A DNA stretch of 64,000 nucleotides from assembly GCF_039655875.1 (NCBI RefSeq), contig NZ_JBBYXK010000003.1, positions 496,001 through 560,000 on the forward strand, read 5' to 3'. Below the pieces are notes generated by a model. The model was not told where the DNA came from. It saw nothing but the letters and a program-made list of their open reading frames with translations, and searched no databases. The DNA comes from Emcibacter sp. SYSU 3D8 (GTDB lineage Bacteria > Pseudomonadota > Alphaproteobacteria > SMXS01). Positions 1 to 64,000 of the stretch are shown in pieces. Both the position numbers and the translations under genes were made by a program. Numbering within the stretch: the stretch's first letter is position 1; each line of letters begins with the position of its first letter.

Positions 1-825
1 GTGATTGATACGCCCCTTGCGGAAGGACTGATCGCCGGCATGTCGGTGGGCCTTGCCGCGCAGGGCTTCCGGCCGGTCGCCGAGATCCAGTTCATGGGCT
101 TCGTGTATCCGGCCATCGACCAGATCGTGAACCATGCCTCCCGGCTTCGGAACCGCACGCGCGGCCGGCTCAGCTGCCCCATGGTGCTGCGCATGCCCAT
201 GGGCACCGGCATCAAGGCGCCCGAGCATCACTCGGAAAGCATGGAGGCCATGTTCGCGCATGTGCCTGGATTACGGGTTGTCATTCCCTCGTCCCCGATG
301 CGGGCCTATGGCTTGCTGCTCGCCGCGATCCGCGATCCGGACCCGGTGATCTTCCTTGAGCCCACGCGCATCTACCGCGCGGTTCGGGAAGAGGTCGAGG
401 ACCATGGCGAGGCCGCCGAGCTCGACCGTTGCTTCGTGCTGCGCGAGGGCGGCGACATCACGCTCGTCACCTGGGGCGCCATGACCCGCGAGACCCTGGC
501 TGCCGCCGATGCGCTGGCCGAAGAAGGCATCCATGCCGAGGTGATCGACGTCGCCACCATCAAGCCGCTGGACGAAGACACCATCCTCCAGTCTGTCGGC
601 AAGACCGGGCGCTGCGTCATCGTCCACGAGGCGGCGCTGACTGGCGGCTTCGGCGGCGAGATCGCCGCCCGCCTCGCCGACAGGGGCCTGCTCTCGCTGA
701 CCGCGCCGGTCCGGCGGGTCGCCGGCTGGGACACGGTCATGCCGCTGCCCCGCATGGAGGATCTGTACCTGCCCAGCGTCGCCCGCATCCTCAAGGCCGC
801 GCGAGAAACGGTGAGCTACCAATGA
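1..825 (+). CDS. 2-oxoacid dehydrogenase E1 component, beta subunit (5' end outside window)
   Basis: This is the beta subunit of the thiamine-diphosphate-dependent E1 enzyme that decarboxylates pyruvate or a branched-chain 2-oxoacid in the cytoplasmic dehydrogenase complex. The 274 visible residues match the transketolase-like pyrimidine-binding domain (DTPLAEG near the visible start, MPMGTGIKAPEHHSES in the middle) and the C-terminal transketolase domain (ITLVTWGAMTRETL, HEAALTGGFGGEIAARL). The family is usually about 325-340 residues, so roughly 50-60 N-terminal residues lie before the window; the GTG at base 1 is not claimed as the start. The stop overlaps the next ATG by 4 bp, so E1 beta and E2 are translationally coupled. 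The substrate (pyruvate, acetoin or branched-chain) cannot be decided here. Confidence 0.93.
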   Translation: MIDTPLAEGLIAGMSVGLAAQGFRPVAEIQFMGFVYPAIDQIVNHASRLRNRTRGRLSCPMVLRMPMGTGIKAPEHHSESMEAMFAHVPGLRVVIPSSPMRAYGLLLAAIRDPDPVIFLEPTRIYRAVREEVEDHGEAAELDRCFVLREGGDITLVTWGAMTRETLAAADALAEEGIHAEVIDVATIKPLDEDTILQSVGKTGRCVIVHEAALTGGFGGEIAARLADRGLLSLTAPVRRVAGWDTVMPLPRMEDLYLPSVARILKAARETVSYQ

Positions 826-1946
826 GCCTGTTCAAGCTGCCTGATCTGGGCGAGGGCCTGCAGGAGGCCGAAATTGTGACCTGGCATGTGGGCGAGGGCG
901 ATCATGTGGTCGCCGACCAGCCATTGGTCTCCGTCGAGACGGAAAAGGCCGTTGTCGAGGTGCCGTCGCCCTGGTCGGGACGGGTTAAGGCCTTGTTCGC
1001 CCAGACCGGCGACACCGTCGCGGTGGGCGCCGACCTGGTCGACATCGAGCAGGAGATCGGCGCCGACACGGGGACGGTCGTCGGCAGCGTGTCGTCTTCT
1101 CCGGCCCCGCCAGCCGCGGCAAAACCCGCCCCGCCTGCCGCGGCGCGGGGCGAGGTGGTGAAATGCACGCCGGCTGTCCGGGCGCTTGCCCGTGACCTGG
1201 GCGTCGATCTGGCGACGCTCGCGCCCAGCGGCGCACACGGCCAGGTCACCCGCGAGGACGTGGAAGCCGCCGCCACCGGTGGTGCCAGGCACGAACCCGC
1301 CCGGGCCGACCTGGAGTGGCAGAAGGTGCGCGGCGTGCGCCGGGCCATGGCGCGCAACATGGCGGCGTCGGGCCGCTCGGTGGTGCCCGCCACCATCATG
1401 GACGAGGCCGATATTCACGGCTGGGCCGAGAACGCCGACGTCACCATGCGGCTGGTGCGTGCCATGGCGGCCGGTGTCGCCGCGTCACCCGGCCTCAATG
1501 CCTGGTACGACGCGGCGGGCGAGCGCTTGCTGGTTCATCCCGAGGTTCATCTGGGTATCGCCGTCGATACCGGGGATGGCCTGTTCGTGCCGGTGCTCAA
1601 CGATGTCGCCAACCGCCCGCTCGATGACCTCAAACGCGGTCTCGAGGCGCTGAAGGCCGCGGTCCGCTCGCGGGAGATACCACTCGAGCATCTCAGGGGC
1701 CAGACCATCTCGCTGTCGAATTTCGGCACCCTTGGCGGACGTCACGCCCATCTGGCGATTGTCCCGCCCCAGGTCGCCATCGCTGGCGCAGGCCGGATCG
1801 TCCGCAAGGTGGTTCCCGATGGCGACGGCGTCGCCGTCCATCCGGTGCTGCCCATGTCGCTGACCTTCGATCACCGGGTGGTGACCGGCGGCGAGGCGGC
1901 CAGGTTCCTGATGGCGCTCATTCTCGATTTGGAAAAGAGCGGGTAG
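822..1946 (+). CDS. 2-oxoacid dehydrogenase E2, dihydrolipoamide acyltransferase
   Basis: The 374-residue protein has the standard E2 layout: one lipoyl domain (residues 1-78, lipoylated Lys42 in VETEKAVVEV), an Ala/Pro linker, a peripheral subunit-binding domain (about 113-150, CTPAVRALARDLGVDL) and the acyltransferase core (about 160-374). It passes the acyl group from E1 to CoA. The start is the ATG that overlaps the E1 beta stop. The catalytic motif reads DHRVVTGGEA: His351 is kept, but the Asp usual in the DHRxxDG motif is Thr355. Some E2-like proteins carry this variant, so it need not mean loss of activity. E3 is not in the window. Confidence 0.93.
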   Translation: MSLFKLPDLGEGLQEAEIVTWHVGEGDHVVADQPLVSVETEKAVVEVPSPWSGRVKALFAQTGDTVAVGADLVDIEQEIGADTGTVVGSVSSSPAPPAAAKPAPPAAARGEVVKCTPAVRALARDLGVDLATLAPSGAHGQVTREDVEAAATGGARHEPARADLEWQKVRGVRRAMARNMAASGRSVVPATIMDEADIHGWAENADVTMRLVRAMAAGVAASPGLNAWYDAAGERLLVHPEVHLGIAVDTGDGLFVPVLNDVANRPLDDLKRGLEALKAAVRSREIPLEHLRGQTISLSNFGTLGGRHAHLAIVPPQVAIAGAGRIVRKVVPDGDGVAVHPVLPMSLTFDHRVVTGGEAARFLMALILDLEKSG

Positions 1947-1967
1947 GAGGCGCATGATCAAAGGTCA

Positions 1968-1989
1968 GGCGCCGGGAACGAACGGCGCC
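1968..1989 (+). terminator. hairpin after the E1/E2 genes
   Basis: A 7-bp perfect inverted repeat (GGCGCCG and CGGCGCC, 8-nt loop) lies 22 bp after the E2 stop. There is no T-run, so it may only stabilise the mRNA 3' end or aid Rho-dependent termination. Confidence 0.35.
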
Positions 1990-2045
1990 CTGGGAGGCAC
2001 GAAGGGATAGAGAGTTACTCAGGTACGAAAGAAGGAGAATGCGTC

Positions 2046-2612
2046 ATGGAGATACCGCTGGAGATCGCCTTTGAAGGACTGGAGCCTTCCGAAACCGTGG
2101 CGGCCCGTGTTCGACAGGAAGCCTCCAAGCTGGAGCACTTCTACCACCGGATTACCTCGTGCCGCGTGGTCATCGACAAACCCCATCAGCATCACCAGAA
2201 AGGCAATGCCTTTTACGTCCGCATCCATGTGACCCTGCCCGGCGGCGGCGATGTGATCGTCAGCAAGGATCCCGGGCACCGGCGATCGCATTCGGACGTC
2301 TATAACGCCATTCATGACGCCTTCGCGGCGGCCAAGCGACAGTTGCAGGACGCCATGCGCAAGCGCCAGTTGCGCACCCGGCACCGCGAGGCGCTGCCGC
2401 CCGGTATCATCGCCAAGATCTATCCCTATGAGGGCTACGGCCTGATCGCCGGCCCGGGCGGCCGCGACCTGTACTTCGATCGGGACAGCGTGGCCGACGG
2501 CGCTTTTGAAAATCTCGAGGCTGGTCAGGAGGTGGTCTTCTCCGAAACCGTCGGCGAACATGGCGCGCAGGCGGTCGCGGTCCGCGTCATCGCGCCCCGC
2601 CGCGTGCACTGA
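2046..2612 (+). CDS. HPF/RaiA-family ribosome-associated protein with C-terminal cold-shock-like domain
   Basis: Residues 1-110 resemble the hibernation-promoting factor fold (start MEIPLEIAFEGLEPSE, conserved CRVVIDKPHQHHQKGN), which binds the decoding centre of idle 30S subunits. Residues about 125-186 resemble a cold-shock/OB nucleic-acid-binding domain (GIIAKIYPYEGYGLIAGPGG, then DLYFDRDSV and GQEVVFSE). The start is set by GAAGGAGAA 7 nt upstream of the ATG. The 188-residue length is close to long HPF, but the C-terminal half is a cold-shock-like domain instead of the usual HPF dimerisation domain. The gene stands alone between two other operons. Confidence 0.85.
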   Translation: MEIPLEIAFEGLEPSETVAARVRQEASKLEHFYHRITSCRVVIDKPHQHHQKGNAFYVRIHVTLPGGGDVIVSKDPGHRRSHSDVYNAIHDAFAAAKRQLQDAMRKRQLRTRHREALPPGIIAKIYPYEGYGLIAGPGGRDLYFDRDSVADGAFENLEAGQEVVFSETVGEHGAQAVAVRVIAPRRVH

Positions 2613-2696
2613 AGGGCTGAACCGCGCCATTTCCCCATGGCCATTCGCCGGTGAAGCCACTAGTTTCGCGGGCGAACGGATAGATGGAGTGGGGAC

Positions 2697-3698
2697 ATGG
2701 CGCTCAAGCAACGCATCGCGGTCACATTGCCCGGCGGACCGAAGATTCAGGATACCGTCGAGCGGGTCAAATGGGCCGAGGCCAATGGCTATGACGATGC
2801 CTGGTTCGGCGATGGCGGCGCGCCGGATTCGCTGACCAGTACAGCGGCCATCGCGCATCACACCAGCCGTCTGCGCCTTGGCGTCGCCGTGACGCCGGTG
2901 TTCACCCGCACACCCGCCGTGCTCGCCGCCACCGCCAATGTGCTGGGCCAGATCCTGCCGGGCCGGTTCGTCATGGGCCTGGGCGCATCGAGCCAGAACA
3001 TGATGGATGGCTGGCATGGCGTGCCGCTGCAGAAGCCGGTCACCCGCGTCAAGGAAACCGCGATCATGGTCAAGTCCATGCTGGCGGGTGAGAAGTCGAA
3101 CTTCGATCTCGAGACCCTGCGCAGCCACGGCTACATCCAGCAGAAGCTGGACGTGCCGGTGCCGGTCTACATGGCCGCCTTGCGCTCGGGCATGATCGAA
3201 ACCGCCGCCGAGTTCAGCGACGGCGTCATCTTCAATTTGTGGCCCAAGCGCGCCCTGCCCAAGATGATCGAGCATGTGAAGATCGGCGCCCGGCGCGCCG
3301 GCAAGGATCCGGACTCGGTAGAGGTGGTAAACCGTCACATGGTGCTGGTGACCGACGACAAGGAAAGCGCCCGGGCGCGCTTCCGGGCAGCCTTCGCACC
3401 CTATTACGCCACGCCGGTCTACAACAATTTCCTCGCCTGGGCCGGATATGAGGACGCCGCTGCCGTCATCCGCGAAGGGTGGGCGCAGAAGGACCGTAAC
3501 AAGACCACCGGCGCGCTCTCCGACGAGATGGTGGATGAAATCGCCATCATCGGCACGGAGGCCGAGTGCCGCGAACGGCTGAAATGGTGCGCCGATACCG
3601 GCATCCATACCCATATCATCGCACCGCTGGGCGGCGCGACTTCCGAGGAGGTCGCGCGCACCTTCGCCGCGTTCACGCCGGACAACCTTAAATTGTAA
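2697..3698 (+). CDS. LLM-class flavin-dependent oxidoreductase (luciferase-like)
   Basis: This 333-residue cytoplasmic enzyme belongs to the bacterial luciferase-like superfamily (TIM barrel using FMN or F420). Typical signatures are ERVKWAEANGYDDAWFGDG at the N-terminus, LRLGVAVTPVFTRTPAVLA, and LPGRFVMGLGASS in the middle. GGAGTGGGGAC precedes the ATG and fixes the start. The overall pattern is closer to the 5,10-methylene-H4MPT reductase/F420 branch than to FMN monooxygenases, but the cofactor and substrate cannot be read from sequence alone. It is a single gene with no clear operon partner. Confidence 0.85.
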   Translation: MALKQRIAVTLPGGPKIQDTVERVKWAEANGYDDAWFGDGGAPDSLTSTAAIAHHTSRLRLGVAVTPVFTRTPAVLAATANVLGQILPGRFVMGLGASSQNMMDGWHGVPLQKPVTRVKETAIMVKSMLAGEKSNFDLETLRSHGYIQQKLDVPVPVYMAALRSGMIETAAEFSDGVIFNLWPKRALPKMIEHVKIGARRAGKDPDSVEVVNRHMVLVTDDKESARARFRAAFAPYYATPVYNNFLAWAGYEDAAAVIREGWAQKDRNKTTGALSDEMVDEIAIIGTEAECRERLKWCADTGIHTHIIAPLGGATSEEVARTFAAFTPDNLKL

Positions 3699-4129
3699 AT
3701 AGGGCTGACATGCTGCTCGCGCAGGATGAAATTGGTTCCAATTGTGGTCGAATTGTGTTGGATTGAGTCTTGAGATTCGGTACTTTAGACAAAATTTGAA
3801 CGAATCCCATTGTTTGGAACTTGCGCGGGCGGCAGTGGCGGCCTGGTGTTTGTAGTATTGAAGCCGCCGGCAGTTCGGCCAGCGGCTGATGGGGGCGCGG
3901 GACCCGGCCCGCCTCGTCAAAATCCGGTGTGAAAGAGGCGCCTTGCGGCGCCTCTTTTTTTGTGCACGGCCCGGTACCGGCGCGACCGGCAGCCGGCCAG
4001 TCCTGTGCCGGGTCTGGTTGCCCGTTTGCCGGATTGTGCTGATAGCTTCTGCTTTTAGGTGTTATGATACCGCAACCGGAAGCCACGGCCTCGGGGAGGC
4101 CGACCGGGACCGGCAAAAGGGGAAATGGG
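3699..4129. other. intergenic region with an isolated terminator; possible small RNA
   Basis: The 431-bp gap has no supported coding sequence. Its first part (about 3720-3830) is clearly more AT-rich than the surroundings. A strong terminator lies at 3934-3961, about 235 bp after the preceding stop. A loose promoter-like pair TTGAGT/TAGACA with 17-bp spacing is seen near 3763-3791. Together these could bound a small RNA of about 160 nt, but I recognise no known RNA family. Confidence 0.35.
3934..3961 (+). terminator. Rho-independent terminator
   Basis: A perfect 9-bp stem (AGAGGCGCC/GGCGCCTCT) with a TTGC loop is followed directly by seven T. It ends either the long 3' end of the upstream oxidoreductase mRNA or an unannotated small RNA. 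Confidence 0.85.
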
Positions 4130-4816
4130 ATGCTCAAGAAACTGGGTGCGGAATTCATCGGCACGTTCTGGCTGGTGCTGGGCGGCTGCGGTGCGGCGAT
4201 CTTTGCCGCGTCTTTCGGCGACTTTGGCATCGGATTTGCCGGCGTCGCCCTGGCCTTTGGCCTGACGGTCGTGACCATGGCCTATGCCCTCGGGCATGTT
4301 TCCGGTGGCCATTTCAACCCGGCGGTGACCATTGGCCTTTGGGCCGGTGGGCGGTGTCCGACGGGCGATGTCGCACCCTATGTGGTGGTGCAGGTGCTGG
4401 GCGCGATCGCGGCCGCGGGGGTGCTCTTCGTCATCGCCAGTGGTGAACCCGGCTTCGAGGTCGGCGGCTTCGCGGCAAACGGTTTTGGCGAACATTCGCC
4501 GGGCGGCTACAGCCTGGTCGCCTGTCTGGTGGCCGAGGCGGTTCTGACGGCCGGCTTCCTGGTCGTCATCATGGGCGCGACCGACACGCGGGCGCCTGCG
4601 GGCTTCGGCCCGCTGGCCATCGGGCTGTCACTGACCCTGATCCATCTGATCAGCATTCCCATCACCAATACCTCGGTCAATCCGGCACGCAGCACGGGGC
4701 CGGCGCTGATTGTCGGCGGCTGGGCGCTGCATCAGCTCTGGCTCTTCTGGGTGGCGCCGATCGTGGGCGGCATTATCGGTGCAGGCGTCTACCGGGCCCT
4801 GTTCGGCAGCAAGTAG
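4130..4816 (+). CDS. aqpZ: aquaporin Z-type water channel
   Basis: The 228-residue inner-membrane channel conducts water across the cytoplasmic membrane. It has six hydrophobic segments and both half-helix motifs, HFNPAVT (NPA at 63-65) and [11 protein letters not shown] (NPA at 184-186). The selectivity-filter positions read Phe43, His172, Thr181 and Arg187, the narrow water-selective set of AqpZ and not the wider glycerol-facilitator set. Length matches the E. coli protein (231). The start is the ATG after AAAAGGGGAAATGGG; an in-frame ATG at 4064 lacks a comparable site. It converges with the next gene, 5 bp apart. Confidence 0.96.
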
Positions 4817-4821
4817 GACGC

Positions 4822-6366
4822 TCACTCGTCCGGTGCGAGCGCCGGGAGAGCCTGTCCCTGGAAACCTGCCGATGACAGTCCGCACAGGGCCGTCAGTGAC
4901 GGCGCGAGGTCGATGACGTCGATATCCTGATTGAGCGTGCGGTGCCCGAAGCCGGGCCCGTTCAACATCATCAGCGCGTCAGGGCGATGATCACCGGTGC
5001 GGATGGTCGGGTGCGGGTGGACCAGACGGCCGATGGCGGGTGACGAGACCACCCGGATGGGCTTTTCGCGGTTCCAGGTGACCAGCAGGTCGGGCAAGGT
5101 CTCGGCTTTCGGTCCATTGTGATGGTCCCGGGTGCGCACGATTTCCGTTACCAGCGGTCCGCCGGTCTCGTCGTTGCGTACTTCGCCAAGCTCGGCGATC
5201 AACCGGTTGCAAAGCGCTTCGTATTCGTCCCCTGGCCGGACGATGCCGTGCGGATCACGTCCCACCAGGTTGATCCTGATTCCGCTGGTCCGCTCGTTGC
5301 AGTTGGTCTCGAAGCACAACCTCTTCTCGGGCGACGGCAGAAATCCTTCCCGGTAGAACGAGTTCCGCGCGGCATTGTGCAGCGGAAGGAGGCGGTGGCG
5401 GATCGACAGCGGCACCGTGCGCCACACCCGGCGCAGGCCGGACACAAAGCTGTTGCGGCCCTCGTGCATCTCGCCGTTGATGCGTGCCAGCACCCGGTCC
5501 AGCAGGCGCAGTCCGGTATAGCCGTTGCCGATTCCCTGGCTCATATAGGTCATCACCGTCACGTCGGCACCGGCCTGGCGCCGGATCGCGCCGACGGCGT
5601 CGTCGATGGCCATGTAGATGGTCTTGAGCGGATCGCCGATCGCCGCCGCAACGGCCGGATCGTGCTCCTCGTGGGAGGGATCGTGCACATTCCAGCAATG
5701 ATGGCCCGCGCAATGGGCGTCCATGAACGTGACCATGAAGAAGTCCCATTCCTCCCGCGCCATCAGATCCAGTGTCAGCGCGCGTTTGCGGTCCACCCGG
5801 TGCAGAAGCGCGTCGGTGAACCAGCGCACCTGCTCCAGGCTGCGCGGTTGATGGTAGTCGCACATGTGGCCGCCCAGCGGATCCGGGCCATAATCCCGCT
5901 CGATCGTCGCCTTCAATTCGGGCGGATGTGTCCGCATCTTCATGGTGGCGCTGCCGCCCGCCGGCGCATGGGCGAACCAGTCGATCACCCGTGTGCCGCG
6001 GTTGGCGGTGGTCTCGGACGGCACGACCGCGTCGATCACGATGGACTTGCCCCCCGAATCGTCAATCCTCGACCAGAACGGACGGAAGTCGATCTCGTCC
6101 GGTCGGTGCGGGCGGTACAGATAGGTCTCGGGATCGAGATGGCGGATGCCGTCGAACAGCCCGTGAACTGCCGGATTGCAGCCATAGGCGAAGCTTGCCC
6201 AGAGCGAGCCTGATTCCATGCCGGTGGGATTGCGCACGCCGGCGGTGACGCCGGTCGCCATCTGTGCCGCCAGATTGGGCAGCGCGCCCTCGTCGATCCA
6301 TTGTCGGGCCAGCCCCCTGTCGAAGGCGTCGAGGCCGATAATGAGCAGTTTGGATTTGCGTGTCAT
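4822..6366 (-). CDS. type I phosphodiesterase / nucleotide pyrophosphatase-family protein
   Basis: This 514-residue protein has the alkaline-phosphatase-superfamily metal sites: an N-terminal Asp in LLIIGLDAFDRGL, a FMDAHCAGHHCWN segment (Asp/His ligands) near residue 210, and DHRPDALMML near the end. Such enzymes hydrolyse phosphodiester or pyrophosphate bonds using two Zn ions. There is no signal peptide, so a cytoplasmic location is likely. AGGGGGCTAC precedes the ATG. The usual catalytic Thr/Ser region reads NPTGMESGSLWAS, so the nucleophile is not certain. Substrate unknown; no operon partner. Confidence 0.82.
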   Translation of the reverse strand: MTRKSKLLIIGLDAFDRGLARQWIDEGALPNLAAQMATGVTAGVRNPTGMESGSLWASFAYGCNPAVHGLFDGIRHLDPETYLYRPHRPDEIDFRPFWSRIDDSGGKSIVIDAVVPSETTANRGTRVIDWFAHAPAGGSATMKMRTHPPELKATIERDYGPDPLGGHMCDYHQPRSLEQVRWFTDALLHRVDRKRALTLDLMAREEWDFFMVTFMDAHCAGHHCWNVHDPSHEEHDPAVAAAIGDPLKTIYMAIDDAVGAIRRQAGADVTVMTYMSQGIGNGYTGLRLLDRVLARINGEMHEGRNSFVSGLRRVWRTVPLSIRHRLLPLHNAARNSFYREGFLPSPEKRLCFETNCNERTSGIRINLVGRDPHGIVRPGDEYEALCNRLIAELGEVRNDETGGPLVTEIVRTRDHHNGPKAETLPDLLVTWNREKPIRVVSSPAIGRLVHPHPTIRTGDHRPDALMMLNGPGFGHRTLNQDIDVIDLAPSLTALCGLSSAGFQGQALPALAPDE

Positions 6367-6446
6367 GTAGCCCCCTGCTGCAAGCTACGGTACGCGAGAG
6401 CCGAGGGCAACTGGCGGGACCTGGTTTGGCGTTGTCCCGGGAGAGA

Positions 6447-7100
6447 TCAGAACTCGACGTCGAGTTCTTCCAGTTCCTCGGGTTCCGCCTTGGCGGCGTC
6501 GGTCCATTCGACCATCAGCGGCCAGGCCAGGATGCGTTCGGCATAGGCGGCGCATTCCTTGTCCAGCTTGACGTCGTAGGTGCGGAAGCGGGTGCAGACC
6601 GGCGCATACATGGCGTCCGCCATGGACAGATCGCCATACAGATACGGGCCGCCGTTGGACAGCAGGCACTCGCGCCAGATGGTGATGATCCGGTCGATAT
6701 CGGCTTGCGCGCCCGCCCAGATCTTGAAGTCGGGGAAACGGGCCTTCAGGTTCATCGGCAGTGCCGATCGGAGATTGGCGAACCCGGAATGCATTTCGCC
6801 GGCGATGGACCGGCAATGGGCGCGGTCGACGGAGTCGGTCGGGAACAGCCCGGCGCCCGGGTTGATCTCGTGGAGATACTCGGCGATGGCCAATGTGTCC
6901 CAGACCGAGACACCCTCATGGGTAAGCCGCGGCACCTGAAACGAGGGTGACAGCAGCAGCAGTTCGGCGCGGGTCGACGGATCGTCGGCCGGCAAGACCT
7001 CCTCCTTGAAGTCCAGCCCGGCCATTCTGGTCAGCAACCAGCCGCGCAGCGACCACGAGGAATAATTCTTGCTGCTGATCGTCAGTGTTGCCTTGCCCAT
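6447..7100 (-). CDS. glutathione S-transferase family protein
   Basis: The 217-residue protein has an N-terminal thioredoxin-like GST domain (KNYSSWSLRGWLLTRMAGL, Ser pair in the active-site position; SPSFQVPRLTHEG; VWDTLAIAEYLHE) and a helical C-terminal domain with PYLYGDLSMADAMYAPV. GSTs conjugate glutathione to electrophiles or act as isomerases in the cytoplasm. GGAGAAGGAAC precedes the ATG. It lies 80 bp from the phosphodiesterase on the same strand and may share its transcript. The last ten residues are unusually acidic (EPEELEELDVEF). Substrate unknown. Confidence 0.9.
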   Translation of the reverse strand: MGKATLTISSKNYSSWSLRGWLLTRMAGLDFKEEVLPADDPSTRAELLLLSPSFQVPRLTHEGVSVWDTLAIAEYLHEINPGAGLFPTDSVDRAHCRSIAGEMHSGFANLRSALPMNLKARFPDFKIWAGAQADIDRIITIWRECLLSNGGPYLYGDLSMADAMYAPVCTRFRTYDVKLDKECAAYAERILAWPLMVEWTDAAKAEPEELEELDVEF

Positions 7101-7368
7101 GTTCCTTCTCCGCCGGCATTGCCGTGCGTTGTGTCGCTCAACCCCACGATTCTGATCGGTTCCGGCGAATTGTGCAAGTGCGAAAAGATATTTGCGAACG
7201 AGGCTAAATATTACGCCATACTGCTCGGAATTGAGGCAAAGTAACGAGATGTTGCGTGCGCAGAAGTCTCTCGCGGTGCAGCAAAAAATGCATTAGCCTG
7301 ATGCTCCAGCGGCTTTGGCGCATGATGCGGCGACCGCCCCACACGATTGACCGGATCCGCCCAAGCGC

Positions 7369-8586
7369 ATGATCTACCTCGCTTACCAGACCGCCACCAA
7401 CTTCATGGAGCCATTCCGCGCCGTCGCGCAGATAGCGTCGTCCATGTTCGGAAACCCGGCCAGCGGCATGGCGGACAATTACATGTTCCGCACCATGGCG
7501 GCGTCGTTCGAACTGCTCAGCCGTACCAAGCTCACCCACGGACGGCCATCCTATGGCCTCGACACGGTCAAGGTCGGCAATCGCGAGGTCGAGGTTGTCG
7601 AGGAGGCGGCTTTCGCGACGCCGTTCGGCACCTTGCTGCGCTTCCGGAAGGACATCGAGACGGCGCAGCCGCGGGTGCTGCTGGTGGCGCCGCTGTCGGG
7701 ACATTTTGCCACGCTGCTGCGCAATACGGTCGAGACGCTGCTGCCGGAGAACGACGTCTATATCACCGACTGGCACAATGCGCGGGACATCCCGGTCTCT
7801 GCCGGCGTGTTCGGATTCGATGAATATGTGGATCACGTCATCCAGTTCCTGGAACAGATGGGACCGGGCGCTCACGTCATCGCGGTGTGCCAGCCCTGCG
7901 TGCAGGTGCTGGTCGCGGCCGCGGTGATGGCGCAGACACAGAATCCGGCACAGCCGCTCAGCATGACCCTGATGGCTGGCCCCATCGATACGCGGATCAA
8001 TCCCACCAAGGTCAATGACCTGGCCACCAGCCATTCGATCGACTGGTTCGAGAAGAACCTGATCTCGACAGTGCCCTGGGGCTTCGCCGGCGCCGGGCGG
8101 CGGGTCTATCCGGGCTTCGTGCAGCTCACTGCATTCATGAGCATGAACATGGACCGGCACGTCAAGGCGCACACCGAGCTGTTCGAGCACCTGGTGAATG
8201 GCGACGTGGACAAGGCGGACGCGACGAAGACCTTCTACGACGAATATTTCGCCGTGCTCGACCTGCCGGCCGAGTTCTACCTGGAGACCGTTCAGCGGGT
8301 GTTCCAGGAAGCCAGACTCGCACAGGGTAATCTGGAATGGCGCGGCATGAAGGTGGATCCGTCGGCAATCCGGCGCACCTCGCTGCTCACCGTCGAAGGC
8401 GAGCGCGACGACATCTGCGCGGTTGGCCAGACCATGGCGGCCCAGGATCTGTGCAGCAAGCTGCGGCCCTACCGCAAGCGTCACCACATGCAGCCCGGCG
8501 TGGGACATTATGGCGTGTTCAGCGGCCGGCGCTGGCAGAGCCAGATCTATCCGCTGGTCCGCAACATGATGCTGGCGAGCGAATAG
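7369..8586 (+). CDS. phaZ: intracellular polyhydroxyalkanoate depolymerase
   Basis: This enzyme breaks down stored poly(3-hydroxybutyrate) granules in the cytoplasm. The 405-residue protein starts like PhaZ (MIYLAYQTATNFMEPFRAVA) and has an alpha/beta-hydrolase core with the Cys-type nucleophile motif VCQPCV (Cys174), the TDWHNARDIP segment (131-142) and a C-terminal catalytic His in QPGVGHYGVFSGRRW. The length is typical. The ribosome site is weak; family alignment favours this ATG over the one at 7405. The 268-bp upstream gap presumably holds its promoter. Products would enter the beta-oxidation pathway encoded nearby. Confidence 0.92.
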   Translation: MIYLAYQTATNFMEPFRAVAQIASSMFGNPASGMADNYMFRTMAASFELLSRTKLTHGRPSYGLDTVKVGNREVEVVEEAAFATPFGTLLRFRKDIETAQPRVLLVAPLSGHFATLLRNTVETLLPENDVYITDWHNARDIPVSAGVFGFDEYVDHVIQFLEQMGPGAHVIAVCQPCVQVLVAAAVMAQTQNPAQPLSMTLMAGPIDTRINPTKVNDLATSHSIDWFEKNLISTVPWGFAGAGRRVYPGFVQLTAFMSMNMDRHVKAHTELFEHLVNGDVDKADATKTFYDEYFAVLDLPAEFYLETVQRVFQEARLAQGNLEWRGMKVDPSAIRRTSLLTVEGERDDICAVGQTMAAQDLCSKLRPYRKRHHMQPGVGHYGVFSGRRWQSQIYPLVRNMMLASE

Positions 8587-8688
8587 GCGGCATTCGGCGG
8601 CTCCACGATGGCATGGGCCGCCACCCGTACAGTGTGATCACGTATGCGGATGTAGTCCTTGGTGCTGTGAGAAGTGGCCCGGAAATGA

Positions 8689-8728
8689 GTGGGGCGGCAC
8701 AGCTAGAAAATTAACTGTGCCGCCCCGC
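8689..8728 (+). terminator. long perfect hairpin after phaZ
   Basis: GGGGCGGCACAG and CTGTGCCGCCCC form a 12-bp perfect stem around a 12-nt AT-rich loop, about 100 bp after the phaZ stop. There is no T-run, so it is either a transcript 3'-end stabiliser or a dispersed palindromic repeat. Confidence 0.45.
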
Positions 8729-9138
8729 AACCCCAGTACTGGATCCGGCTATGGGCCGATAGCTCTCCGGATCCCCACCGCAATAGTGCTTGGGCCGGCA
8801 AAACAGCGGTGTGGGTACAGGGGCTGACTGAATTCGCTTATACCCAAAACTGAACCCCGTCAGTTTACGCAATCTCCGATTGCCGGCGTCATGCGCCCAG
8901 CGTGCCTTCGGATTGCCCAACTAAAAAATAGAAATCCAAAGGCGTCGATAAACCGGAGAAATCGCACTTTACGTGGTTCCCAACCGATCCAAACATGCCG
9001 CGAAATGTCCTCAATCGCAAGAGGAGTCACGCGATCTTGCGTTAAAAAACGGCAAAGATGGGGCGAAGGGATGTCTGTCAGGCTGGATTTGAAGCACTCG
9101 AACCGGGCCCAACGTGAATTCTTGTCGAATTCCGGTCG

Positions 9139-9147
9139 TTATCCACA
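9139..9147 (+). other. single consensus DnaA box
   Basis: TTATCCACA matches the DnaA box consensus exactly. Only one copy is seen, so this is not evidence for an origin. Confidence 0.4.
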
Positions 9148-9211
9148 GGCGGGCAGAACAAATCCGGCGATACTTGGGCCGATTCGCACCCTGCGGCCTT
9201 GCAGCGGGCGA

Positions 9212-9358
9212 TCAGCGGGCGCCGCTGCCACCAAGGCGCGCTATTACTGGTGAATATTCGGGCGGTGGATCGCCGCTCAGCATCTGTGCGAAAGGCACGG
9301 CGCCAAAACCCAGCAGGAAGCCGGCGAGCAGAATCGCACCGATGGATTTGAATGGCAT
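9212..9358 (-). CDS. small single-pass membrane protein
   Basis: A 48-residue product begins MPFKSIGAILLAGFLLGFGA, one hydrophobic segment (about 5-24), then a short hydrophilic tail containing GDPPPEYSPV. The gene is supported by a strong ribosome site, AGGGGGT, 7 nt before the ATG. It could be an exported or membrane-anchored peptide. It is alone between phaZ and the beta-oxidation operon. I do not recognise the family. Confidence 0.55.
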   Translation of the reverse strand: MPFKSIGAILLAGFLLGFGAVPFAQMLSGDPPPEYSPVIARLGGSGAR

Positions 9359-9569
9359 CCGAGACCCCCTAGCCCGCGAATGGCCGTGTTGACCGCCGCC
9401 ATGCTGACCCGAAGCCTGCAGGCCGATCAATGGAAAAGAGTCACGTTGTCCGGCGTACTGTCAAGTAATTGAATAATAATGTGAAAATCGTCGCGCATTA
9501 TCGCAACACGGCGGCAGATCGAGGCCCCGGCCCCGGCGCTTCCACGCGGGCCGGGGCCGTGAGTCGCGC

Positions 9570-10421
9570 TCAGTCGTCGTGTGGCCTGCGGTTGGCGCTG
9601 ACGGGATGCAGGTTGGCATAGTTGGCGCTGCGCTTTTCACGGAACGCGGCCACACCTTCTCGCAGGTCGCCGCCGCCAACCAGAGTCGCTGCGGTCCAGA
9701 TCGCCACATAGTTGAGGCTGTCGGCCACGCTGTGGTCGCGGGCATAATTCATCAATTCCTTGGAGCCGTGGACGGCAAGCGGCGATTTGCCGGCAATCGC
9801 GCGGGCGATCTCCATCACTGCCTCCAGCATCGAGTCGTGAGTCTCGAACACCTGGTTGACGTAGCCCACATCCTTTGCCTCGTCGCCATACATGCGGCGG
9901 CCGGTAAACGCCAGCTCGCGCGCGATGCCGGCGGGAATCAGGCGGGGCAGCCGCTGCAGAGTGCCCAGGTCAGGCGCCATGCCGATATTCACTTCCTGCA
10001 CCACGAAGAAGGCGTCCCGGGTGCAATACCGCATGTCGGCGCACACGGTAATATCCAGCCCGCCGCCGACACACGCGCCCTGGATGGCGGCCAGCACCGG
10101 GTAGCGGCACTTTTCCAGACGCCCGATCCGGTCGTGCAGGTCGAGAAGATGCCGGCGGAACGCCTCGCGCTTGCGGCCTTCGTCCTCGTCATTGGGGGCG
10201 TTCAGGCTCTTGAACGAATTGAGGTCGAGCCCGGCACAGAAATGCTTGCCGGTCGACGACAGCACAACCACGCGTACGTCGTCGCGCGCCTCGATGGCCT
10301 CGAACGCAGCGGGAAACTCCACCCAGAAATCCGGGTTCAGGCTGTTGAACGCATCGGGCCGGTTCAGGATCACATGGGCGATCTGATCCTTGACCTCCAG
10401 TTTGACGGCTTTGCCGATCAT
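9570..10421 (-). CDS. enoyl-CoA hydratase/isomerase family, probable dienoyl-CoA isomerase
   Basis: This 283-residue crotonase-fold enzyme most likely isomerises 3,5-dienoyl-CoA to 2,4-dienoyl-CoA during breakdown of unsaturated fatty acids. The active-site region CADMRYCTRDAFFVVQEV, then NIGMAPDLGTLQRLP, carries the three acidic residues (Asp, Glu, Asp) that define the ECH1-type isomerase. The oxyanion-hole segments GKHFCAGLDL and GACVGGGLD are present. GAAGGGG lies 6 nt before this ATG; an in-frame TTG at 10436 overlaps that site and is not the start. It is the last gene of the merR-fad operon, 65 bp after fadB. Confidence 0.88.
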   Translation of the reverse strand: MIGKAVKLEVKDQIAHVILNRPDAFNSLNPDFWVEFPAAFEAIEARDDVRVVVLSSTGKHFCAGLDLNSFKSLNAPNDEDEGRKREAFRRHLLDLHDRIGRLEKCRYPVLAAIQGACVGGGLDITVCADMRYCTRDAFFVVQEVNIGMAPDLGTLQRLPRLIPAGIARELAFTGRRMYGDEAKDVGYVNQVFETHDSMLEAVMEIARAIAGKSPLAVHGSKELMNYARDHSVADSLNYVAIWTAATLVGGGDLREGVAAFREKRSANYANLHPVSANRRPHDD

Positions 10422-10486
10422 TATTGTCCCCTTCAAGAAAAAGGGCCGGTGTCGAACACCGGCCCATGATTGTCGGCATCGATTGG

Positions 10487-12646
10487 CTACGCCGCCGCCT
10501 TCGCCTTGTTGCCATAGAAGCTCTCGCCCTTGGCCGCCATGTCGCGCAACAGCTGGGGCGGGGCAAAGCGGGCGCCATATTGCTGGGCCAGGCGGTCACA
10601 CTCGCGCACAAAGGCCTCGGCGCCTACTGCGTCGATCAGGCTGAACGGCCCGCCGGTAAAGGGCGCGAAGCCCCAGCCGAAGATGGCGCCGATATCGCCG
10701 TCCGCCGGTTCGGTCAGCACGTTCTCTTCCAGGCAGCGGGCGGCTTCGACGGCCTGCCGATAAAGGAAGCGTTTCTTCACTTCGGCGACGTCCGGCTGGT
10801 CCGTGGCGGAAGGCCAGTTCTCGGTCAGGCCGGGCCAGATGAACTTCTTGCCGCCTTCGGGATATTCGTAATAGCCCTTGCCCGCCTTCTTGCCCAGGCG
10901 GCCAAGCTCCATCAGCTTGTCGACGATGTGGTCGCCCGGCGCGGCTTTGTAGGCGTCGCCGAGATCCTTCTTCGTCTGTTCGCGGACCTTGTAGCCCAGT
11001 TCGATGGAAACGGCGTCGCCCACATCCAGCGGGCCGACCGGCATGCCGGCCTGCTTGCCGCCATTCTCGATCAATGCGGGCACGATGCCATCGGCCAGCA
11101 TGGCGAGGCCTTCGGCCACATAGGTACCGAAGCAGCGCGACGTATAAAAGCCGCGGCTGTCGTTGACCACGATCGGCGTCTTGCGGATCTGGCCCACGTA
11201 ATCCATGGCGCGGGCCAGAGTTTCCTGCGACGTGTCCTTGCCCATGATGATCTCGACCAGCGGCATGCGGTCGACGGGTGAGAAGAAATGCAGGCCGATG
11301 AAATCGGCCGTGCGTGAGAAACTCTTCGCCAGGCCCGAGATCGGCAGGGTCGAGGTGTTGGACGCGAACACGGGCAGGTCGGGCACGGCGGCCTCGGTCT
11401 TGCGCGTGACGTCGTCCTTGATCTCGCGGTTCTCGAACACAGCCTCGATCACCAGGTCGCAGCCCTCGAGAGCGTCATAGGACGTGGTCGGTGTGATGCG
11501 GTCCAGCAGGGCCTTGCCTTTTTCGGCGCTGACCTTGCCGCGCTGCACACCCTTGTCCACCAGGCCCTGCGAATAGGCCTTGCCCTTGTCGGCGGCCTCT
11601 TGCGTGGTGTCGAGCAGGATCACGTTCATGCCGGCCTGGGCCGAGACATAGGCAATGCCCGCGCCCATCATGCCGGCGCCCAGCACGCCCAGGGTCTTCA
11701 CCTGGAACTTGTCGACGCCCTGCGGCCGGCGGGCAAGCTTGTCGGCCGCCTGCTTGTTGATGAACAGCGAGCGGATCATGGCCTTGGACGACGGGTCCAT
11801 CATCAGCCTGGTGAAATAGCGGCTTTCGATGCGCAACGCCGCGTCCATGGGCACCTGATGGCCCTCATAGACGCAGGACAGGATCGCCTCGACGGCCGGA
11901 TAATTGCCCAGCGTCTCCTTCTGCGCCATGGCCGAGGCGCCGGTGAAGGTCTGGACGATGCCCGGATTGAAGGGCCCTTCGCCGCCTGGCACCTTGAAAC
12001 CCTTCTTGTCCCAGGGCTGCACCGGGTCCGCCTTCTCCCTGATCCATGCCTTGGCGCGGGCGACGATCTCGGCCAGCGGCGCCAGCTCGTGCACCACATT
12101 GCCGGCCTTGGCCTGCTGCGGGGTCATGGAATCACCTTTCAGCAGATACATCAGCGAAGCCTGCACGCCCATCAGGCGTGGCAGACGCTGGGTGCCGCCG
12201 CCGCCCGGGAGCAGGCCGACCTTCACTTCCGGCAGGGCGAGCTGGATCTTCGGGTCGTCGGCGCAGACGCGGTAATGGCAGGCCAGCGTGATCTCCAGCC
12301 CGCCGCCCATGGCAAGGCCGTTGATGGCTGCCGCGAAGGGTTTGCCGCAGGTTTCGAGCCGGCGCATCTGCCGGTTCATGGCGTGGGCGTGCTCGAACAT
12401 GTCCTTGAGCGACGATGCGCCCGCCTGCGAGCCCAGCATGCCCAGATCGGCGCCAGCAAGGAATGCCGGTTTGCCAGAGGTGATCACGGCGCCCTTGATC
12501 GCCGGATCGTCGGCGACCTTCTCGATCAGCGCCGACAGGTCGCGCGACACGTCCCCATTGATGACGTTCATGGAACGGCCGGGCAGGTCGATGGTCAGCA
12601 GGGCGATGCCGTCGGCATCGACCTCGAACTTGATGGTTTCGGTCAT
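10487..12646 (-). CDS. fadB: fatty-acid oxidation alpha subunit: enoyl-CoA hydratase / 3-hydroxyacyl-CoA dehydrogenase
   Basis: The 719-residue bifunctional enzyme performs the second and third steps of beta-oxidation. An N-terminal crotonase domain (1-190; [19 protein letters not shown], with a catalytic Glu in [16 protein letters not shown]) is followed by an NAD-binding domain ([18 protein letters not shown] near 320) and the C-terminal hydroxyacyl-CoA dehydrogenase domains ([17 protein letters not shown], with catalytic His). Length is typical of FadB/FadJ. GGGAGAATCACC precedes the ATG. It lies 22 bp after fadA in one operon and should form a complex with it. Confidence 0.96.
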
Positions 12647-12668
12647 GGTGATTCTCCCGGTTCCGGAC

Positions 12669-13874
12669 TCAGACGCGTTCGATGATGGTGGCGGTGCCCA
12701 TGCCGGCGCCGATGCACAAGGTGACCAGCGCCGTGTTCAGGTCGCGGCGTTCCAGCTCGTCCAGCACCGTACCCAGGATCATGGCGCCGGTGGCGCCCAG
12801 CGGGTGGCCCATGGCGATGGCGCCGCCATTGACGTTGATCTTGTCGTGCGGGACATCGAGGACCTGCATGAAGCGCAGCACCACCGAGGCGAAGGCCTCG
12901 TTCAGCTCCCACAGATCAATGTCTTCCTTGTTCATGCCGGCGCGCTTGAGCACCTTCTCGGCAGAGTAGGACGGACCGGTCAGCATGATGGTCGGTTCGG
13001 AACCCACGTCGGCGAAGGCGCGTATCCGGGCGCGCGGCTTCATGCCGGTCGATGTCCCGATCCCCCTGGTGCCGATCAGCACGCCCGCCGAACCGTCCAC
13101 GATGCCCGAGCTGTTGCCGCCGTGATGGACGTGGTGGATGGTCTCAACCTCCGGGTAGCGAAGCTGCGCGACCGTATCGAAGCCCAGCTGGCCCAGGTCG
13201 GTGAATGCCGGCTTCAGCGCCGCCAGGCTCTGCATGGTCGTATCCGGCCGCATGTGCTCGTCATGGTCCAGGATGGTGAGCCCCAGCTGGTCCTTCACCG
13301 GCATTACGGACTTTGCGAAATAGCCGTTTTTCCAGGAATTGGCCGCACGCTTCTGGCTTTCGACCGCATAGGCGTCCACGTCGTCGCGGCTGAAGCCGTA
13401 TTTGGTGGCGATCAGGTCGGCGCCGATACCCTGGGGGGCGAAATGGGTCTTGATCGCCACCGACGGGTCCATGCTCCACGCGCCGCCCGACGATCCCATG
13501 GGAACGCGCGACATGCATTCGGTACCGCCGCCCACCACCAGGTCGGACTGGCCCGACATCACCCGGGCCGCCGCAAAGTTGGTCGCCACGAGACCGGACG
13601 CGCAAAACCGGTTGATCTGGACGCCGGGGACCTCTTCCGAATAGCCGGCGTTCAGCGCGGCGACGCGCGGCAGCACGGCGCCTTGCTCGGCGACCGGATC
13701 GACCACGCCCCAGATCACGTCGTCGACCAGCGCGGTGTCCAGATCGTTGCGGTCACGGATCGCCTCAAGGACCTGCGTGGTCAGGCTGATCGGCGTGATT
13801 TCGTGCAGGCTGCCGTCCTTCCGTCCCCGACCTCGCGGGGTGCGGACAGTGTCGTAAATGAATGCGTCTGCCAT
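12669..13874 (-). CDS. fadA: acetyl-CoA C-acyltransferase (3-ketoacyl-CoA thiolase)
   Basis: This thiolase cleaves 3-ketoacyl-CoA to acetyl-CoA and a shortened acyl-CoA. The 401-residue protein has the acyl-accepting Cys91 in [12 protein letters not shown], the thiolase signature [17 protein letters not shown] with the catalytic His, and the C-terminal Cys in [13 protein letters not shown]. Length and motifs are complete. It lies between fadE (25 bp upstream) and fadB in the merR operon. The pairing with a bifunctional FadB supports a fatty-acid role and not acetoacetyl-CoA synthesis. Confidence 0.96.
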
Positions 13875-13899
13875 GGGTCTGTTCCTCGGGTTCGGATTG

Positions 13900-15690
13900 T
13901 CAGAATGCGTCGGCGGGCAGAGCCATCAGCGACTCGCTGCCGGACTCGATTTTCTTCAGCAGGCTGCCGGTGTCGGGCAGCAGGCGATCGAAGAAGAAAC
14001 GGGCGGTGACCAGCTTGTATTCATAGAAGGCGGGATTGTCGGCGCCCTCAGCCAGCCGGGTCTGGGCTGCCTTGGCCATCATGCCCCAGACATGGCCCAT
14101 GGCCACCAGCGCCATCAGCCGCAGATAATCGGACGCGGCCGCGCCCGCATTGTCGGGCTTGGCGAGGCCGTTCTGCATCAGCCACATGGTGGCCTGCTGC
14201 TGGCGGCCCAGCGCCTTTTCAAGTTCGGCGACCAGCGGGCCCAGGACCGGGTCGCTCTTGTTCTCGGCGATGAATTGTCCCACCTCGGCGAAGAACGCCT
14301 GGATCGCCCGGCCGCCATTCATGCCCAGCTTGCGGCCGACAAGGTCCATGGCCTGAATGCCGTTGGTGCCCTCGTAGATCGGTGCAATGCGGCTGTCGCG
14401 CAGGAACTGCTCGACGCCGTTGTCCTGGATGAAGCCGTGGCCGCCCCAGGTCTGGACCGCCAGACTGGCCACGTCGACGCCCATATCCGTGAAATAGGCC
14501 TTGATCACCGGCGTCATCAGGGCGACGTAATCGTCGGCTTTCTGGCGCACCGCCTCGTCGGGATGATGGTGCACCAGGTCGATCTGCAGTCCGGCGATGG
14601 CGGCCATGGCGCGGGCGCCCTCGGTGAAGGCGCGTCCGGTCATCAGCATGCGGCGCACGTCGGGATGGACGATGATGGGGTCCGCCGGGCCGTCGGCGTT
14701 CTTGGGCCCGCTGATCGCGCGGCCCTGAAGCCGGTCACGGGCATAGGCGACGGCGTTCTGGTGCGCCACCTCGGCGATGCCCAGGCCCTGGATGCCCACC
14801 CAGAGCCGGGCCTCGTTCATCATGGTGAACATGGCGGGCATGCCGCGATTGACCTCGCCGACCAGATAGCCGGTGGCCTCGTCATAATTCATGACGCAGG
14901 TGGCGTTGGAATGAATGCCCATCTTGTGCTCGATGGAGCCGCAGGACACGCCGTTGCGCGCGCCCAGCGACCCATCGTCCTTGACCAGGAATTTGGGCAC
15001 CAGAAACAGGCTGATGCCCTTGGTGCCGGCGGGGCCCCCGGGAATCTTGGCCAGTACCAGGTGGATGATGTTCTCGCTCAGGTCATGCTCGCCGGCCGAG
15101 ATGAAGATCTTGGTGCCGCTGATCCTGTAGCTGCCATCGGCCTGCGGGTCGGCCTTGGTGCGGATCATGCCCAGGTCGGTGCCGCAATGGGGCTCGGTCA
15201 GATTCATGGTGCCGGTCCATTTGCCGGAAACCATGTTGGCCAGATAGCGCTCCTTCAACTCATCCGAGGCGTGCGCGTCGAGAGCCTCGACCGCGCTTTT
15301 GGTCAGGCCCGGATACATGGTGAAGCCCCAGTTGGCGGCGATCATCATTTCCGAGACCATGATGGCGATTGTCTGCGGCAGGCCCTGTCCGCCATGTTCG
15401 GTCTTGGCGGTCAGGCTGCCCCAGCCGCTTTCGACATAAAGGTCGTAGGCTTCCTTGAAGCCCTTTGGCGTGGTGACGACGCCGTCGTCCCAGTGACAGC
15501 CTTCCAGGTCGCCGCTCTGGTTGATCGGGTGCAGCACCTCGGAGGCAACCTTGCCGGCTTCTTCCAGAATGGCGTCCACCAGGTCAGGCGAGACTTCCTC
15601 GAAACCGGGCAGGTTCGCGTACCTGTCCAGACCGACTACATCGTTGAGCACGAACTTGAAGTCGTTGATCGGTGCGGTGTAGGTCGTCAT
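13900..15690 (-). CDS. fadE: acyl-CoA dehydrogenase (long form with extra C-terminal domain)
   Basis: The FAD enzyme introduces the trans-2 double bond into acyl-CoA, the first beta-oxidation step. The 596-residue protein contains the N-terminal helical region, the acyl-CoA dehydrogenase middle domain ([19 protein letters not shown], then [17 protein letters not shown]), the C-terminal domain with catalytic Glu in [16 protein letters not shown], and an extra C-terminal extension found in the approximately 600-residue subfamily. The ATG follows GAGGAG and overlaps the merR stop by 4 bp, which excludes a longer in-frame extension. The electron acceptor (ETF) is not in the window. Confidence 0.93.
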
Positions 15691-16115
15691 TCCGCGACAC
15701 TCCTCAGCTTGGCGTTGTGCTTGCGCCGGATCTCGTCCAGCGGCGTGCCCGCTTTCCAGTCTTCCAGCAGGCAGCAGAAATTGTTCAGTTCGTCGATCGT
15801 GGCCTCCAGATCGGCACGCTGGCTCTCGAGTGCGGCCAGTCGTTCGCGGCACTTCTCGAGCGTGACGACCCGCTGTGTCTCACGGCCGTCACCCAGATCA
15901 TACAGATTGAGCATCTCGATAATGTCGGCGAGGGAAAAGCCGACCCGCCGGCCGCGCAGGATCCAGGCAAGGCGCGCCCTGTCGCGGGCGTCGTAGATGC
16001 GGTTCTGGCCTTCGCGCTTCGGGTTGAGGAGGTTTTCGTCCTCGTAGAAGCGGATGGTCCGGGGCGTGACCCCGAACTCCCTGGCGAGTTCCGATATGGT
16101 CCATGTCTGCGGCAC
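15687..16115 (-). CDS. MerR-family regulator of the beta-oxidation operon
   Basis: This 142-residue regulator has an N-terminal winged helix (TWTISELAREFGVTPRTIRF, then YEDENLL) and a coiled-coil dimerisation region (about 80-130). There is no Cys-rich metal site of the CueR type; the two Cys near the end (NFCCLLEDW) are not in a known metal motif. It resembles the LiuR-like regulators of acyl-CoA catabolism. The start is a GTG giving VPQTWTIS, in line with the family N-terminus; a longer open frame upstream runs through the promoter and is rejected. First gene of the operon, probably autoregulated through the operator at 16168-16183. Confidence 0.85.
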   Translation of the reverse strand: MPQTWTISELAREFGVTPRTIRFYEDENLLNPKREGQNRIYDARDRARLAWILRGRRVGFSLADIIEMLNLYDLGDGRETQRVVTLEKCRERLAALESQRADLEATIDELNNFCCLLEDWKAGTPLDEIRRKHNAKLRSVAE

Positions 16116-16154
16116 GAAGAAAATTCCCGTTTCGAGTCGCTCAGCCTGTGTCAG

Positions 16155-16183
16155 ACCATAGGTTACCTTTACGTAAACGTCAA
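16155..16183 (-). promoter_or_regulatory. promoter and LiuR-type operator of the merR-fad operon
   Basis: On the minus strand a -35 box TTGACG and a -10 box TATGGT are separated by exactly 17 bp. The spacer and -35 together contain TTGACGTTTACGTAAA, a near match to the TTTACGTnnACGTAAA motif that I recall for LiuR-type MerR regulators. MerR proteins normally bind between -35 and -10, so placement and motif agree. The GTG start of merR lies 40 bp downstream of the -10. Confidence 0.7.
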
Positions 16184-16279
16184 TATCAAAAGGGTTGCAA
16201 TGGCCGCCGGCGGCCAGCGCGGCCTTGTCGTGCCGCGGCGTCTCCCGCATGCTCGCCCGGCGGCAGATGGGCTGACGGA

Positions 16280-17242
16280 ATGGCATCATACGACATCAGC
16301 GTTGCGGTCCTCTCGGCCCGTGAGACGCCGGAGGTCCTGCATGGGACCGTCCGCGCGGCGATCGAGGCGAGCCGGGGAATGGCCACGTGTTGCGACGTTG
16401 TCGTCAACGGCCCGTCCGCCGTCACGGCCCACCTGCTTCGAGACAGGCTGGAGCAGGACGGCGCGCTGCCGCCGGGCATGATGGTGCGGATTTTCCACCT
16501 TCCGGTCGCCGACAAGGCCCATGCGTGGAACGAATATGTTCATTCGCTCTGGCCCGGATCGGCGCTCGCCTTCTTCATCGACGGCTATGCGCGGGTGCTG
16601 CCGGATGCGCTCGCCTCCATCAGGCGCAGCCTGGGCGACGATCCCGATATCCTGGGAGGCACGGGTGTCCCGACCCACAGCCGGTCGGCTTTGCGGCTGC
16701 GCGACCAGATGCTGCGGAGCGGCGGCATTCACGGCAATCTGTATGCCCTTCGAGGCTGGGTTATGGCACATTTCCGGGACACCGGATTCCGGCTGCCGGT
16801 GGGCATTTACCGGACTGATTCCACGGTCGGCAGTGTCGTCAAGTTCAGGCTCGATCCGGCGCGCCATGAATGGAACGAGCGCCGCATGCACGTCGATCCG
16901 GGGGCGACATGGACCGTGGCGGTGGCCGCTGGGTCGCCCTTTGGGGTCGCTCGAGGCCAGTTCGGGCGGATGCTGCGGCAGGCGCAGGGCATGCTGGAAA
17001 ACCGTGCCGTTCGCCAGCACCTGGCCGTTGACCGCCGCAAGCCCGAAGCCTTGCCGGAAACCGCCCGCGAACTGGTCCTGAACTGGGTCGACCGGCATGG
17101 CGGCGAGGCCCGCACGCTGTTCCGGCACCATCCGCTCGCCTATCTGGCATACCGGCGCTTCCCGTTGTGGCCTGTCCCGAGGCACGGATCGGATCCGGTA
17201 GCGATCGGCCAGTGGCCCGACAATGGCGGCGAGGCGGTATGA
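16280..17242 (+). CDS. glycosyltransferase-like protein (GT-A fold)
   Basis: This 320-residue protein looks like a family 2-type glycosyltransferase: it opens with a beta strand and helix (MASYDISVAVLSARETPEVL), followed by a Rossmann-like half and an acidic motif FFIDGYARVLPDAL (near residue 95) in the place of the DxD metal site. The motif is IDG and not a clean DxD, so activity is likely but not certain. The ATG after GACGGA is used; the open frame upstream overlaps the divergent merR promoter. It overlaps the next glycosyltransferase by 4 bp (ATGA), so the two act together, probably on a surface polysaccharide. Confidence 0.7.
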   Translation: MASYDISVAVLSARETPEVLHGTVRAAIEASRGMATCCDVVVNGPSAVTAHLLRDRLEQDGALPPGMMVRIFHLPVADKAHAWNEYVHSLWPGSALAFFIDGYARVLPDALASIRRSLGDDPDILGGTGVPTHSRSALRLRDQMLRSGGIHGNLYALRGWVMAHFRDTGFRLPVGIYRTDSTVGSVVKFRLDPARHEWNERRMHVDPGATWTVAVAAGSPFGVARGQFGRMLRQAQGMLENRAVRQHLAVDRRKPEALPETARELVLNWVDRHGGEARTLFRHHPLAYLAYRRFPLWPVPRHGSDPVAIGQWPDNGGEAV

Positions 17243-18228
17243 ACGCGGGCACACCCTCCATCACCATCGCCATGAGCGTCTATAACAATGCGCCCCATCT
17301 GGCCCAGGCCATCAGCGCCATGCTGGCGCAAACCCATACCGACTTCGAATTCCTGATCGTTGACGATGGCTCGACCGATGATTCCGGCGCGATCATCGAT
17401 GCGTTTGCGGAGCAGGACGGCCGGATCAGGCCGATCCATCAGGAAAATCGCGGCCTCGTCGCCAGCCTGAACCGAATGATCCACGAGGCGCGGGCGCCAC
17501 TGATCGCACGCATGGACGGGGACGACGATTGCCACCCGGAGCGGCTCGCGCGGCAATACAGGTTCATGCTCGATCATCCCGATCACGGTGCGCTCGGCAC
17601 CCAGTCCATTTCTTTCGACGATGCCGGCAACCGATGGGCGTCGCCGGAATTCCCCACCAGTGACGCGGCGCTGCGGGCAGCCATGGCAAGCCGCAACGTG
17701 ATGTGCCATCCCAGCGTGGTGATGCGGCGCGCGGCGGTGCTCGACGTTGGCGGCTACAGGGGCCAGTTTGTCCATTGCGAGGACCGCGACCTTTGGCTGC
17801 GCCTGTCCGAGCGAACGAAGCTGGCCAGCCTGTCCGACGCGCTGACCTATTACCGGCGCTCGCCGGGGCAGGTCAGCAACCGCCATATCGTCGCCCAGGC
17901 GATCGGCGCGGCGATGGCTTGGCTGGCGCATGAAGAGCGCCAGGCGGGCCGCGCCGACCCGTTCGACGGGATGGATCGTCTGCCGCCTGTCGGTGACCTC
18001 GATGGGTTGCTGGGCCGTTCGGGCGCCGCTGCATCCGTACGCGAAATGGCGCTGCCGCAATTGATCTATACGCCGGTCGGCCTGTCGCCCGATGTCTTCG
18101 GCATGGTGCTCGACCAGATCCGCGAGGGTGGCACGGTGGATCAGGCCTGGCGGCTGGTGGCGCGGCTGGTGAAATTCGGCCAGCCGGCGCGGGCGCTCAG
18201 ACTGGCGGGTGCGCTGCTGCGGCGCTGA
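17239..18228 (+). CDS. family 2 glycosyltransferase
   Basis: The 329-residue protein has a textbook GT2 domain: ITIAMSVYNNAPHLAQAISA (sugar-nucleotide binding), FLIVDDGSTDDSGAII (about 35-55), and ARMDGDDDCHPERL with the metal-binding DxD (near 92-96). It adds a sugar from a nucleotide donor to a glycan or lipid acceptor at the inner face of the membrane. No transmembrane helix is seen. The C-terminal 100 residues are not conserved in an obvious way. Coupled to the previous gene; acceptor unknown. Confidence 0.88.
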   Translation: MNAGTPSITIAMSVYNNAPHLAQAISAMLAQTHTDFEFLIVDDGSTDDSGAIIDAFAEQDGRIRPIHQENRGLVASLNRMIHEARAPLIARMDGDDDCHPERLARQYRFMLDHPDHGALGTQSISFDDAGNRWASPEFPTSDAALRAAMASRNVMCHPSVVMRRAAVLDVGGYRGQFVHCEDRDLWLRLSERTKLASLSDALTYYRRSPGQVSNRHIVAQAIGAAMAWLAHEERQAGRADPFDGMDRLPPVGDLDGLLGRSGAAASVREMALPQLIYTPVGLSPDVFGMVLDQIREGGTVDQAWRLVARLVKFGQPARALRLAGALLRR

Positions 18229-18447
18229 TCAGGCTTTGCGCAGGCGGAAGCGGAATTGGCCGCCGGTCTGTTCCCATTCCAGCAATTCGTTGCCGGTCTG
18301 TTGGCAGAAGGCCGGAAATTCGGCGACCGAGGCCTTGTCGGTGGCGAGGACGTCGATCACATCGCCCGCCGCCATGTCGCGCAGCGCCTTCTGCGCCCGC
18401 AGCACGGGCAGCGGGCAGAGCAGGCCGGTGGCGTCGAGCACCTTCAT
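18229..18447 (-). CDS. tusA: TusA/SirA-family sulfur carrier
   Basis: A 72-residue protein with the diagnostic CPxP motif (DATGLLCPLPVLRAQKAL, Cys at about 11). TusA proteins carry persulfide sulfur for tRNA thiolation or other sulfur-transfer routes in the cytoplasm. The start ATG overlaps the stop of the flavin reductase by 4 bp, so the two proteins are made together. It converges with the glycosyltransferase operon with no gap. Confidence 0.85.
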   Translation of the reverse strand: MKVLDATGLLCPLPVLRAQKALRDMAAGDVIDVLATDKASVAEFPAFCQQTGNELLEWEQTGGQFRFRLRKA

Positions 18448-18947
18448 GCGTCTACCGGCGGCTCCAGGCGGACATAAGCACTGCGGTGGAACAGCAGGGG
18501 GGCGGATTCCGACACCACGGCGGTGTGCAGCACCCGGCAGATGAACAGGATATGGTCGCCGGCGTCGACCCGCTGGTCCAGCCGGCAATCGAACGCGGCA
18601 AGCGCGCCGGGAATGATCGGCGCGCTGGTTTTCCAGAGCTCGAAGGGAACATCGCCGAAGCTCTTGTCGCCTGGCGTGGAAAAGCGCCCAGACAGCTCGG
18701 CCTGCTCCTCGCACAGCACGTTCACGGCGAATTCGTCGGCGGCCATGAAGTCGTCATATTGCTCGGACTTCTTGCCCAGGCTGAACAGAATCAGCGGCGG
18801 ATCGAGCGACACCGAGGTGAATGAATTCATGGTCAGGCCGATCGGCCCGCCGGCGCGATTGCGCGTGGTGACCACGGTGACGCCGGTCGCGAAGCACGAG
18901 AAGGCGCGGCGCAGGGTCCTCGGGTCGATGCTGTCGGTGTCTTCCAT
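18444..18947 (-). CDS. flavin reductase-like domain protein
   Basis: This 167-residue protein is of the HpaC/styrene-monooxygenase-B type that binds FMN or FAD and reduces it with NAD(P)H. Signatures are LRRAFSCFATGVTVVTTRN (14-32), MNSFTSVSLDPPLILFSLG (about 41-60) and DHILFICRVLHTAVV near the end. The start MEDTDSI is chosen from the family N-terminus; the longer frame upstream runs into the divergent DUF2889 gene's promoter. It is coupled to tusA. A partner monooxygenase is not adjacent. Confidence 0.85.
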   Translation of the reverse strand: MEDTDSIDPRTLRRAFSCFATGVTVVTTRNRAGGPIGLTMNSFTSVSLDPPLILFSLGKKSEQYDDFMAADEFAVNVLCEEQAELSGRFSTPGDKSFGDVPFELWKTSAPIIPGALAAFDCRLDQRVDAGDHILFICRVLHTAVVSESAPLLFHRSAYVRLEPPVDA

Positions 18948-19073
18948 GGTGTTCCGTCCGTGATCCAACTCGCTGCCATTGATTTCAGAAGTCGGCGGCA
19001 AGTGCAAGGTTCGCAGCGGTTGCGCCGCCGGTTCGGTCTGCGCATATTGCCGGGCAGGAGCAGGAGCAACCAT

Positions 19074-19640
19074 ATGCCTCTTTCAGAGCCGCAGGCCGGG
19101 CGCAAGCCGCTGCACACCCGTACCATCGTCATGGACGCCTTCTACCGCCAGGACGGACTGTGGGACATCGAGGGTCGGGTCACCGACGTCAAGAACTATG
19201 GCTATGACAGCCATGTGCGCGGCCAGGTCGATGCCGGCGACCGGGTCCACGACATGTTCATCCGCATGACCCTGGACGATCATTTCGTGGTCCAGGGCAT
19301 CGAGGTGAAGATGGATGTCTTCCCGTTCTCGATCTGCAATGAAGTGGAGCCCAACTTCCAGGAATTGCTCGGTCTGAAGGTCGGTTCCGGCTGGATGAAG
19401 AATGTGCGCGAACGGGTCGGCGGCAAGCACGGCTGCACGCATGTGGTGGAGCTGTTCGGCCCCATGGCGACGGTGGCGTTCCAGTCGATCCCCAGCTATT
19501 CCCGCATCCGCGATGCCGACAAGCCGAAGGATCCCAACGCGCCCAAGCGCAAGCCGTTCTCCATCGGCGGCTGTCACTCCTGGGCCTATGACAGCCCGAT
19601 CACCAGGCAGCTGGCGCCGGACTGGTACCGCGAGGATTAG
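19074..19640 (+). CDS. DUF2889 family protein
   Basis: The 188-residue protein matches the DUF2889 pattern: RPLHTR-like start (RKPLHTRTIVMDAFYRQDGL), DIEGRVTDVK, HDMFIRMTLDD, and GCTHVVELFGPMATVAFQ. No function is established for the family. There is no signal peptide. The start follows GGAGCAGGAG. It is divergent from the flavin reductase gene, about 126 bp between starts. Confidence 0.8.
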   Translation: MPLSEPQAGRKPLHTRTIVMDAFYRQDGLWDIEGRVTDVKNYGYDSHVRGQVDAGDRVHDMFIRMTLDDHFVVQGIEVKMDVFPFSICNEVEPNFQELLGLKVGSGWMKNVRERVGGKHGCTHVVELFGPMATVAFQSIPSYSRIRDADKPKDPNAPKRKPFSIGGCHSWAYDSPITRQLAPDWYRED

Positions 19641-19749
19641 AAACCGACGATGAGTAATGCCAGCGTGCGCGACCGGTGCGCGCTTGCGGTCAGGTCGACG
19701 GCCTGTTGCTTGGCGTCTGTCTCAACCCTCTGCACGATGCATCCCGCCG

Positions 19750-20412
19750 TCAGCTGACCAGCGCCGTGAAGTCCGGCGTGTCGGTCCGCGGCGTCAGGCG
19801 TGGCAGGCCGAGAACTGGAATCGGCCCGACGAACCGCTCCAGCGTGGCCTGCGTCTCCGCCAGCGGCACCGGGCTTTCGGGGGATTCGGAGAGGATGATG
19901 CCGGTCACCCTCACGCGCCGTTGGGCCAACGCTTCCAACGTCGCGATGGTGTGACTGAGCGTTCCCAGATACGATCCGCAGACCAGCAGGGCCGGCGCGC
20001 GTAACGCTGCGATCCAGTCTGCCACCGTGTGGTCGTCGTCGAGGGGAACGAACGCGCCGCCGACGCCCTCGATCAGGGTGTGCTCGGCATCTGCCGGCCC
20101 TTCGCAGAAATCGATCAGCTGCCGGAAATCGATTGTCCTTCCCTCGCGCAGCGCGGCCATGTCCGGCGACAGCGGCGCCTCGAAGCGCCAGGGAGAGATT
20201 TCCTGGATGGTCTGGGGTGTCACCGGCAGGTCCATGGCGCGCAACAATTCGGCGGTGTCGCTCTGGTCCAGCGTTGCATCGCTGAAGCCGCTGATTACCG
20301 GTTTCAGGGCGCGCACCGTCCTGCCCTGCGCCCGCAGCTGACGGGCCAACAGGCTGGTCACCAGCGTCTTGCCGATAGCGGTGCCCGTCGCCGTGATGAA
20401 GGTGCGGGTCAT
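19750..20412 (-). CDS. bioD: dethiobiotin synthetase
   Basis: BioD forms the ureido ring of dethiobiotin from DAPA, CO2 and ATP. The 220-residue protein starts RTFITATGTAIGKTLVTSLL, with the P-loop (8-16) reading ATGTAIGKT where the consensus is GTDTGxGKT, and has KPVISGF and the GVGGAFVPL segment. The ATG overlaps the bioF stop by 4 bp. It works between bioA and bioB in the pathway, and all three are here. Confidence 0.92.
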   Translation of the reverse strand: MTRTFITATGTAIGKTLVTSLLARQLRAQGRTVRALKPVISGFSDATLDQSDTAELLRAMDLPVTPQTIQEISPWRFEAPLSPDMAALREGRTIDFRQLIDFCEGPADAEHTLIEGVGGAFVPLDDDHTVADWIAALRAPALLVCGSYLGTLSHTIATLEALAQRRVRVTGIILSESPESPVPLAETQATLERFVGPIPVLGLPRLTPRTDTPDFTALVS

Positions 20413-21563
20413 CCCGCCAGTCCCAGGTCCCGCATGGCCGAGACCAGGCCGTCGATGTCCTGCTCGGTGTGGGCGGCTGAGAAGGTCACGCGCAGGCGGG
20501 CCGTGCCGTCGGGCACGGTCGGCGGCCGGATGCCGGTGACCAGGTAACCGCGCTCCTGCAGCGCGGCCGATGCCTCCATCACCCGCCGCGCCTCGCCCAG
20601 GATGACGGGCACGATGGGGCTGACCGGCGCGGGCAGGTCGAGCGCGGCGCAGAACCGGGCGGCGTTGTTCACCGGACGCTCGCACATTTCCGGGTCGCGC
20701 TCGATGATCTCCAGCGCCTTGATGGCGGCGGCAAGCGTTCCCGGCGGCAGGCCGGTCGAATAGACGAAACTGCGGCCCCGGTTACGGATCAGGTCGGCGA
20801 CCGGCTGGCTCGTGCACAGATAGCCGCCATAGGCGCCGATGGCCTTCGACAAGGTCCCCATCTGCAGCGGCACGTCGGACTTGGCCTTGCCCAGGAAGCT
20901 GCTGCCGCGGCCGCCGCCGACCACGCCCAGGCCGTGGGCATCGTCGGTCAACAGCCAGGCATCGTATTCGCGGGCAAGCGCGGCGAGGGCGTCGATGGGC
21001 GCCATGTCGCCGTCCATGCTGAACACGCCGTCGACGGCGATCAGGCAGGTGCCGTGCGCGGCGCGGTGCGCGCGCAGCAGCGATCGGACATGGTCCAGGT
21101 CGTTGTGGCGGAAGGTCTGCACCGTGGCGCCGCTCATGCGGCCGCCGGCGAACAGGCAGGAATGGTTGAGTTCGTCCTGCAGAATCAGGTCGCCGCCGCC
21201 GACAAGGCAGGGAATCACGCCCACATTGGTCAGGTAGCCGCTGCCGAACACCAGGCAGTCTTCGGTCCGCTTCCAGCGCGCCAGCCCTGCTTCCAGCGCA
21301 TCGTAGAGCGGCGTATTGCCCGAGATCAGCCGCGAGCCGCCCGATCCCACGCCATAGCGCGCGGTGGCCTCGCGCGCCGCCTCGATCACCTCGGGATGGT
21401 GCGACAGGCTGAGATAGTCGTTGCAGCAGAACGAGATGAGGTCGCGTCCGCCGCGCCGTGCGCCGGTCGCGCTGAACCGGTCGGTCGGGATCATGCGGCG
21501 GCGCAGGCCCTGGGCCTCGAGCCGATCCAGCTTTTCGCGGGCAAAGTCGTCAAGCGATGTCAT
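20409..21563 (-). CDS. bioF: 8-amino-7-oxononanoate synthase
   Basis: This PLP enzyme condenses pimeloyl thioester with L-alanine, the first step of ring assembly in biotin synthesis. The 384-residue protein contains [35 protein letters not shown], the [14 protein letters not shown] segment, [16 protein letters not shown], and the PLP-lysine in [16 protein letters not shown]. It forms an operon bioF-bioD and is divergent from bioB across an 83-bp gap. Confidence 0.95.
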
Positions 21564-21575
21564 GGCGCGTCATGT

Positions 21576-21599
21576 ATCATAGCCGCCGCACGCTTGACA
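21576..21599. promoter_or_regulatory. candidate divergent promoter elements for bioF and bioB
   Basis: On the plus strand TTGACA (21594-21599) could be the -35 for bioB, though no good -10 follows at 17 bp. On the minus strand TATGAT (21576-21581) could be the -10 for bioF. No clear BioR or BirA palindrome is seen. Confidence 0.3.
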
Positions 21600-21646
21600 G
21601 ATGCAGCGACCGCGGCAAGGGTAGCCGCGAATTCCGGAGGATGCCG

Positions 21647-22633
21647 ATGATCGACACCGCAATCCGTCACGACTGGACCATCGACCAGATCAAGGCGCTG
21701 TACGACCTGCCGTTCAACGACCTGCTGTTCCAGGCCCAGAGCGTGCATCGGCGCCATTTCGACCCCAACAAGGTCCAGCTCAGCACGCTGCTGTCGATCA
21801 AGACCGGCGGCTGTGCAGAGGATTGCGCCTATTGCCCGCAGGCCTCGCGCTTCGATACCGGCGTCGATGCCGGCAAGCTTCTGCCCCTGGAAGAGGTGCT
21901 GGCCGATGCGCGCCAGGCGCGGGACGCGGGTGCCTCGCGCTATTGCATGGGCGCGGCATGGCGCTCGCCCAAGGACAAGGATCTCGACAAGGTCATCGAC
22001 ATGGTGCGCGGCGTGCGCGCCATGGGCCTCGAAACCTGCGTCACCCTCGGCATGCTCAAGGCCGAACAGGCGAGGCGGCTGAAGGACGCGGGCCTCGACT
22101 ATTACAACCACAACATCGACACCTCGGAAGAGTTCTACGGCGAGATCATCACCACCCGTTGCTACGAGGATCGGCTGGAGACGCTCGAGCATGTGCGCGA
22201 CGCCGGTCTCAGCGTCTGCTGCGGCGGTATCGTCGGCATGGGCGAGTCCCGCGACGACCGCGCCGGCATGCTGATGACCCTGGCCAACCTGCCGAAGCAT
22301 CCCGAGAGCGTGCCGATCAACATGCTGGTGCAGGTCGAGGGCACGCCGCTGTTCGGCGCCGAGGCGCTCGATCACTTCGAGTTCGTGCGCACCATCGCCG
22401 TCGCCCGGCTGATGATGCCGGAAAGCTTCGTGCGGCTTTCGGCCGGCCGCGAAACCATGGACGACGCGGTGCAGGCGCTGTGTTTTCTGGCCGGCGCCAA
22501 TTCGATCTTCTACGGCGAGAAGCTGCTGACCACGCCGAACCCCGAGAACAACCGCGACGCCCGCCTGTTCGACCGGCTGGGTATCCAGCCGCTGGGCGCG
22601 GAAGACCTTGCGGCGCGCCACGCGGCCGAATGA
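21647..22633 (+). CDS. bioB: biotin synthase
   Basis: This radical-SAM enzyme inserts sulfur into dethiobiotin. The 328-residue protein has the CxxxCxxC cluster site (Cys56, Cys60, Cys63 in [12 protein letters not shown]) and the second-cluster region with [18 protein letters not shown] and [12 protein letters not shown]. The ribosome site CCGGAGG lies 6 nt before the second of two close ATGs, so 21647 is the start and not 21641. Its stop overlaps the bioA start (ATGA). Confidence 0.96.
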
Positions 22634-23922
22634 ATCCAACGACGCCATTGCTGCCCAATACGGCGCCCGAATGGCTGCGTGACGGTTACCAGCACATCTG
22701 GATGCCCTATACCCAGATGCAGACCACGCCGCCGCCCATCCCGGTGACCAGGACCGATGGCGTGCGCATCACCCTCGCCGACGGGCGCGAGCTGATCGAC
22801 GGCACCGCGTCCTGGTGGACTGCGTGCCACGGCTATAACCATCCTCATATCGTCGCCGCCATGCAAAAGCAGGTCGCCGAGATGCCGCATGTCATGTTCG
22901 GCGGTCTGGCGCACGAACCGGCCTTCCGTCTGGCCTCGCGGTTGGCGGCTTTGGCGCCGGGCGACCTGAACCGGGTGTTCTTCGCCGAAGGCGGCTCGGT
23001 CGCGGTCGAGGTGGCCATGAAGATGGCGCTGCAATATTTCATCAACCGGGACCAGCCGGAGCGGAGCAAGTTCGTCAGCTTCAATGGCGGCTACCATGGC
23101 GACACCTTCGCGGCCATGTCTGTCTGCGACCCCGAGGACGGCATGCACGCCCTGTTCAGGGATGCCATGCCGCAGAACTACATCGCCGAACTGCCGCGCA
23201 CGCCGGCGCAGCGGGAGGCGTTCGATCTGTTCATGGACGAGAACGCCCACCATATCGCCGCGATCATGGTCGAGCCGCTGGTGCAGGGCGCCGGCGGCAT
23301 GAAGTTCCATGACGCAGCCGTGCTGCGCTGCCTGCGCGAGGCCTGCGACCGCACCGGCGCGCTGCTGATCTTCGACGAGATATTCACCGGCTTCGGCCGC
23401 ACCGGCGCCCTGTTCGCCGCCGAGACCGCTGGCGTCGTGCCCGACATCATGTGTATCGGCAAGGCGCTGACCGGCGGCACCACGCCGCTGTCGGCCGCCA
23501 TCGCCCGCGACCACGTGTTCGAGGCGTTTCTTGGCGACGATCCCGGGGCGGCGCTGATGCACGGGCCCACCTTTATGGCCAATCCGCTGGCCTGCGCGGC
23601 GGCCAATGCGGCGCTCGATCTGTTCGAGCAGGAACCCTGGCAGGACAATGTCGCCCGCATTGAAGCGCAGATGCGGCGCGAACTGGAGCCCTGCCGCGCG
23701 CTTCCCGGCGTGGTCGACGTCCGGGTGATGGGCGCGGTCGCAGCGGTCCAGCTGGATGACATGAGCGACAAGGAAACCCTGAAGGCCCGGTTCATGGACG
23801 AGGGCGTCTGGCTGCGGCCGCTCGGCGACATCGTCTATCTGACTCCGCCGTTCACAATCGGCGCGGACGACCTTCGGCGGTTGACGGACGCGGTGGTCGG
23901 CGTACTTTCGGCGCGGGACTGA
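22630..23922 (+). CDS. bioA: adenosylmethionine-8-amino-7-oxononanoate aminotransferase
   Basis: BioA transfers the amino group of SAM to KAPA to make DAPA. The 430-residue PLP enzyme has [26 protein letters not shown], the cofactor Asp in [15 protein letters not shown] and the PLP-lysine in [16 protein letters not shown]. All features are in place and the length is typical. It is translationally coupled to bioB. bioC and bioH are not in the window, so the pimeloyl-chain source is unknown. Confidence 0.95.
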
Positions 23923-24047
23923 AAAAGCGCTTTCAGGCGAGGCTTGCCGCGCCGCCGAAAGCCGCGGGGAAAGACGATGTGGCGGAAACCTCTTTTCCGT
24001 TGCACCTTCGAACCAATATAAATTGCGCAGGATTGGAAAGCGCCCCC

Positions 24048-26030
24048 ATGGATCTTCGAGTCGATACGCAGCCTGAAACAGACCTGCCGGCCGATGTGCT
24101 GGAGCGTGCGAAGGCTGTCGCCGCCGCGCCGGTCAGCCTCGTGACCGGCGTCGACATGGCGCTGATCGCGGGCGAGGGCGCGCCGGTTCCTGCCGCGAAC
24201 GTGGCCGATTATGTCGAGCGGGCCGCCAGCGGGTTCGACGGCCAGATCCGGATGGAGAAGGCCGCCGAGCGGGTCGCCGCGCTACGCGGCGAGCTGGCGC
24301 ACCGCGGCCTCGACGGCTTCGTCGTGCCCATGGCCGACGAATACCAGAACGAATTCGTGCCGCGCCACGCCCAGCGGCTCGCATGGCTCAGCGGCTTTCT
24401 CGGCTCGGCGGGCACCATCATCGTGCTGGCGGACAGGGCCGCCGTTTTCGTCGATGGCCGCTACACCCTGCAGGTGCGCGATCAGGTCGATCTCGCGGTC
24501 TACGAAACCCGGTCCAATCTCGACGTTCCCAAATGGCTGGGCGAGACCATGAGCGCCGGCCAGAAGCTGGGCTATGATCCGTGGCTGCATACCGAAACCG
24601 GCGTGAAGGCGCTGCACGATGCCTGTGAGGGCGCGGGCGCCGAACTGGTCGCGGTCCACGGCAACCCGGTCGATGCAATCTGGACCAATCAGCCGCCGCG
24701 GCCGCTGGCGCGGATCGTGCCGCACGACCTGCGCTATACCGGCGAGCCGGCCACCGACAAGCGCGCCCGCATGGCCGAGGCGGTAAAGAACGCGGGCGCG
24801 AACGCGCTGGCCCTGTCGGCCACGGATTCCATCGCCTGGCTGCTCAATATCCGCGGTGCGGACGTGGCGCGCACGCCGCTCGCGCTGTGCTATGCCCTGC
24901 TGCATGACGACGCCTCGCTCGATCTGTTTGTCGACGAACGCAAGGTGGATGCCGCCCTCCGCACCCATCTGGGCAACCAGGTTACGGTCGCCCCCGAAGC
25001 CGGCCTGGCGGCCGCGCTGGCGGCGCTCAGCGGCAAGCAGGTGATGGTCGATCCGGCAAGCGCCCCGGCCTGGATCATCGAGCAGCTCGAAGCGGGCGGC
25101 GCCACCGTCGTGCGCAAGACCGATCCGGTCCAGAAGGCCAAGGCGCTGAAGAATCCCGCCGAGTTGAACGGCACCCGCGCCGCCCACCGGCGCGACGGCG
25201 TGGCGCTGGCGAAGTTCTTTTGCTGGCTGGATGAGCATGCACCCCAGGGAACGGTGGACGAACTTTCGGCGGTGGCCCGGCTTCAGGCGTTCCGCCAACA
25301 GGGCGACCTGTTCCGCGATCTCAGCTTCGACACCATTTCTGGCGCCGGTCCGAACGGTGCCATCGTTCACTACGGCGCCAGCGAGAAGACCAATCGTCCG
25401 CTTGGCCTGGGCGAGCTCTACCTGGTTGATTCCGGCGGCCAGTATCTGGACGGCACGACCGACGTGACCCGCGCCATTGCCATCGGCACGCCGACGGCCG
25501 AGCACCGGGACCGCTTCACCCGGGTGCTGCGCGGCCACATCGCGCTGGCCATGGCGCGCTTCCCGAAGGGCACGACGGGCCATCAGCTCGACGTGCTGGC
25601 GCGCATGCCGCTGTGGCAGGGTGGGCTCAACTTCAACCACGGCACCGGTCATGGAGTCGGCTCGTATCTGGGCGTGCATGAAGGGCCGCACAGCATTTCG
25701 CCGCGGGTGTCGAGCGTGGCGCTGGAGCCTGGCATGATCGTGTCGAACGAGCCGGGCTACTACAAGGAAGGCGAGTACGGAATCCGGATGGAGAACCTGG
25801 TCGCCGTGGTGCCGTCCGAACCGGGCGAAGGCGATTCGCCGTTTTACGAATTCGAGACACTGACTTTGGCGCCCATCGACCGGTCGCTGATCGACCCGGC
25901 CATGATGACAGGCCCCGAATTGGACTGGCTCAATGCCTATCACCGCCGGGTGTTCGACGAAATCGGTCCCCGGCTGGATGACCCGACCCGCGCCTGGCTG
26001 GAAGCGGCCACCGCGCCGATCACGGCCTAG
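24048..26030 (+). CDS. aminopeptidase P family protein (Xaa-Pro aminopeptidase, M24)
   Basis: The 660-residue cytoplasmic metallopeptidase removes N-terminal residues preceding proline. It has the two creatinase-like N-terminal domains (GFVVPMADEYQNEFVP near 105, LSGFLGSAGTIIV) and the C-terminal pita-bread domain with the five metal ligands in YLVDSGGQYLDGTTDVTRAI, NHGTGHGVGSYLGVHEGP, SNEPGYYKEGEYGIRMENL. It is about 50-60 residues longer than usual at the N-terminus. The ATG follows GGAAAG; a GTG at 23979 would lengthen it further and is not preferred. It ends 11 bp inside the convergent membrane-protein gene. Confidence 0.9.
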   Translation: MDLRVDTQPETDLPADVLERAKAVAAAPVSLVTGVDMALIAGEGAPVPAANVADYVERAASGFDGQIRMEKAAERVAALRGELAHRGLDGFVVPMADEYQNEFVPRHAQRLAWLSGFLGSAGTIIVLADRAAVFVDGRYTLQVRDQVDLAVYETRSNLDVPKWLGETMSAGQKLGYDPWLHTETGVKALHDACEGAGAELVAVHGNPVDAIWTNQPPRPLARIVPHDLRYTGEPATDKRARMAEAVKNAGANALALSATDSIAWLLNIRGADVARTPLALCYALLHDDASLDLFVDERKVDAALRTHLGNQVTVAPEAGLAAALAALSGKQVMVDPASAPAWIIEQLEAGGATVVRKTDPVQKAKALKNPAELNGTRAAHRRDGVALAKFFCWLDEHAPQGTVDELSAVARLQAFRQQGDLFRDLSFDTISGAGPNGAIVHYGASEKTNRPLGLGELYLVDSGGQYLDGTTDVTRAIAIGTPTAEHRDRFTRVLRGHIALAMARFPKGTTGHQLDVLARMPLWQGGLNFNHGTGHGVGSYLGVHEGPHSISPRVSSVALEPGMIVSNEPGYYKEGEYGIRMENLVAVVPSEPGEGDSPFYEFETLTLAPIDRSLIDPAMMTGPELDWLNAYHRRVFDEIGPRLDDPTRAWLEAATAPITA

Positions 26031-26775
26031 CGGCCGCCAGCTTCCGTCCCTGGACGACCATCGCCAGCGCCAGCGCCGTGCCCAGCACGGCCGCACCCGC
26101 GAGGAACGGCAGTGTCATTCGCCACGGCCACAGCAGATCCAGATAGGCGGTCATCAGGCCGAGCCACAGGAACGCCAGGCCCCAGCCGAAAATGACGCCG
26201 CTGTGCTGGACAAGCCCCAGCCGGGCAACCCACACCGCGGCAACGCAGAATACCACCCGGTAAAGCACCGCCAGCAGGCTCCACGGCAGCAGCGCCGTCA
26301 TGGCGAGCAGCTGCAGTACGATCAGTACAACGAACAGCCCCAGGCCCAGGCTTGCAAAGCCATGCCTGGCCGCCGGCCCGGCGCCGTTGGTCGCGCGGCC
26401 GGACCGGTGCACCAGCTGGAGGGCGCCGAGCACCGCGATGTTGCCCAGCAACAGGCCGAACCATCGGCCGCCGGCCGGATAGGCGCGCGACGCCTGTTCC
26501 AGCACATGGGCGTCCGAGGCGATATAGACCGCGAGGAGTCCGGCCAACGTGGCATAGGCCTTGCCCGTCCCGGCGAACAGCCGCGCGCCGCGTCGGCGGC
26601 CCATGCGGGCGAGCAGTTCGTGGAGCAGCGTGGCCGCGACCAGGTAAACGCCCATCAGTGCGCAGATGTCCGGGGTGGAAACGCGCCAGGCGTGCCACGC
26701 GGCCAGCAGGACCAGCGGCGCGAACAGCAGATGCGCGGTGAATTGCGGGCCGCTGAGGCCGCGCCGTGCTGTCAT
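26020..26775 (-). CDS. multi-pass membrane protein of unknown function
   Basis: The 251-residue protein has about seven hydrophobic segments (for example LLFAPLVLLAAWHAW, GLFVVLIVLQLLAMTALL and LPFLAGAAVLGTALALAMVV), so it should lie in the inner membrane. No catalytic motif is seen and I do not recognise the family. The start ATG is 22 bp after the stop of the periplasmic gene, in a run of four minus-strand genes likely to be one operon. Confidence 0.65.
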   Translation of the reverse strand: MTARRGLSGPQFTAHLLFAPLVLLAAWHAWRVSTPDICALMGVYLVAATLLHELLARMGRRRGARLFAGTGKAYATLAGLLAVYIASDAHVLEQASRAYPAGGRWFGLLLGNIAVLGALQLVHRSGRATNGAGPAARHGFASLGLGLFVVLIVLQLLAMTALLPWSLLAVLYRVVFCVAAVWVARLGLVQHSGVIFGWGLAFLWLGLMTAYLDLLWPWRMTLPFLAGAAVLGTALALAMVVQGRKLAAARP

Positions 26776-26797
26776 GACGGCGTCTCCGCCCTGCCGG

Positions 26798-27547
26798 TCA
26801 TGGGGCGGCTCCCTCGCGCAGCACCACCAGGGCGTTGATCGGCGCACTGGAATAGCGAAGGCTCGGGTCGTAGGTGAACAGGGCCCGATAGACGACGCCG
26901 TCCTTGATCGCCGCGCTGACCCGGTAAAGTCTGCCTTCGCGCAGCGGCGGGGCATCGTGCGGATAGGGTGCGGCGGCGCCCGTGACCCTGGCTGACCAGA
27001 TTTCGAAGGGTTCGTTGCCGGCCATGTCCATCAGGATCAGCCGCCCTGACGCCGCGCGGGCTGCCGGCCACACGAAGACGGGCTCGGCAGTGTTGATGGC
27101 CGCCGCCTGCGGCGCCTCCTGGGGCGACGCGGAAAGGCCATCGGGGAGCAGCAGCTCGAGCGGCTGGCAGGATAGCGCCCGGCTTTCGGACGCGGGCGCT
27201 CCGATCACCTGCGGGCCGGTCGCCGTCACCGACACCAGCCCCCCGATGATGCTTTCCTCGCGGCACGGCGACAGCCAGGTCAGGGTGATCTCTCCCTCGG
27301 TCCCAAGGTCGATGCTGTCGCCGGCATGGACGTAGCCGTAAAGCACGGCCGACCGGCCGGACGCGCCGCGCATGCCGCTGATCCAGGCAACCGGGCGGTC
27401 CTGCGCGGCAGGCTGGGCCGGGCGCGGCGCCGGGGCTGCGACCGGCGCTGGCGCCGGCGGTTCCTCGGCGAACAGGCCGAGGAGGCCGCGCGCCTGCACG
27501 TCAGGCGCCAACAGGCACAGGCACAACGCCATTGCCGCGATCCGCAT
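26798..27547 (-). CDS. exported protein of unknown function
   Basis: The 249-residue product has a signal peptide (MRIAAMALCLCLLAPDVQA, cleavage about 19/20), a Pro/Ala-rich linker (about 28-50), and a soluble domain with no family I recognise. The middle contains WLSPCREESIIGG and a second Cys (SCQPLELLLP) that could form a disulfide. GGGGGGAACAC before the second-choice ATG at 27547 fixes the start after the signal peptide N-terminus. Likely periplasmic; operon partner of the adjacent membrane protein. Confidence 0.65.
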   Translation of the reverse strand: MRIAAMALCLCLLAPDVQARGLLGLFAEEPPAPAPVAAPAPRPAQPAAQDRPVAWISGMRGASGRSAVLYGYVHAGDSIDLGTEGEITLTWLSPCREESIIGGLVSVTATGPQVIGAPASESRALSCQPLELLLPDGLSASPQEAPQAAAINTAEPVFVWPAARAASGRLILMDMAGNEPFEIWSARVTGAAAPYPHDAPPLREGRLYRVSAAIKDGVVYRALFTYDPSLRYSSAPINALVVLREGAAP

Positions 27548-27579
27548 GTGTTCCCCCCGAAGCCCCAAGGGCGGCATCA

Positions 27580-27840
27580 TCACTGACGGGAGATGGTAAC
27601 CGATTTGTAGGGTTCGCCCAGCCTCATCAGGTCGTCGCTCTTGTAGCAGGCGGCTTGCATGCTTTCCTCGGCCATGAGGCCCTTGCGGACGCTATCGATG
27701 AAATCCTTGTTGCCGATGGCGGCCTCGCACGGGACGGCGACGTCGATATGGGCCTCGCGCTGGAACGCGCCATATTCGCTGACCGTGTAGCTGACCAGAT
27801 TTCCGTTCAGCAGATAGAACAGGACAATGAGTGTTTTCAT
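27580..27840 (-). CDS. small hypothetical protein
   Basis: An 86-residue product begins with a short hydrophobic stretch (MKTLIVLFYLLNGNLVSYTV) that could be a signal or anchor, then a charged region with two Cys (VPCEAA, AACYKSDD). No family recognised. It lies between the DUF1289 gene and the exported-protein gene on the same strand, 32 bp from the latter. Confidence 0.55.
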   Translation of the reverse strand: MKTLIVLFYLLNGNLVSYTVSEYGAFQREAHIDVAVPCEAAIGNKDFIDSVRKGLMAEESMQAACYKSDDLMRLGEPYKSVTISRQ

Positions 27841-27883
27841 GGTCAGCGAGTATGCCGCTCGCCGGCGCCCGAGGCCAGCGCCG

Positions 27884-28054
27884 TCAGGACTCCCTGGCGG
27901 CGTCGCGGCGGCCGGGAAGCTGCGCGAGCACGCCGAGCTTTTCCTCGTCGTTGTAGCTCGACCAGCCGCCGATCTCGCGGATGGTGCGGTAGCATCCGAG
28001 GCAATGGCGATCGCCAAGGCGGCACACGCCGACACAGGGGGATTCGATGGTCAT
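27884..28054 (-). CDS. DUF1289 family small protein
   Basis: This 56-residue protein starts MTIESPCVGVCRLGDRHCLG and continues CYRTIREIGGW. The pattern SPCxxxCxxx...CxGCxRTxxEIxxW defines DUF1289, a family of small four-cysteine proteins common in Proteobacteria, probably metal-binding, function unknown. It ends with GRRDAARES. Too short for many gene finders; the Cys pattern makes it real. First gene of a likely minus-strand operon reaching 26020. Confidence 0.85.
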   Translation of the reverse strand: MTIESPCVGVCRLGDRHCLGCYRTIREIGGWSSYNDEEKLGVLAQLPGRRDAARES

Positions 28055-28184
28055 GCTTGCTCACTCACGTTGACCGTCACTTACCCACCGGCGCCCGTCA
28101 ACGCAAGCCCGATACCGAGTCGACGCGCGGCGAACGCGGCGGCACCCTGTTTAAAAATCAGAAAAACACATGGTTTTCCGACAA

Positions 28185-28240
28185 TTGACTTATCATCGCC
28201 GGGATTGTTCATTTGTGGTTTAGGTGGGGGTAGGTACAAT
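28185..28240 (+). promoter_or_regulatory. candidate promoter elements of the PepSY-two-component operon
   Basis: Two overlapping options: TTGACT (28185-28190) with TTCATT after 17 bp, or TTGTGG (28213-28218) with TACAAT after 16 bp. The second would start transcription almost at the ATG at 28247. Several GGTTTA/TGTTTA-like words lie nearby, as expected for PhoP/OmpR-type sites, but their spacing is irregular. Confidence 0.3.
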
Positions 28241-28246
28241 CACCGC

Positions 28247-28546
28247 ATGCGATGGACGACAATCATAGTGGGGGCTGTGCTGCTGGCGGGTTCTGCCCCG
28301 GCATGGGCCACCAGCGATCAGGAAAACGCACGGGACGCGTTCCAGCGTGGCGAGATCATGTCGCTTGAAGATATCAGGCGCAACGTGCAGCGGGATTTCA
28401 ATGGCCAGATCATCCGAACCCGCCTCAAATCGGACAATGCCGATTACGTCTACAAGTTCCGGGTGCTGTCGCCCAACGGCAATATCGTGAACGTCGATGT
28501 GGATGCGCGGACATCCAGGATCATCGGCGTGAAGGGCCAGCGCTAG
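28247..28546 (+). CDS. exported PepSY-domain protein
   Basis: A 99-residue protein with a signal peptide (MRWTTIIVGAVLLAGSAPAWA, cleavage about 21/22) and a PepSY-like domain (SLEDIRRNV, YVYKFRVLSPNGNIVNVDVD, TSRIIGVKGQR). PepSY proteins in such loci are periplasmic partners or inhibitors of sensor kinases. Its stop abuts the response regulator start with no gap, so it is the first gene of a three-gene signalling operon. Confidence 0.82.
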   Translation: MRWTTIIVGAVLLAGSAPAWATSDQENARDAFQRGEIMSLEDIRRNVQRDFNGQIIRTRLKSDNADYVYKFRVLSPNGNIVNVDVDARTSRIIGVKGQR

Positions 28547-29218
28547 ATGCGCGCCCTGGTGGTCGAGGACGATCCCGACCTTATCCGGCAGCTCTCGGAA
28601 ACCCTGCGCACCGAAGGCTATGCCGTCGATCAGGCGACCGACGGTGAGGAAGCCATGTATCTGGGCGAGGTGGAGCCCTATGACGTGGTGGTGCTCGACC
28701 TGGGCCTGCCCGTCATGGACGGCGTATCGGTGTTGAAATCGTGGCGCTCCAAGGGGCGTGCCATGCCGGTGCTGATCCTGACGGCGCGCGGCCAGTGGAG
28801 CGAGAAGGTGGCCGGCTTCGACGCGGGCGCCGACGATTACCTGACAAAGCCGTTCCAGATGGAAGAGTTGCTGGCGCGTATTCGGGCGCTGATCCGGCGC
28901 GCCGCCGGCCATGCCTCGCCGGTCATGCGCTGCGGCCCTGTCGAGGTGGATACCAACAGCGCCACGGTGACGGTCAACGGCGAATCCATCAAGCTGACCG
29001 GACACGAATACAAACTGCTGTCCTATATGATCCATCATTTGAACAAGATCGTGTCCCGCACCGAGCTGACCGAACACATCTACGATCAGGACTTCGACCG
29101 TGATTCCAACACCATCGAGGTCTTCGTCGGCCGGCTGCGCAAGAAGCTGGGCGTCGATGTGATCAAGACCGTGCGGGGCCTGGGCTACCGCATGGAGCCG
29201 GACGGTGAGGCGTCCTAG
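28547..29218 (+). CDS. OmpR/PhoP-family response regulator
   Basis: The 223-residue regulator has a receiver domain (phospho-acceptor Asp51 in VVLDLGLPVMDG, acidic pocket EDD at 7-9, Thr in LILTARG, Lys in YLTKPF) and a C-terminal winged helix (LTGHEYKLLSYMIHHLNKIV ... DSNTIEVFVGRLRKKLG). Closest in style to PhoP. It overlaps the kinase start by 14 bp. Confidence 0.95.
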   Translation: MRALVVEDDPDLIRQLSETLRTEGYAVDQATDGEEAMYLGEVEPYDVVVLDLGLPVMDGVSVLKSWRSKGRAMPVLILTARGQWSEKVAGFDAGADDYLTKPFQMEELLARIRALIRRAAGHASPVMRCGPVEVDTNSATVTVNGESIKLTGHEYKLLSYMIHHLNKIVSRTELTEHIYDQDFDRDSNTIEVFVGRLRKKLGVDVIKTVRGLGYRMEPDGEAS

Positions 29219-30560
29219 CTCCCTAACCCTTCGTCTCATTCTCGGGGCCGGTCTGTGGACCCTCTTCGCGCTGATCATCGTCGGCGTGGTGCTGTCGTTC
29301 CTGTTCCGCCAGACGGTGGAGCGCAGCTTCGACGCGCGCCTCAACGTGCTGCTTGAAAGCCTGATCGTATCCGCCGAATACGATCGCAAGCAGGGCGTCT
29401 ATCTCAGCGGCCCGCTGCCGGATCCGCGCTTCGAGCAGCCCTATTCGGGCTGGTACTGGCAGATCACGCCGCGCAGCGGAGCGGTGATGATCTCGCGCTC
29501 GCTGTGGGACCGGGAACTGGCGCAGGACCTGTCGACCCCGGCGCCGCAGCCGCGGCAATATTATGCCATCGGCCCCGACGACCAGCAGATCCGCGTCATC
29601 GAGCGCGACATCATCTTCCCCGATGCGGACGCCAGCGTCCGTTTCGCCGTGGCGGCGGTCACCACCGAGAACAAGCAGCAGGTCGCCCGTTTCGTCGGCG
29701 CGATCGTCGTCGCCCTGGGCCTGATGGGCGCGGGCCTCGTCATCGCCGTGATCATCCAGGTCCGCTACGGCCTGCGGCCGCTGCGCAGCCTGCGGCGCGA
29801 ACTCGAGCGCGTGCGCTCGGGCACCGTCGACCAGCTCGAGGGCCGCTATCCCGCTGAAATCTCGCCGGTGGTCGGCGAACTCAACCAGCTGATCGCCCAT
29901 AATGCCGAGGTGCTGGCGCGCGCCCGCACCCATGTGGGCAATCTGGCCCATGCGCTGAAGACGCCCCTGTCGGTGCTGGTCAACGAAAGCGATGCCGATT
30001 CCAGCCCGCTTGGCGTGTCGATCCGGCGCCAGCTCGAGGTAATGCGCCGCCTGGTCGATCACTACCTGGTGCGCGCCCGCACGGCGGCGGCCGGGCAGGT
30101 GATCGGCACAAGGACGCCGGTCGCGCCCGCCATGCACAGCCTGAAATCAACGCTGGAGAAAATCTATGCCGGACGCGAACTTTCCATCCTGGTCGATGGC
30201 GGCGAGCGTCTCAGTTTCCGGGGCGAGCGGCAGGACTTCGACGAAATGCTCGGCAACCTGATGGACAATGCCTGCAAATGGGCAAGAACCGTCGTTCACG
30301 TCACCTGCGAGCGGCAGGACGGCCAGTTGGTCTTCCTGGTCGAGGACGATGGCCCGGGTATCGGCGACGAGCAGCGCGAGGCGGTGTTCAGCCGCGGCCA
30401 GCGACTTGACGAGGCGATACCGGGCAGCGGGCTTGGACTCAGCATCGTCCGCGACATTTCGGGCCTCTATGGCGGCGGCATCGCCCTCGATCGTTCGGAG
30501 CTCGGTGGTCTCAAGGCCGTCCTCACCTTGCCGGCCGCCGCCGATTCCGGTCCGGCCTGA
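29205..30560 (+). CDS. PhoQ-like sensor histidine kinase
   Basis: The 451-residue inner-membrane kinase has two transmembrane helices (about 8-34 and 163-185) around a periplasmic sensor of about 125 residues, a HAMP-like linker, the His249 phosphorylation site (HVGNLAHALKTPLSVL), and an ATPase domain with N box (MLGNLMDNACKWA), G1 (EDDGPGIGD) and G2 (GSGLGLSIV). The start is a GTG inside the end of the regulator gene. The periplasmic PepSY protein encoded first in the operon is a candidate regulator of its sensor domain. Confidence 0.93.
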   Translation: MRRPSSLTLRLILGAGLWTLFALIIVGVVLSFLFRQTVERSFDARLNVLLESLIVSAEYDRKQGVYLSGPLPDPRFEQPYSGWYWQITPRSGAVMISRSLWDRELAQDLSTPAPQPRQYYAIGPDDQQIRVIERDIIFPDADASVRFAVAAVTTENKQQVARFVGAIVVALGLMGAGLVIAVIIQVRYGLRPLRSLRRELERVRSGTVDQLEGRYPAEISPVVGELNQLIAHNAEVLARARTHVGNLAHALKTPLSVLVNESDADSSPLGVSIRRQLEVMRRLVDHYLVRARTAAAGQVIGTRTPVAPAMHSLKSTLEKIYAGRELSILVDGGERLSFRGERQDFDEMLGNLMDNACKWARTVVHVTCERQDGQLVFLVEDDGPGIGDEQREAVFSRGQRLDEAIPGSGLGLSIVRDISGLYGGGIALDRSELGGLKAVLTLPAAADSGPA

Positions 30561-30671
30561 TCCCGGAACATCCCGCCGCTTCCATCGTTCAGGGACTGTT
30601 CAGCTATGGCGCTGCATTGTTGTTTCAACGTGGCCGGCGGGATTCTCCGCAGGCCCAAAGCGAGGTTCAAT

Positions 30672-31145
30672 GTGAAGAAGGTACTTGCCGTCATGCTCTG
30701 CGCGGGTCTGCTCGCGGCTTGTGAAAGCGATGGCTATGGCAACAATAACGAAGTCGCCGGCACCATCATCGGCGCCGGCCTCGGCATGGCGCTGGGCTCC
30801 ACGGTGCACGGCGACGGCGGCGCGGCCATGGTCATGGGCGGCATCCTCGGCGGCGCCATCGGCAACCGCGTCGGCAACCGGCTCGACGAGGCGGACCGCA
30901 TCAAGCACCAGCAGGCCTATTACCACGCCATGAACAACAACCGGGATTACGACACTGCGGGCTGGTACGACCCCGATTCCGGCGCGCGCGGCGCAGTCAC
31001 CCCTCAGCGCTCGTATACCGACCGCCGTGGCTTGCAGTGCCGCGAGTTCCAGCAGGAAATCTGGATCGGTGGCCGCCGCGAGGAAGGCTACGGCACGGCG
31101 TGCCGCATGCCCGACGGCAGCTGGAAGATCATGAACAATTCATAG
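30672..31145 (+). CDS. glycine-zipper outer-membrane lipoprotein
   Basis: The 157-residue protein begins with a lipoprotein signal (VKKVLAVMLCAGLLAACES; lipobox LAAC, Cys at 17) followed by a glycine-zipper stretch (GTIIGAGLGMALGS ... GGILGGAIGNRVGNRLD, about 31-74), as in the Rickettsia 17-kDa antigen family. The C-terminal part has two Cys (LQCREFQQE, GTACRMPDGSW) and matches the tail seen in that family. The start is a GTG after GCGAGG. Likely an outer-membrane structural protein. 111 bp after the kinase gene, own terminator downstream. Confidence 0.85.
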   Translation: MKKVLAVMLCAGLLAACESDGYGNNNEVAGTIIGAGLGMALGSTVHGDGGAAMVMGGILGGAIGNRVGNRLDEADRIKHQQAYYHAMNNNRDYDTAGWYDPDSGARGAVTPQRSYTDRRGLQCREFQQEIWIGGRREEGYGTACRMPDGSWKIMNNS

Positions 31146-31197
31146 AAATATTCGCCGGACACTTGTGTCCTCGTCAGACTGATTTCCGGCGGATTAT

Positions 31198-31242
31198 GTG
31201 AGGCGCGGCTGATATCCCCCCAGCCGCGCCTCACTCGTTTTT
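31198..31242 (+). terminator. Rho-independent terminator of the glycine-zipper gene
   Basis: A perfect 14-bp stem (GTGAGGCGCGGCTG/CAGCCGCGCCTCAC), 9-nt loop, followed by TCGTTTTT. A shorter hairpin (GGACAC/GTGTCC, 31157-31170) lies just upstream. Confidence 0.85.
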
Positions 31243-31448
31243 CAGGCGTCGAAGTCGCCTTCCGGCGCCTGGCGCTTGAACTTTATCCTCACCTGCCAGC
31301 TGTCCTTGCCGAACTGAGCCGACACGTCCTCGGCTTCGCTGCTGGTCATGTCGGCGCCCTTCGGGATCGCTTCGGCGGCGATGTCGATGGCGCTTTGCGC
31401 GTCCGACGCGCTGACGATGGATTCGAAGGTGCCGCGCATGCGGGACAT
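31242..31448 (-). CDS. small conserved-looking hypothetical protein
   Basis: A 68-residue soluble protein (MSRMRGTFESIVSASDAQSA ... SWQVRIKFKRQAPEGDFDA). No family recognised. Its first base overlaps the last base of the DUF423 gene stop, so it is translated from the same mRNA; this coupling is the main evidence that it is real. Confidence 0.6.
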   Translation of the reverse strand: MSRMRGTFESIVSASDAQSAIDIAAEAIPKGADMTSSEAEDVSAQFGKDSWQVRIKFKRQAPEGDFDA

Positions 31449-31816
31449 CAGCCGGACCTCCTGCCGAGGAACACCGAGACCGCCAGCAGCAGCCAGCCCA
31501 GCATCAGCGCCGTGCCGCCCAGCGGCGCCATGAATGTGGGCGTCATCGCCCCGAAGGCGCGCAGATAGAGCGAGCCGCAGAACAATACCGTTCCGAACAG
31601 GAAAGCCATGCCTGCGCCGTGGGCGATGCCGGCGCGGGCGTGACCGATGGCCAGGCCCACCGCGACCAGTGCGAGGGCGTGGGTGAAGTGATAGTGGCTG
31701 GCCGTCTCGAACAGCGACCGGGCGTGATCGTCCATCGGCACCGCGTGGCTGCCTGCCGCGCCCAGGGCAACGGCGGAAAACGCCAGCACGGCGCCGGTCG
31801 GGGTCCAGAGTTTCAT
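31448..31816 (-). CDS. DUF423 family membrane protein
   Basis: A 122-residue inner-membrane protein with about four helices and the DUF423 pattern: GAAGSHAVPMDDHARSLFET, ASHYHFTHALALV and GTVLFCGSLYLRAFG. The family includes E. coli YgdD; function unknown. It overlaps the upstream LLM-class gene by 4 bp and the downstream small gene by 1 bp. Confidence 0.85.
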   Translation of the reverse strand: MKLWTPTGAVLAFSAVALGAAGSHAVPMDDHARSLFETASHYHFTHALALVAVGLAIGHARAGIAHGAGMAFLFGTVLFCGSLYLRAFGAMTPTFMAPLGGTALMLGWLLLAVSVFLGRRSG

Positions 31817-32829
31817 GGGCGCCTCGGCAGGTTGAACAGCTCCGACAGCAATTCGTAGGACCGGAGCCTGGCCTTGAAATCGTAGCAGATGGTGAGCACG
31901 ACAAGCTCGTTGGTGTCGTAGTTGTCGGCGAACTCGGCCATCTGCTGCTTTACCTGCTCCGGCGCGCCGATGATCGAGTGGGTCTTGCGGCGGTTGATCA
32001 TGGCCCGTTCCTCGTCCGTATAGGGATAGGCCAGTGACTCCTCGGGCGACGGATAGGGGCCAAGCCGGCCCTGCTCGAACCGCAGCCGCCACAGGTCGCG
32101 GCTGGCGGCCGCGCGCAGCGCTTCCTCCTCGGTGTCGGCGCACAGCACGAACACGCCGACGCTGACCTTGGGCACGCCATAGAACCGCGACGGCCGGAAG
32201 TAGCGGCGGTACTGTTCGACAATCTCGCGGCCGCCGTCCGGCGCGATGAAGTGGGCGAACGAGAACGCCAGCCCGAACTGGGCGGCCAGCGCCGCGCTCT
32301 GGTCGCTCGATCCGAGCATCCATACCTGCGGTACCGTGCCGGGCCGCGGCGTGGCGCGGACATCGGCCAGCGCCTGGGTCGCGGGCGGCGTGTCGGTCAG
32401 GAAGGCCAGCGTGTCGGCCACCCTGGTGCCGAAGAATTCCACGCCGACCTGCGAGCCATAGGCCAGCGCCGCCGAAGTGAGATGGTCGGCGCCCGGTGCG
32501 CGTCCGATGCCCAGGTCGATCCGGTTCGGCGACATGGTCTCGAGGATCCGGAAGTTCTCGGCCACCTTCAGCGGGCTGTAATGGCTGAGCATGACGCCGC
32601 CCGAGCCGACGCGCATATGCGAAGTCTCGGCGGCGATGCGGGTGATCAGGATTTCTGGAGACGAGCCGGCGAAGCCGCTGGTGCTGTGGTGCTCGGCCAG
32701 CCAGAACCGGGTATAGCCCCAGCGCTCGGCGGCCTTGGCCAGTTCGATCGTCTCATGGATGGCGTCGGCCGCGGTGCCGCTCTCGCGGATCGGTGACTGG
32801 TCGACAACGCTGAGCTTGAGGTCGGACAT
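31813..32829 (-). CDS. LLM-class FMN-dependent monooxygenase (MsnO8-like)
   Basis: The 338-residue enzyme belongs to the FMN branch of the luciferase-like superfamily: LSVVDQSPIRESGTAADAI at the N-terminus, YTRFWLAEHHSTSGFAGSSP, VGSGGVMLSHYSPLKVAENF and RIDLGIGRAPGAD. These signatures match the family of MsnO8/YtbT-type flavin monooxygenases. It is the first gene of a three-gene coupled set with DUF423 and a 68-residue protein. Substrate unknown. The ATG follows a weak GCCGAG. Confidence 0.85.
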   Translation of the reverse strand: MSDLKLSVVDQSPIRESGTAADAIHETIELAKAAERWGYTRFWLAEHHSTSGFAGSSPEILITRIAAETSHMRVGSGGVMLSHYSPLKVAENFRILETMSPNRIDLGIGRAPGADHLTSAALAYGSQVGVEFFGTRVADTLAFLTDTPPATQALADVRATPRPGTVPQVWMLGSSDQSAALAAQFGLAFSFAHFIAPDGGREIVEQYRRYFRPSRFYGVPKVSVGVFVLCADTEEEALRAAASRDLWRLRFEQGRLGPYPSPEESLAYPYTDEERAMINRRKTHSIIGAPEQVKQQMAEFADNYDTNELVVLTICYDFKARLRSYELLSELFNLPRRP

Positions 32830-33003
32830 CTCGGCATCGGCTGTTAAGCGGGCCCTAAGCACTAGGTGGCTTCGGCGTCGAACACAAGCCTTGCCGGTGT
32901 CCCGGCAGCGGGAGAGGAAGATGGGGCCAGACGCCACGCCGCGACAGTCAGCGCTGAACACTTGCCTTCTGTCGCGAGTCGGCAAGGCTGGACCGGAACT
33001 GGC

Positions 33004-33138
33004 TCAGATCGCCAGGCCGAGAACCATTCCGCCGATGAATACCAGCGCGATGAACGCGTCGGCTGCGATGATCGTCACCGCTTCCACGGCATTGGCAACC
33101 GTATCGGTATCGGGGCGGTGAATCTTGAGGGTACGCAT
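33004..33138 (-). CDS. 44-residue membrane protein, paralogue of the 35-residue one next to it
   Basis: MRTLKIHRPDTDTVANAVEA is followed by one hydrophobic segment (VTIIAADAFIALVFIGGMVL). GGAG lies 5 nt before the ATG. It shares layout with the product of 33337-33444: a polar start with H-x-D-x-D/S-T, then a single membrane helix at the C-terminus. Its promoter region repeats the same 14-bp box at the same distance. No family recognised. Confidence 0.6.
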   Translation of the reverse strand: MRTLKIHRPDTDTVANAVEAVTIIAADAFIALVFIGGMVLGLAI

Positions 33139-33179
33139 TTGCTTGCTCCAGTGGTGAGTTGCGTTGGCCTCACAACTCA

Positions 33180-33217
33180 AGAATACCACCAAAGCTGTTG
33201 TGATAAAATGATCGGAA
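33180..33217 (-). promoter_or_regulatory. shared promoter box, copy 1
   Basis: On the minus strand TTCCGATCATTTTA (33204-33217) is followed after exactly 18 nt by a -10-like TATTCT (33180-33185). The same 14 bases and the same 18-nt spacing recur at copy 2. The -10 is 42 bp before the ATG. Confidence 0.55.
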
Positions 33218-33275
33218 ATATCGCTCGAGACGTGCGTATTCGCACGATGCCGCGGTGGCTGGTCCCCAGACAAGA

Positions 33276-33311
33276 GAAAGGCCGCGCCATCGTCAGACGG
33301 AGCGGCCTTTC
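33276..33311 (-). terminator. terminator of the 35-residue protein gene
   Basis: GAAAGGCCGC and GCGGCCTTTC form a 10-bp stem with a 16-nt loop. On the minus strand it is followed by a pyrimidine-rich TCTCTTGTC, 25 bp after the stop. Confidence 0.6.
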
Positions 33312-33336
33312 CTGATGCCCCCGGGGAGGGAACGCA

Positions 33337-33444
33337 TCAGCCTACGAAGGCGGTGAAGAGGCCGGCGCAGGTCAGCAGCGCGATCAGGGCACCCGTGGCG
33401 ACGTTGAGCGTGCTGTCGATGTCGAAATGACGGGTCGTATTCAT
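33337..33444 (-). CDS. 35-residue membrane protein, paralogue of the 44-residue one next to it
   Basis: MNTTRHFDIDSTLNVATGAL leads into a hydrophobic C-terminus (IALLTCAGLFTAFVG). CGAGGATAACGACC precedes the ATG. Like its neighbour it has a short polar N-terminus with H-x-D-x-D-S-T and one membrane helix, and it has its own terminator and its own copy of the promoter box. Both genes are below usual annotation limits. Function unknown. Confidence 0.55.
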   Translation of the reverse strand: MNTTRHFDIDSTLNVATGALIALLTCAGLFTAFVG

Positions 33445-33497
33445 GGTCGTTATCCTCGTGTCGTATCTCGGGGCGGGGATGCCCTTCCGATAAGAGA

Positions 33498-33535
33498 AAT
33501 ATATTGCAGGTGCGGCCGTGTTAAAATGATCGGAA
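33498..33535 (-). promoter_or_regulatory. shared promoter box, copy 2
   Basis: TTCCGATCATTTTA (33522-33535) is identical to copy 1 and is followed after 18 nt by TATATT (33498-33503). The -10 is 54 bp before the ATG of the 35-residue gene. Confidence 0.55.
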
Positions 33536-33790
33536 TATGCATAATGGGTGTGCATAAACGATCTTGATATGTGTTAAAGAAGATTGATGCGTTTCCGAAA
33601 AAGGCGCTGAAAAACGCATATAAAACGATATAAAACAGTCGGATATGTACAAAAACAAAAATACTAAGATATGCATAAATGCAATGACATAGAGGCGGAT
33701 GTGTTGCGCTGCAACACGATTCACGCCCGGTATATGCTGTCAGTGCGAGCGTGCTTCCACGCTCGACTCAAGCAGGGGAGCCGTGCATTA
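33536..33790 (+). other. AT-rich leader of the lysR gene with two perfect hairpins
   Basis: The stretch 33536-33690 is far more AT-rich than its surroundings. Downstream lie GTGTTGC/GCAACAC (33701-33717, 3-nt spacer) and CGAGCGTG/CACGCTCG (33746-33765, 4-nt loop), then the ribosome site AGGGGAG. A larger inverted repeat ATGCGTT/AACGCAT spans about 33587-33622. These could be operators or mRNA leader structures. Confidence 0.45.
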
Positions 33791-34789
33791 ATGCGGCTCA
33801 TGATTGATTGGGATGACATCCGCTACTTCCTCGCCGTCGCTCGCCGCGGCTCCATCACGTCGGCCGCGCGCGACCTCGGGGTGAACCATTCGACGGTGTC
33901 TCGCCGTATCGCCGCGTTCGAGGATAATCTGGGCGTCCGGCTGTTCGACCGGGTCGCCACCGGATACAACCTGACCCCTGCCGGGCAGGAGATGGTGCCG
34001 TCGGCCCAGCGCATGGAGGAAGAGGCGCTTGGCCTCGACCGCCGGCTCTATGGCCGGGACACCGAGCTTGGCGGCGTGCTGCGGGTAACGACGGCCGGTA
34101 CCTTCGTCAATCCGTTCCTGATGGAGCAGATCGGGCGGTTCCTGGCCGAATATCCGGGCATCGACATCGATCTGGTGGTGTCGACCGATCTGGCGAACCT
34201 GCATGCCCGCGAGGTCGACGTGGCGATCCGCGCCACGCTCAATCCACCCGACACGCTGGTCGGCCGCCGCATCGGCAGGCTGGCGGCCATGCTTTATGGG
34301 CGGCACGATTTCATTGCGCCGGGTGAGCCCGGGGCGACCAGCGCGTCGGCGGCGCCCGACGTCATCGCGTTCGAGGGCTCCGGTCGCGACTATACGGATG
34401 CAAGCTGGTTCAGCGACGTCTACCCGAACGCCCGCACGCGGGTGCGGCTGAACAATGTCGAGGCGGCGTATCATGGCATCCTGTCGGGAGTCGGTATCGG
34501 TATGCTGCCCTGCCATGTCGGCGACATCAGCCCGGAATTGCGGCGCCTGCCGCCCTACCATCTCGAGCCGGTGTTCGACCTGTGGCTGCTTACCCATGCC
34601 GACCTGAGGCGCACCGCCAAGGTCCGGGCATTCATCAACTTCATGGCCAATGCGATCATGCCCCACAAGGATCTGATCGAGGGCAAGCGTCCGCCCGGTT
34701 TCTCATCGGGCGACAGGCTCGCCGTGGACAGCGGCTATGCCGCTGCGGCCGGGATGTCCCAGGATGTGCCGGAGGACGTCAGCGCCTAG
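33791..34789 (+). CDS. LysR-family transcriptional regulator
   Basis: The 332-residue regulator has an N-terminal winged helix (WDDIRYFLAVARRGSITSAA, GVNHSTVSRRIAAFEDNLGV) and a LysR substrate-binding domain (about 95-300). The start ATG after AGGGGAG at 33791 is preferred over the long open frame from 33671, which runs through the hairpins. The C-terminal about 35 residues extend past the usual domain. It converges with the PaaI gene (4-bp overlap of ends). Its targets may include itself or the divergent tiny-protein genes. Confidence 0.9.
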   Translation: MRLMIDWDDIRYFLAVARRGSITSAARDLGVNHSTVSRRIAAFEDNLGVRLFDRVATGYNLTPAGQEMVPSAQRMEEEALGLDRRLYGRDTELGGVLRVTTAGTFVNPFLMEQIGRFLAEYPGIDIDLVVSTDLANLHAREVDVAIRATLNPPDTLVGRRIGRLAAMLYGRHDFIAPGEPGATSASAAPDVIAFEGSGRDYTDASWFSDVYPNARTRVRLNNVEAAYHGILSGVGIGMLPCHVGDISPELRRLPPYHLEPVFDLWLLTHADLRRTAKVRAFINFMANAIMPHKDLIEGKRPPGFSSGDRLAVDSGYAAAAGMSQDVPEDVSA

Positions 34790-35196
34790 CGCTTGCGGAC
34801 GCCCAGCTTGGCCGTCGAGGACGCGGTGACCAGCAGGTCGCCGGCCTCGTTGAACAGCCGGCCCTCCAGGAACACGATGGAGCGCCCCTGGCGCACCACC
34901 TGACCCTCGCAGACCACCGGGCCGATGGGCGCGGGGCCGATGAAGGTGGTCTTCATCTCCAGGGTCTGGATGATCTGGCCATCATCGAGTCGCTGGAGCA
35001 CCGCGCGGGACATGGCGTTGTCCAGCATGGCCGCCAGGATACCGCCTTGTATCAGGCCGCTGCTGTTATCGAACGCCTCGGTGCCCAGATAGCGGATGCG
35101 AATCCAGCCCTGCTCCGCATGGCCGTCGATGAAGGTGGCGCCCAGTGTATCGTTGATCGCGGCGCTGCGGCGCCTGGTCGGATTGTCGTCGGTCAC
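34786..35196 (-). CDS. PaaI-type thioesterase (hotdog fold)
   Basis: The 136-residue protein has the hotdog core with the PaaI active-site helix FDNSSGLIQGGILAAMLDNA (Asn and Gly-Gly loop, acid in MLDNA) and the strand TLEMKTTFIGPAPIGP. Such enzymes hydrolyse short or aromatic acyl-CoA in the cytoplasm. AGGAGGCTTGC precedes the ATG. Substrate unknown; the neighbouring Rieske oxygenase hints at aromatic metabolism but is divergent. Confidence 0.88.
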   Translation of the reverse strand: MTDDNPTRRRSAAINDTLGATFIDGHAEQGWIRIRYLGTEAFDNSSGLIQGGILAAMLDNAMSRAVLQRLDDGQIIQTLEMKTTFIGPAPIGPVVCEGQVVRQGRSIVFLEGRLFNEAGDLLVTASSTAKLGVRKR

Positions 35197-35342
35197 GCAA
35201 GCCTCCTTGTGGTTCAGTGACTTGTACCCTCGGGGCTGGCCGCGTCAATCCGCTGCCTGTCAGATTCGATAGTTCGCGGGTGTCGGGCTTTTCTGATACG
35301 CTACGGAGAGCTGGAAGCAGATTGTCTTTAAGGGGAAGATCC

Positions 35343-36698
35343 ATGGCTACAAAACTCAAGGATGTTAACGACTGGCGCTCGCAGCCGTCGCCCAAGTGGC
35401 CGGAACCCGAGCTGCGTGGTCACCGCATCCCAGGCTACCGTTATCACTCCGAGGATTTCTGGAAGCAGGAATGGGAGACCATGTGGACCAAGGTGTGGCT
35501 GCTGGTCGGCCGCGCCCCCGAGATCCCCGAGCCCGGCGACTACCAGATGGAAGAGATCGGACCCGAATCCTTCCTCATGGTGCGCCAGCAGGACGGCTCG
35601 ATCCGCTCGTTCTACAATGTCTGCCAGCACCGCGGCGCCCGCCTGATCTTCAACGACATCGGCACCGTCGATTCGTTCACCTGCCCGTATCATGGCTGGC
35701 GCTGGGAGATCGACGGCACCTTGACCTTCGCGCTCGACCCCGAGGATTTCCCCGAGGGCGATCCCTGCGGCAAGCTGACCCTCGAAGAAGTGAAGTGCGA
35801 GGAATTCGCCGGTTTCATCTGGATCAACATGGATCCCGAAGCCGTCACCCTGAAGGAATATCTCGGCCCGATCTGGGATGACTGGAACGCCTACGGCTTC
35901 GACAGCTGGAAGCGTTACCAGGCCATGCGCGTGCGCGCCCCGATCAACTGGAAGGTCGTGCTCGACAACTTCAACGAGTCCTACCACCTTCCGGCAGTGC
36001 ATCCGGAATCGGATACGTCGATCGAAGAGAACTACAAGTGGACCCAGTTCGACCTGTCGGAAGAGGGCCACAACCGCATGATCATGAAGGCGGGGCTGCC
36101 GTCCAATTCCCTCAGGGACAAGAATGTCCCGCTGCTGCGCGAGCCGCTGATCTCGACGCTGAAGGCATGGGGCCTCGATCCGGCTGAATTCGAGGGCCGC
36201 GAATACGAGACCCGCGAAGCGATCCAGCAGGCCAAGCGCGAAGTCGGCAAGCAGAAGGGTTACACCCACTACGAGAATCTGCGCGACGACCAGCTGACGG
36301 ACGCCTATCACTACACGATCTTCCCGAACTTCGCGGTGACGGCGTGGGCCGATGGCTTCCATTTCCTGCGCGCCATCCCGCACCCGACCGACCCGACCAA
36401 GTGCATCTTCGACAATTGGTGGTACGCCAGCCAGCCGGAAGGCGAGACCGCGCCGGTGTTCACGGCGGGCGGCCCGGTGGATCGTGATGCCGAGGTCGAC
36501 CTCGACGTGTTCGATTACGGCGAGAAGAGCCTGGGCTTTGCCATCGACCAGGACATGGGCGTGACCGCAGGCCAGCAGCTCGGCTTCCGCAGCCGCGGCT
36601 TCAACGGCGTGTATCTCTCCGGCCAGGAGCGCCGCATTCGCCGCTATCACGAAGTGATCGACGATTACATCGAGGGCCGCCGCCCGCAGAAGGGCTGA
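35343..36698 (+). CDS. Rieske non-heme iron oxygenase, alpha subunit
   Basis: The 451-residue protein has a Rieske [2Fe-2S] domain (CQHRGARLIF near 98 and CPYHGWRWEID near 118) and a catalytic domain with the mononuclear-iron site DNFNESYHLPAVHPE (about 211-225). It is a ring-hydroxylating-dioxygenase-type large subunit that would oxidise an aromatic or related substrate with electrons from a reductase. AAGGGGAAGATCC precedes the ATG at 35343. No beta subunit, ferredoxin or reductase is adjacent. The gene has its own terminator. Confidence 0.92.
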   Translation: MATKLKDVNDWRSQPSPKWPEPELRGHRIPGYRYHSEDFWKQEWETMWTKVWLLVGRAPEIPEPGDYQMEEIGPESFLMVRQQDGSIRSFYNVCQHRGARLIFNDIGTVDSFTCPYHGWRWEIDGTLTFALDPEDFPEGDPCGKLTLEEVKCEEFAGFIWINMDPEAVTLKEYLGPIWDDWNAYGFDSWKRYQAMRVRAPINWKVVLDNFNESYHLPAVHPESDTSIEENYKWTQFDLSEEGHNRMIMKAGLPSNSLRDKNVPLLREPLISTLKAWGLDPAEFEGREYETREAIQQAKREVGKQKGYTHYENLRDDQLTDAYHYTIFPNFAVTAWADGFHFLRAIPHPTDPTKCIFDNWWYASQPEGETAPVFTAGGPVDRDAEVDLDVFDYGEKSLGFAIDQDMGVTAGQQLGFRSRGFNGVYLSGQERRIRRYHEVIDDYIEGRRPQKG

Positions 36699-36716
36699 TC
36701 ACCTCGCAGGCCAAAG

Positions 36717-36750
36717 AAAGGGCGCGTGTTTCGGCACGCGCCCTTTTTCT
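36717..36750 (+). terminator. Rho-independent terminator of the Rieske oxygenase gene
   Basis: A 12-bp stem (AAAGGGCGCGTG/CACGCGCCCTTT) with a TTTCGG loop and a T-run, 18 bp after the stop. Confidence 0.9.
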
Positions 36751-36861
36751 TTGTTGTTGGCCCGGGGCCCACGGCGCGAGGGCGGGTCGCTCATCTTCGA
36801 TGTGCGCGCCGCCGTCTCCGCTGCCGGGACGGACAGACCGAATGACTGTAGGTCAAGGCCG

Positions 36862-37647
36862 CTAGAGCGGTGCCGGGTTGACGCAGGCGGCGTTGTCGAT
36901 GCGCAGCTCGGCGCCGTTGATGAACTTCGATTCATCCGACGCGAGGAACAGCACCGTGTGGCCCACGTCCATCGGTTCGCCAAGGCCCGGGCCGGGTTTA
37001 GGGTCGCCCGCTTGCTCCTGGATCTGTTCGGCCTCGCCGGTGCCCGCGGTCTCCGCGCGAAGGCCCAGCACCAGCGGCGTCACGATCACACCGGGCAGCA
37101 GGCAATTGACGCGGATATTGTAGCGCTCCTGCTGGCAATGGATCGCCGCGGCATTGGTCATCGACCGCACCGCGCCCTTGCAGGCGGCATAGGCGAAGAC
37201 GTCCTTGTAGCCCATGATCGCCGTGGTCGAGGCCATGTTGATGATCGAGCCCGGTCTGCCATTCCGCTTGATCGTCTCGATCCCGTATTTGAGGCCCAGA
37301 TAGGTGCCATCCATGTGGATGCGCTGATGGAGGCGGTAATCCTCCCAGCTGCATGACTCGACGGTGCCGGGCCGGACCATGCCGGCATTGTTGACCACGA
37401 CATTGAGTTCGCCGAAATGATCGAGCGTCTGCGCGATGACCCGCTCCCATTGGTCGCGCTCGGCGACATCGTGCGCGATAAAGATGGCGCTCCCGCCTGC
37501 CTGCTGGACGGTTTCCTCGCCGCCCTGCCGGTTGATGTCCGTGACGACAACCTTTGCGCCCTCACGCGCCAGCGCCAGCGCATCCGCCCGACCCAGACCA
37601 GACCCGCCGCCCGTGACCAGGCACACCTTGTCCTGCACCCTTCCCAT
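36862..37647 (-). CDS. short-chain dehydrogenase/reductase
   Basis: The 261-residue NAD(P)-dependent oxidoreductase has the cofactor motif TGGGSGLGRADA (about 12-20), NNAGMVRPGTVES, the catalytic Ser in IINMASTTAIMG and YxxxK as FAYAACKGAV. An Asp after the second strand (VVTDINRQ) favours NAD. GGGAGGGCGGTCC precedes the ATG at 37647; the longer frame starting MPAHSM is not used. Substrate unknown. Confidence 0.92.
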   Translation of the reverse strand: MGRVQDKVCLVTGGGSGLGRADALALAREGAKVVVTDINRQGGEETVQQAGGSAIFIAHDVAERDQWERVIAQTLDHFGELNVVVNNAGMVRPGTVESCSWEDYRLHQRIHMDGTYLGLKYGIETIKRNGRPGSIINMASTTAIMGYKDVFAYAACKGAVRSMTNAAAIHCQQERYNIRVNCLLPGVIVTPLVLGLRAETAGTGEAEQIQEQAGDPKPGPGLGEPMDVGHTVLFLASDESKFINGAELRIDNAACVNPAPL

Positions 37648-37779
37648 GGACCGCCCTCCCTTTTTTCCCGGATAAAAATTCATGCTATGGGCGGGCACCC
37701 CTTACCTCAATCGGAAAGTCCGGGCCGGCCCCGCGTGAGAAGTGCAGACTGGGCGGCGACAACTCCTTGATCCCATCAC

Positions 37780-37808
37780 CCGGGCCGTCGATTGGCGCAT
37801 GGGCCCGG
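37780..37808 (-). terminator. hairpin after the nucleoside transporter gene
   Basis: CCGGGCC and GGCCCGG form a 7-bp stem with a 15-nt loop, 18 bp after the transporter stop on the minus strand. There is no T-run. Confidence 0.4.
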
Positions 37809-37825
37809 AGCCGACACAACCGGCT

Positions 37826-39064
37826 CTAAACGATCAGTCCTGCGATGGCCGCCGTCATGCAGGTTGCGATAGTGCCGGCGACAATGGACTTCAGACCCAG
37901 GCCGACGATGTCGCTGCGCCGCTCGGGCGCCATGGCGGCCATGCCGCCGATCATGATGCCCAGGCTGCCGAAATTGGCGAAGCCGCACAGCGCATAGGTC
38001 ATGATCAGCTCCGAATGGGGCGACAGCGCGCCGTTGGGCAGCGCCGCCATCTCGGCATAGGCCAGCAATTCGTTGAGGATCACCTTGGTGCCTAGCAGGC
38101 CGCCTGCGGTCTGCGCCTCGGTCCAGGGGATGCCCATCAGCCAGGCCACCGGCGACAGCGCCCAGCCGGCCATGCGCTGCAGGGTCAGCGGTGCGCCGTT
38201 CACATCCGGCAGCAAGCCGATGGCGGCGTTGAGCAGCGTCACCAGCGCCACCAGCACGATCAGCATGGCAATGATGTTGAGCAGCAGGGCGATGCCGTTG
38301 GTGGTGCCACGGGTCAGCGCGTCCATGCTGTTCTCGGCCTCCGACCGGGGGACGACCATCATGGAGTCCTGCGGCCGCGCTGTCGGAGGCACCATCAGCG
38401 CCGCCACCATGATGGCGGCCGGTGCGCTGATTACCGACGCGGTCACCAGATGGCCGGCGGCATCCGACATGATCGGCGCCAGCATGGCGGCATAGAGCAC
38501 CAGCACCGTGCCGGCGATGGTCGCCATGCCGCCGGTCATCACCAGGAACAGGTCGCCCCGGTCCATGCGCGTCAGATAGGGACGGATCAGCAGCGGCGCC
38601 TCGACCATGCCGACGAATATGTTGGCGGCGGTGCTGAGGCCGACCGGTCCGCTGACGCCGAGCGTACGGTTCAGCGCCCAGGCGAAGGCGCTGACGATGG
38701 CCGGCAGCACCCGCCAGTAATAGAGCAGGGCGCTCACCGCGCTCACGACCAGCACCAGCGGCAGCGCATTGAACGCCAGGATGAACGTGCTGCCGGTGCC
38801 GCCCGAGGCGAACGGAGAGGGCCCGCCGCCCAGATAGCCGAATACGAAGCTGGTGCCCGCGGTGGTCGCCTGCTGCAGGGCCTCGACCAGGTGATTGATG
38901 CCCGAGAACACCTGTTTGGATCCCGGCACGCGCAGGAACAGCAGGGCGAGCAGAAACTGCAGGACGAGGGCGCCCAGCACCATCTTGATGCGGAATGCCC
39001 GCCGATCCTCGCTGATAACCCATGCCAGCGCGGTCAGCGCCACGATGCCCAAGATCGCCTGCAC
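37826..39064 (-). CDS. concentrative nucleoside transporter (NupC/CNT family)
   Basis: The 412-residue inner-membrane symporter has the CNT layout: an N-terminal helical part, SGGTGSTFILAFNALPLVLV, the Gate domain, GMVEAPLLIRPYLTRM, TGGMATIAGTVLVLY and the C-terminal GTKVILNELLAY ... CGFANFGSLGIMIGG signature. It imports nucleosides with H+ or Na+. The start is taken as the GTG at 39064 because GAGGGGG lies 6 nt before it; an ATG at 39094 is the alternative. No nucleoside-catabolic gene is adjacent. Confidence 0.93.
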   Translation of the reverse strand: MQAILGIVALTALAWVISEDRRAFRIKMVLGALVLQFLLALLFLRVPGSKQVFSGINHLVEALQQATTAGTSFVFGYLGGGPSPFASGGTGSTFILAFNALPLVLVVSAVSALLYYWRVLPAIVSAFAWALNRTLGVSGPVGLSTAANIFVGMVEAPLLIRPYLTRMDRGDLFLVMTGGMATIAGTVLVLYAAMLAPIMSDAAGHLVTASVISAPAAIMVAALMVPPTARPQDSMMVVPRSEAENSMDALTRGTTNGIALLLNIIAMLIVLVALVTLLNAAIGLLPDVNGAPLTLQRMAGWALSPVAWLMGIPWTEAQTAGGLLGTKVILNELLAYAEMAALPNGALSPHSELIMTYALCGFANFGSLGIMIGGMAAMAPERRSDIVGLGLKSIVAGTIATCMTAAIAGLIV

Positions 39065-39202
39065 GATGTCCCCCTCATTTGCCGGCCTCGCCATATTGGG
39101 AGCGAAGCGGCCCGCGCAGGCAAAGCATTTCTCGCCTGCCGCACTTACTTTGTCATGCGGGTGCGCTATAAATCGTCACGCATGAACCGAGGAAGATACC
39201 GC

Positions 39203-39973
39203 ATGAGCACGACAGGAACCGCCCCCCAGCGACGGATGGATCTCCAGGGCGCGAGCAACTTTCGCGACCTGGGCGGATACGAGGCGGCCGATGGCCGCAA
39301 GGTGAAATGGCGGCACCTGTACCGGTCCAACTCACTGGCGGCGCTGACCGACACGGACCTGGAGCATTTCGGCGGTCTGGGCATCAAGGTGATCTGCGAC
39401 CTGCGCCGCGAGGAGGAAAGCGTCGAGGCGCCGAGCCGGCTGCCCGCGAGCAATGCGCCCACGATCCTGCAACTCCCCATTGGTCCGCAGCGCAAGGATT
39501 CCAAGCTCTATGAATATCTGTGGAGCGGCGAGGCCACCGAGGAGCAGCTGCGCGACGTGATGAAGGGCATCTACCGGGAATTCGCGATCAAGTTCGCCCC
39601 GCAATATGCCGAATTCATGCGCCGGGTCGCCCGTGCCGACCAGTTGCCGCTGCTGTTCCACTGCGCCGCCGGCAAGGACCGCACCGGCTTCGCCGCGGCG
39701 ATCATCCTCGAGGCGCTGGGCGTGTCGCGCGAGACCATCCTCGAGGATTACGCGCTGACCAATGACTATGCCCGGCGCAACCTGATCGACAAATATCCCG
39801 AGCTTAAGTCGCCCGAGCTGTTCCACACCATGATGGCCGCCAACCCGGATTATCTGCTGGCGTCCTACGCGGCGGTGAACGAGGCGTTCGGCAGCTTCGA
39901 CGGCTATCTCACCGAAGGCCTCGGCATGACCGCCCAGGCGAAGGAAGATCTGCGCGCCCTGCTGCTGGAATAG
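39203..39973 (+). CDS. tyrosine-protein phosphatase (PTP-like, Y_phosphatase3 type)
   Basis: The 256-residue protein has the P-loop HCAAGKDRTGFAA (Cys nucleophile, Arg at +6, Lys at +3), as in bacterial dual-specificity or lipid/tyrosine phosphatases of the MptpB type, plus the N-terminal signature LQGASNFRDLGGYEAADG and KVICDLRREEE. CGAGGAAGATACCGC precedes the ATG at 39203. Cytoplasmic or secreted by an unknown route; substrate not predictable (MptpB relatives act on phosphotyrosine and phosphoinositides). Confidence 0.9.
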   Translation: MSTTGTAPQRRMDLQGASNFRDLGGYEAADGRKVKWRHLYRSNSLAALTDTDLEHFGGLGIKVICDLRREEESVEAPSRLPASNAPTILQLPIGPQRKDSKLYEYLWSGEATEEQLRDVMKGIYREFAIKFAPQYAEFMRRVARADQLPLLFHCAAGKDRTGFAAAIILEALGVSRETILEDYALTNDYARRNLIDKYPELKSPELFHTMMAANPDYLLASYAAVNEAFGSFDGYLTEGLGMTAQAKEDLRALLLE

Positions 39974-39999
39974 CGCCGGCGGTTACGGTTCGATTTCGT

Positions 40000-40012
40000 A
40001 AACGGTCCGTTT
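40000..40012 (+). promoter_or_regulatory. short palindrome upstream of the hydrolase gene
   Basis: AAACGGTCCGTTT (6-bp arms around one base), about 100 bp before the YcaC-like gene. It could be a repressor operator; no factor is known. Confidence 0.25.
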
Positions 40013-40112
40013 CAACCTTTTCTATTTTTAACGCGTTCGCGAGGTAGCATTGTAGGTCCTGCCGCGACGGGAAACCGATGGCCGCGGCGCTGATCCGAGG
40101 AGGGGAATTTCC

Positions 40113-40793
40113 ATGTCGACATCTTCAACTACATCTTCGAGCGTGCTGGCCACGGGCGGCGGTCAGGCGCTGATCGACGTATCCGACACGGTCATACTGC
40201 TGCTCGATCACCAGTCGGGGCTGTTCCAGACGGTCAAGGACATCAGTGTCGCCGAGCTTCGGACGAACGTGGTCATGCTGGCCCGGCTCGCGTCGCTGCT
40301 GAAGATACCCGTCATCACGACGGCATCCGAGCCGGGCGGCCCGAACGGACCGCTGATGCCGGAAATCCATGAGCATGCGCCGCATGCGACTTACGTGCCG
40401 CGTACCGGCGAGGTCAACGCCTGGGACAACGAAAATTTTGTGAGGACGGTGCGCGACACCGGCCGCAAAACGCTGGTCATGGCCGGCGTATGGACCAGTG
40501 TCTGCGTGATGTTTCCGGCGCTCGACGCCCTGGCGGCAGGGTTCAAGGTGTACGCCGTGATCGATGCATCGGGTGACCCGAGCGAGATGACGTCGCGGAC
40601 GACGCTGGCGCGCTTCACCCAGGCCGGCGTGATTCCGACCTCGACGAACGCAGTCCTGTCGGAGACCCACCGCACCTGGCGCCGCCCCGAAGCCGCCGAA
40701 CTGGCCAAGCTCTATGCTCTCGTGGCGCCGAACTACGCCGCCGTGATGGAGAGCTACCAGAAGGCCCAGGATGTCGTCACCCAATCCAAGTGA
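40113..40793 (+). CDS. isochorismatase-family hydrolase (YcaC-like)
   Basis: The 226-residue cytoplasmic protein has the cysteine-hydrolase fold: catalytic Asp in VILLLDHQSGLF, Cys in MAGVWTSVCVMFPALDAL, and VINAWDN-type loop (EVNAWDNENFV) shared with E. coli YcaC. The usual catalytic Lys position appears to read Arg (VPRTGE), as I recall for YcaC relatives. AGGAGGGG precedes the ATG. The following amidohydrolase starts 7 bp after its stop, so they share an mRNA. Substrate unknown. Confidence 0.88.
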   Translation: MSTSSTTSSSVLATGGGQALIDVSDTVILLLDHQSGLFQTVKDISVAELRTNVVMLARLASLLKIPVITTASEPGGPNGPLMPEIHEHAPHATYVPRTGEVNAWDNENFVRTVRDTGRKTLVMAGVWTSVCVMFPALDALAAGFKVYAVIDASGDPSEMTSRTTLARFTQAGVIPTSTNAVLSETHRTWRRPEAAELAKLYALVAPNYAAVMESYQKAQDVVTQSK

Positions 40794-40800
40794 AGGCAAC

Positions 40801-42753
40801 ATGGCACAGATCACCCGCCGATATGCCATCGCCGGCGCTTCGGCACTCGGCGTGGCTGCCGCGCTCGGCCCGGCCTTCGCTAACCGAGGAACCAGGATCA
40901 TGCCAGACCGCGACCTCATCCTGATCAACGGCAAGGTCACGACGCTCGACAGTGCCAGACCCGCCGCCGATTCGCTCGCCATCCGTGACGGCCGCTTCCT
41001 CGCGGTGGGAACCGAGAAGGAGGTGCGCCAGGCCGCCGCTCCAGACGCCCAGGTCATCGACCTGGGCGGCCGGCGGGTCATTCCCGGGCTGATCGACAGC
41101 CACATGCACATCATCCGCGGCGGGCTCAACTACAACATGGAGCTGCGCTGGGACGGCGTGCCGTCGCTGGCGGACGCGATGGCCATGCTGAAGAAGCAGG
41201 CGCAGGTGACGCCGCCGCCGCAATGGGTGCGCGTGGTGGGCGGCTTCACCGAGCACCAGTTCGCCGAGAAGCGCTTGCCGACCCTCGACGAGATCAACGC
41301 CGCCGCGCCGGAAACCCCGGTGTTCATCCTGCATCTCTACGACCGGGCGCTGCTCAACCGCGCCGCCCTGCGCGCCGTCGGCTACACGAAGGACACGCCC
41401 AATCCGCCGGGTGGCGAGATCGTCCGCGACGCCGCGGGCGAGCCCACGGGGCTGCTGCTCGCCCAGCCCAACGCGATGATCCTCTATTCGACCCTGGCGA
41501 AGGGTCCCAAGCTGCCGCCCGAATACCAGCTGAACTCCACCCGGCACTTCATGCGCGAGCTGAATTCGCTGGGCGTGACGGGCGTGATCGACGCGGGCGG
41601 CGGCTTCCAGAACTATCCCGAGGACTATCAGATCATCGAGACGCTGCACGACGACGGCCAGCTGACGGTGCGGATCGCCTACAACCTGTTCACCCAGAAG
41701 CCGAATCAGGAGCTGACCGACTTCGCCGGCTGGGCGGAGATGGCGACACCGGGGCAGGGCGACGACACCTACCGGCTGAACGGCGCCGGCGAGATGCTGG
41801 TCTACAGCGCGGCCGATTTCGAGGACTTCCGGGTCGAGCGGCCCGAGATGCCGCCGAATATGGAAGGCGACCTCGAGGCGGTGGTGCGCCTGCTGGCCGA
41901 GAAGCGCTGGCCATGGCGGCTGCACGCCACCTACAACCAGACCATCAGCCGCGCCCTCGACGTGTTCGAGACCGTGAACCGGGACATCCCGTTCGACGGC
42001 CTGCACTGGTTCTTCGATCATTGCGAGACCATCGACCAGCGCAACATCGAGCGGATCGCCGCGCTGGGCGGCGGCATCGCCGTGCAGCACCGCATGGCCT
42101 ATCAGGGCGAGTATTTCGTCGAGCGCTACGGCGCCAGGGCGGCCGAGGCGACGCCGCCCATCCGGCGCATGCTGGACGCGGGCGTGCCGGTCGGCGCGGG
42201 CACCGACGCGACCCGGGTCGCCAGCTACAATCCGTGGGTGTCGCTGTCCTGGCTGGTGACGGGAAAGACCGTCGGCGGCCTGGGGCTCTATCCCGCGGCC
42301 AACCGGCTGGACCGGGAGGAGGCGCTGCGGCTGTGGACCGACGCCAACACCTGGTTCTCGGGCGAGGCCGGCAAGAAGGGCCGGATCGAGGCTGGCCAGC
42401 TTGCCGACCTGGCCGTGCTGAGCGGCGACTATTTCAGTGTTCCCGAGGCCGAGATCGTCCACCTGCGCTCGGTGCTCACCCTGCTGGGCGGCAGGCTGGT
42501 GCATGGCGAGGGCGATTATGGCCCGCTCGCGCCGCCGCTGCCGCCGCCGGCGCCGGACTGGTCGCCGGTCAGGACTTTTGGCGGCTATCACCGCGACGCC
42601 GGTCATGCCCATGCCATGGCGGCCGCCTGCGGCTGCGCCAGCGCCTGCGCCGTACACGGGCACGATCACGCGGCGTCGCTGGGCGCGCGCCTTCCGGTGG
42701 CCGACGACCGCGGCTTCTGGGGCGCCCTCGGCTGCGGCTGCTGGGCGGTGTGA
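40801..42753 (+). CDS. Tat-exported YtcJ-like amidohydrolase with His/Cys-rich tail
   Basis: The 650-residue protein carries a twin-arginine signal (TRRYAIAGASALGVAAA, 5-21) and an amidohydrolase domain of the YtcJ/ExoA group: IDSHMHIIRGG (His101, His103), HLYDRALLNRAALRAVG, GVTGVIDAGGGFQN, FDHCETIDQRNIERI and VGAGTDATRVASYNPW. It should hydrolyse an amide or ester in the periplasm with one or two metal ions. The last 54 residues hold six His and five Cys (HAHAM, CGCASAC, HGHDH, GCGCW), a likely extra metal-binding tail. The stop lies 1 bp before the MFS start. Confidence 0.88.
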   Translation: MAQITRRYAIAGASALGVAAALGPAFANRGTRIMPDRDLILINGKVTTLDSARPAADSLAIRDGRFLAVGTEKEVRQAAAPDAQVIDLGGRRVIPGLIDSHMHIIRGGLNYNMELRWDGVPSLADAMAMLKKQAQVTPPPQWVRVVGGFTEHQFAEKRLPTLDEINAAAPETPVFILHLYDRALLNRAALRAVGYTKDTPNPPGGEIVRDAAGEPTGLLLAQPNAMILYSTLAKGPKLPPEYQLNSTRHFMRELNSLGVTGVIDAGGGFQNYPEDYQIIETLHDDGQLTVRIAYNLFTQKPNQELTDFAGWAEMATPGQGDDTYRLNGAGEMLVYSAADFEDFRVERPEMPPNMEGDLEAVVRLLAEKRWPWRLHATYNQTISRALDVFETVNRDIPFDGLHWFFDHCETIDQRNIERIAALGGGIAVQHRMAYQGEYFVERYGARAAEATPPIRRMLDAGVPVGAGTDATRVASYNPWVSLSWLVTGKTVGGLGLYPAANRLDREEALRLWTDANTWFSGEAGKKGRIEAGQLADLAVLSGDYFSVPEAEIVHLRSVLTLLGGRLVHGEGDYGPLAPPLPPPAPDWSPVRTFGGYHRDAGHAHAMAAACGCASACAVHGHDHAASLGARLPVADDRGFWGALGCGCWAV

Positions 42754-42754
42754 G

Positions 42755-44335
42755 GTGACGGCGGGCGAGCCCGGCCCCCTTCGCCTGCCGGTCTTCCGGG
42801 CGCTGTGGATCGCCACCATCGTCTCCAATGTGGGGACGTGGATGCATGACGTGGGCGCCGCGTGGCTGATGACCTCTCTGTCGGCCAATCCGCTGATGGT
42901 GGCGCTGGTGCAGGCGGCGACGACGCTGCCGATGTTCCTGTTCGCGCTGCCCGGTGGCGCGCTCGCCGACATCGTCGACCGCCGCAAACTGTTGCTGGCG
43001 GCCCAGGTCTGGAGCCTGCTGTCGGCCGGGGCGCTGGCGGCGCTGACGCTGGCGGGACTGACCGATGCCCTCGTGCTGCTGCTTCTGACCTTCTCGCTGG
43101 CGACGGCGGCCGCGCTCAACGCGCCGGCGTTTCAGTCCATCGTGCCCGAGCTGGTGCCGAAAACCGTGCTTCCCGATGCGGTCGCGCTCAACAGCCTGGG
43201 CGTCAACATCTCGCGCGCCATCGGCCCGGCGCTGGGCGGCCTGATCGTCGCCGCGTCGGGTCCGGCCGCCGTCTTCCTGCTCAATGCCGTCTCCGTCCTC
43301 GGCGTGATGGTGGTGCTCTATCGCTGGCGCCGGCCGCCGGCCGCGTCACACCTGCCGCCCGAGCACTTCCTGGGCGCGCTCAGGGCGGGGGCGCGCTATG
43401 TGCGCCAGTCGCCGGAGCTGCGCGTGGTGCTGGTGCGCAGCATCGCGTTCTTCCTGTTCGCCAGCGCCACCTGGGCGCTATTGCCGGTGATCGCACGCCG
43501 CGACATGGGGCTGGGCGCGGCGGAATATGGCGGCCTGCTCGGCTTCATGGGCGGCGGCGCGGTGGCCGGCGCCCTGCTCCTGCCCAGGCTGCGCGGCCGC
43601 GTCTCCTCGAACGCCTTGACCGTCGCGGCCACCATCGGCTTCGCTTGTGTCGCCCTGGCCCTGTCGATGGTGTCCAGCTATTGGGCCGCCTGCGCGGTCA
43701 TGGCTGTCGCGGGCATGTCGTGGATCGCCATGCTGTCGGCGCTCAACGTCGCGGCGCAGATGTCGGCGCCGGGCTGGGTGAAGGCGCGGGCGCTCGCCGT
43801 CTACATGGTGGTGTTCCAGGGCGCCATGACCGCCGGCAGCACGCTCTGGGGCGTGCTCGCGGCGCAGACCGATGTCCGCACGGCGTTGATGGTCGCGGCG
43901 GCCGGCCAGCTCGTGGCTGTCGCCGTGGCGTTCATCCGGCCGCTCGGCGGCGATTCCCGGCTTGATCTGGCGGCTTCCATGCATTGGCCGGCCCCGCAGG
44001 TCGACGGCGAGGTCGCGCTCGACCGGGGGCCGGTGATGGTGACAGTGGAATACCGGGTCGATCCGGCGCGCGTGGCCGAGTTCGCCCATGCCATGGACAG
44101 CCTGCACCGCGTCCGCCGGCGGGACGGGGCGATCTCCTGGAACCTCTACGAGGATCCGTCGCAACCCGGCCTGATGGTCGAGACCTTCGTGCTGGAAAGC
44201 TGGCTCGAGCACCTGCGCCAGCACGAGCGGGTCACCCACACCGACCACGCGCTGCAGGACGACATCGCCCGGTTCCATCTGGGACCGGACAAGCCGGTGG
44301 TCCGCCATCTGATCGCCCCGGCCCGCTCGCCATGA
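42755..44335 (+). CDS. MFS exporter with C-terminal ABM-like domain
   Basis: The 526-residue inner-membrane transporter resembles the MFS_3 (EntS-like) group: VFRALWIATIVSNVGTWMHD at the start, LPGGALADIVDRRKLLLAAQ (loop motif) and about 12 helices to residue 405. Residues about 428-526 form a soluble tail (VMVTVEYRVDPARVAEFAHA, WNLYEDPSQPG, MVETFVLESWLEHLRQHERV) like the antibiotic-biosynthesis-monooxygenase domain often fused to this group. The GTG start lies 1 bp after the amidohydrolase stop. It may export the product of that enzyme. Substrate unknown. Confidence 0.88.
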   Translation: MTAGEPGPLRLPVFRALWIATIVSNVGTWMHDVGAAWLMTSLSANPLMVALVQAATTLPMFLFALPGGALADIVDRRKLLLAAQVWSLLSAGALAALTLAGLTDALVLLLLTFSLATAAALNAPAFQSIVPELVPKTVLPDAVALNSLGVNISRAIGPALGGLIVAASGPAAVFLLNAVSVLGVMVVLYRWRRPPAASHLPPEHFLGALRAGARYVRQSPELRVVLVRSIAFFLFASATWALLPVIARRDMGLGAAEYGGLLGFMGGGAVAGALLLPRLRGRVSSNALTVAATIGFACVALALSMVSSYWAACAVMAVAGMSWIAMLSALNVAAQMSAPGWVKARALAVYMVVFQGAMTAGSTLWGVLAAQTDVRTALMVAAAGQLVAVAVAFIRPLGGDSRLDLAASMHWPAPQVDGEVALDRGPVMVTVEYRVDPARVAEFAHAMDSLHRVRRRDGAISWNLYEDPSQPGLMVETFVLESWLEHLRQHERVTHTDHALQDDIARFHLGPDKPVVRHLIAPARSP

Positions 44336-44365
44336 AAAAGGCCCCCGCGTCGCTGCGGGGGCCTT
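44335..44365 (-). terminator. Rho-independent terminator of the pirin gene
   Basis: An 11-bp stem (AAGGCCCCCGC/GCGGGGGCCTT), 6-nt loop; read on the minus strand it is followed by five T. It also serves as a plus-strand hairpin directly at the MFS stop. Confidence 0.85.
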
Positions 44366-44371
44366 CCATGG

Positions 44372-45082
44372 CTACGGCGTGTAGCCGGTGTCGACCAGTA
44401 CCAGCTCGCTGTCCTCCAGCGCGGTGACGCGGAGCACGTCGACCTCGCTGATCGCCGCGCCGTCGCGGGTGTTCACCCGCACGCCGTTGACCTCGACCGA
44501 GCCGACGGCCGGCACCAGGTAGCCGTAGCGGTCGCCGCCCAGCCGATACTCGATCGTCTCGCCAGCCTTCAACGTGGCGCCGGCGACGCGGGCGTCGGTG
44601 CGGATCGGCAGCGCGTCCTCATCGCCGTCGATGCCGCTGGCGAGGGTCACGAACCGGCCGGAGCGGTCACCCTTGGGGAAGGGCCTGGCGCCCCAGGACG
44701 GCGCCTTCCGGTCCGGCTCGCTGGGGATGATCCAGATCTGGAACAGCGTCGTCTCCTCGTCCTCCATGTTGTATTCGGAGTGCGAGACGCCGGTGCCCGC
44801 CGACATCACCTGGACATCGCCCGCCTCGGTGCGGCCTTCATTGCCCAGGCTGTCCTTGTGGGTGATGGCGCCCTTGCGGACATAGGTGATGATTTCCATG
44901 TCGGCGTGCGGGTGCGGCGGAAAGCCGCTGTGCGGGGCGATGGTGTCGTCGTTCCACACCCGCAGATTGCCCCAGTGCATCCGCTCCGCGTCGCGGTAGC
45001 CGGCAAACGAGAAATGATGCTTGGCGTCGAGCCACCCATGGTCGGCGCCGCCGAGGCTGGTAAAGGGACGAAGCTCGATCAT
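44372..45082 (-). CDS. pirin family protein (YhhW-like)
   Basis: The 236-residue bicupin has the metal site of pirins in the N-terminal domain: GFPPHPHADMEIITYV and GTGVSHSEYN, plus the family opening ELRPFTSLGGADHGWLD. E. coli YhhW and human pirin have quercetin 2,3-dioxygenase activity in vitro. AGGAG precedes the ATG. It is divergent from a LysR gene, 123 bp apart, so that regulator likely controls it. Confidence 0.92.
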   Translation of the reverse strand: MIELRPFTSLGGADHGWLDAKHHFSFAGYRDAERMHWGNLRVWNDDTIAPHSGFPPHPHADMEIITYVRKGAITHKDSLGNEGRTEAGDVQVMSAGTGVSHSEYNMEDEETTLFQIWIIPSEPDRKAPSWGARPFPKGDRSGRFVTLASGIDGDEDALPIRTDARVAGATLKAGETIEYRLGGDRYGYLVPAVGSVEVNGVRVNTRDGAAISEVDVLRVTALEDSELVLVDTGYTP

Positions 45083-45205
45083 CTGAATTCTCCTGATCTT
45101 GTGTGTCATGTCCTGCCGCGTCGCGGCCTTGCATGGACACAAGATGGGTGCTTTCATTCGTTGACGAAATACACATGATCGAAACTCTTTGTTTCAGGAA
45201 TCGTC

Positions 45206-46138
45206 ATGCTGCCTGACTTTGAAGCCTGGGCCATTTTCGCCACGGTCGCCGAACGGGGATCGTTCTCGGCGGCGGCTGCCGATCTGGGCCTGTCCAAGGC
45301 CACGGTGTCCAAGGCGGTAAGCCGGCTGGAGCTGCGCCTCGGCGCGCCGCTGCTGCACCGCACCTCGCGCAAGCTGGCGCTGACCGACACGGGCCGGCTG
45401 GCCCTCGAGCGGGCGGCGCGTATCCGGGCGGAAGGCGAGACGCTCGAGTTGGAGGCGACCGAGACGGCCGCCATGCCGCGCGGCACCGTCCGGCTGGCCG
45501 CGCCCATGTCGTTCGGTATCGAGCATCTTGGCGAGGCGCTGCCCGACTTTCTGGCGCTGTATCCGGATGTCGCCGTCGACCTGCATCTGAGCGACTACGC
45601 CATCGATCTGGTGGGGCAGGGCATCGACGTGGCGCTGCGCATCGGCGCGCTGGCCGATTCGTCGCTGCGCGCCCGCCGGCTGTGTGCGGTGCGCCGGCCA
45701 CTGGTCGCCTCGCCGGCCTATTGGGCGCGGCATGGCACGCCACGGCATCCGCGCGACCTGGAGCAGCACAGGGCCATCATCTATTCGCACCTTGCCTCCC
45801 CCAGCCATTGGACCTTCCAGCACCCGCTGGAGGGCGACGTGGCCGTGAAGGTCACCGGCCAGTTCGCGACCAACAATGGCGATGTGGCGGTGCCGGCGCT
45901 GCTCGCCGGCGTCGGCATGGCGTTGCAGCCTGAGTTCCTGATCTGGCGCGAGCTGCGGGACGGCCGGCTGGAGGAGGCGCTGCCCGGCTGGTCCGTTCCG
46001 TCCATCGCGCTGCACATCGTCACCCCGCCGGGCACCCTGCGCCCGGCGCGGGTGACCGCGCTGATCGACTTCCTTGCCGCACGGTTCGTGAAGGCAACAT
46101 GGGCGCATGCCATGGACGGCAAGACCGGAGGCCGCTAG
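45206..46138 (+). CDS. LysR-family transcriptional regulator
   Basis: The 310-residue protein has the LysR helix-turn-helix ([40 protein letters not shown]) and a type 2 periplasmic-binding-like effector domain (about 90-295) of the CrgA/YafC-like subgroup. The divergent pirin gene is the obvious target by the usual LysR arrangement. Candidate binding sequences lie in the 45083-45205 gap; I see an ATTCGTTGACGAAAT-like imperfect palindrome near 45157. Confidence 0.92.
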
Positions 46139-46186
46139 TCTGCGCCAGGGGATACTTTCCGGTAACATCGGGGCGAGGAGACACGC

Positions 46187-47056
46187 ATGAAGTTCGGGGT
46201 CAGCATATTCGTGACGCATTTCAGCGCGGGACCCGCCGAGATCGCGGCCGAGGCGGAGCGCCTTGGATTCGAGTCCCTGTTCGTGTCCGAGCACTCGCAT
46301 ATTCCGGTCGACACCAAGTTCCCGCTCAGTGACGACGTGCCGATGGCCTATCGGAGCATGCTGGATCCGTTCGTGGCGCTTGGCGCGGCGGCGGCCGTGA
46401 CCCGCAGGATCAAGCTGGGAACGGCGATCTGCATCGTGCCGCAACATGACCCGATCCATTGCGCCAAGGCGATCTCGACCCTGGATCAGATCTCAGGCGG
46501 GCGCGTGGTATTCGGCGTCGGCGCCGGGTGGAATCCGCCCGAAATGGAGAATCACGGCGTCGCCTTCGCCACGCGGTTCAAGATCATGCGTGAGCGCGTC
46601 GAGGCGATGAAGCGGCTGTGGACCGAGGAGGAAGCCGAATATCACGGCGAACTCGTCAATATCAGCCGGTCCTGGCAATGGCCCAAGCCGGTGCAGACGC
46701 CGCATCCGCCGATCCTGGTGGCCGGCGCCGGCGCGGGCATCATCAAGCGCGTGGTCGGCTATGGCGATGGCTGGATGCCGGTCGTCGCGGCGCAGTGGCA
46801 CGAATCGATGAGAAACAAGATGACTCCGCTGCACGAGCTGCCGGACATGATCGCCCAGCAGCGGCAGCTGGAGGCCGAGGCGGGACGCGGCCGGACGACC
46901 ATCACCGCCCTCGGCCTGCCGCCCGAGCCCCAATATATCGACCGGCTGTCTGAACTCGGCGTCGAGCGCATGGTGTTCGGACTGCCCAATGACGGGCGGG
47001 ATCAGGCCTTCGCCCAGTTGCAGGCCTATGCGGATGCCGTGGCGGCCTATGCCTGA
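46187..47056 (+). CDS. LLM-class F420-type oxidoreductase
   Basis: The 289-residue protein matches the TIGR03619-like F420-dependent branch: MKFGVSIFVTHFSAGPAEIA, LGFESLFVSEHSHIPV, RRIKLGTAICIVPQHDPIHC, FGVGAGWNPPEMENHG. GAGGAGACACGC precedes the ATG. Cofactor assignment rests on family resemblance. It is followed by a Ddn-type protein, another family first known as F420-dependent. Substrate unknown. Confidence 0.88.
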   Translation: MKFGVSIFVTHFSAGPAEIAAEAERLGFESLFVSEHSHIPVDTKFPLSDDVPMAYRSMLDPFVALGAAAAVTRRIKLGTAICIVPQHDPIHCAKAISTLDQISGGRVVFGVGAGWNPPEMENHGVAFATRFKIMRERVEAMKRLWTEEEAEYHGELVNISRSWQWPKPVQTPHPPILVAGAGAGIIKRVVGYGDGWMPVVAAQWHESMRNKMTPLHELPDMIAQQRQLEAEAGRGRTTITALGLPPEPQYIDRLSELGVERMVFGLPNDGRDQAFAQLQAYADAVAAYA

Positions 47057-47148
47057 TGCGGGCGGCGGCGGGGTGCTGGTGATTCGAGGCGCATGACGAA
47101 GGCGCTGGAGCGCCAGGCGCGACTGGTTCAACAAGCGGGAAGATTGCC

Positions 47149-47595
47149 ATGAGCGAAGCGAAAGTGCCGGATGGCGTGCTTGACTGGGTAAAGGATCATG
47201 TCCGCCGCTATCTGGCGACGGATGGCGCGGACGGCCACATGTTCGCGGCGGGCAAGATGCCCCCGGTGCCAACCCTGCTGCTGACCACCACCGGCCGGAA
47301 AAGCGGCGATAAATTCATCATGCCGCTGATCTATGGCAGGAGCGGCGACGACTATGTGGTGATTGCCTCCAAGGGCGGCGCGCCAGCCCATCCCGGATGG
47401 TTCCTCAATCTGGAAGCCGATCCGGCGGTGAATGTTCAGGTGCTGGCGGACAAATTCCCGGCCCGGGCGCGGATCGCAACCGGTGCCGAGCGCGGCAAAT
47501 TGTGGCGCGAGATGGCGGCGCTGTTCCCGCCCTATGACGACTACCAGCAGAAGGCTGGCCGCGAGATTCCGGTTGTCGTGCTGGAGCGTGCGTGA
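47149..47595 (+). CDS. deazaflavin-dependent nitroreductase (Ddn/DUF385) family protein
   Basis: The 148-residue split-beta-barrel protein has the typical core LLLTTTGRKSGDKFIMPLIY, VIASKGGAPAHPGWFLNLEA (the K-G-G-A-P-x-HPxW signature) and WREMAALFPPYDDYQ. In actinobacteria such proteins reduce nitroimidazoles or quinones with F420H2; in Proteobacteria the cofactor may differ. It lies 92 bp after the F420-type LLM gene. It is the last host-like gene before base and codon use change. Confidence 0.88.
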   Translation: MSEAKVPDGVLDWVKDHVRRYLATDGADGHMFAAGKMPPVPTLLLTTTGRKSGDKFIMPLIYGRSGDDYVVIASKGGAPAHPGWFLNLEADPAVNVQVLADKFPARARIATGAERGKLWREMAALFPPYDDYQQKAGREIPVVVLERA

Positions 47596-47648
47596 GTCGG
47601 AGGCCGGGCAGTGGTGCGGATGTCGGACCCACATGAGAGGCAATTAGC
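47596..47648. other. probable left edge of the island
   Basis: Codon use and gene content change here. The tandem 9-bp repeat TGGCCCCCA (47688-47696 and 47700-47708) lies just inside. No tRNA gene or integrase is seen at the edge, so the attachment site is not proven. Confidence 0.35.
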
Positions 47649-47885
47649 CTAGCGTGTCCGGCAATCCTGCTGCCGCGCCCACGACAGTGGCCCCCAATAT
47701 GGCCCCCACGGCTCAGCGGTGCCCACGCAACAAGCAGTGAGCCGGTGCCTGATGCGGTCGAATATGCTCTGCGTCAGCCCTCGGCGCGGCGTGATCTTGA
47801 TCGGCGCGGGAGGTAGCTTCGTCGGGTCGCGAGGCCACCCGCTGTGTATAGTCGGTCGCGACTCTATCTCGGGCTTTTTCTTCAT
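47649..47885 (-). CDS. small hypothetical protein at island edge
   Basis: A 78-residue basic product (start MKKKPEIESRP, later TPRRGLTQSIFDRIRHRLTA, end QQDCRTR). Its ATG overlaps the stop of the next upstream gene by 4 bp, which is the main evidence. No family recognised. Confidence 0.4.
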   Translation of the reverse strand: MKKKPEIESRPTIHSGWPRDPTKLPPAPIKITPRRGLTQSIFDRIRHRLTACCVGTAEPWGPYWGPLSWARQQDCRTR

Positions 47886-48103
47886 CGTGTGACCGCCCGC
47901 CATGCGGCCCGCGCCCTCGCCAACACTCTCAGCACCGGGCGCCTGGCCGCCGCGATGTAGCCGCGCCGCAGGAACAGCGGGATTGTTTCTGGACGTGGCG
48001 GGTAGTCGCCGCGCTTCTGGAAGCATACAGAGGAGCGAGCAGGGAACGACGGTCCTTGCAACTCCACCTTGGTAGGTTGGTGCAGCCACGCAGGTAGGAT
48101 CAT
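47882..48103 (-). CDS. small hypothetical protein coupled to the previous one
   Basis: A 73-residue, Arg/Pro-rich product (MILPAWLHQPTKVELQGP, later RRGYIAAARRPVLRVLARAR). GAGG lies 8 nt before the ATG. The ATGA overlap with the following gene suggests a two-gene transcript of mobile-element type. No family recognised. Confidence 0.4.
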   Translation of the reverse strand: MILPAWLHQPTKVELQGPSFPARSSVCFQKRGDYPPRPETIPLFLRRGYIAAARRPVLRVLARARAAWRAVTR

Positions 48104-48453
48104 CACGGTCACCTCAGGTATGCTGTTAGCACCTTAACAGTTCGGCAGTAGCGCGTCTGAGAATTGCCAGCCTGCGAACCACCTGCGCACATGAAGCCGG
48201 CCCAACGTCAACGTCTTGTTGCCGAACCGTAACGACCTGGAAGCCTTTCGGAGGGGGTGGGGTGGGGCCACGCGAACGTACTGGGTGGGGGGTGTTTACC
48301 TATCTCGTATAGAACGCGGCCCTTTTGATGGCTATCGGGACAGGGGAATGGTTCGCTCTCTGGATGGGCAGGAAACCGGGTGATTTTGGCACCTCCCGCG
48401 TCCAAAAAAGAAATCTCTATCGGGACAACCGACACAAATGTTATACTATAACA
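48104..48453. other. intergenic stretch
   Basis: About 350 bp without a supported gene between divergent transcripts. It contains a GTTATACTATAAC palindrome ending just before the HTH gene start, which includes a TATACT -10-like hexamer. Confidence 0.4.
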
Positions 48454-49062
48454 ATGACGGGTCGAATTTGCTCCATCTGCCACCACACCGATACGCAAGA
48501 AATTGAGGACGCCCTCATTTCCGGAGTCGTGTTGCGCGCGGTGGCCGAACGGTTCGGCCTATCTAAGTCGGCGGTCGCACGGCATCGCAAGGATTGCCTA
48601 GCGCCTAAGATCGCCGCTGCGCTGCGAGTCGTCTCTCCGTCGCCCAGCCCTCGTGCAGAAGTAGTCCGCGCCAAAGGCATCGTCTCGGGTGAGGTGCTGC
48701 CAACCCAAGATGATCTGCTAAGCCTGTCGGCGCTGCTAGGGCGGCTTGCGAAGTCGCTGGGGCGGCTGGACGCTGAAGCCGACCGTGCTGTGACTGAGGA
48801 CCGTCCCATGGTCCTAGCGGCGCTCAGCGGCCAGCTGCACCGAGGCATCGAGACGACAGCAAAGTTGCAGGGACTTGGGAACGAACGGCCCGAGGCGGTA
48901 GGTGCCCGTACATCCATCATCATCAACATTCCAGAGGCGCGCTCAGTGCCGAGACTGATCAATGGGCAGAGTGAACTTCCTGATTCGCCGACGTATGATG
49001 ATCCGGCCGCCGAACAGCCGAAGGCGCTGATTCTCAGGTTTGGGTCGCCAACACTGGGATAA
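48454..49062 (+). CDS. phage-type HTH protein with N-terminal Cys motif
   Basis: The 202-residue protein begins MTGRICSICHHTDTQEIEDA and continues with a helix-turn-helix (VLRAVAERFGLSKSAVARHR). The CxxC...H start and the later segment GQLHRGIETTAKLQGLGNER resemble small DNA-binding proteins found near phage terminase genes. It may be a leftover of a prophage or an island regulator. Start chosen as the ATG directly before the Cys motif; the ribosome site is poor. It is upstream of, and on the same strand as, the ssp genes. Confidence 0.6.
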   Translation: MTGRICSICHHTDTQEIEDALISGVVLRAVAERFGLSKSAVARHRKDCLAPKIAAALRVVSPSPSPRAEVVRAKGIVSGEVLPTQDDLLSLSALLGRLAKSLGRLDAEADRAVTEDRPMVLAALSGQLHRGIETTAKLQGLGNERPEAVGARTSIIINIPEARSVPRLINGQSELPDSPTYDDPAAEQPKALILRFGSPTLG

Positions 49063-49177
49063 GCCACCTCCTAGCGATGCTAGCTGGCAGACGAGTTCAG
49101 ACCCCAGCTGCCAAAGGCGGATATCGCATCCCGCCAGGTTACCGACCGTGCGCCGGCAGCGACTAGAGGAAAGGCGC

Positions 49178-49207
49178 TTGAAGGGTCGTGTTCTGCGTTC
49201 ACATTAT
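49178..49207 (+). promoter_or_regulatory. candidate promoter of the ssp genes
   Basis: TTGAAG (49178-49183) and CATTAT (49202-49207) with an 18-bp spacer, 28-64 bp before the two possible sspA starts. Confidence 0.35.
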
Positions 49208-49270
49208 GTACTTGTTCTTGGCGGACCTGATAGCATGTGTGGGCAAACGAACTGTTACGGTCATACCTGC

Positions 49271-50443
49271 ATGAATCGCCTAGTTTACCTTGATGGACAC
49301 GCCACCACGCCACTTGCACCGGAAGCCGCCGAAGCGATGGCGCGGCTATGGGCTGAGCAGGCTGGGAACGCCCATTCGCCCCACGCCCGCGGCCAAGCCG
49401 CCGCAGTGGAGATCGAGCGTGCGAGGACGGAGGTTGCTCTCTTGATTGGGGCTGCGCCGTCGGAAGTCGTCTTCACCTCGGGCGCTACCGAAGCCAATAA
49501 CCTCGCGCTACTTGGTGTTGCTGAAGCAGCGCGAGAGACTGGGCAGGGTCGGCGGCGGATCGTAGCCTCCGCGATAGAGCACAGAAGTGTCTTAGCGGTG
49601 CTAGAGGAGCTGGGGGGGCGCGGATTCGAGACCTGTTTGGCACCGGTAACGCGTGATGGGCTCGTGGATCTCTACGCTCTCGAGGAGATTTTGAACGAAG
49701 GGACCCTACTTGTCTCTGTGATGGGCGCTAACAACGAGATGGGGGCTTTGCAGCGTCTAAAGATCGTCGCGAGCGCCGCCCATAAAAAGGGGGCACTCGT
49801 CCATAGTGACCTTGCGCAGCTCGCAGGTAAGCTGCCGGTGGATGTAGCTACTCTCGAACTCGACTATGCTAGTTTGTCGGCACATAAGCTACACGGCCCC
49901 ATGGGCGTAGGTGCCCTTTACGTGTCCGCTCTCGCGTCGCTTCGTCCACGCCCTCTAATGTTTGGAGGCGGCCAAGAGGGAAATCTTCGACCCGGCACCC
50001 TGCCCACCCCGCTAATTGCTGGCTTCGGGGCGGCAGCTAGGCGCGCGCGATTAAGGATGGGTGAGGATGGCGAGCGACAAGCGGCGCTTGCTGAGCGAAT
50101 GCTGATTGAGCTCAAGGCGCGACATGTTCGGTTCATCCAGAACGTGGCTAGTGCAGCACGTTTGCCTGGAAGTTTAAGTCTCCAGTTTCCGGGTATAGAC
50201 GCCGATGAGCTAGTGGGACGCCTGTCGGATGTGGTATGTTTATCAACCGGTTCTGCTTGCTCGGCTGGCCATATGGCTAGTTCTTATGTGCTTAAGGCCA
50301 TGAATTTGACTGAGGCGGAATCCTCCTCGACTTTACGTATGTATTTCGACAGGTACGTGTCGGAGGATGACGTGGGCTATGCGGCCGACAAAATCTCAGC
50401 AGCCGTACGAGCAAGCCTTGTCACTGGATCGAGGGTCCAGTAG
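49271..50443 (+). CDS. sspA: cysteine desulfurase of the DNA phosphorothioation locus (SspA-like)
   Basis: The 390-residue PLP enzyme takes sulfur from cysteine and forms a protein persulfide. It has FTSGATEANNLAL, AIEHRSVL (His104), the PLP-lysine Lys206 in SLSAHKLHGPMGVGALY, and the persulfide Cys330 in STGSACSAGHMASSYVL. The start at 49271 (MNRLVYLDGHATTPL) fits the family; an ATG at 49235 has a better ribosome site (GGCGGA) and would add MCGQTNCYGHTC. Its position directly before a DUF4007 gene, an ATPase and a PAPS-reductase-like gene points to SspA of DNA sulfur modification and not to housekeeping IscS. Codon use is less GC-biased than in host genes. Confidence 0.9.
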   Translation: MNRLVYLDGHATTPLAPEAAEAMARLWAEQAGNAHSPHARGQAAAVEIERARTEVALLIGAAPSEVVFTSGATEANNLALLGVAEAARETGQGRRRIVASAIEHRSVLAVLEELGGRGFETCLAPVTRDGLVDLYALEEILNEGTLLVSVMGANNEMGALQRLKIVASAAHKKGALVHSDLAQLAGKLPVDVATLELDYASLSAHKLHGPMGVGALYVSALASLRPRPLMFGGGQEGNLRPGTLPTPLIAGFGAAARRARLRMGEDGERQAALAERMLIELKARHVRFIQNVASAARLPGSLSLQFPGIDADELVGRLSDVVCLSTGSACSAGHMASSYVLKAMNLTEAESSSTLRMYFDRYVSEDDVGYAADKISAAVRASLVTGSRVQ

Positions 50444-50452
50444 CATAGTGTC

Positions 50453-51376
50453 ATGAGGTCGATTCTTGCTGATACTAGCGTGCGGCTGCAGTTCGCCGGC
50501 CATGAAACCTTCCCTTTGAGGCTGCTTTGGCTGCGCAAAGCCTATGACGCAGTTGCAGCGGGATCCATTGGCCGTGGAACATTTCAGGAACAAGATGCCA
50601 TTGCCCGGTTTGGCGTCGGACGAAACATGGCAATCTCGATCCGGCACTGGGCATTGGCCGCGGGGGTTCTGCGTGACGAGGGTGGCTTGCTCTCGCCGAC
50701 GCCTTGGGCGAGACGAGTTTTCGACCTTGGAGAGGGTTTTGATCCCTATCTCGAAGAACCGGCGACGCTTTGGCTGGTGCATGCATCGATTGCTGGAAAG
50801 CCGGAGCTTGCCACTTGGTTTTACGCGTTCAATGGCCTGAATCAGGCGATGTTCGATCGTAACATGGTGGTCCAAGGTCTGATGGATCTCATTAAGGATC
50901 GTTCTGGCCTGCGGGTATCATTCGACACCTTACGTCGCGATGTCGAAGTATTCGTTCGCAGTTATGTGGCGCGCAGGGATGGCGGCGAAGATGCTGTCGA
51001 GCCGCTGCTCGCGGAGCTGGGGTTGGTGCGAGAGTCGCGTCTCGCGGGTCAATTCGAGTTCGTTCGCGGGCCGAAGCCGACCCTGCCAGACGGCGTCTTT
51101 GCCCTGGCTCTTTGGCAGTTCTGGACCCGCTGGCATGAGACGTCACCTACTATGTCGGTTGAGCAGGTAAGCTATGCGGCTGGATCGCCGGGCAGGATCT
51201 TCAAGCTTGATGAGGAAAGTGTTCTTGAGCGAATGACCCGGCTTGATCAAGTAACTGACGGAGCGTTGGTTTGGACCGACACCGCTGGGCTACGACAAGT
51301 AGCTCGGATCCGGCCGCCGAACGAATCTCACTTGCTAGAGCAGGCATACAACTTGGAGCGGAGAGAGGCAGCATGA
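50453..51376 (+). CDS. sspB: DUF4007 protein, SspB-like DNA nickase
   Basis: The 307-residue protein opens with the DUF4007 signature FAGHETFPLRLLWLRKAYDA (His17). In described Ssp systems the DUF4007 protein SspB nicks one DNA strand to allow sulfur insertion; that role is inferred here from family and gene order. It starts 10 bp after sspA and its stop overlaps the sspC start by 4 bp. A catalytic site cannot be named from sequence alone. Confidence 0.85.
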   Translation: MRSILADTSVRLQFAGHETFPLRLLWLRKAYDAVAAGSIGRGTFQEQDAIARFGVGRNMAISIRHWALAAGVLRDEGGLLSPTPWARRVFDLGEGFDPYLEEPATLWLVHASIAGKPELATWFYAFNGLNQAMFDRNMVVQGLMDLIKDRSGLRVSFDTLRRDVEVFVRSYVARRDGGEDAVEPLLAELGLVRESRLAGQFEFVRGPKPTLPDGVFALALWQFWTRWHETSPTMSVEQVSYAAGSPGRIFKLDEESVLERMTRLDQVTDGALVWTDTAGLRQVARIRPPNESHLLEQAYNLERREAA

Positions 51377-54300
51377 CCCGGCTCATCGAGCTTGTTCAGG
51401 TCGAGCGCCGGTTCGCCCGCTCAGCCCGCTTGGATACTGATCTGCAGGGAGCGCCGCCTCTGGTTGGCTACGTCATGCAGCCCAGTGTAAATCGCGCGCT
51501 AGAGGCCATGACGGATGGCCTGACGGAGGCTGGTCAAGCGGCCTTCACGTGGACGGGACCTTATGGAGGTGGCAAATCCTGTGCCGCCCTTCTGGTAGCG
51601 AGCTTGGTGGCGGGGGAGGCCGAACAGCGGGCTCTTGCCGCGCGACTAGCTGGGCCGGAACTGGTTGAGCGGTTTGCAGCAGCCTTCCCTGAAACCGGCA
51701 AGGGCTGGGCAGTTCTCGCCCTAACTGGCCGACGCGCGGAGCTTCGTAACGAGATTGCCGAGGCAGGTGCCATTACCTTCGGTTGGTCCAAAGACGATAC
51801 CTGCAAGCTCGCGGATGACGATCGTCTGCTGATAGCCAAGCTAGAAAGTGAGGCCTTAGAGCGCGACGGCGTTCTGCTGCTTATCGACGAAATGGGCAAG
51901 TTCTTGGAGTACTCTGTGGCCGAGGGTGGCGACGTCCATTTGCTGCAGGATCTCGCTGAGCGCGCCAGCCGCTCTAAGGGTCGCCTCGTCGTGGTGGGGC
52001 TGCTACATCAGTCGTTCGAGCAGTATGCCAACAAGCTCGGCAAGACGTCCCGGAACGAATGGGCCAAGATTCAGGGCCGTTATCTGAATATCCCGTTCGT
52101 GGCCCAAGCAGATGAAGTGGCTGCGCTTATTGCACGCGCCGTGCAGGTGAAGACACGGCCATCCGCTGCTAAGCCGTTAGCAGTTGCAACCGCCGACGCC
52201 GTCGCAAAGCGGCGTACTGTGGATGCTGAGGCGCTTGCGGGCGTACTTGAGGCATCCTGGCCGCTGCACCCAGTGACAACTCTTCTTCTTGGCCCCGTTT
52301 CGAGGCAGCGGTTTGCGCAAAACGAGCGGAGTGTCTTCGGATTCTTGGCATCGGCCGAGCCGCATGGCTTTCAATCGCACCTAGCCGCGATGGACGTAGA
52401 CGCGGCAGACCCTTGGTTCGGGCCCGACCAGCTTTGGGACTATCTCGTTGCAAATTTCGGCTCGGCCTTGGCGGTGGGGGTAGACGGCACGCAGTTGTCG
52501 CTGGCTATAGAGGCGGTGGAACGGGCCGCTCTGCGAGGAGCCTTGCATGCAAGACTGGCCAAATCTGCGGCGCTAATTGAGTTCTTCCGCAATGGCTCGG
52601 GCCTTGCGGTTACAGATGACATCCTGACGCTCTGTGCCCCCGCGGCAAAAGCCAGCGAGATCGAGGAGGCAATCGCCGAGCTGGTGGAGCGGGCAGTCTT
52701 CATCCGACAGCCACGGCTTGGCGGCTATGCACTCTTCGCCGGCAGTGACTTCGATCTTGATGAGGCGATTACTAACCATCGCGAGCGCCTAGATTCCGAA
52801 ACTCTTGCTGATCTACCTGCGCGCTTGCAGATTGGCCCCATTGCTGCCAAGCGGCACTATATGGAGACTGGCGCACTCCGGACCTTCGACGTGGTGCTGC
52901 AGTTAGGCGAGGAGGTGTCCGTCGATTTGGCTGGATGGGCGCAGTCCTGCGCTGAGCGATTGGCCCGAGGAAAGCGGAAGGCAAGTGGGATATTGGTACT
53001 GCTGCTGCCGGATGGCGCTTCTTTCAAGGTCGAGCCGGAGAAGGCTGCCAAGGAGCTCTCCACCGCGTTGGCAGCACGGGGCCTGATAGCAGCGGTAGGT
53101 GCCGCTAAGTCAGTCTACATGCTGCGCGATCATGGGGCAGACCTCTATGCCATTGATCGCCTAGAGGTTGCACATCCTCAGCTTGAGGGTGACCGTATTG
53201 CGCGTCGTGAGCTGGCCGCGCGCCGCAGTCAGGTTTTGGAGGCCGTCCGGCGGGAGTTGTTGTCCACCTTCGCTAGTGCCAGCTGGTACAGCTGCGGCGC
53301 CAAGCTGCAGGGGTTAGACGGCAGCCCCCTCTCGATGATCGCGTCGATGGTCGCCCGGACAACTTTCGATCAGGCACCCATTGTGCACAGCGAGCTACTC
53401 TATCGCGATAAACCCTCAACCAACGCCATGGCCGCTCTACGGGCGCTCGCCTACGCCATGGTAAGCAAAGGGAGTGAGCCTGATCTTGGCATGATAGGCT
53501 ACCCGCCGGAGCGCGGTCTCTATCTTACTATTCTGCGCCCACTCGGCTTGCATCGGCCAGATGCCGACGGTGTCTGGCGGTTCAGCAACCCGGAAGACGC
53601 GGCTCTTGGCGCGTCGCTCCAATCGGCATGGGAAGTGGCTTTGGCGGCCACGTCCCTCCAACTCGACGAGCTTTATAGGATCTGGGGCAGGCCGCCCTTT
53701 GGCGTGAAACGGGGTGTGATGCCAATTCTGGCGCTCGCCTATCTGCTTGCGCACCGCGCCTCGGTCGCAGTCTATTTGGAAGGAATCTTCCAACCGCAGT
53801 TAGACGAGGTCTTCGTAGATCGCCTACTCCAGGATCCATCGCATATCGAGTTCCGGCGCATCCGGCGTTCGGGCCAGGACTCGGCTTTTATCAACGCGCT
53901 GGCGCACCTGCTCAGCCTCGAGGGTGAAACCCTGGAAGCTGAGGCGCTGCCTGTTGCCGCCCGTCTATATCAACGATTCCGGGCTTTGCCACAGTGGGCG
54001 CAGCGTACGCAGCAGCTCACTGAGCGAGCGCGGCGCATCCGCGACGTCGTGGTAAAGGCCTCAGATCCGGAGGCCCTTCTCTTCACTGATTTAATGGACG
54101 TCTTGAAGGAGGAAACGGATCTCGCCGTGGCGGTCACCGGCGCACTTGAAGAGTGTGAAGCTGCCTTCCCGCGTATGCTGAGCGAGCTCAAGGAAGGATT
54201 AGCTGAGCAGCTTGGTGTCGCGCCAGGAACTTTTGAAGGGCTTGGACCACGGACAGTCATGGTGACAGGCGTAACCGGGGACTTGCGCTTTGACGCATTC

Positions 54301-54708
54301 GCCATGAGGGCCGGCACATTGGAGGCAGCAGACGGGGATATCGAAGGTCTGGCGAGCCTCTTGGTACATAAGCCCCCGCGTTCTTGGACGGATCGTGAGC
54401 AGCAGCAAGCCCTTTTCGAGCTCTCCAAGCTCACACGCCGCTTCCGTGAGGCTGAGGCGTTGGCTGCGATTAAGGGCCGAGACCCCACTGCACAAGCCAT
54501 CTCGCTGGTCGTTGGGCTCGACCCTAGAAGTCAACCTCTCTTCCACACTTTTGAGGTAACCGAGCAGGAGCGGCAGCAGGCGGAGCGCTTGGCCGATACC
54601 CTGTTGTACGCGATGCGGGGTGAAATGGCGGCCCCCACTCACGTCGAACTCGCGGCCATCGCCCAGGTGATCGAGCGCCTGAGCGCCCAATTGAGCGAGG
54701 CCGCCTGA
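51373..54708 (+). CDS. sspC: large P-loop ATPase, SspC-like
   Basis: The 1111-residue protein has Walker A GPYGGGKS (62-69) and Walker B VLLLIDEMGKFLEY (DE at 172-173) in an N-terminal AAA-like domain, and a long C-terminal part of unknown fold. This is the ATPase slot of the sspBCD cassette. Size and motifs also recall BREX BrxC/PglY, but no pglZ, brxL or methylase is near. The start ATG is set by the 4-bp overlap with sspB; the end overlaps sspD by one base (TGATG). It probably supplies ATP-driven remodelling for modification. Confidence 0.82.
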   Translation: MTRLIELVQVERRFARSARLDTDLQGAPPLVGYVMQPSVNRALEAMTDGLTEAGQAAFTWTGPYGGGKSCAALLVASLVAGEAEQRALAARLAGPELVERFAAAFPETGKGWAVLALTGRRAELRNEIAEAGAITFGWSKDDTCKLADDDRLLIAKLESEALERDGVLLLIDEMGKFLEYSVAEGGDVHLLQDLAERASRSKGRLVVVGLLHQSFEQYANKLGKTSRNEWAKIQGRYLNIPFVAQADEVAALIARAVQVKTRPSAAKPLAVATADAVAKRRTVDAEALAGVLEASWPLHPVTTLLLGPVSRQRFAQNERSVFGFLASAEPHGFQSHLAAMDVDAADPWFGPDQLWDYLVANFGSALAVGVDGTQLSLAIEAVERAALRGALHARLAKSAALIEFFRNGSGLAVTDDILTLCAPAAKASEIEEAIAELVERAVFIRQPRLGGYALFAGSDFDLDEAITNHRERLDSETLADLPARLQIGPIAAKRHYMETGALRTFDVVLQLGEEVSVDLAGWAQSCAERLARGKRKASGILVLLLPDGASFKVEPEKAAKELSTALAARGLIAAVGAAKSVYMLRDHGADLYAIDRLEVAHPQLEGDRIARRELAARRSQVLEAVRRELLSTFASASWYSCGAKLQGLDGSPLSMIASMVARTTFDQAPIVHSELLYRDKPSTNAMAALRALAYAMVSKGSEPDLGMIGYPPERGLYLTILRPLGLHRPDADGVWRFSNPEDAALGASLQSAWEVALAATSLQLDELYRIWGRPPFGVKRGVMPILALAYLLAHRASVAVYLEGIFQPQLDEVFVDRLLQDPSHIEFRRIRRSGQDSAFINALAHLLSLEGETLEAEALPVAARLYQRFRALPQWAQRTQQLTERARRIRDVVVKASDPEALLFTDLMDVLKEETDLAVAVTGALEECEAAFPRMLSELKEGLAEQLGVAPGTFEGLGPRTVMVTGVTGDLRFDAFAMRAGTLEAADGDIEGLASLLVHKPPRSWTDREQQQALFELSKLTRRFREAEALAAIKGRDPTAQAISLVVGLDPRSQPLFHTFEVTEQERQQAERLADTLLYAMRGEMAAPTHVELAAIAQVIERLSAQLSEAA

Positions 54709-55544
54709 TGAGCGAAAGGCACATTTTGGGGGTTTCCGGTGGGCGCGATAGTGCAGCCCTCGCTGTATACATGCGTGAGACTGCCCCAGAGCTCGATCTC
54801 GAGTATTTTTTCACCGACACGGGCAAGGAGCTTGAGGAGGTCTACCAGTTCTTAGATCGGCTTGAGGGCTTTTTAGGCAAGCCCATCACGCGGCTTAATC
54901 CCGACCGCGACTTTGAGTTCTGGCTTCGAGAGTACAATAATTTCCTGCCGTCGCCGCGGACTCGCTGGTGCACGCGACAGCTTAAGCTTAGGCCGCTTGA
55001 ACAATGGCTAAAGGAGGACCTCGACGCAGGCGTCACAATACATTCGTACGTTGCCATTCGGGCAGATGAGCCCAATCGCGAGGGTTACAAAGCCACCCAC
55101 GATAACATGCAGGTCCACTTGCCGCTGCGTGAAGCCGGAATCGACCGAAGAGGGGTTATTGACATACTTGAAGGTGCGGGAGTGGGCGAGCCGGAATACT
55201 ACAGGTGGCGTTCCCGATCGGGCTGCACCTTCTGCTTCTTCCAACAGAAGATCGAATGGGTACGCCTGAGCCGGGAGCACCCCGCGGCCTTTGTAGAAGC
55301 CAAAGATTACGAGAAGACGGCCCTCAGCCACGGCTCTCCCTTCACGTGGAGCCAGGGGGAAAGCCTCGAGGAACTCGCGCAGCCGGAGCGAATTGCCGAA
55401 ATCGAGCGGGAGTTCGAGACTCGTCGAAAGCGGCAAGCCGCCAAGCGGCCGCTCAATCCGCTCGCCGGCGACACGCCGCCCACGATTGACGATTTGTATG
55501 GAATCGACGAGGCTGCGGCTGGCTGCGTGGTCTGCCACAAGTAG
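54708..55544 (+). CDS. sspD: PAPS-reductase-like sulfurtransferase, SspD/DndC-like
   Basis: The 278-residue protein has a PP-loop SGGRDSA (10-16), which activates by adenylation, and five Cys placed as in Fe-S sulfurtransferases: Cys88 (RTRWCTRQL), Cys173/176 (SGCTFCFFQQK) and Cys273/276 (GCVVCHK). In DndC and SspD this enzyme hands sulfur from the desulfurase to the DNA backbone. It is the fourth gene of the coupled set. A true PAPS reductase for sulfate assimilation is less likely because of the neighbours and the Cys pattern. Confidence 0.88.
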   Translation: MSERHILGVSGGRDSAALAVYMRETAPELDLEYFFTDTGKELEEVYQFLDRLEGFLGKPITRLNPDRDFEFWLREYNNFLPSPRTRWCTRQLKLRPLEQWLKEDLDAGVTIHSYVAIRADEPNREGYKATHDNMQVHLPLREAGIDRRGVIDILEGAGVGEPEYYRWRSRSGCTFCFFQQKIEWVRLSREHPAAFVEAKDYEKTALSHGSPFTWSQGESLEELAQPERIAEIEREFETRRKRQAAKRPLNPLAGDTPPTIDDLYGIDEAAAGCVVCHK

Positions 55545-55614
55545 CAGGAGGTTCCCCCACTGGCCTGAAAAAGGTTTAGCAACCAAAGAATACCGCGTTA
55601 TACACGAGGGATTG

Positions 55615-55650
55615 AGCGGCGGAGGCCGCTTAGAGTTTTTTTTGGGGGGG
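55615..55650 (+). terminator. hairpin, T8 and G7 tract between modification and restriction modules
   Basis: AGCGGC/GCCGCT (6 bp, 4-nt loop) is followed after six bases by TTTTTTTT (55636-55643) and then GGGGGGG (55644-55650), 2 nt before the helicase GTG. The hairpin plus T-run has the form of a weak intrinsic terminator; the G-run is the ribosome site of the next gene. It could attenuate transcription into the restriction module. Confidence 0.55.
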
Positions 55651-55652
55651 CT

Positions 55653-57269
55653 GTGTCCAAGCGGTTAATCGACACATTGGCGCGTGCTGGCGTTGAGCCA
55701 CTTTACGCGCTCGCTGGCAAGGGCGCTGTAGACCTACTTGACCGTCTTGAGACCCGTGCACTTAACGCCCACAACCTTGCCGTCATCGTGGTTGAGAGAC
55801 TAGGTGCGAATGAAGCTCTTAAAACAGCCGATATTCGCAGCTTGGCGATTAGCGCGCTGAAACCTGAAGAGGCCAAACAGCTCAGCGAAGTATTGGCTCT
55901 CGAGGAAGGTGATCCCTTCAATCAACTAGCAAATGTTGATTTTTCACGCTCCGAGGGTCAGCTCACTACTCTCCACGCCTTCTTTGGAGTGGCCTATGAG
56001 GCGAGCTTGGAGGAGGAGACACCCTCCACTGCAACGCTCCAGCCGCCTTATGTTCTCTTTCCCCACCAACGGCGTGCTGCGCTCAAGGTGCGCGAGAAGC
56101 TGGGTCCCAATGATGCCCGGGTTCTACTGCACATGCCGACGGGCTCCGGCAAGACTCGGACTGCCCTAACCAGCATTGTGGACATATTGCGTGGCTTGCC
56201 AGACGGGCAGGTGGTTGTCTGGCTTGCTCACTCTGAAGAGCTATGTGATCAAGCCGCGGAAGAGGCGGCGCGAGCCTGGGCGACCCTAGGTTCACGGGAG
56301 ATGACGATCTATCGTCATTATGGTGCGCACCGGATTGCTGACTTCGGGCGGGTACAGGACGGGTTTATTGTCGCAGGTTTACAGCTCCTCTACAAAGACA
56401 GCCTCAGCCGGCAGGGAGAGATCCTCGAACTCTCAAACCGACTGAAGTTGATCGTCATGGACGAAGCGCATCAAGCAATTGCGCCTACCTACAGCCACCT
56501 CATCAACCTCCTACAGCGGCGACCGGTGACGGGGATTTTAGGACTCTCGGCGACGCCGGGGCGTTCCTTGCGCGACGTGGAGGCGGATCTCAAGCTAGCC
56601 GAGTTCTTCCATCGGCAGAAGGTGCAGCTAGTAATCGAAGGCTATGCCAACCCTATCGATTACCTTATTGCGGAAGGCTATCTGGCAAAGATGGATTTCA
56701 TGCAACTGCCGTTCCGCCCCCGTGGGGACGTGCATCTTTCGAAGGCGGAAGAGGAACGGCTGCAGGAAGGCTTTGACCTCCCGCCCAGGATCCTCGAGCA
56801 GTTGGCCGCGGACGATATGCGCAATCTGCTTATCATTCAGAACGTGGAAGCTGAGATCGCTGCTGGTGGAAGGATAATCCTTTTCGCTATGTCCGTGGAG
56901 CACGCCGGGCTACTAGCAAGCGTGTTGCGACTTCGGGGGGTCAGGGCTGCGGCGGTGACCTCAGCCACGGCGACAGAACGGCGGAGGCAGATCATCCAGC
57001 GCTACCGCGACACCGACGAGTTGGACGTGCTCTGCAATTACGGGGTGCTCACCACCGGGTTCGATGCGCCCAAAACCAATGTAGCTTTCATCGCGCGGCC
57101 GACCGCTTCGGTGGTGCTCTATAGCCAGATGATAGGTCGCGCTGCGCGCGGCACAAGAGCAGGCGGTAACGAGACCTGCCGAATCCTAACCGTTGTTGAT
57201 CAGGCGCCAGGCTTTCGAAGCCTCGCCGAAGGCTTTGAGTTCTGGGATGACATTTGGGAAGAGGAATAG
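55653..57269 (+). CDS. SF2 DEAD/DEAH helicase, SspF-type restriction module candidate
   Basis: The 538-residue protein has an N-terminal about 130-residue domain of unknown type and then a full SF2 helicase: Walker A MPTGSGKT (161-168), DEAH (270-273), LGLSATPGR, and motif VI QMIGRAARGTRAGG. It resembles type I restriction and UvrB-like translocases. It starts with GTG after the G7 tract. Its place after sspABCD suggests a role in sensing or moving along unmodified DNA. Assignment to SspF, G or H by name needs a homology search. Confidence 0.85.
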   Translation: MSKRLIDTLARAGVEPLYALAGKGAVDLLDRLETRALNAHNLAVIVVERLGANEALKTADIRSLAISALKPEEAKQLSEVLALEEGDPFNQLANVDFSRSEGQLTTLHAFFGVAYEASLEEETPSTATLQPPYVLFPHQRRAALKVREKLGPNDARVLLHMPTGSGKTRTALTSIVDILRGLPDGQVVVWLAHSEELCDQAAEEAARAWATLGSREMTIYRHYGAHRIADFGRVQDGFIVAGLQLLYKDSLSRQGEILELSNRLKLIVMDEAHQAIAPTYSHLINLLQRRPVTGILGLSATPGRSLRDVEADLKLAEFFHRQKVQLVIEGYANPIDYLIAEGYLAKMDFMQLPFRPRGDVHLSKAEEERLQEGFDLPPRILEQLAADDMRNLLIIQNVEAEIAAGGRIILFAMSVEHAGLLASVLRLRGVRAAAVTSATATERRRQIIQRYRDTDELDVLCNYGVLTTGFDAPKTNVAFIARPTASVVLYSQMIGRAARGTRAGGNETCRILTVVDQAPGFRSLAEGFEFWDDIWEEE

Positions 57270-57272
57270 CCA

Positions 57273-59054
57273 GTGACCTTCGCGATCATTCCTCAGGCGC
57301 TGTCCATCAAGGCGATGCGCAGCTCTGGGTACAAGGACAGTGCGTATGCAATCGCCGAGTTGATCGATAATTCCATCCAAGCAGGGGAGGACCTCGAACG
57401 GCCCATCCAAGTGCAGGTAATTTGTGTCGATAAGCCAGGCTACGACGGCGGCCATCGCCGGCTGAACCGCTTGGCAGTCTTCGACAACGCCTGTGGCATG
57501 GACGCCGATACGCTTCGGCGCGCCTTGCAGTTTGGCGTAGGGGGCCATCTCGATGAGGAAAAACAGAAGGGTATAGGCAAGTTTGGCATGGGCCTGCCTA
57601 ATTCGTCGATATCCCAATGCCGCCATGTCGATGTCTACACTTGGCAGAATGGCCAGACCTGGCACAGCTATCTGGACTTGGACGAGATCATGAGCGGGGC
57701 AATAGTCGAAGTCCCGGAGCCACAGCCCGCCGTCATCCCGAAAGAATGGCTGACTTTGGTAAGCGGGGAGATCGGCGAGAGCGGAACCCTCGTCATCTGG
57801 TCCGAACTCGATCTGATGAAATGGAAGCAAAGCACAGCGCTGCTACGTAATGCCGAATTTATGATCGGGCGGATCTACCGCTACTTCATTAACTGGGGCG
57901 GCGTGAGTATCCGGTTGGCAGCCTACGAAGAAATTGGTGGACGGTTTGTCAACAATATCGACGAGCTAGTCCGTTCCAACGATCCGCTTATGTTGATGGC
58001 TCGTACGAGCGCACCCGCGCCGTATGACATCTCGCCGGCTTTTGAGCCCTTCGGAGAGCCGCAGGAACTCGTGGTTGGCTTTGATGGGCAGCAGCACAGG
58101 GTCGTCATCACTGCATCAATCTGTAAGGTGGAGACCCGAAAGGGGGGCGGCAGCTCTGCCATCGGTTCATATGCCCGAAAGAACCAAGGTGTCTCGGTCG
58201 TCAGAGCAGACCGCGAGCTCGAGCTGGACCGCTCCTTTGAAAACTCCTACGACACACGGGAGCGGTGGTGGGGCATCGAGGTCAGCTTTCCACCGGGACT
58301 CGATGTGGTCTTTGGGGTAACCAACAACAAGCAGTCGGCGACTGGCTTCCAGCGCTTAGATATCGAAGAAGACGCAGCCGCCCAAGGGATGAAGCTAGCC
58401 GACTATCAAGAGCAGCTGAAGCGTGATAACGACCCACGGTTGCCAATGTACGAAATCAGCAACCGCATCGACAAGCTGCTGGAGACTATGCGTGTCCAAA
58501 TCAACCGGATGCGCGAGGGCGAGAGAACCGAACAGGCGGCAAAGTCCGAAGATGGCACAACGGCGGAAACCATTGCGACCCGAGCTCTACGCCGACGGCA
58601 GGAGAAACTCGGTGCGACGGGCGCTAGCGACAAGGATGAGAACGCCTCCGACCAAGAGCGTACGGATGCATTAAGCGGGGAGATCGAGCAGGAGGGGCTG
58701 GATCCGCAGACCGCTCGGGAGATTGCAGTCAGCTACGTGACGCGAAAGATTAAGTTTCTCTTCCGACACGCCGACTTCCCAGGCTTCTCGGTTTTTGACG
58801 TCACTTCCAAGGCCGGAGTTATTATTATCACCATCAACACCAAGCACCCGGCACAGGCGCACCTCTTCGAGCTACTACGAGAAGGTGAGGCGGACACGCC
58901 CGAGAGTCCGGCGTTGCAGGGGCTAAAGCTACTTCTTACAGCTTGGGCGCGCATGGAGGACGAGGCGACGGGCGACCAAAGGGTCGAGTTGGAGGATGTC
59001 CGTGGGCAGTGGGGCCGCATCGCCCGTGACTTCTTGAAAGAGGCGGACGAGTAG
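57273..59054 (+). CDS. GHKL ATPase, MORC/HSP90-like, restriction module candidate
   Basis: The 593-residue protein has an N-terminal GHKL ATP-binding fold: AIAELIDNSIQAG (Glu29, Asn33), FDNACGMDAD (70-79) and GIGKFGMGLPNSS (100-112). This pattern is closer to MORC/Hsp90/MutL clamps than to kinases; no His-phosphorylation domain is present. Such proteins close as ATP-driven clamps on DNA. A charged, coiled-coil-like stretch (about 395-480) follows. GTG start, 3 bp after the helicase stop. It probably works with the helicase and nuclease next to it. Confidence 0.85.
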   Translation: MTFAIIPQALSIKAMRSSGYKDSAYAIAELIDNSIQAGEDLERPIQVQVICVDKPGYDGGHRRLNRLAVFDNACGMDADTLRRALQFGVGGHLDEEKQKGIGKFGMGLPNSSISQCRHVDVYTWQNGQTWHSYLDLDEIMSGAIVEVPEPQPAVIPKEWLTLVSGEIGESGTLVIWSELDLMKWKQSTALLRNAEFMIGRIYRYFINWGGVSIRLAAYEEIGGRFVNNIDELVRSNDPLMLMARTSAPAPYDISPAFEPFGEPQELVVGFDGQQHRVVITASICKVETRKGGGSSAIGSYARKNQGVSVVRADRELELDRSFENSYDTRERWWGIEVSFPPGLDVVFGVTNNKQSATGFQRLDIEEDAAAQGMKLADYQEQLKRDNDPRLPMYEISNRIDKLLETMRVQINRMREGERTEQAAKSEDGTTAETIATRALRRRQEKLGATGASDKDENASDQERTDALSGEIEQEGLDPQTAREIAVSYVTRKIKFLFRHADFPGFSVFDVTSKAGVIIITINTKHPAQAHLFELLREGEADTPESPALQGLKLLLTAWARMEDEATGDQRVELEDVRGQWGRIARDFLKEADE

Positions 59055-59063
59055 GCGCAGTCA

Positions 59064-60008
59064 GTGTTCTGGCGCAACCTAAACGCTCACGTGCGACGCC
59101 ATCTTGGTCTTGCGGAGCGATCCGTTGTAATTGCGGCGCCTTTCATCAAGGTTTCGGCCCTTAAGCGGCTTCTTGAAGCGGTGGCGCCTGCGGTTAGCTT
59201 GAGCGTCTACACACGCTGGCGTGTAGACGAGGTGGCCGCTGGCGTAAGCGATCTGCAGATCCTGGACATTTTGGAGGCCCGGCCTTTGACAGAACTTGGT
59301 CTGTGTGACGAACTCCACGCCAAGCTCTTCTTGGTGGATGGTACGCGAGCCTTGGTCGGATCTGCAAACGTCACCGCGGCAGCTCTGGGGACATCGTCCA
59401 AGCCCAACCTGGAGTTGCTGCAAGCAGTGGACATGGAGGCTGCGACAGCAGCGCTATTTCTCGCCGACCTAAAGGCGAGGAGTCGGACAGCGACGCGCGA
59501 AGAGGCAGACTTAGTATTACGTCTTGCCGCTGATCTGAAGATCCACCTGCCGCCGGACCTTGGCTCGCCCTCCGATGCGCAGCTTGATGACCCCACTGCG
59601 AGCGACCTGTCTGCTGGCTGGTTTCCAGAATTCCGTTCACCTGATCGTCTCTACGGGCTCGCTCGGGACACCGAGTGGTTGGTCCGGTCAGCACCATCGG
59701 AGGCGGCCCTTCGAGACCTTCTCGCTTTAGACGTGGATGTTGGAGGTGGCGATGCCGCGTTCGAGGCGCGGGTGCGCGAGAAGTTGCGAGGCTCGCCGAT
59801 GGTTCAACAACTGGAGGACTTTTTAAGTGAGCCCCGCAGGTTCGGGGCTGTCACGGAATGGCTGAAACGCCTACTGCCGGATGCCAACCATGCTCAACGG
59901 CAGGCGGCGTGCCAGACGTTGATCCGTTGGCTCATCTACTTCGATCCCGAGCGGTACGAGGTTGGTACGCCTGGCGCTTACTCTGAGGTGCTATCACTGA
60001 AACGCTAG
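59064..60008 (+). CDS. PLD-family nuclease, restriction module candidate
   Basis: The 314-residue protein has one HKD motif, HAKLFLVDGTRALVGSAN (His85, Lys87, Asp92, GSAN at 99-102), typical of phospholipase D-fold nucleases that dimerise to form the active site. The rest has no recognised domain. GTG start 9 bp after the GHKL gene. It is the likely DNA-cutting effector of the module. It is the last gene of the plus-strand set 49271-60008. Confidence 0.85.
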   Translation: MFWRNLNAHVRRHLGLAERSVVIAAPFIKVSALKRLLEAVAPAVSLSVYTRWRVDEVAAGVSDLQILDILEARPLTELGLCDELHAKLFLVDGTRALVGSANVTAAALGTSSKPNLELLQAVDMEAATAALFLADLKARSRTATREEADLVLRLAADLKIHLPPDLGSPSDAQLDDPTASDLSAGWFPEFRSPDRLYGLARDTEWLVRSAPSEAALRDLLALDVDVGGGDAAFEARVREKLRGSPMVQQLEDFLSEPRRFGAVTEWLKRLLPDANHAQRQAACQTLIRWLIYFDPERYEVGTPGAYSEVLSLKR

Positions 60009-60199
60009 CGGGGGCGCTGCCTCTATAATTAATAGGGACGTTGAGCCCCGCTCCCGCGGCGGGGATTCCGCTATTTTGGATCCCCCTAACCGTCCGAGAA
60101 TTCGTAATCCTTCGACCGCTCCCGCGAGCCGGCACTGCCGTGACGCGTATGCGGTTACAGTATCGCCTTCAGCGATAGCCAGCATCTGCACCAACCACT
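60009..60199. other. intergenic region after the nuclease gene
   Basis: No gene seen. It contains a GC hairpin (CCCCGC/GCGGGG near 60043-60062) without a T-run, perhaps the end of the long plus-strand mRNA. Convergent genes lie beyond. Confidence 0.4.
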
Positions 60200-60697
60200 T
60201 TAATACGGCCAGCCATGGAAATTCATCCGAGCCCTCACGACAGCGATTTTTACTAGGTCCTCCCATGGGTTTGGCTCGCGAGCCCAAGATGCCAACTCCA
60301 CGACGGGGTCGCTGCCTAGGCTTAATCGGCTCTCGATGGACTGTACCGCCGCTATTCCAAAACCCACTAATTGCTTGTAGCGCCGCTCGGCTGGGTGTTG
60401 TCCGCCAGTACTCGCGTAGGCCGCGTGGCGGCCCGGAAGGTTGCTTAGTGGGTTGCTCGCATATTTTAGCCCAACAACTGCTGTTTGGAGCTCGGCCGTC
60501 CCCTCGGGTCTCTTCAACTTCAGCGCGGATCGCGCACGCCGCATTAGGAGGTTGATCCTGGAAGAAAGCCACTCGACGTGCCCGTAAGGCAGACCATATT
60601 GCAATCTTGGCTTTGCACCCGTAGGCTGATCCGGGTGACGCCCCTGGCTGAAGAGATATTCATCCAGCCCAATAACAGGGTAGGAATCCAGGGGCAC
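60200..60697 (-). CDS. hypothetical protein, possibly the frameshifted 3' part of the next gene upstream
   Basis: A 165-residue frame beginning MPLDSYPVIGLDEYLFSQGR. It overlaps 60544-60984 on the same strand in another frame. Its composition looks more protein-like than the end of that gene, and it has no ribosome site of its own. It may be the true C-terminus after a one-base change. No family recognised. Confidence 0.35.
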   Translation of the reverse strand: MPLDSYPVIGLDEYLFSQGRHPDQPTGAKPRLQYGLPYGHVEWLSSRINLLMRRARSALKLKRPEGTAELQTAVVGLKYASNPLSNLPGRHAAYASTGGQHPAERRYKQLVGFGIAAVQSIESRLSLGSDPVVELASWAREPNPWEDLVKIAVVRARMNFHGWPY

Positions 60698-60984
60698 CTC
60701 TCCAACATATCAACTATCAGTTCGGCTGCGTTGAGCACGCCGCTCACCTGTGCTCGTTCCATAATTTCGCCCCGGCGGTTTATGCACTCGATCCTTACGG
60801 GACCGCCAAAAAACGTCAGTACGCCCAAAGGCCGCGGATTTCTTCCTTTGGCAGCCGTTCTCAGCGTCAAGGTACCGGGCTGGGCCTGGAATTCCACTAA
60901 GCGGTATGTTCCCTCTCCACCAAGGAAAGTGCGCCAGCGCAGCCCCACCAGCAGGTGGTCAGCTGTAAGCGTGGGTCGTGGCAT
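60544..60984 (-). CDS. hypothetical protein with strong ribosome site
   Basis: A 146-residue product starts MPRPTLTADHLLVGLRWRTF. AAGGAGG lies 6 nt before the ATG, so translation start is sound. Residues 1-95 look like a folded domain (EGTYRLVEFQAQPGTLTLRT, GVLTFFGGPVRIECINRRGE); the last 45 residues, after MLERCP, look random and the alternative frame reads better. No family recognised. Divergent from the zinc-ribbon gene. Confidence 0.6.
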   Translation of the reverse strand: MPRPTLTADHLLVGLRWRTFLGGEGTYRLVEFQAQPGTLTLRTAAKGRNPRPLGVLTFFGGPVRIECINRRGEIMERAQVSGVLNAAELIVDMLERCPWIPTLLLGWMNISSARGVTRISLRVQSQDCNMVCLTGTSSGFLPGSTS

Positions 60985-61080
60985 GTAAGCCTCCTTGATG
61001 GTGAGTAAGGGGGTGCTGACCTTATGACGCTGGTGCCAAGTTCGAGTTTCACACGGAGCCGATATGAACGAGGCGGCGCA

Positions 61081-61347
61081 ATGACCATGATAGCGGGCTT
61101 CGATCTCTACGCCTGCCCTACCTGCGGGCGTGTGCACCGAAAGGCGCGGCTGGTGTCGATCACCTTCCGAGATAGCGACAGAGACGTGGACGGTCGATTT
61201 CTCCCGGTGCTTCCGACGACGATACCGTGCGGCTGCGGGACCGCGTTCCTTTGGCGAGTCGCGGCACATGTCGGGTACGTCCAGCCCGAGCCGAGGCAGC
61301 ACCGTTCGCTGTGTTGCCACCTACTGCGGCGAAGCGGCCGGGAGTGA
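61081..61347 (+). CDS. small zinc-ribbon-like protein
   Basis: An 88-residue product (MTMIAGFDLYACPTCGRVHR...) with a CPTCGRVH motif and a later CGCG pair (TIPCGCGTAF), arranged as a possible zinc ribbon. GAGGCGGCGCA precedes the ATG. It is divergent from the 60984 gene and shares its promoter region. Function unknown; typical island small protein. Confidence 0.5.
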   Translation: MTMIAGFDLYACPTCGRVHRKARLVSITFRDSDRDVDGRFLPVLPTTIPCGCGTAFLWRVAAHVGYVQPEPRQHRSLCCHLLRRSGRE

Positions 61348-61645
61348 TTGGCAGGGCGTGGCGCGCTGTGCTTCGCCATCTAGGGCGACTGATCAGGCGG
61401 TAGCGGTCCGCCGGCCATCACGTAGATGTGGTGGCGGCCAGATCGCTCAGCGTCATCGTAACCGTCCCACTAGGCGCCGCAGGCGCTCCGATGACCATGC
61501 TGCGTGGCAACAGATGCGCCTTCCAAGCCAGAGGGGCAGGATACCACACTCTCCCGAACTGCCGGGTGCACTAATATCAAGGAGCCGCGTTCCTGCACCC
61601 AAGGGTCCTTTTTCGCCGTCGGGCATGGCAGAGAGTGGTCTGCGA
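61348..61645. other. intergenic stretch
   Basis: 298 bp with no gene I can support. Short frames exist on both strands but lack ribosome sites. Confidence 0.4.
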
Positions 61646-62515
61646 CTACCCAAGGGCCTCCTCTAGCTCGGCGTCGAGTTGCAGCGAGCGGTAGTGCTCG
61701 GCAGGCGCGGCCGAGTGCATCAGCCGCCAGTGCTTCAGAAAGCTCTCGTCCACGTCCCAGCGCCGGGCCATGTCCTCCGCCCAGCCGTCGAGGCAGGTGT
61801 CAGGCTCATGCGAGGCAGGGAAGCCCACCGGCCACACGCTGTCGAGTTGGAGCTGTGTCACTGTCGCGCCGGCCACCTCGACGCGCGACACGCTCCACGC
61901 GAAATCGGCCGCAGGCGCGCCGGGTGGGAACAGCATCATGGCTTGCTCCTTAATGGCCATCCGCACGCGGCTGGCGGTGATCCAGAAAAGCCGAATCAAG
62001 GGGCTTCCGCACACCGCGCGCGATGCGGGATCGTCCCAAATCTCCCGCATCTTCTCCTCGACGAGCTTGTCCGAGCGGACGGTGTCGCCGAAGCGCCAGT
62101 ACACCATCCGGCGCAACTCGTATCGCGCGGCGGCGTGCGTGTTGCAGCCATGCACATGAAGGCTGACTGGCCCATCGCCAATTGCGTCGATCTCGGCGGG
62201 GCTCACGGTGAGGCCCAACGTCACGAACTTCCTCTTACTCTCCAGGAACTTGATGGCCCACCACACTAGCTCAACCTGCTCGGCGGTCGGATCGTCGGGC
62301 GAGTGGCCACCGGCCTCGGCCCGCAGACCATTCCATGCGCGTTCAATTTCAGCGGACAGCGGCGGAAGGGGCATCAACCGAGCGAGCTTCCACGCGGCCT
62401 CTGCCTCCGAGAGGCAGGAGAGGGTGTGCCGGCGCTTGCCGGCGTTGTCGACCCACCACCCTTCATAGCCGGCACCAGTCCGCGCGGTCGAAACACCAAA
62501 GTCAGTCCAACCCAT
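61646..62515 (-). CDS. hypothetical island protein
   Basis: A 289-residue soluble protein (MGWTDFGVSTARTGAGYEGW at the start; WWAIKFLESKRKFVTLG; LRRMVYWRFGDTVRSDKLVE; MARRWDVDESFLKHW near the end). GGAG lies 6 nt before the third of three close ATGs, so 62515 is preferred over 62527. No family recognised. It follows the RepA-like ATPase on the same strand, 168 bp apart. Confidence 0.6.
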   Translation of the reverse strand: MGWTDFGVSTARTGAGYEGWWVDNAGKRRHTLSCLSEAEAAWKLARLMPLPPLSAEIERAWNGLRAEAGGHSPDDPTAEQVELVWWAIKFLESKRKFVTLGLTVSPAEIDAIGDGPVSLHVHGCNTHAAARYELRRMVYWRFGDTVRSDKLVEEKMREIWDDPASRAVCGSPLIRLFWITASRVRMAIKEQAMMLFPPGAPAADFAWSVSRVEVAGATVTQLQLDSVWPVGFPASHEPDTCLDGWAEDMARRWDVDESFLKHWRLMHSAAPAEHYRSLQLDAELEEALG

Positions 62516-62593
62516 AGTCATCTCCATAGTTGTTTAGTTCTTAACAAGGTGCCGCTGGCACGCCTCGCCTCGTCCCTCACACTCCCTACAGGA

Positions 62594-62680
62594 CGTCGAG
62601 GCGCGTCCCTGAAGGGGCCGGCCCTCAGTCCCGGCCTGTCGCATGAACTTCACGTCGAGGCGAACCCCAGGCGTCGAGGC
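62594..62680. repeat. three direct repeats CGTCGAGGC
   Basis: Copies at 62594-62602, 62653-62661 and 62672-62680, between the RepA-like ATPase stop and the next gene. Iteron-like in spacing only loosely (59 and 19 bp). Confidence 0.35.
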
Positions 62681-62683
62681 AGC

Positions 62684-64000
62684 TCACGTCGCGAACGGGC
62701 CGGGCAAGGGCTGGACGGCGAACGGCGACTGCGTCCAGAGCACTGCGATCCCTTGCTTGGTGTTGGTGCTCGTGCTACCGGGCTTGGCCACCTTCACCGG
62801 CACCTCGGCGATCCAACCTTGAGCAGCGCACTCGGCGAACGCGGTCTTGGCCACGTCTGTCAGGCGGCTGGAGTGGACGGATGCAAAGAAGGGTGCCAGC
62901 GCGCGCCCCACCGCGTCGCCATAGAAGCGCCCGACCGCTCGCGGCGAGGCACTGTAAGCGGTTGTCCCTCCGCCTACACCTTGAGCCAGCGTCCGCAACA
63001 CCGCTTCGAGAGCTTGCGCCGTGAACTGGCTTCCCGGCGTACGTGGCGTAAACACTTCCGCCACGCCGACCCAATCCGCCTCAGGGTACTCAGCCGTCGC
63101 GTTGTTCATGGGTACGCCGACGATCTTGAAGAACTGCCGCGCGTCCGCCGGCCCCATGTTGGCCTTTACCGCGATGACCTCCCGGATGTCACCATCCTCG
63201 CCGGGCATGGCGCCGATGTCGCGGAGGGTCTTGGCATCGGACTTGCGGACCAGCCGGACGCCGCGTGATAGGTTCACCCACGCCACGGCACCGAGCGTTG
63301 CCTCGGCGTTGTCGCCCATGGCCGCCGCGCCTTTCTTGGTGTGGGCGACCAGTACGATGGCGCAGTCAGTCTCAGCGGCCACCCTCTTGAGCGCGACTAG
63401 GACCGCCGCGGCCACCTCGTTCTCGTTCACGCCAGCTGTCACGAACGCGGCAAGTGGGTCGAGCACAAGGAGCTGGGCGCCGATCTCAACGACAAGCTGG
63501 CGCAACCGAGCGATGCCGCTCTTGTTGACGCGAGCCCGGCCGGTTTCGCGGTCCACTTCGGTAAGGGCAATACCAGCTACATCTGGGTCGTCAGCGCCGG
63601 CGATGTGAAGCAGGCCAACATCTTGCGTGCTGAGCCTGTGATGCGCCAGCGTGGCTTGGTACCGCAGCGTTACCTCACCGCGCTGATCCTCGCCGTTGAT
63701 CATCAGCACGCACAGAGGCGGGTGACCGAGCGGGCCGGCATGGTCCGTCCCAGCTGCGACCGCCATGCAGACCAACGTGACCACCGTGCTCTTGGCTATG
63801 CCGCCGGGGCCAATGATCAGTGTCACTTCACCGCGCAGCCCCAGACCTCCGGCAACGGGTCGCCGCTTGTGCATGACGTCGAAACCGCAGCTGAAATGTA
63901 GGCGACTGGCTGCGCCGCCGACCGGCGTGGTGATCGCCGACGCCGCGTCCGCCGTGATGAGCCCAAGATTGTCGAGGTCGAGGATAAGGCCGGTCAAAGT
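62684..64000 (-). CDS. RepA/RecA-like ATPase (AAA_25 type), 5' end outside window
   Basis: At least 437 residues of a cytoplasmic ATPase with Walker A IIGPGGIAKSTVV, a RecA-like Walker B LLVLDPLAAFV, and CAIVLVAHTKKG. This fold is common in replication helicases of plasmids, phages and integrative elements (RepA, DnaB-like). The frame is open to the window edge; the TTG at 63997 is unlikely to be the real start. It supports the view that this region is a mobile element. Confidence 0.78.
   Translation of the reverse strand, partial: TLTGLILDLDNLGLITADAASAITTPVGGAASRLHFSCGFDVMHKRRPVAGGLGLRGEVTLIIGPGGIAKSTVVTLVCMAVAAGTDHAGPLGHPPLCVLMINGEDQRGEVTLRYQATLAHHRLSTQDVGLLHIAGADDPDVAGIALTEVDRETGRARVNKSGIARLRQLVVEIGAQLLVLDPLAAFVTAGVNENEVAAAVLVALKRVAAETDCAIVLVAHTKKGAAAMGDNAEATLGAVAWVNLSRGVRLVRKSDAKTLRDIGAMPGEDGDIREVIAVKANMGPADARQFFKIVGVPMNNATAEYPEADWVGVAEVFTPRTPGSQFTAQALEAVLRTLAQGVGGGTTAYSASPRAVGRFYGDAVGRALAPFFASVHSSRLTDVAKTAFAECAAQGWIAEVPVKVAKPGSTSTNTKQGIAVLWTQSPFAVQPLPGPFAT

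Follow-up and report, generated by a model that had tools for sequence, protein, structure and literature searches.

A divergent LysR-type regulator probably controls two tandem membrane microprotein genes through a shared promoter module in Emcibacter sp. SYSU 3D8

Two short minus-strand reading frames of Emcibacter sp. SYSU 3D8 are each preceded by the same 14-bp box (TTCCGATCATTTTA), which raises the question of whether the frames are genes and what would place them under common control. They lie in the window analyzed here, a 64,000-nucleotide stretch of contig NZ_JBBYXK010000003.1, and had been read in a first-pass annotation as neighboring single-helix membrane proteins of 35 and 44 residues (ORF1 and ORF2; Table 1). 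That description holds: both frames are present, with ribosome-binding sites (GAGGA for ORF1, GGAGC for ORF2) and one hydrophobic helix each (maximum KD19 of 2.01 and 2.32, respectively). We consider it probable that a divergent LysR-type transcriptional regulator (LTTR) controls these two tandem, separately promoted genes for single-pass inner-membrane proteins via sigma-70, and the locus has the appearance of a compact, self-contained regulatory unit and not of a novel promoter type.

Table 1. Features of the locus, in positions of the window.
Feature	Position	Strand	Basis or remark
Luciferase-like monooxygenase gene	31813..32829	-	Pfam PF00296; downstream neighbor, not necessarily in the unit
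ORF2, 44-aa single-helix membrane microprotein, MRTLKIHRPDTDTVANAVEAVTIIAADAFIALVFIGGMVLGLAI	33004..33138	-	Orthologs, dN/dS
P2 core promoter TTTTAT, 17 nt, TATTCT	33180..33208	-	Congener alignment
P2 14-mer box, exact	33204..33217	-	Sequence search and congener alignment
P2 dyad GTGC-N6-GCAC, center near -65	33232..33245	-	Proposed LTTR recognition site
Terminator-like hairpin 3' of ORF1	33275..33312	-	MFE -28.7 kcal/mol, z -5.5
ORF1, 35-aa single-helix membrane microprotein, MNTTRHFDIDSTLNVATGALIALLTCAGLFTAFVG	33337..33444	-	Orthologs, dN/dS
P1 core promoter TTTTAA, 17 nt, TATATT	33498..33526	-	Congener alignment
P1 14-mer box, exact, conserved core CGATnA-TTTT	33522..33535	-	Proposed LTTR activation site beside the -35
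P1 upstream operator GATC-N6-GCAC-N8-TGCA, one dyad half degenerate	33538..33563	-	Congener alignment
P0, relict module over the LTTR start: CCGC-N6-GCAC-N8-TGC, GTCGA, TGGAAG, 17 nt, CATATA	33731..33796	-	Alignment
Divergent LTTR gene, proposed controller	33800..34789	+	Pfam HTH_1, LysR_substrate

Both short frames are real protein-coding genes under purifying selection. The search for short homologs in relatives that the annotation had proposed found each frame conserved in four congeners. ORF1 orthologs are 86 to 97% identical and of invariant length in five genomes, with a dN/dS of about 0.02 to 0.3 among congeners and 6 to 12 synonymous versus 1 to 6 nonsynonymous changes per genome pair; this strong purifying selection includes the polar N terminus. 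ORF2 evolves under a dN/dS of 0.3 to 0.6 in the same comparison, and its orthologs are 59 to 73% identical in G001, G004, and G005 and 33% identical in G006. It is absent from G002 and G003, the former retaining a decayed copy of the ORF2 promoter, P2. A short predicted transcript and the strong terminator hairpin after ORF1, counterparts of which occur in G004, L049, and L050, might suggest that the transcripts are small RNAs with incidental frames, but the predominantly synonymous substitutions and constant frame length of ORF1, together with the retention, in other genera, of a hydrophobic-helix frame at the corresponding promoter, make this highly improbable. The 3' side of ORF2 holds no hairpin comparable to that of ORF1 (z 0.2).

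Neither protein matched a family in Pfam or NCBIfam, and PHROGs yielded no family either, its matches being weak (E 0.07 or worse). Profile searches of 385 alphaproteobacterial genomes returned credible matches in the same family only, the remainder being at noise level. A common H-x-D-x-(D/S)-T start, proposed from the two sequences of the source genome, did not survive comparison: one protein begins H-F-D-I-D-S-T and the other H-R-P-D-T-D-T, with unequal spacing, and the likeness is not conserved, since ORF2 orthologs read HHPDTG or HHPNTQ at this position.

The shared box fared better. Both copies of the 14-mer are exact, and each is followed after 18 nt by a -10-like hexamer (TATATT in P1, TATTCT in P2), as first described. 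The genome-wide check for the 14-mer with its 18-nt spacing returned the two known sites and no further copies; exact 14-mers in the 4.07-Mb genome are likewise these two alone, and a plasmid collection gave no match. Across the whole 64-kb window there are two exact 14-mer direct repeats less than 500 bp apart, of which this pair is one. Alignment of congeners in the correct orientation revealed a longer element of fixed spacing, with the box as its central part. The initial three letters of the 14-mer differ between species, so the exact identity in the source genome is partly accidental. Counted with TTTT as the -35, the module consists of a GTGC-N6-GCAC dyad centered near -65, CGATnA at -41 to -36, TTTTnn, 17 nt, and TAnnnT. 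GCAC occupies -62 to -59, and in P2 a GTGC at -72 to -69 completes the dyad. Spacing is the same for P1 in seven congeners and for P2 in five, the source genome included in both counts, and the P1 -10 reads TATATT, TACATT, or CATATA. A third, degenerate copy, P0, persists as a relict in congeners; in the source genus no obvious microprotein frame follows it. Window positions 33600-33720, between P0 and P1, are AT-rich with TGCATTTATGCA, conserved in several congeners, and are perhaps the LTTR gene's own promoter.

The annotation had offered either a special sigma factor or an activator as the source of shared control. Recognition of the 14-mer as a promoter element by a special sigma factor or genome-wide regulator would explain the same box at an equal distance from the -10 in both promoters, as well as the result of a sigma-70 consensus scan, which found no match at P1 or P2; that missing match is also consistent with an activator-dependent promoter. 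However, the source genome holds no other combination of box and spacing, the extended site is restricted to this locus in ten genomes, the -10 is itself sigma-70-like (TAnnnT, 17 nt after TTTTnn), and the module accompanies the LTTR gene in bacteria whose target genes are different. Several unlinked promoters sharing the element, as would define an alternative sigma factor, were found neither in the source genome nor in the ten family genomes. For want of a second locus in this set we reject the special sigma factor, which has very little probability. The activator half of the proposal stands as the better option, with the adjacent LTTR as the candidate.

Linkage between module and regulator is strict: the LTTR gene adjoins the module in all relatives that carry it. 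When ten genomes of the family were searched for near-exact copies of GCAC-N18-GATnATTTTnnCAC (one mismatch or none), all 14 matches fell at this locus, and G009 (91% complete), the sole genome of the ten without an adjacent LTTR, had zero copies. Matches to a class-wide promoter pattern (one mismatch) outside the family had, on inspection, neither LTTR nor microprotein. Two further genera, L049 and L050, have LTTRs that are 70% and 67% identical, and there the module, at the P0 position, precedes a single 33-aa membrane ORF; because the microproteins diverge fast, homology across genera rests on position and promoter. On a contig labeled Thiotrichales (L051), where the LTTR is 36% identical, the module (GTGC-N6-GCAC, CGACAA, TTTTAA, 17 nt, TAATAT) lies before a short-chain dehydrogenase gene. 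Rhizobial homologs (about 39%) carry the dyad immediately before the LTTR start, and a dehydrogenase gene is transcribed divergently. Allowing C at the first two bases and a distance of up to 45 nt upstream of the LTTR start, GTGC-N6-GCAC precedes 57 of 62 LTTR homologs versus 305 of 23606 control tiles (1.3%). GCAC-N8-TGC stands upstream of 60 of the 62 homologs and, among tiles, in 213 of 2628. Neither 57/62 nor 60/62 is a count of independent cases, as most homologs come from closely related rhizobia; the independent evidence for the dyad consists of three groups, namely the source family, L051, and the rhizobial and acetobacterial set. The module tracks the regulator and is not tied to the target gene, a pattern one would expect of an LTTR operator. 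Shared control of both genes is strongly supported. A contig titled Candidatus Kuenenia (L044) encodes an LTTR 88% identical to that of the source, and its record name looks wrong.

The recognition site of an LTTR usually lies at -65. At this locus a dyad near -65 is conserved, a second site adjoins the -35 of the divergent promoter, and the neighboring gene encodes a protein with HTH_1 and LysR_substrate domains. The classical T-N11-A core is absent, GTGC-N6-GCAC being T-N10-A, and membership of the LysR type rests on the protein domains, not on that core. Divergent target genes and paired recognition and activation sites are described for LTTRs in general (PMC8407307, PMC11739112); our locus resembles LTTR architecture in its divergent gene pair, -65 dyad, site by the -35, and site at the regulator's own start, and differs in that the targets are two tiny membrane proteins and in its T-N10-A dyad. 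We infer that the LTTR binds the module sites and activates rather than represses. An LTTR tetramer could bind GTGC-N6-GCAC near -65 plus CGATnA beside the poor -35 (TTTTnn) and, with effector bound, could recruit sigma-70 RNA polymerase to the TAnnnT -10 located 17 nt downstream. The P0 site at the LTTR's own start codon would be autoregulatory. Both proteins most likely enter the membrane, where they would act on a larger membrane protein or on a membrane property as modulators.

MgtS, MgrB, and AcrZ are regulatory small membrane proteins. ORF1 and ORF2 are like them in having fewer than 50 aa, a single helix, and tightly regulated expression, but no sequence relation to them was found, and here an adjacent LTTR is the proposed controller. 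Since the microproteins are small, conserved, and built around one helix, our best guess is that they modulate a membrane complex or some larger membrane protein. Small hydrophobic membrane peptides also make up the TimP/TimR and type I toxin-antitoxin systems (PMC7667032), and toxin-like peptides controlled by antisense or leader RNA would fit the small size, single helix, and tandem copies seen here, as well as an ORF1 transcript predicted to be monocistronic and terminated. In the sequence of the locus no antisense RNA or antisense gene was found, Rfam giving no match above the gathering score; the leader has no special structure (z -0.4), and ORF1 is constrained even in its polar N terminus. 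So strict a linkage to an LTTR would also be unusual for such modules, and we regard a toxin-antitoxin-like identity as unlikely.

Tandem duplication, the origin first proposed for the pair, is plausible for the promoters: P1 and P2 are identical at 33 to 41 of 80 aligned positions, depending on the genome, a level reached by 0 to 3 of 2000 shuffles. For the proteins it was not borne out, as profile-profile comparison did not show homology between ORF1 and ORF2 (probability 6.6%). The duplication history is thus presumably visible in the promoters, the proteins appearing too divergent to show it. A single microprotein under P0 in L049 and L050, versus a relict P0 with P1-ORF1 and P2-ORF2 in the source genus, suggests that the regulated unit was duplicated and that ORF2 was later lost in some species. 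We tentatively speculate, with some doubt, that this is a dedicated LTTR whose chief targets in the family are fast-evolving membrane microproteins, which serve as its output or exert feedback on signal uptake, with regulator and promoter fixed while the microprotein sequence is swapped and, in distant relatives, the entire target gene.

In the literature, as far as our partial coverage extends, no LTTR-controlled microprotein pair was found. The locus contributes two previously undescribed families of membrane microprotein, both showing evidence of selection, and provides a footprinted (sequence-conserved) candidate operator for an uncharacterized LTTR subfamily of rhizobia and relatives; selected proteins and candidate operator are consequently both open to direct test. 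In rhizobial and acetobacterial members (L052-L101, L103, and L105), GTGC-N6-GCAC lies by the LTTR start codon and TTTTGCACCACCGATGTGCG also occurs before the divergent short-chain dehydrogenase gene; the two elements are probably operators of this subfamily.
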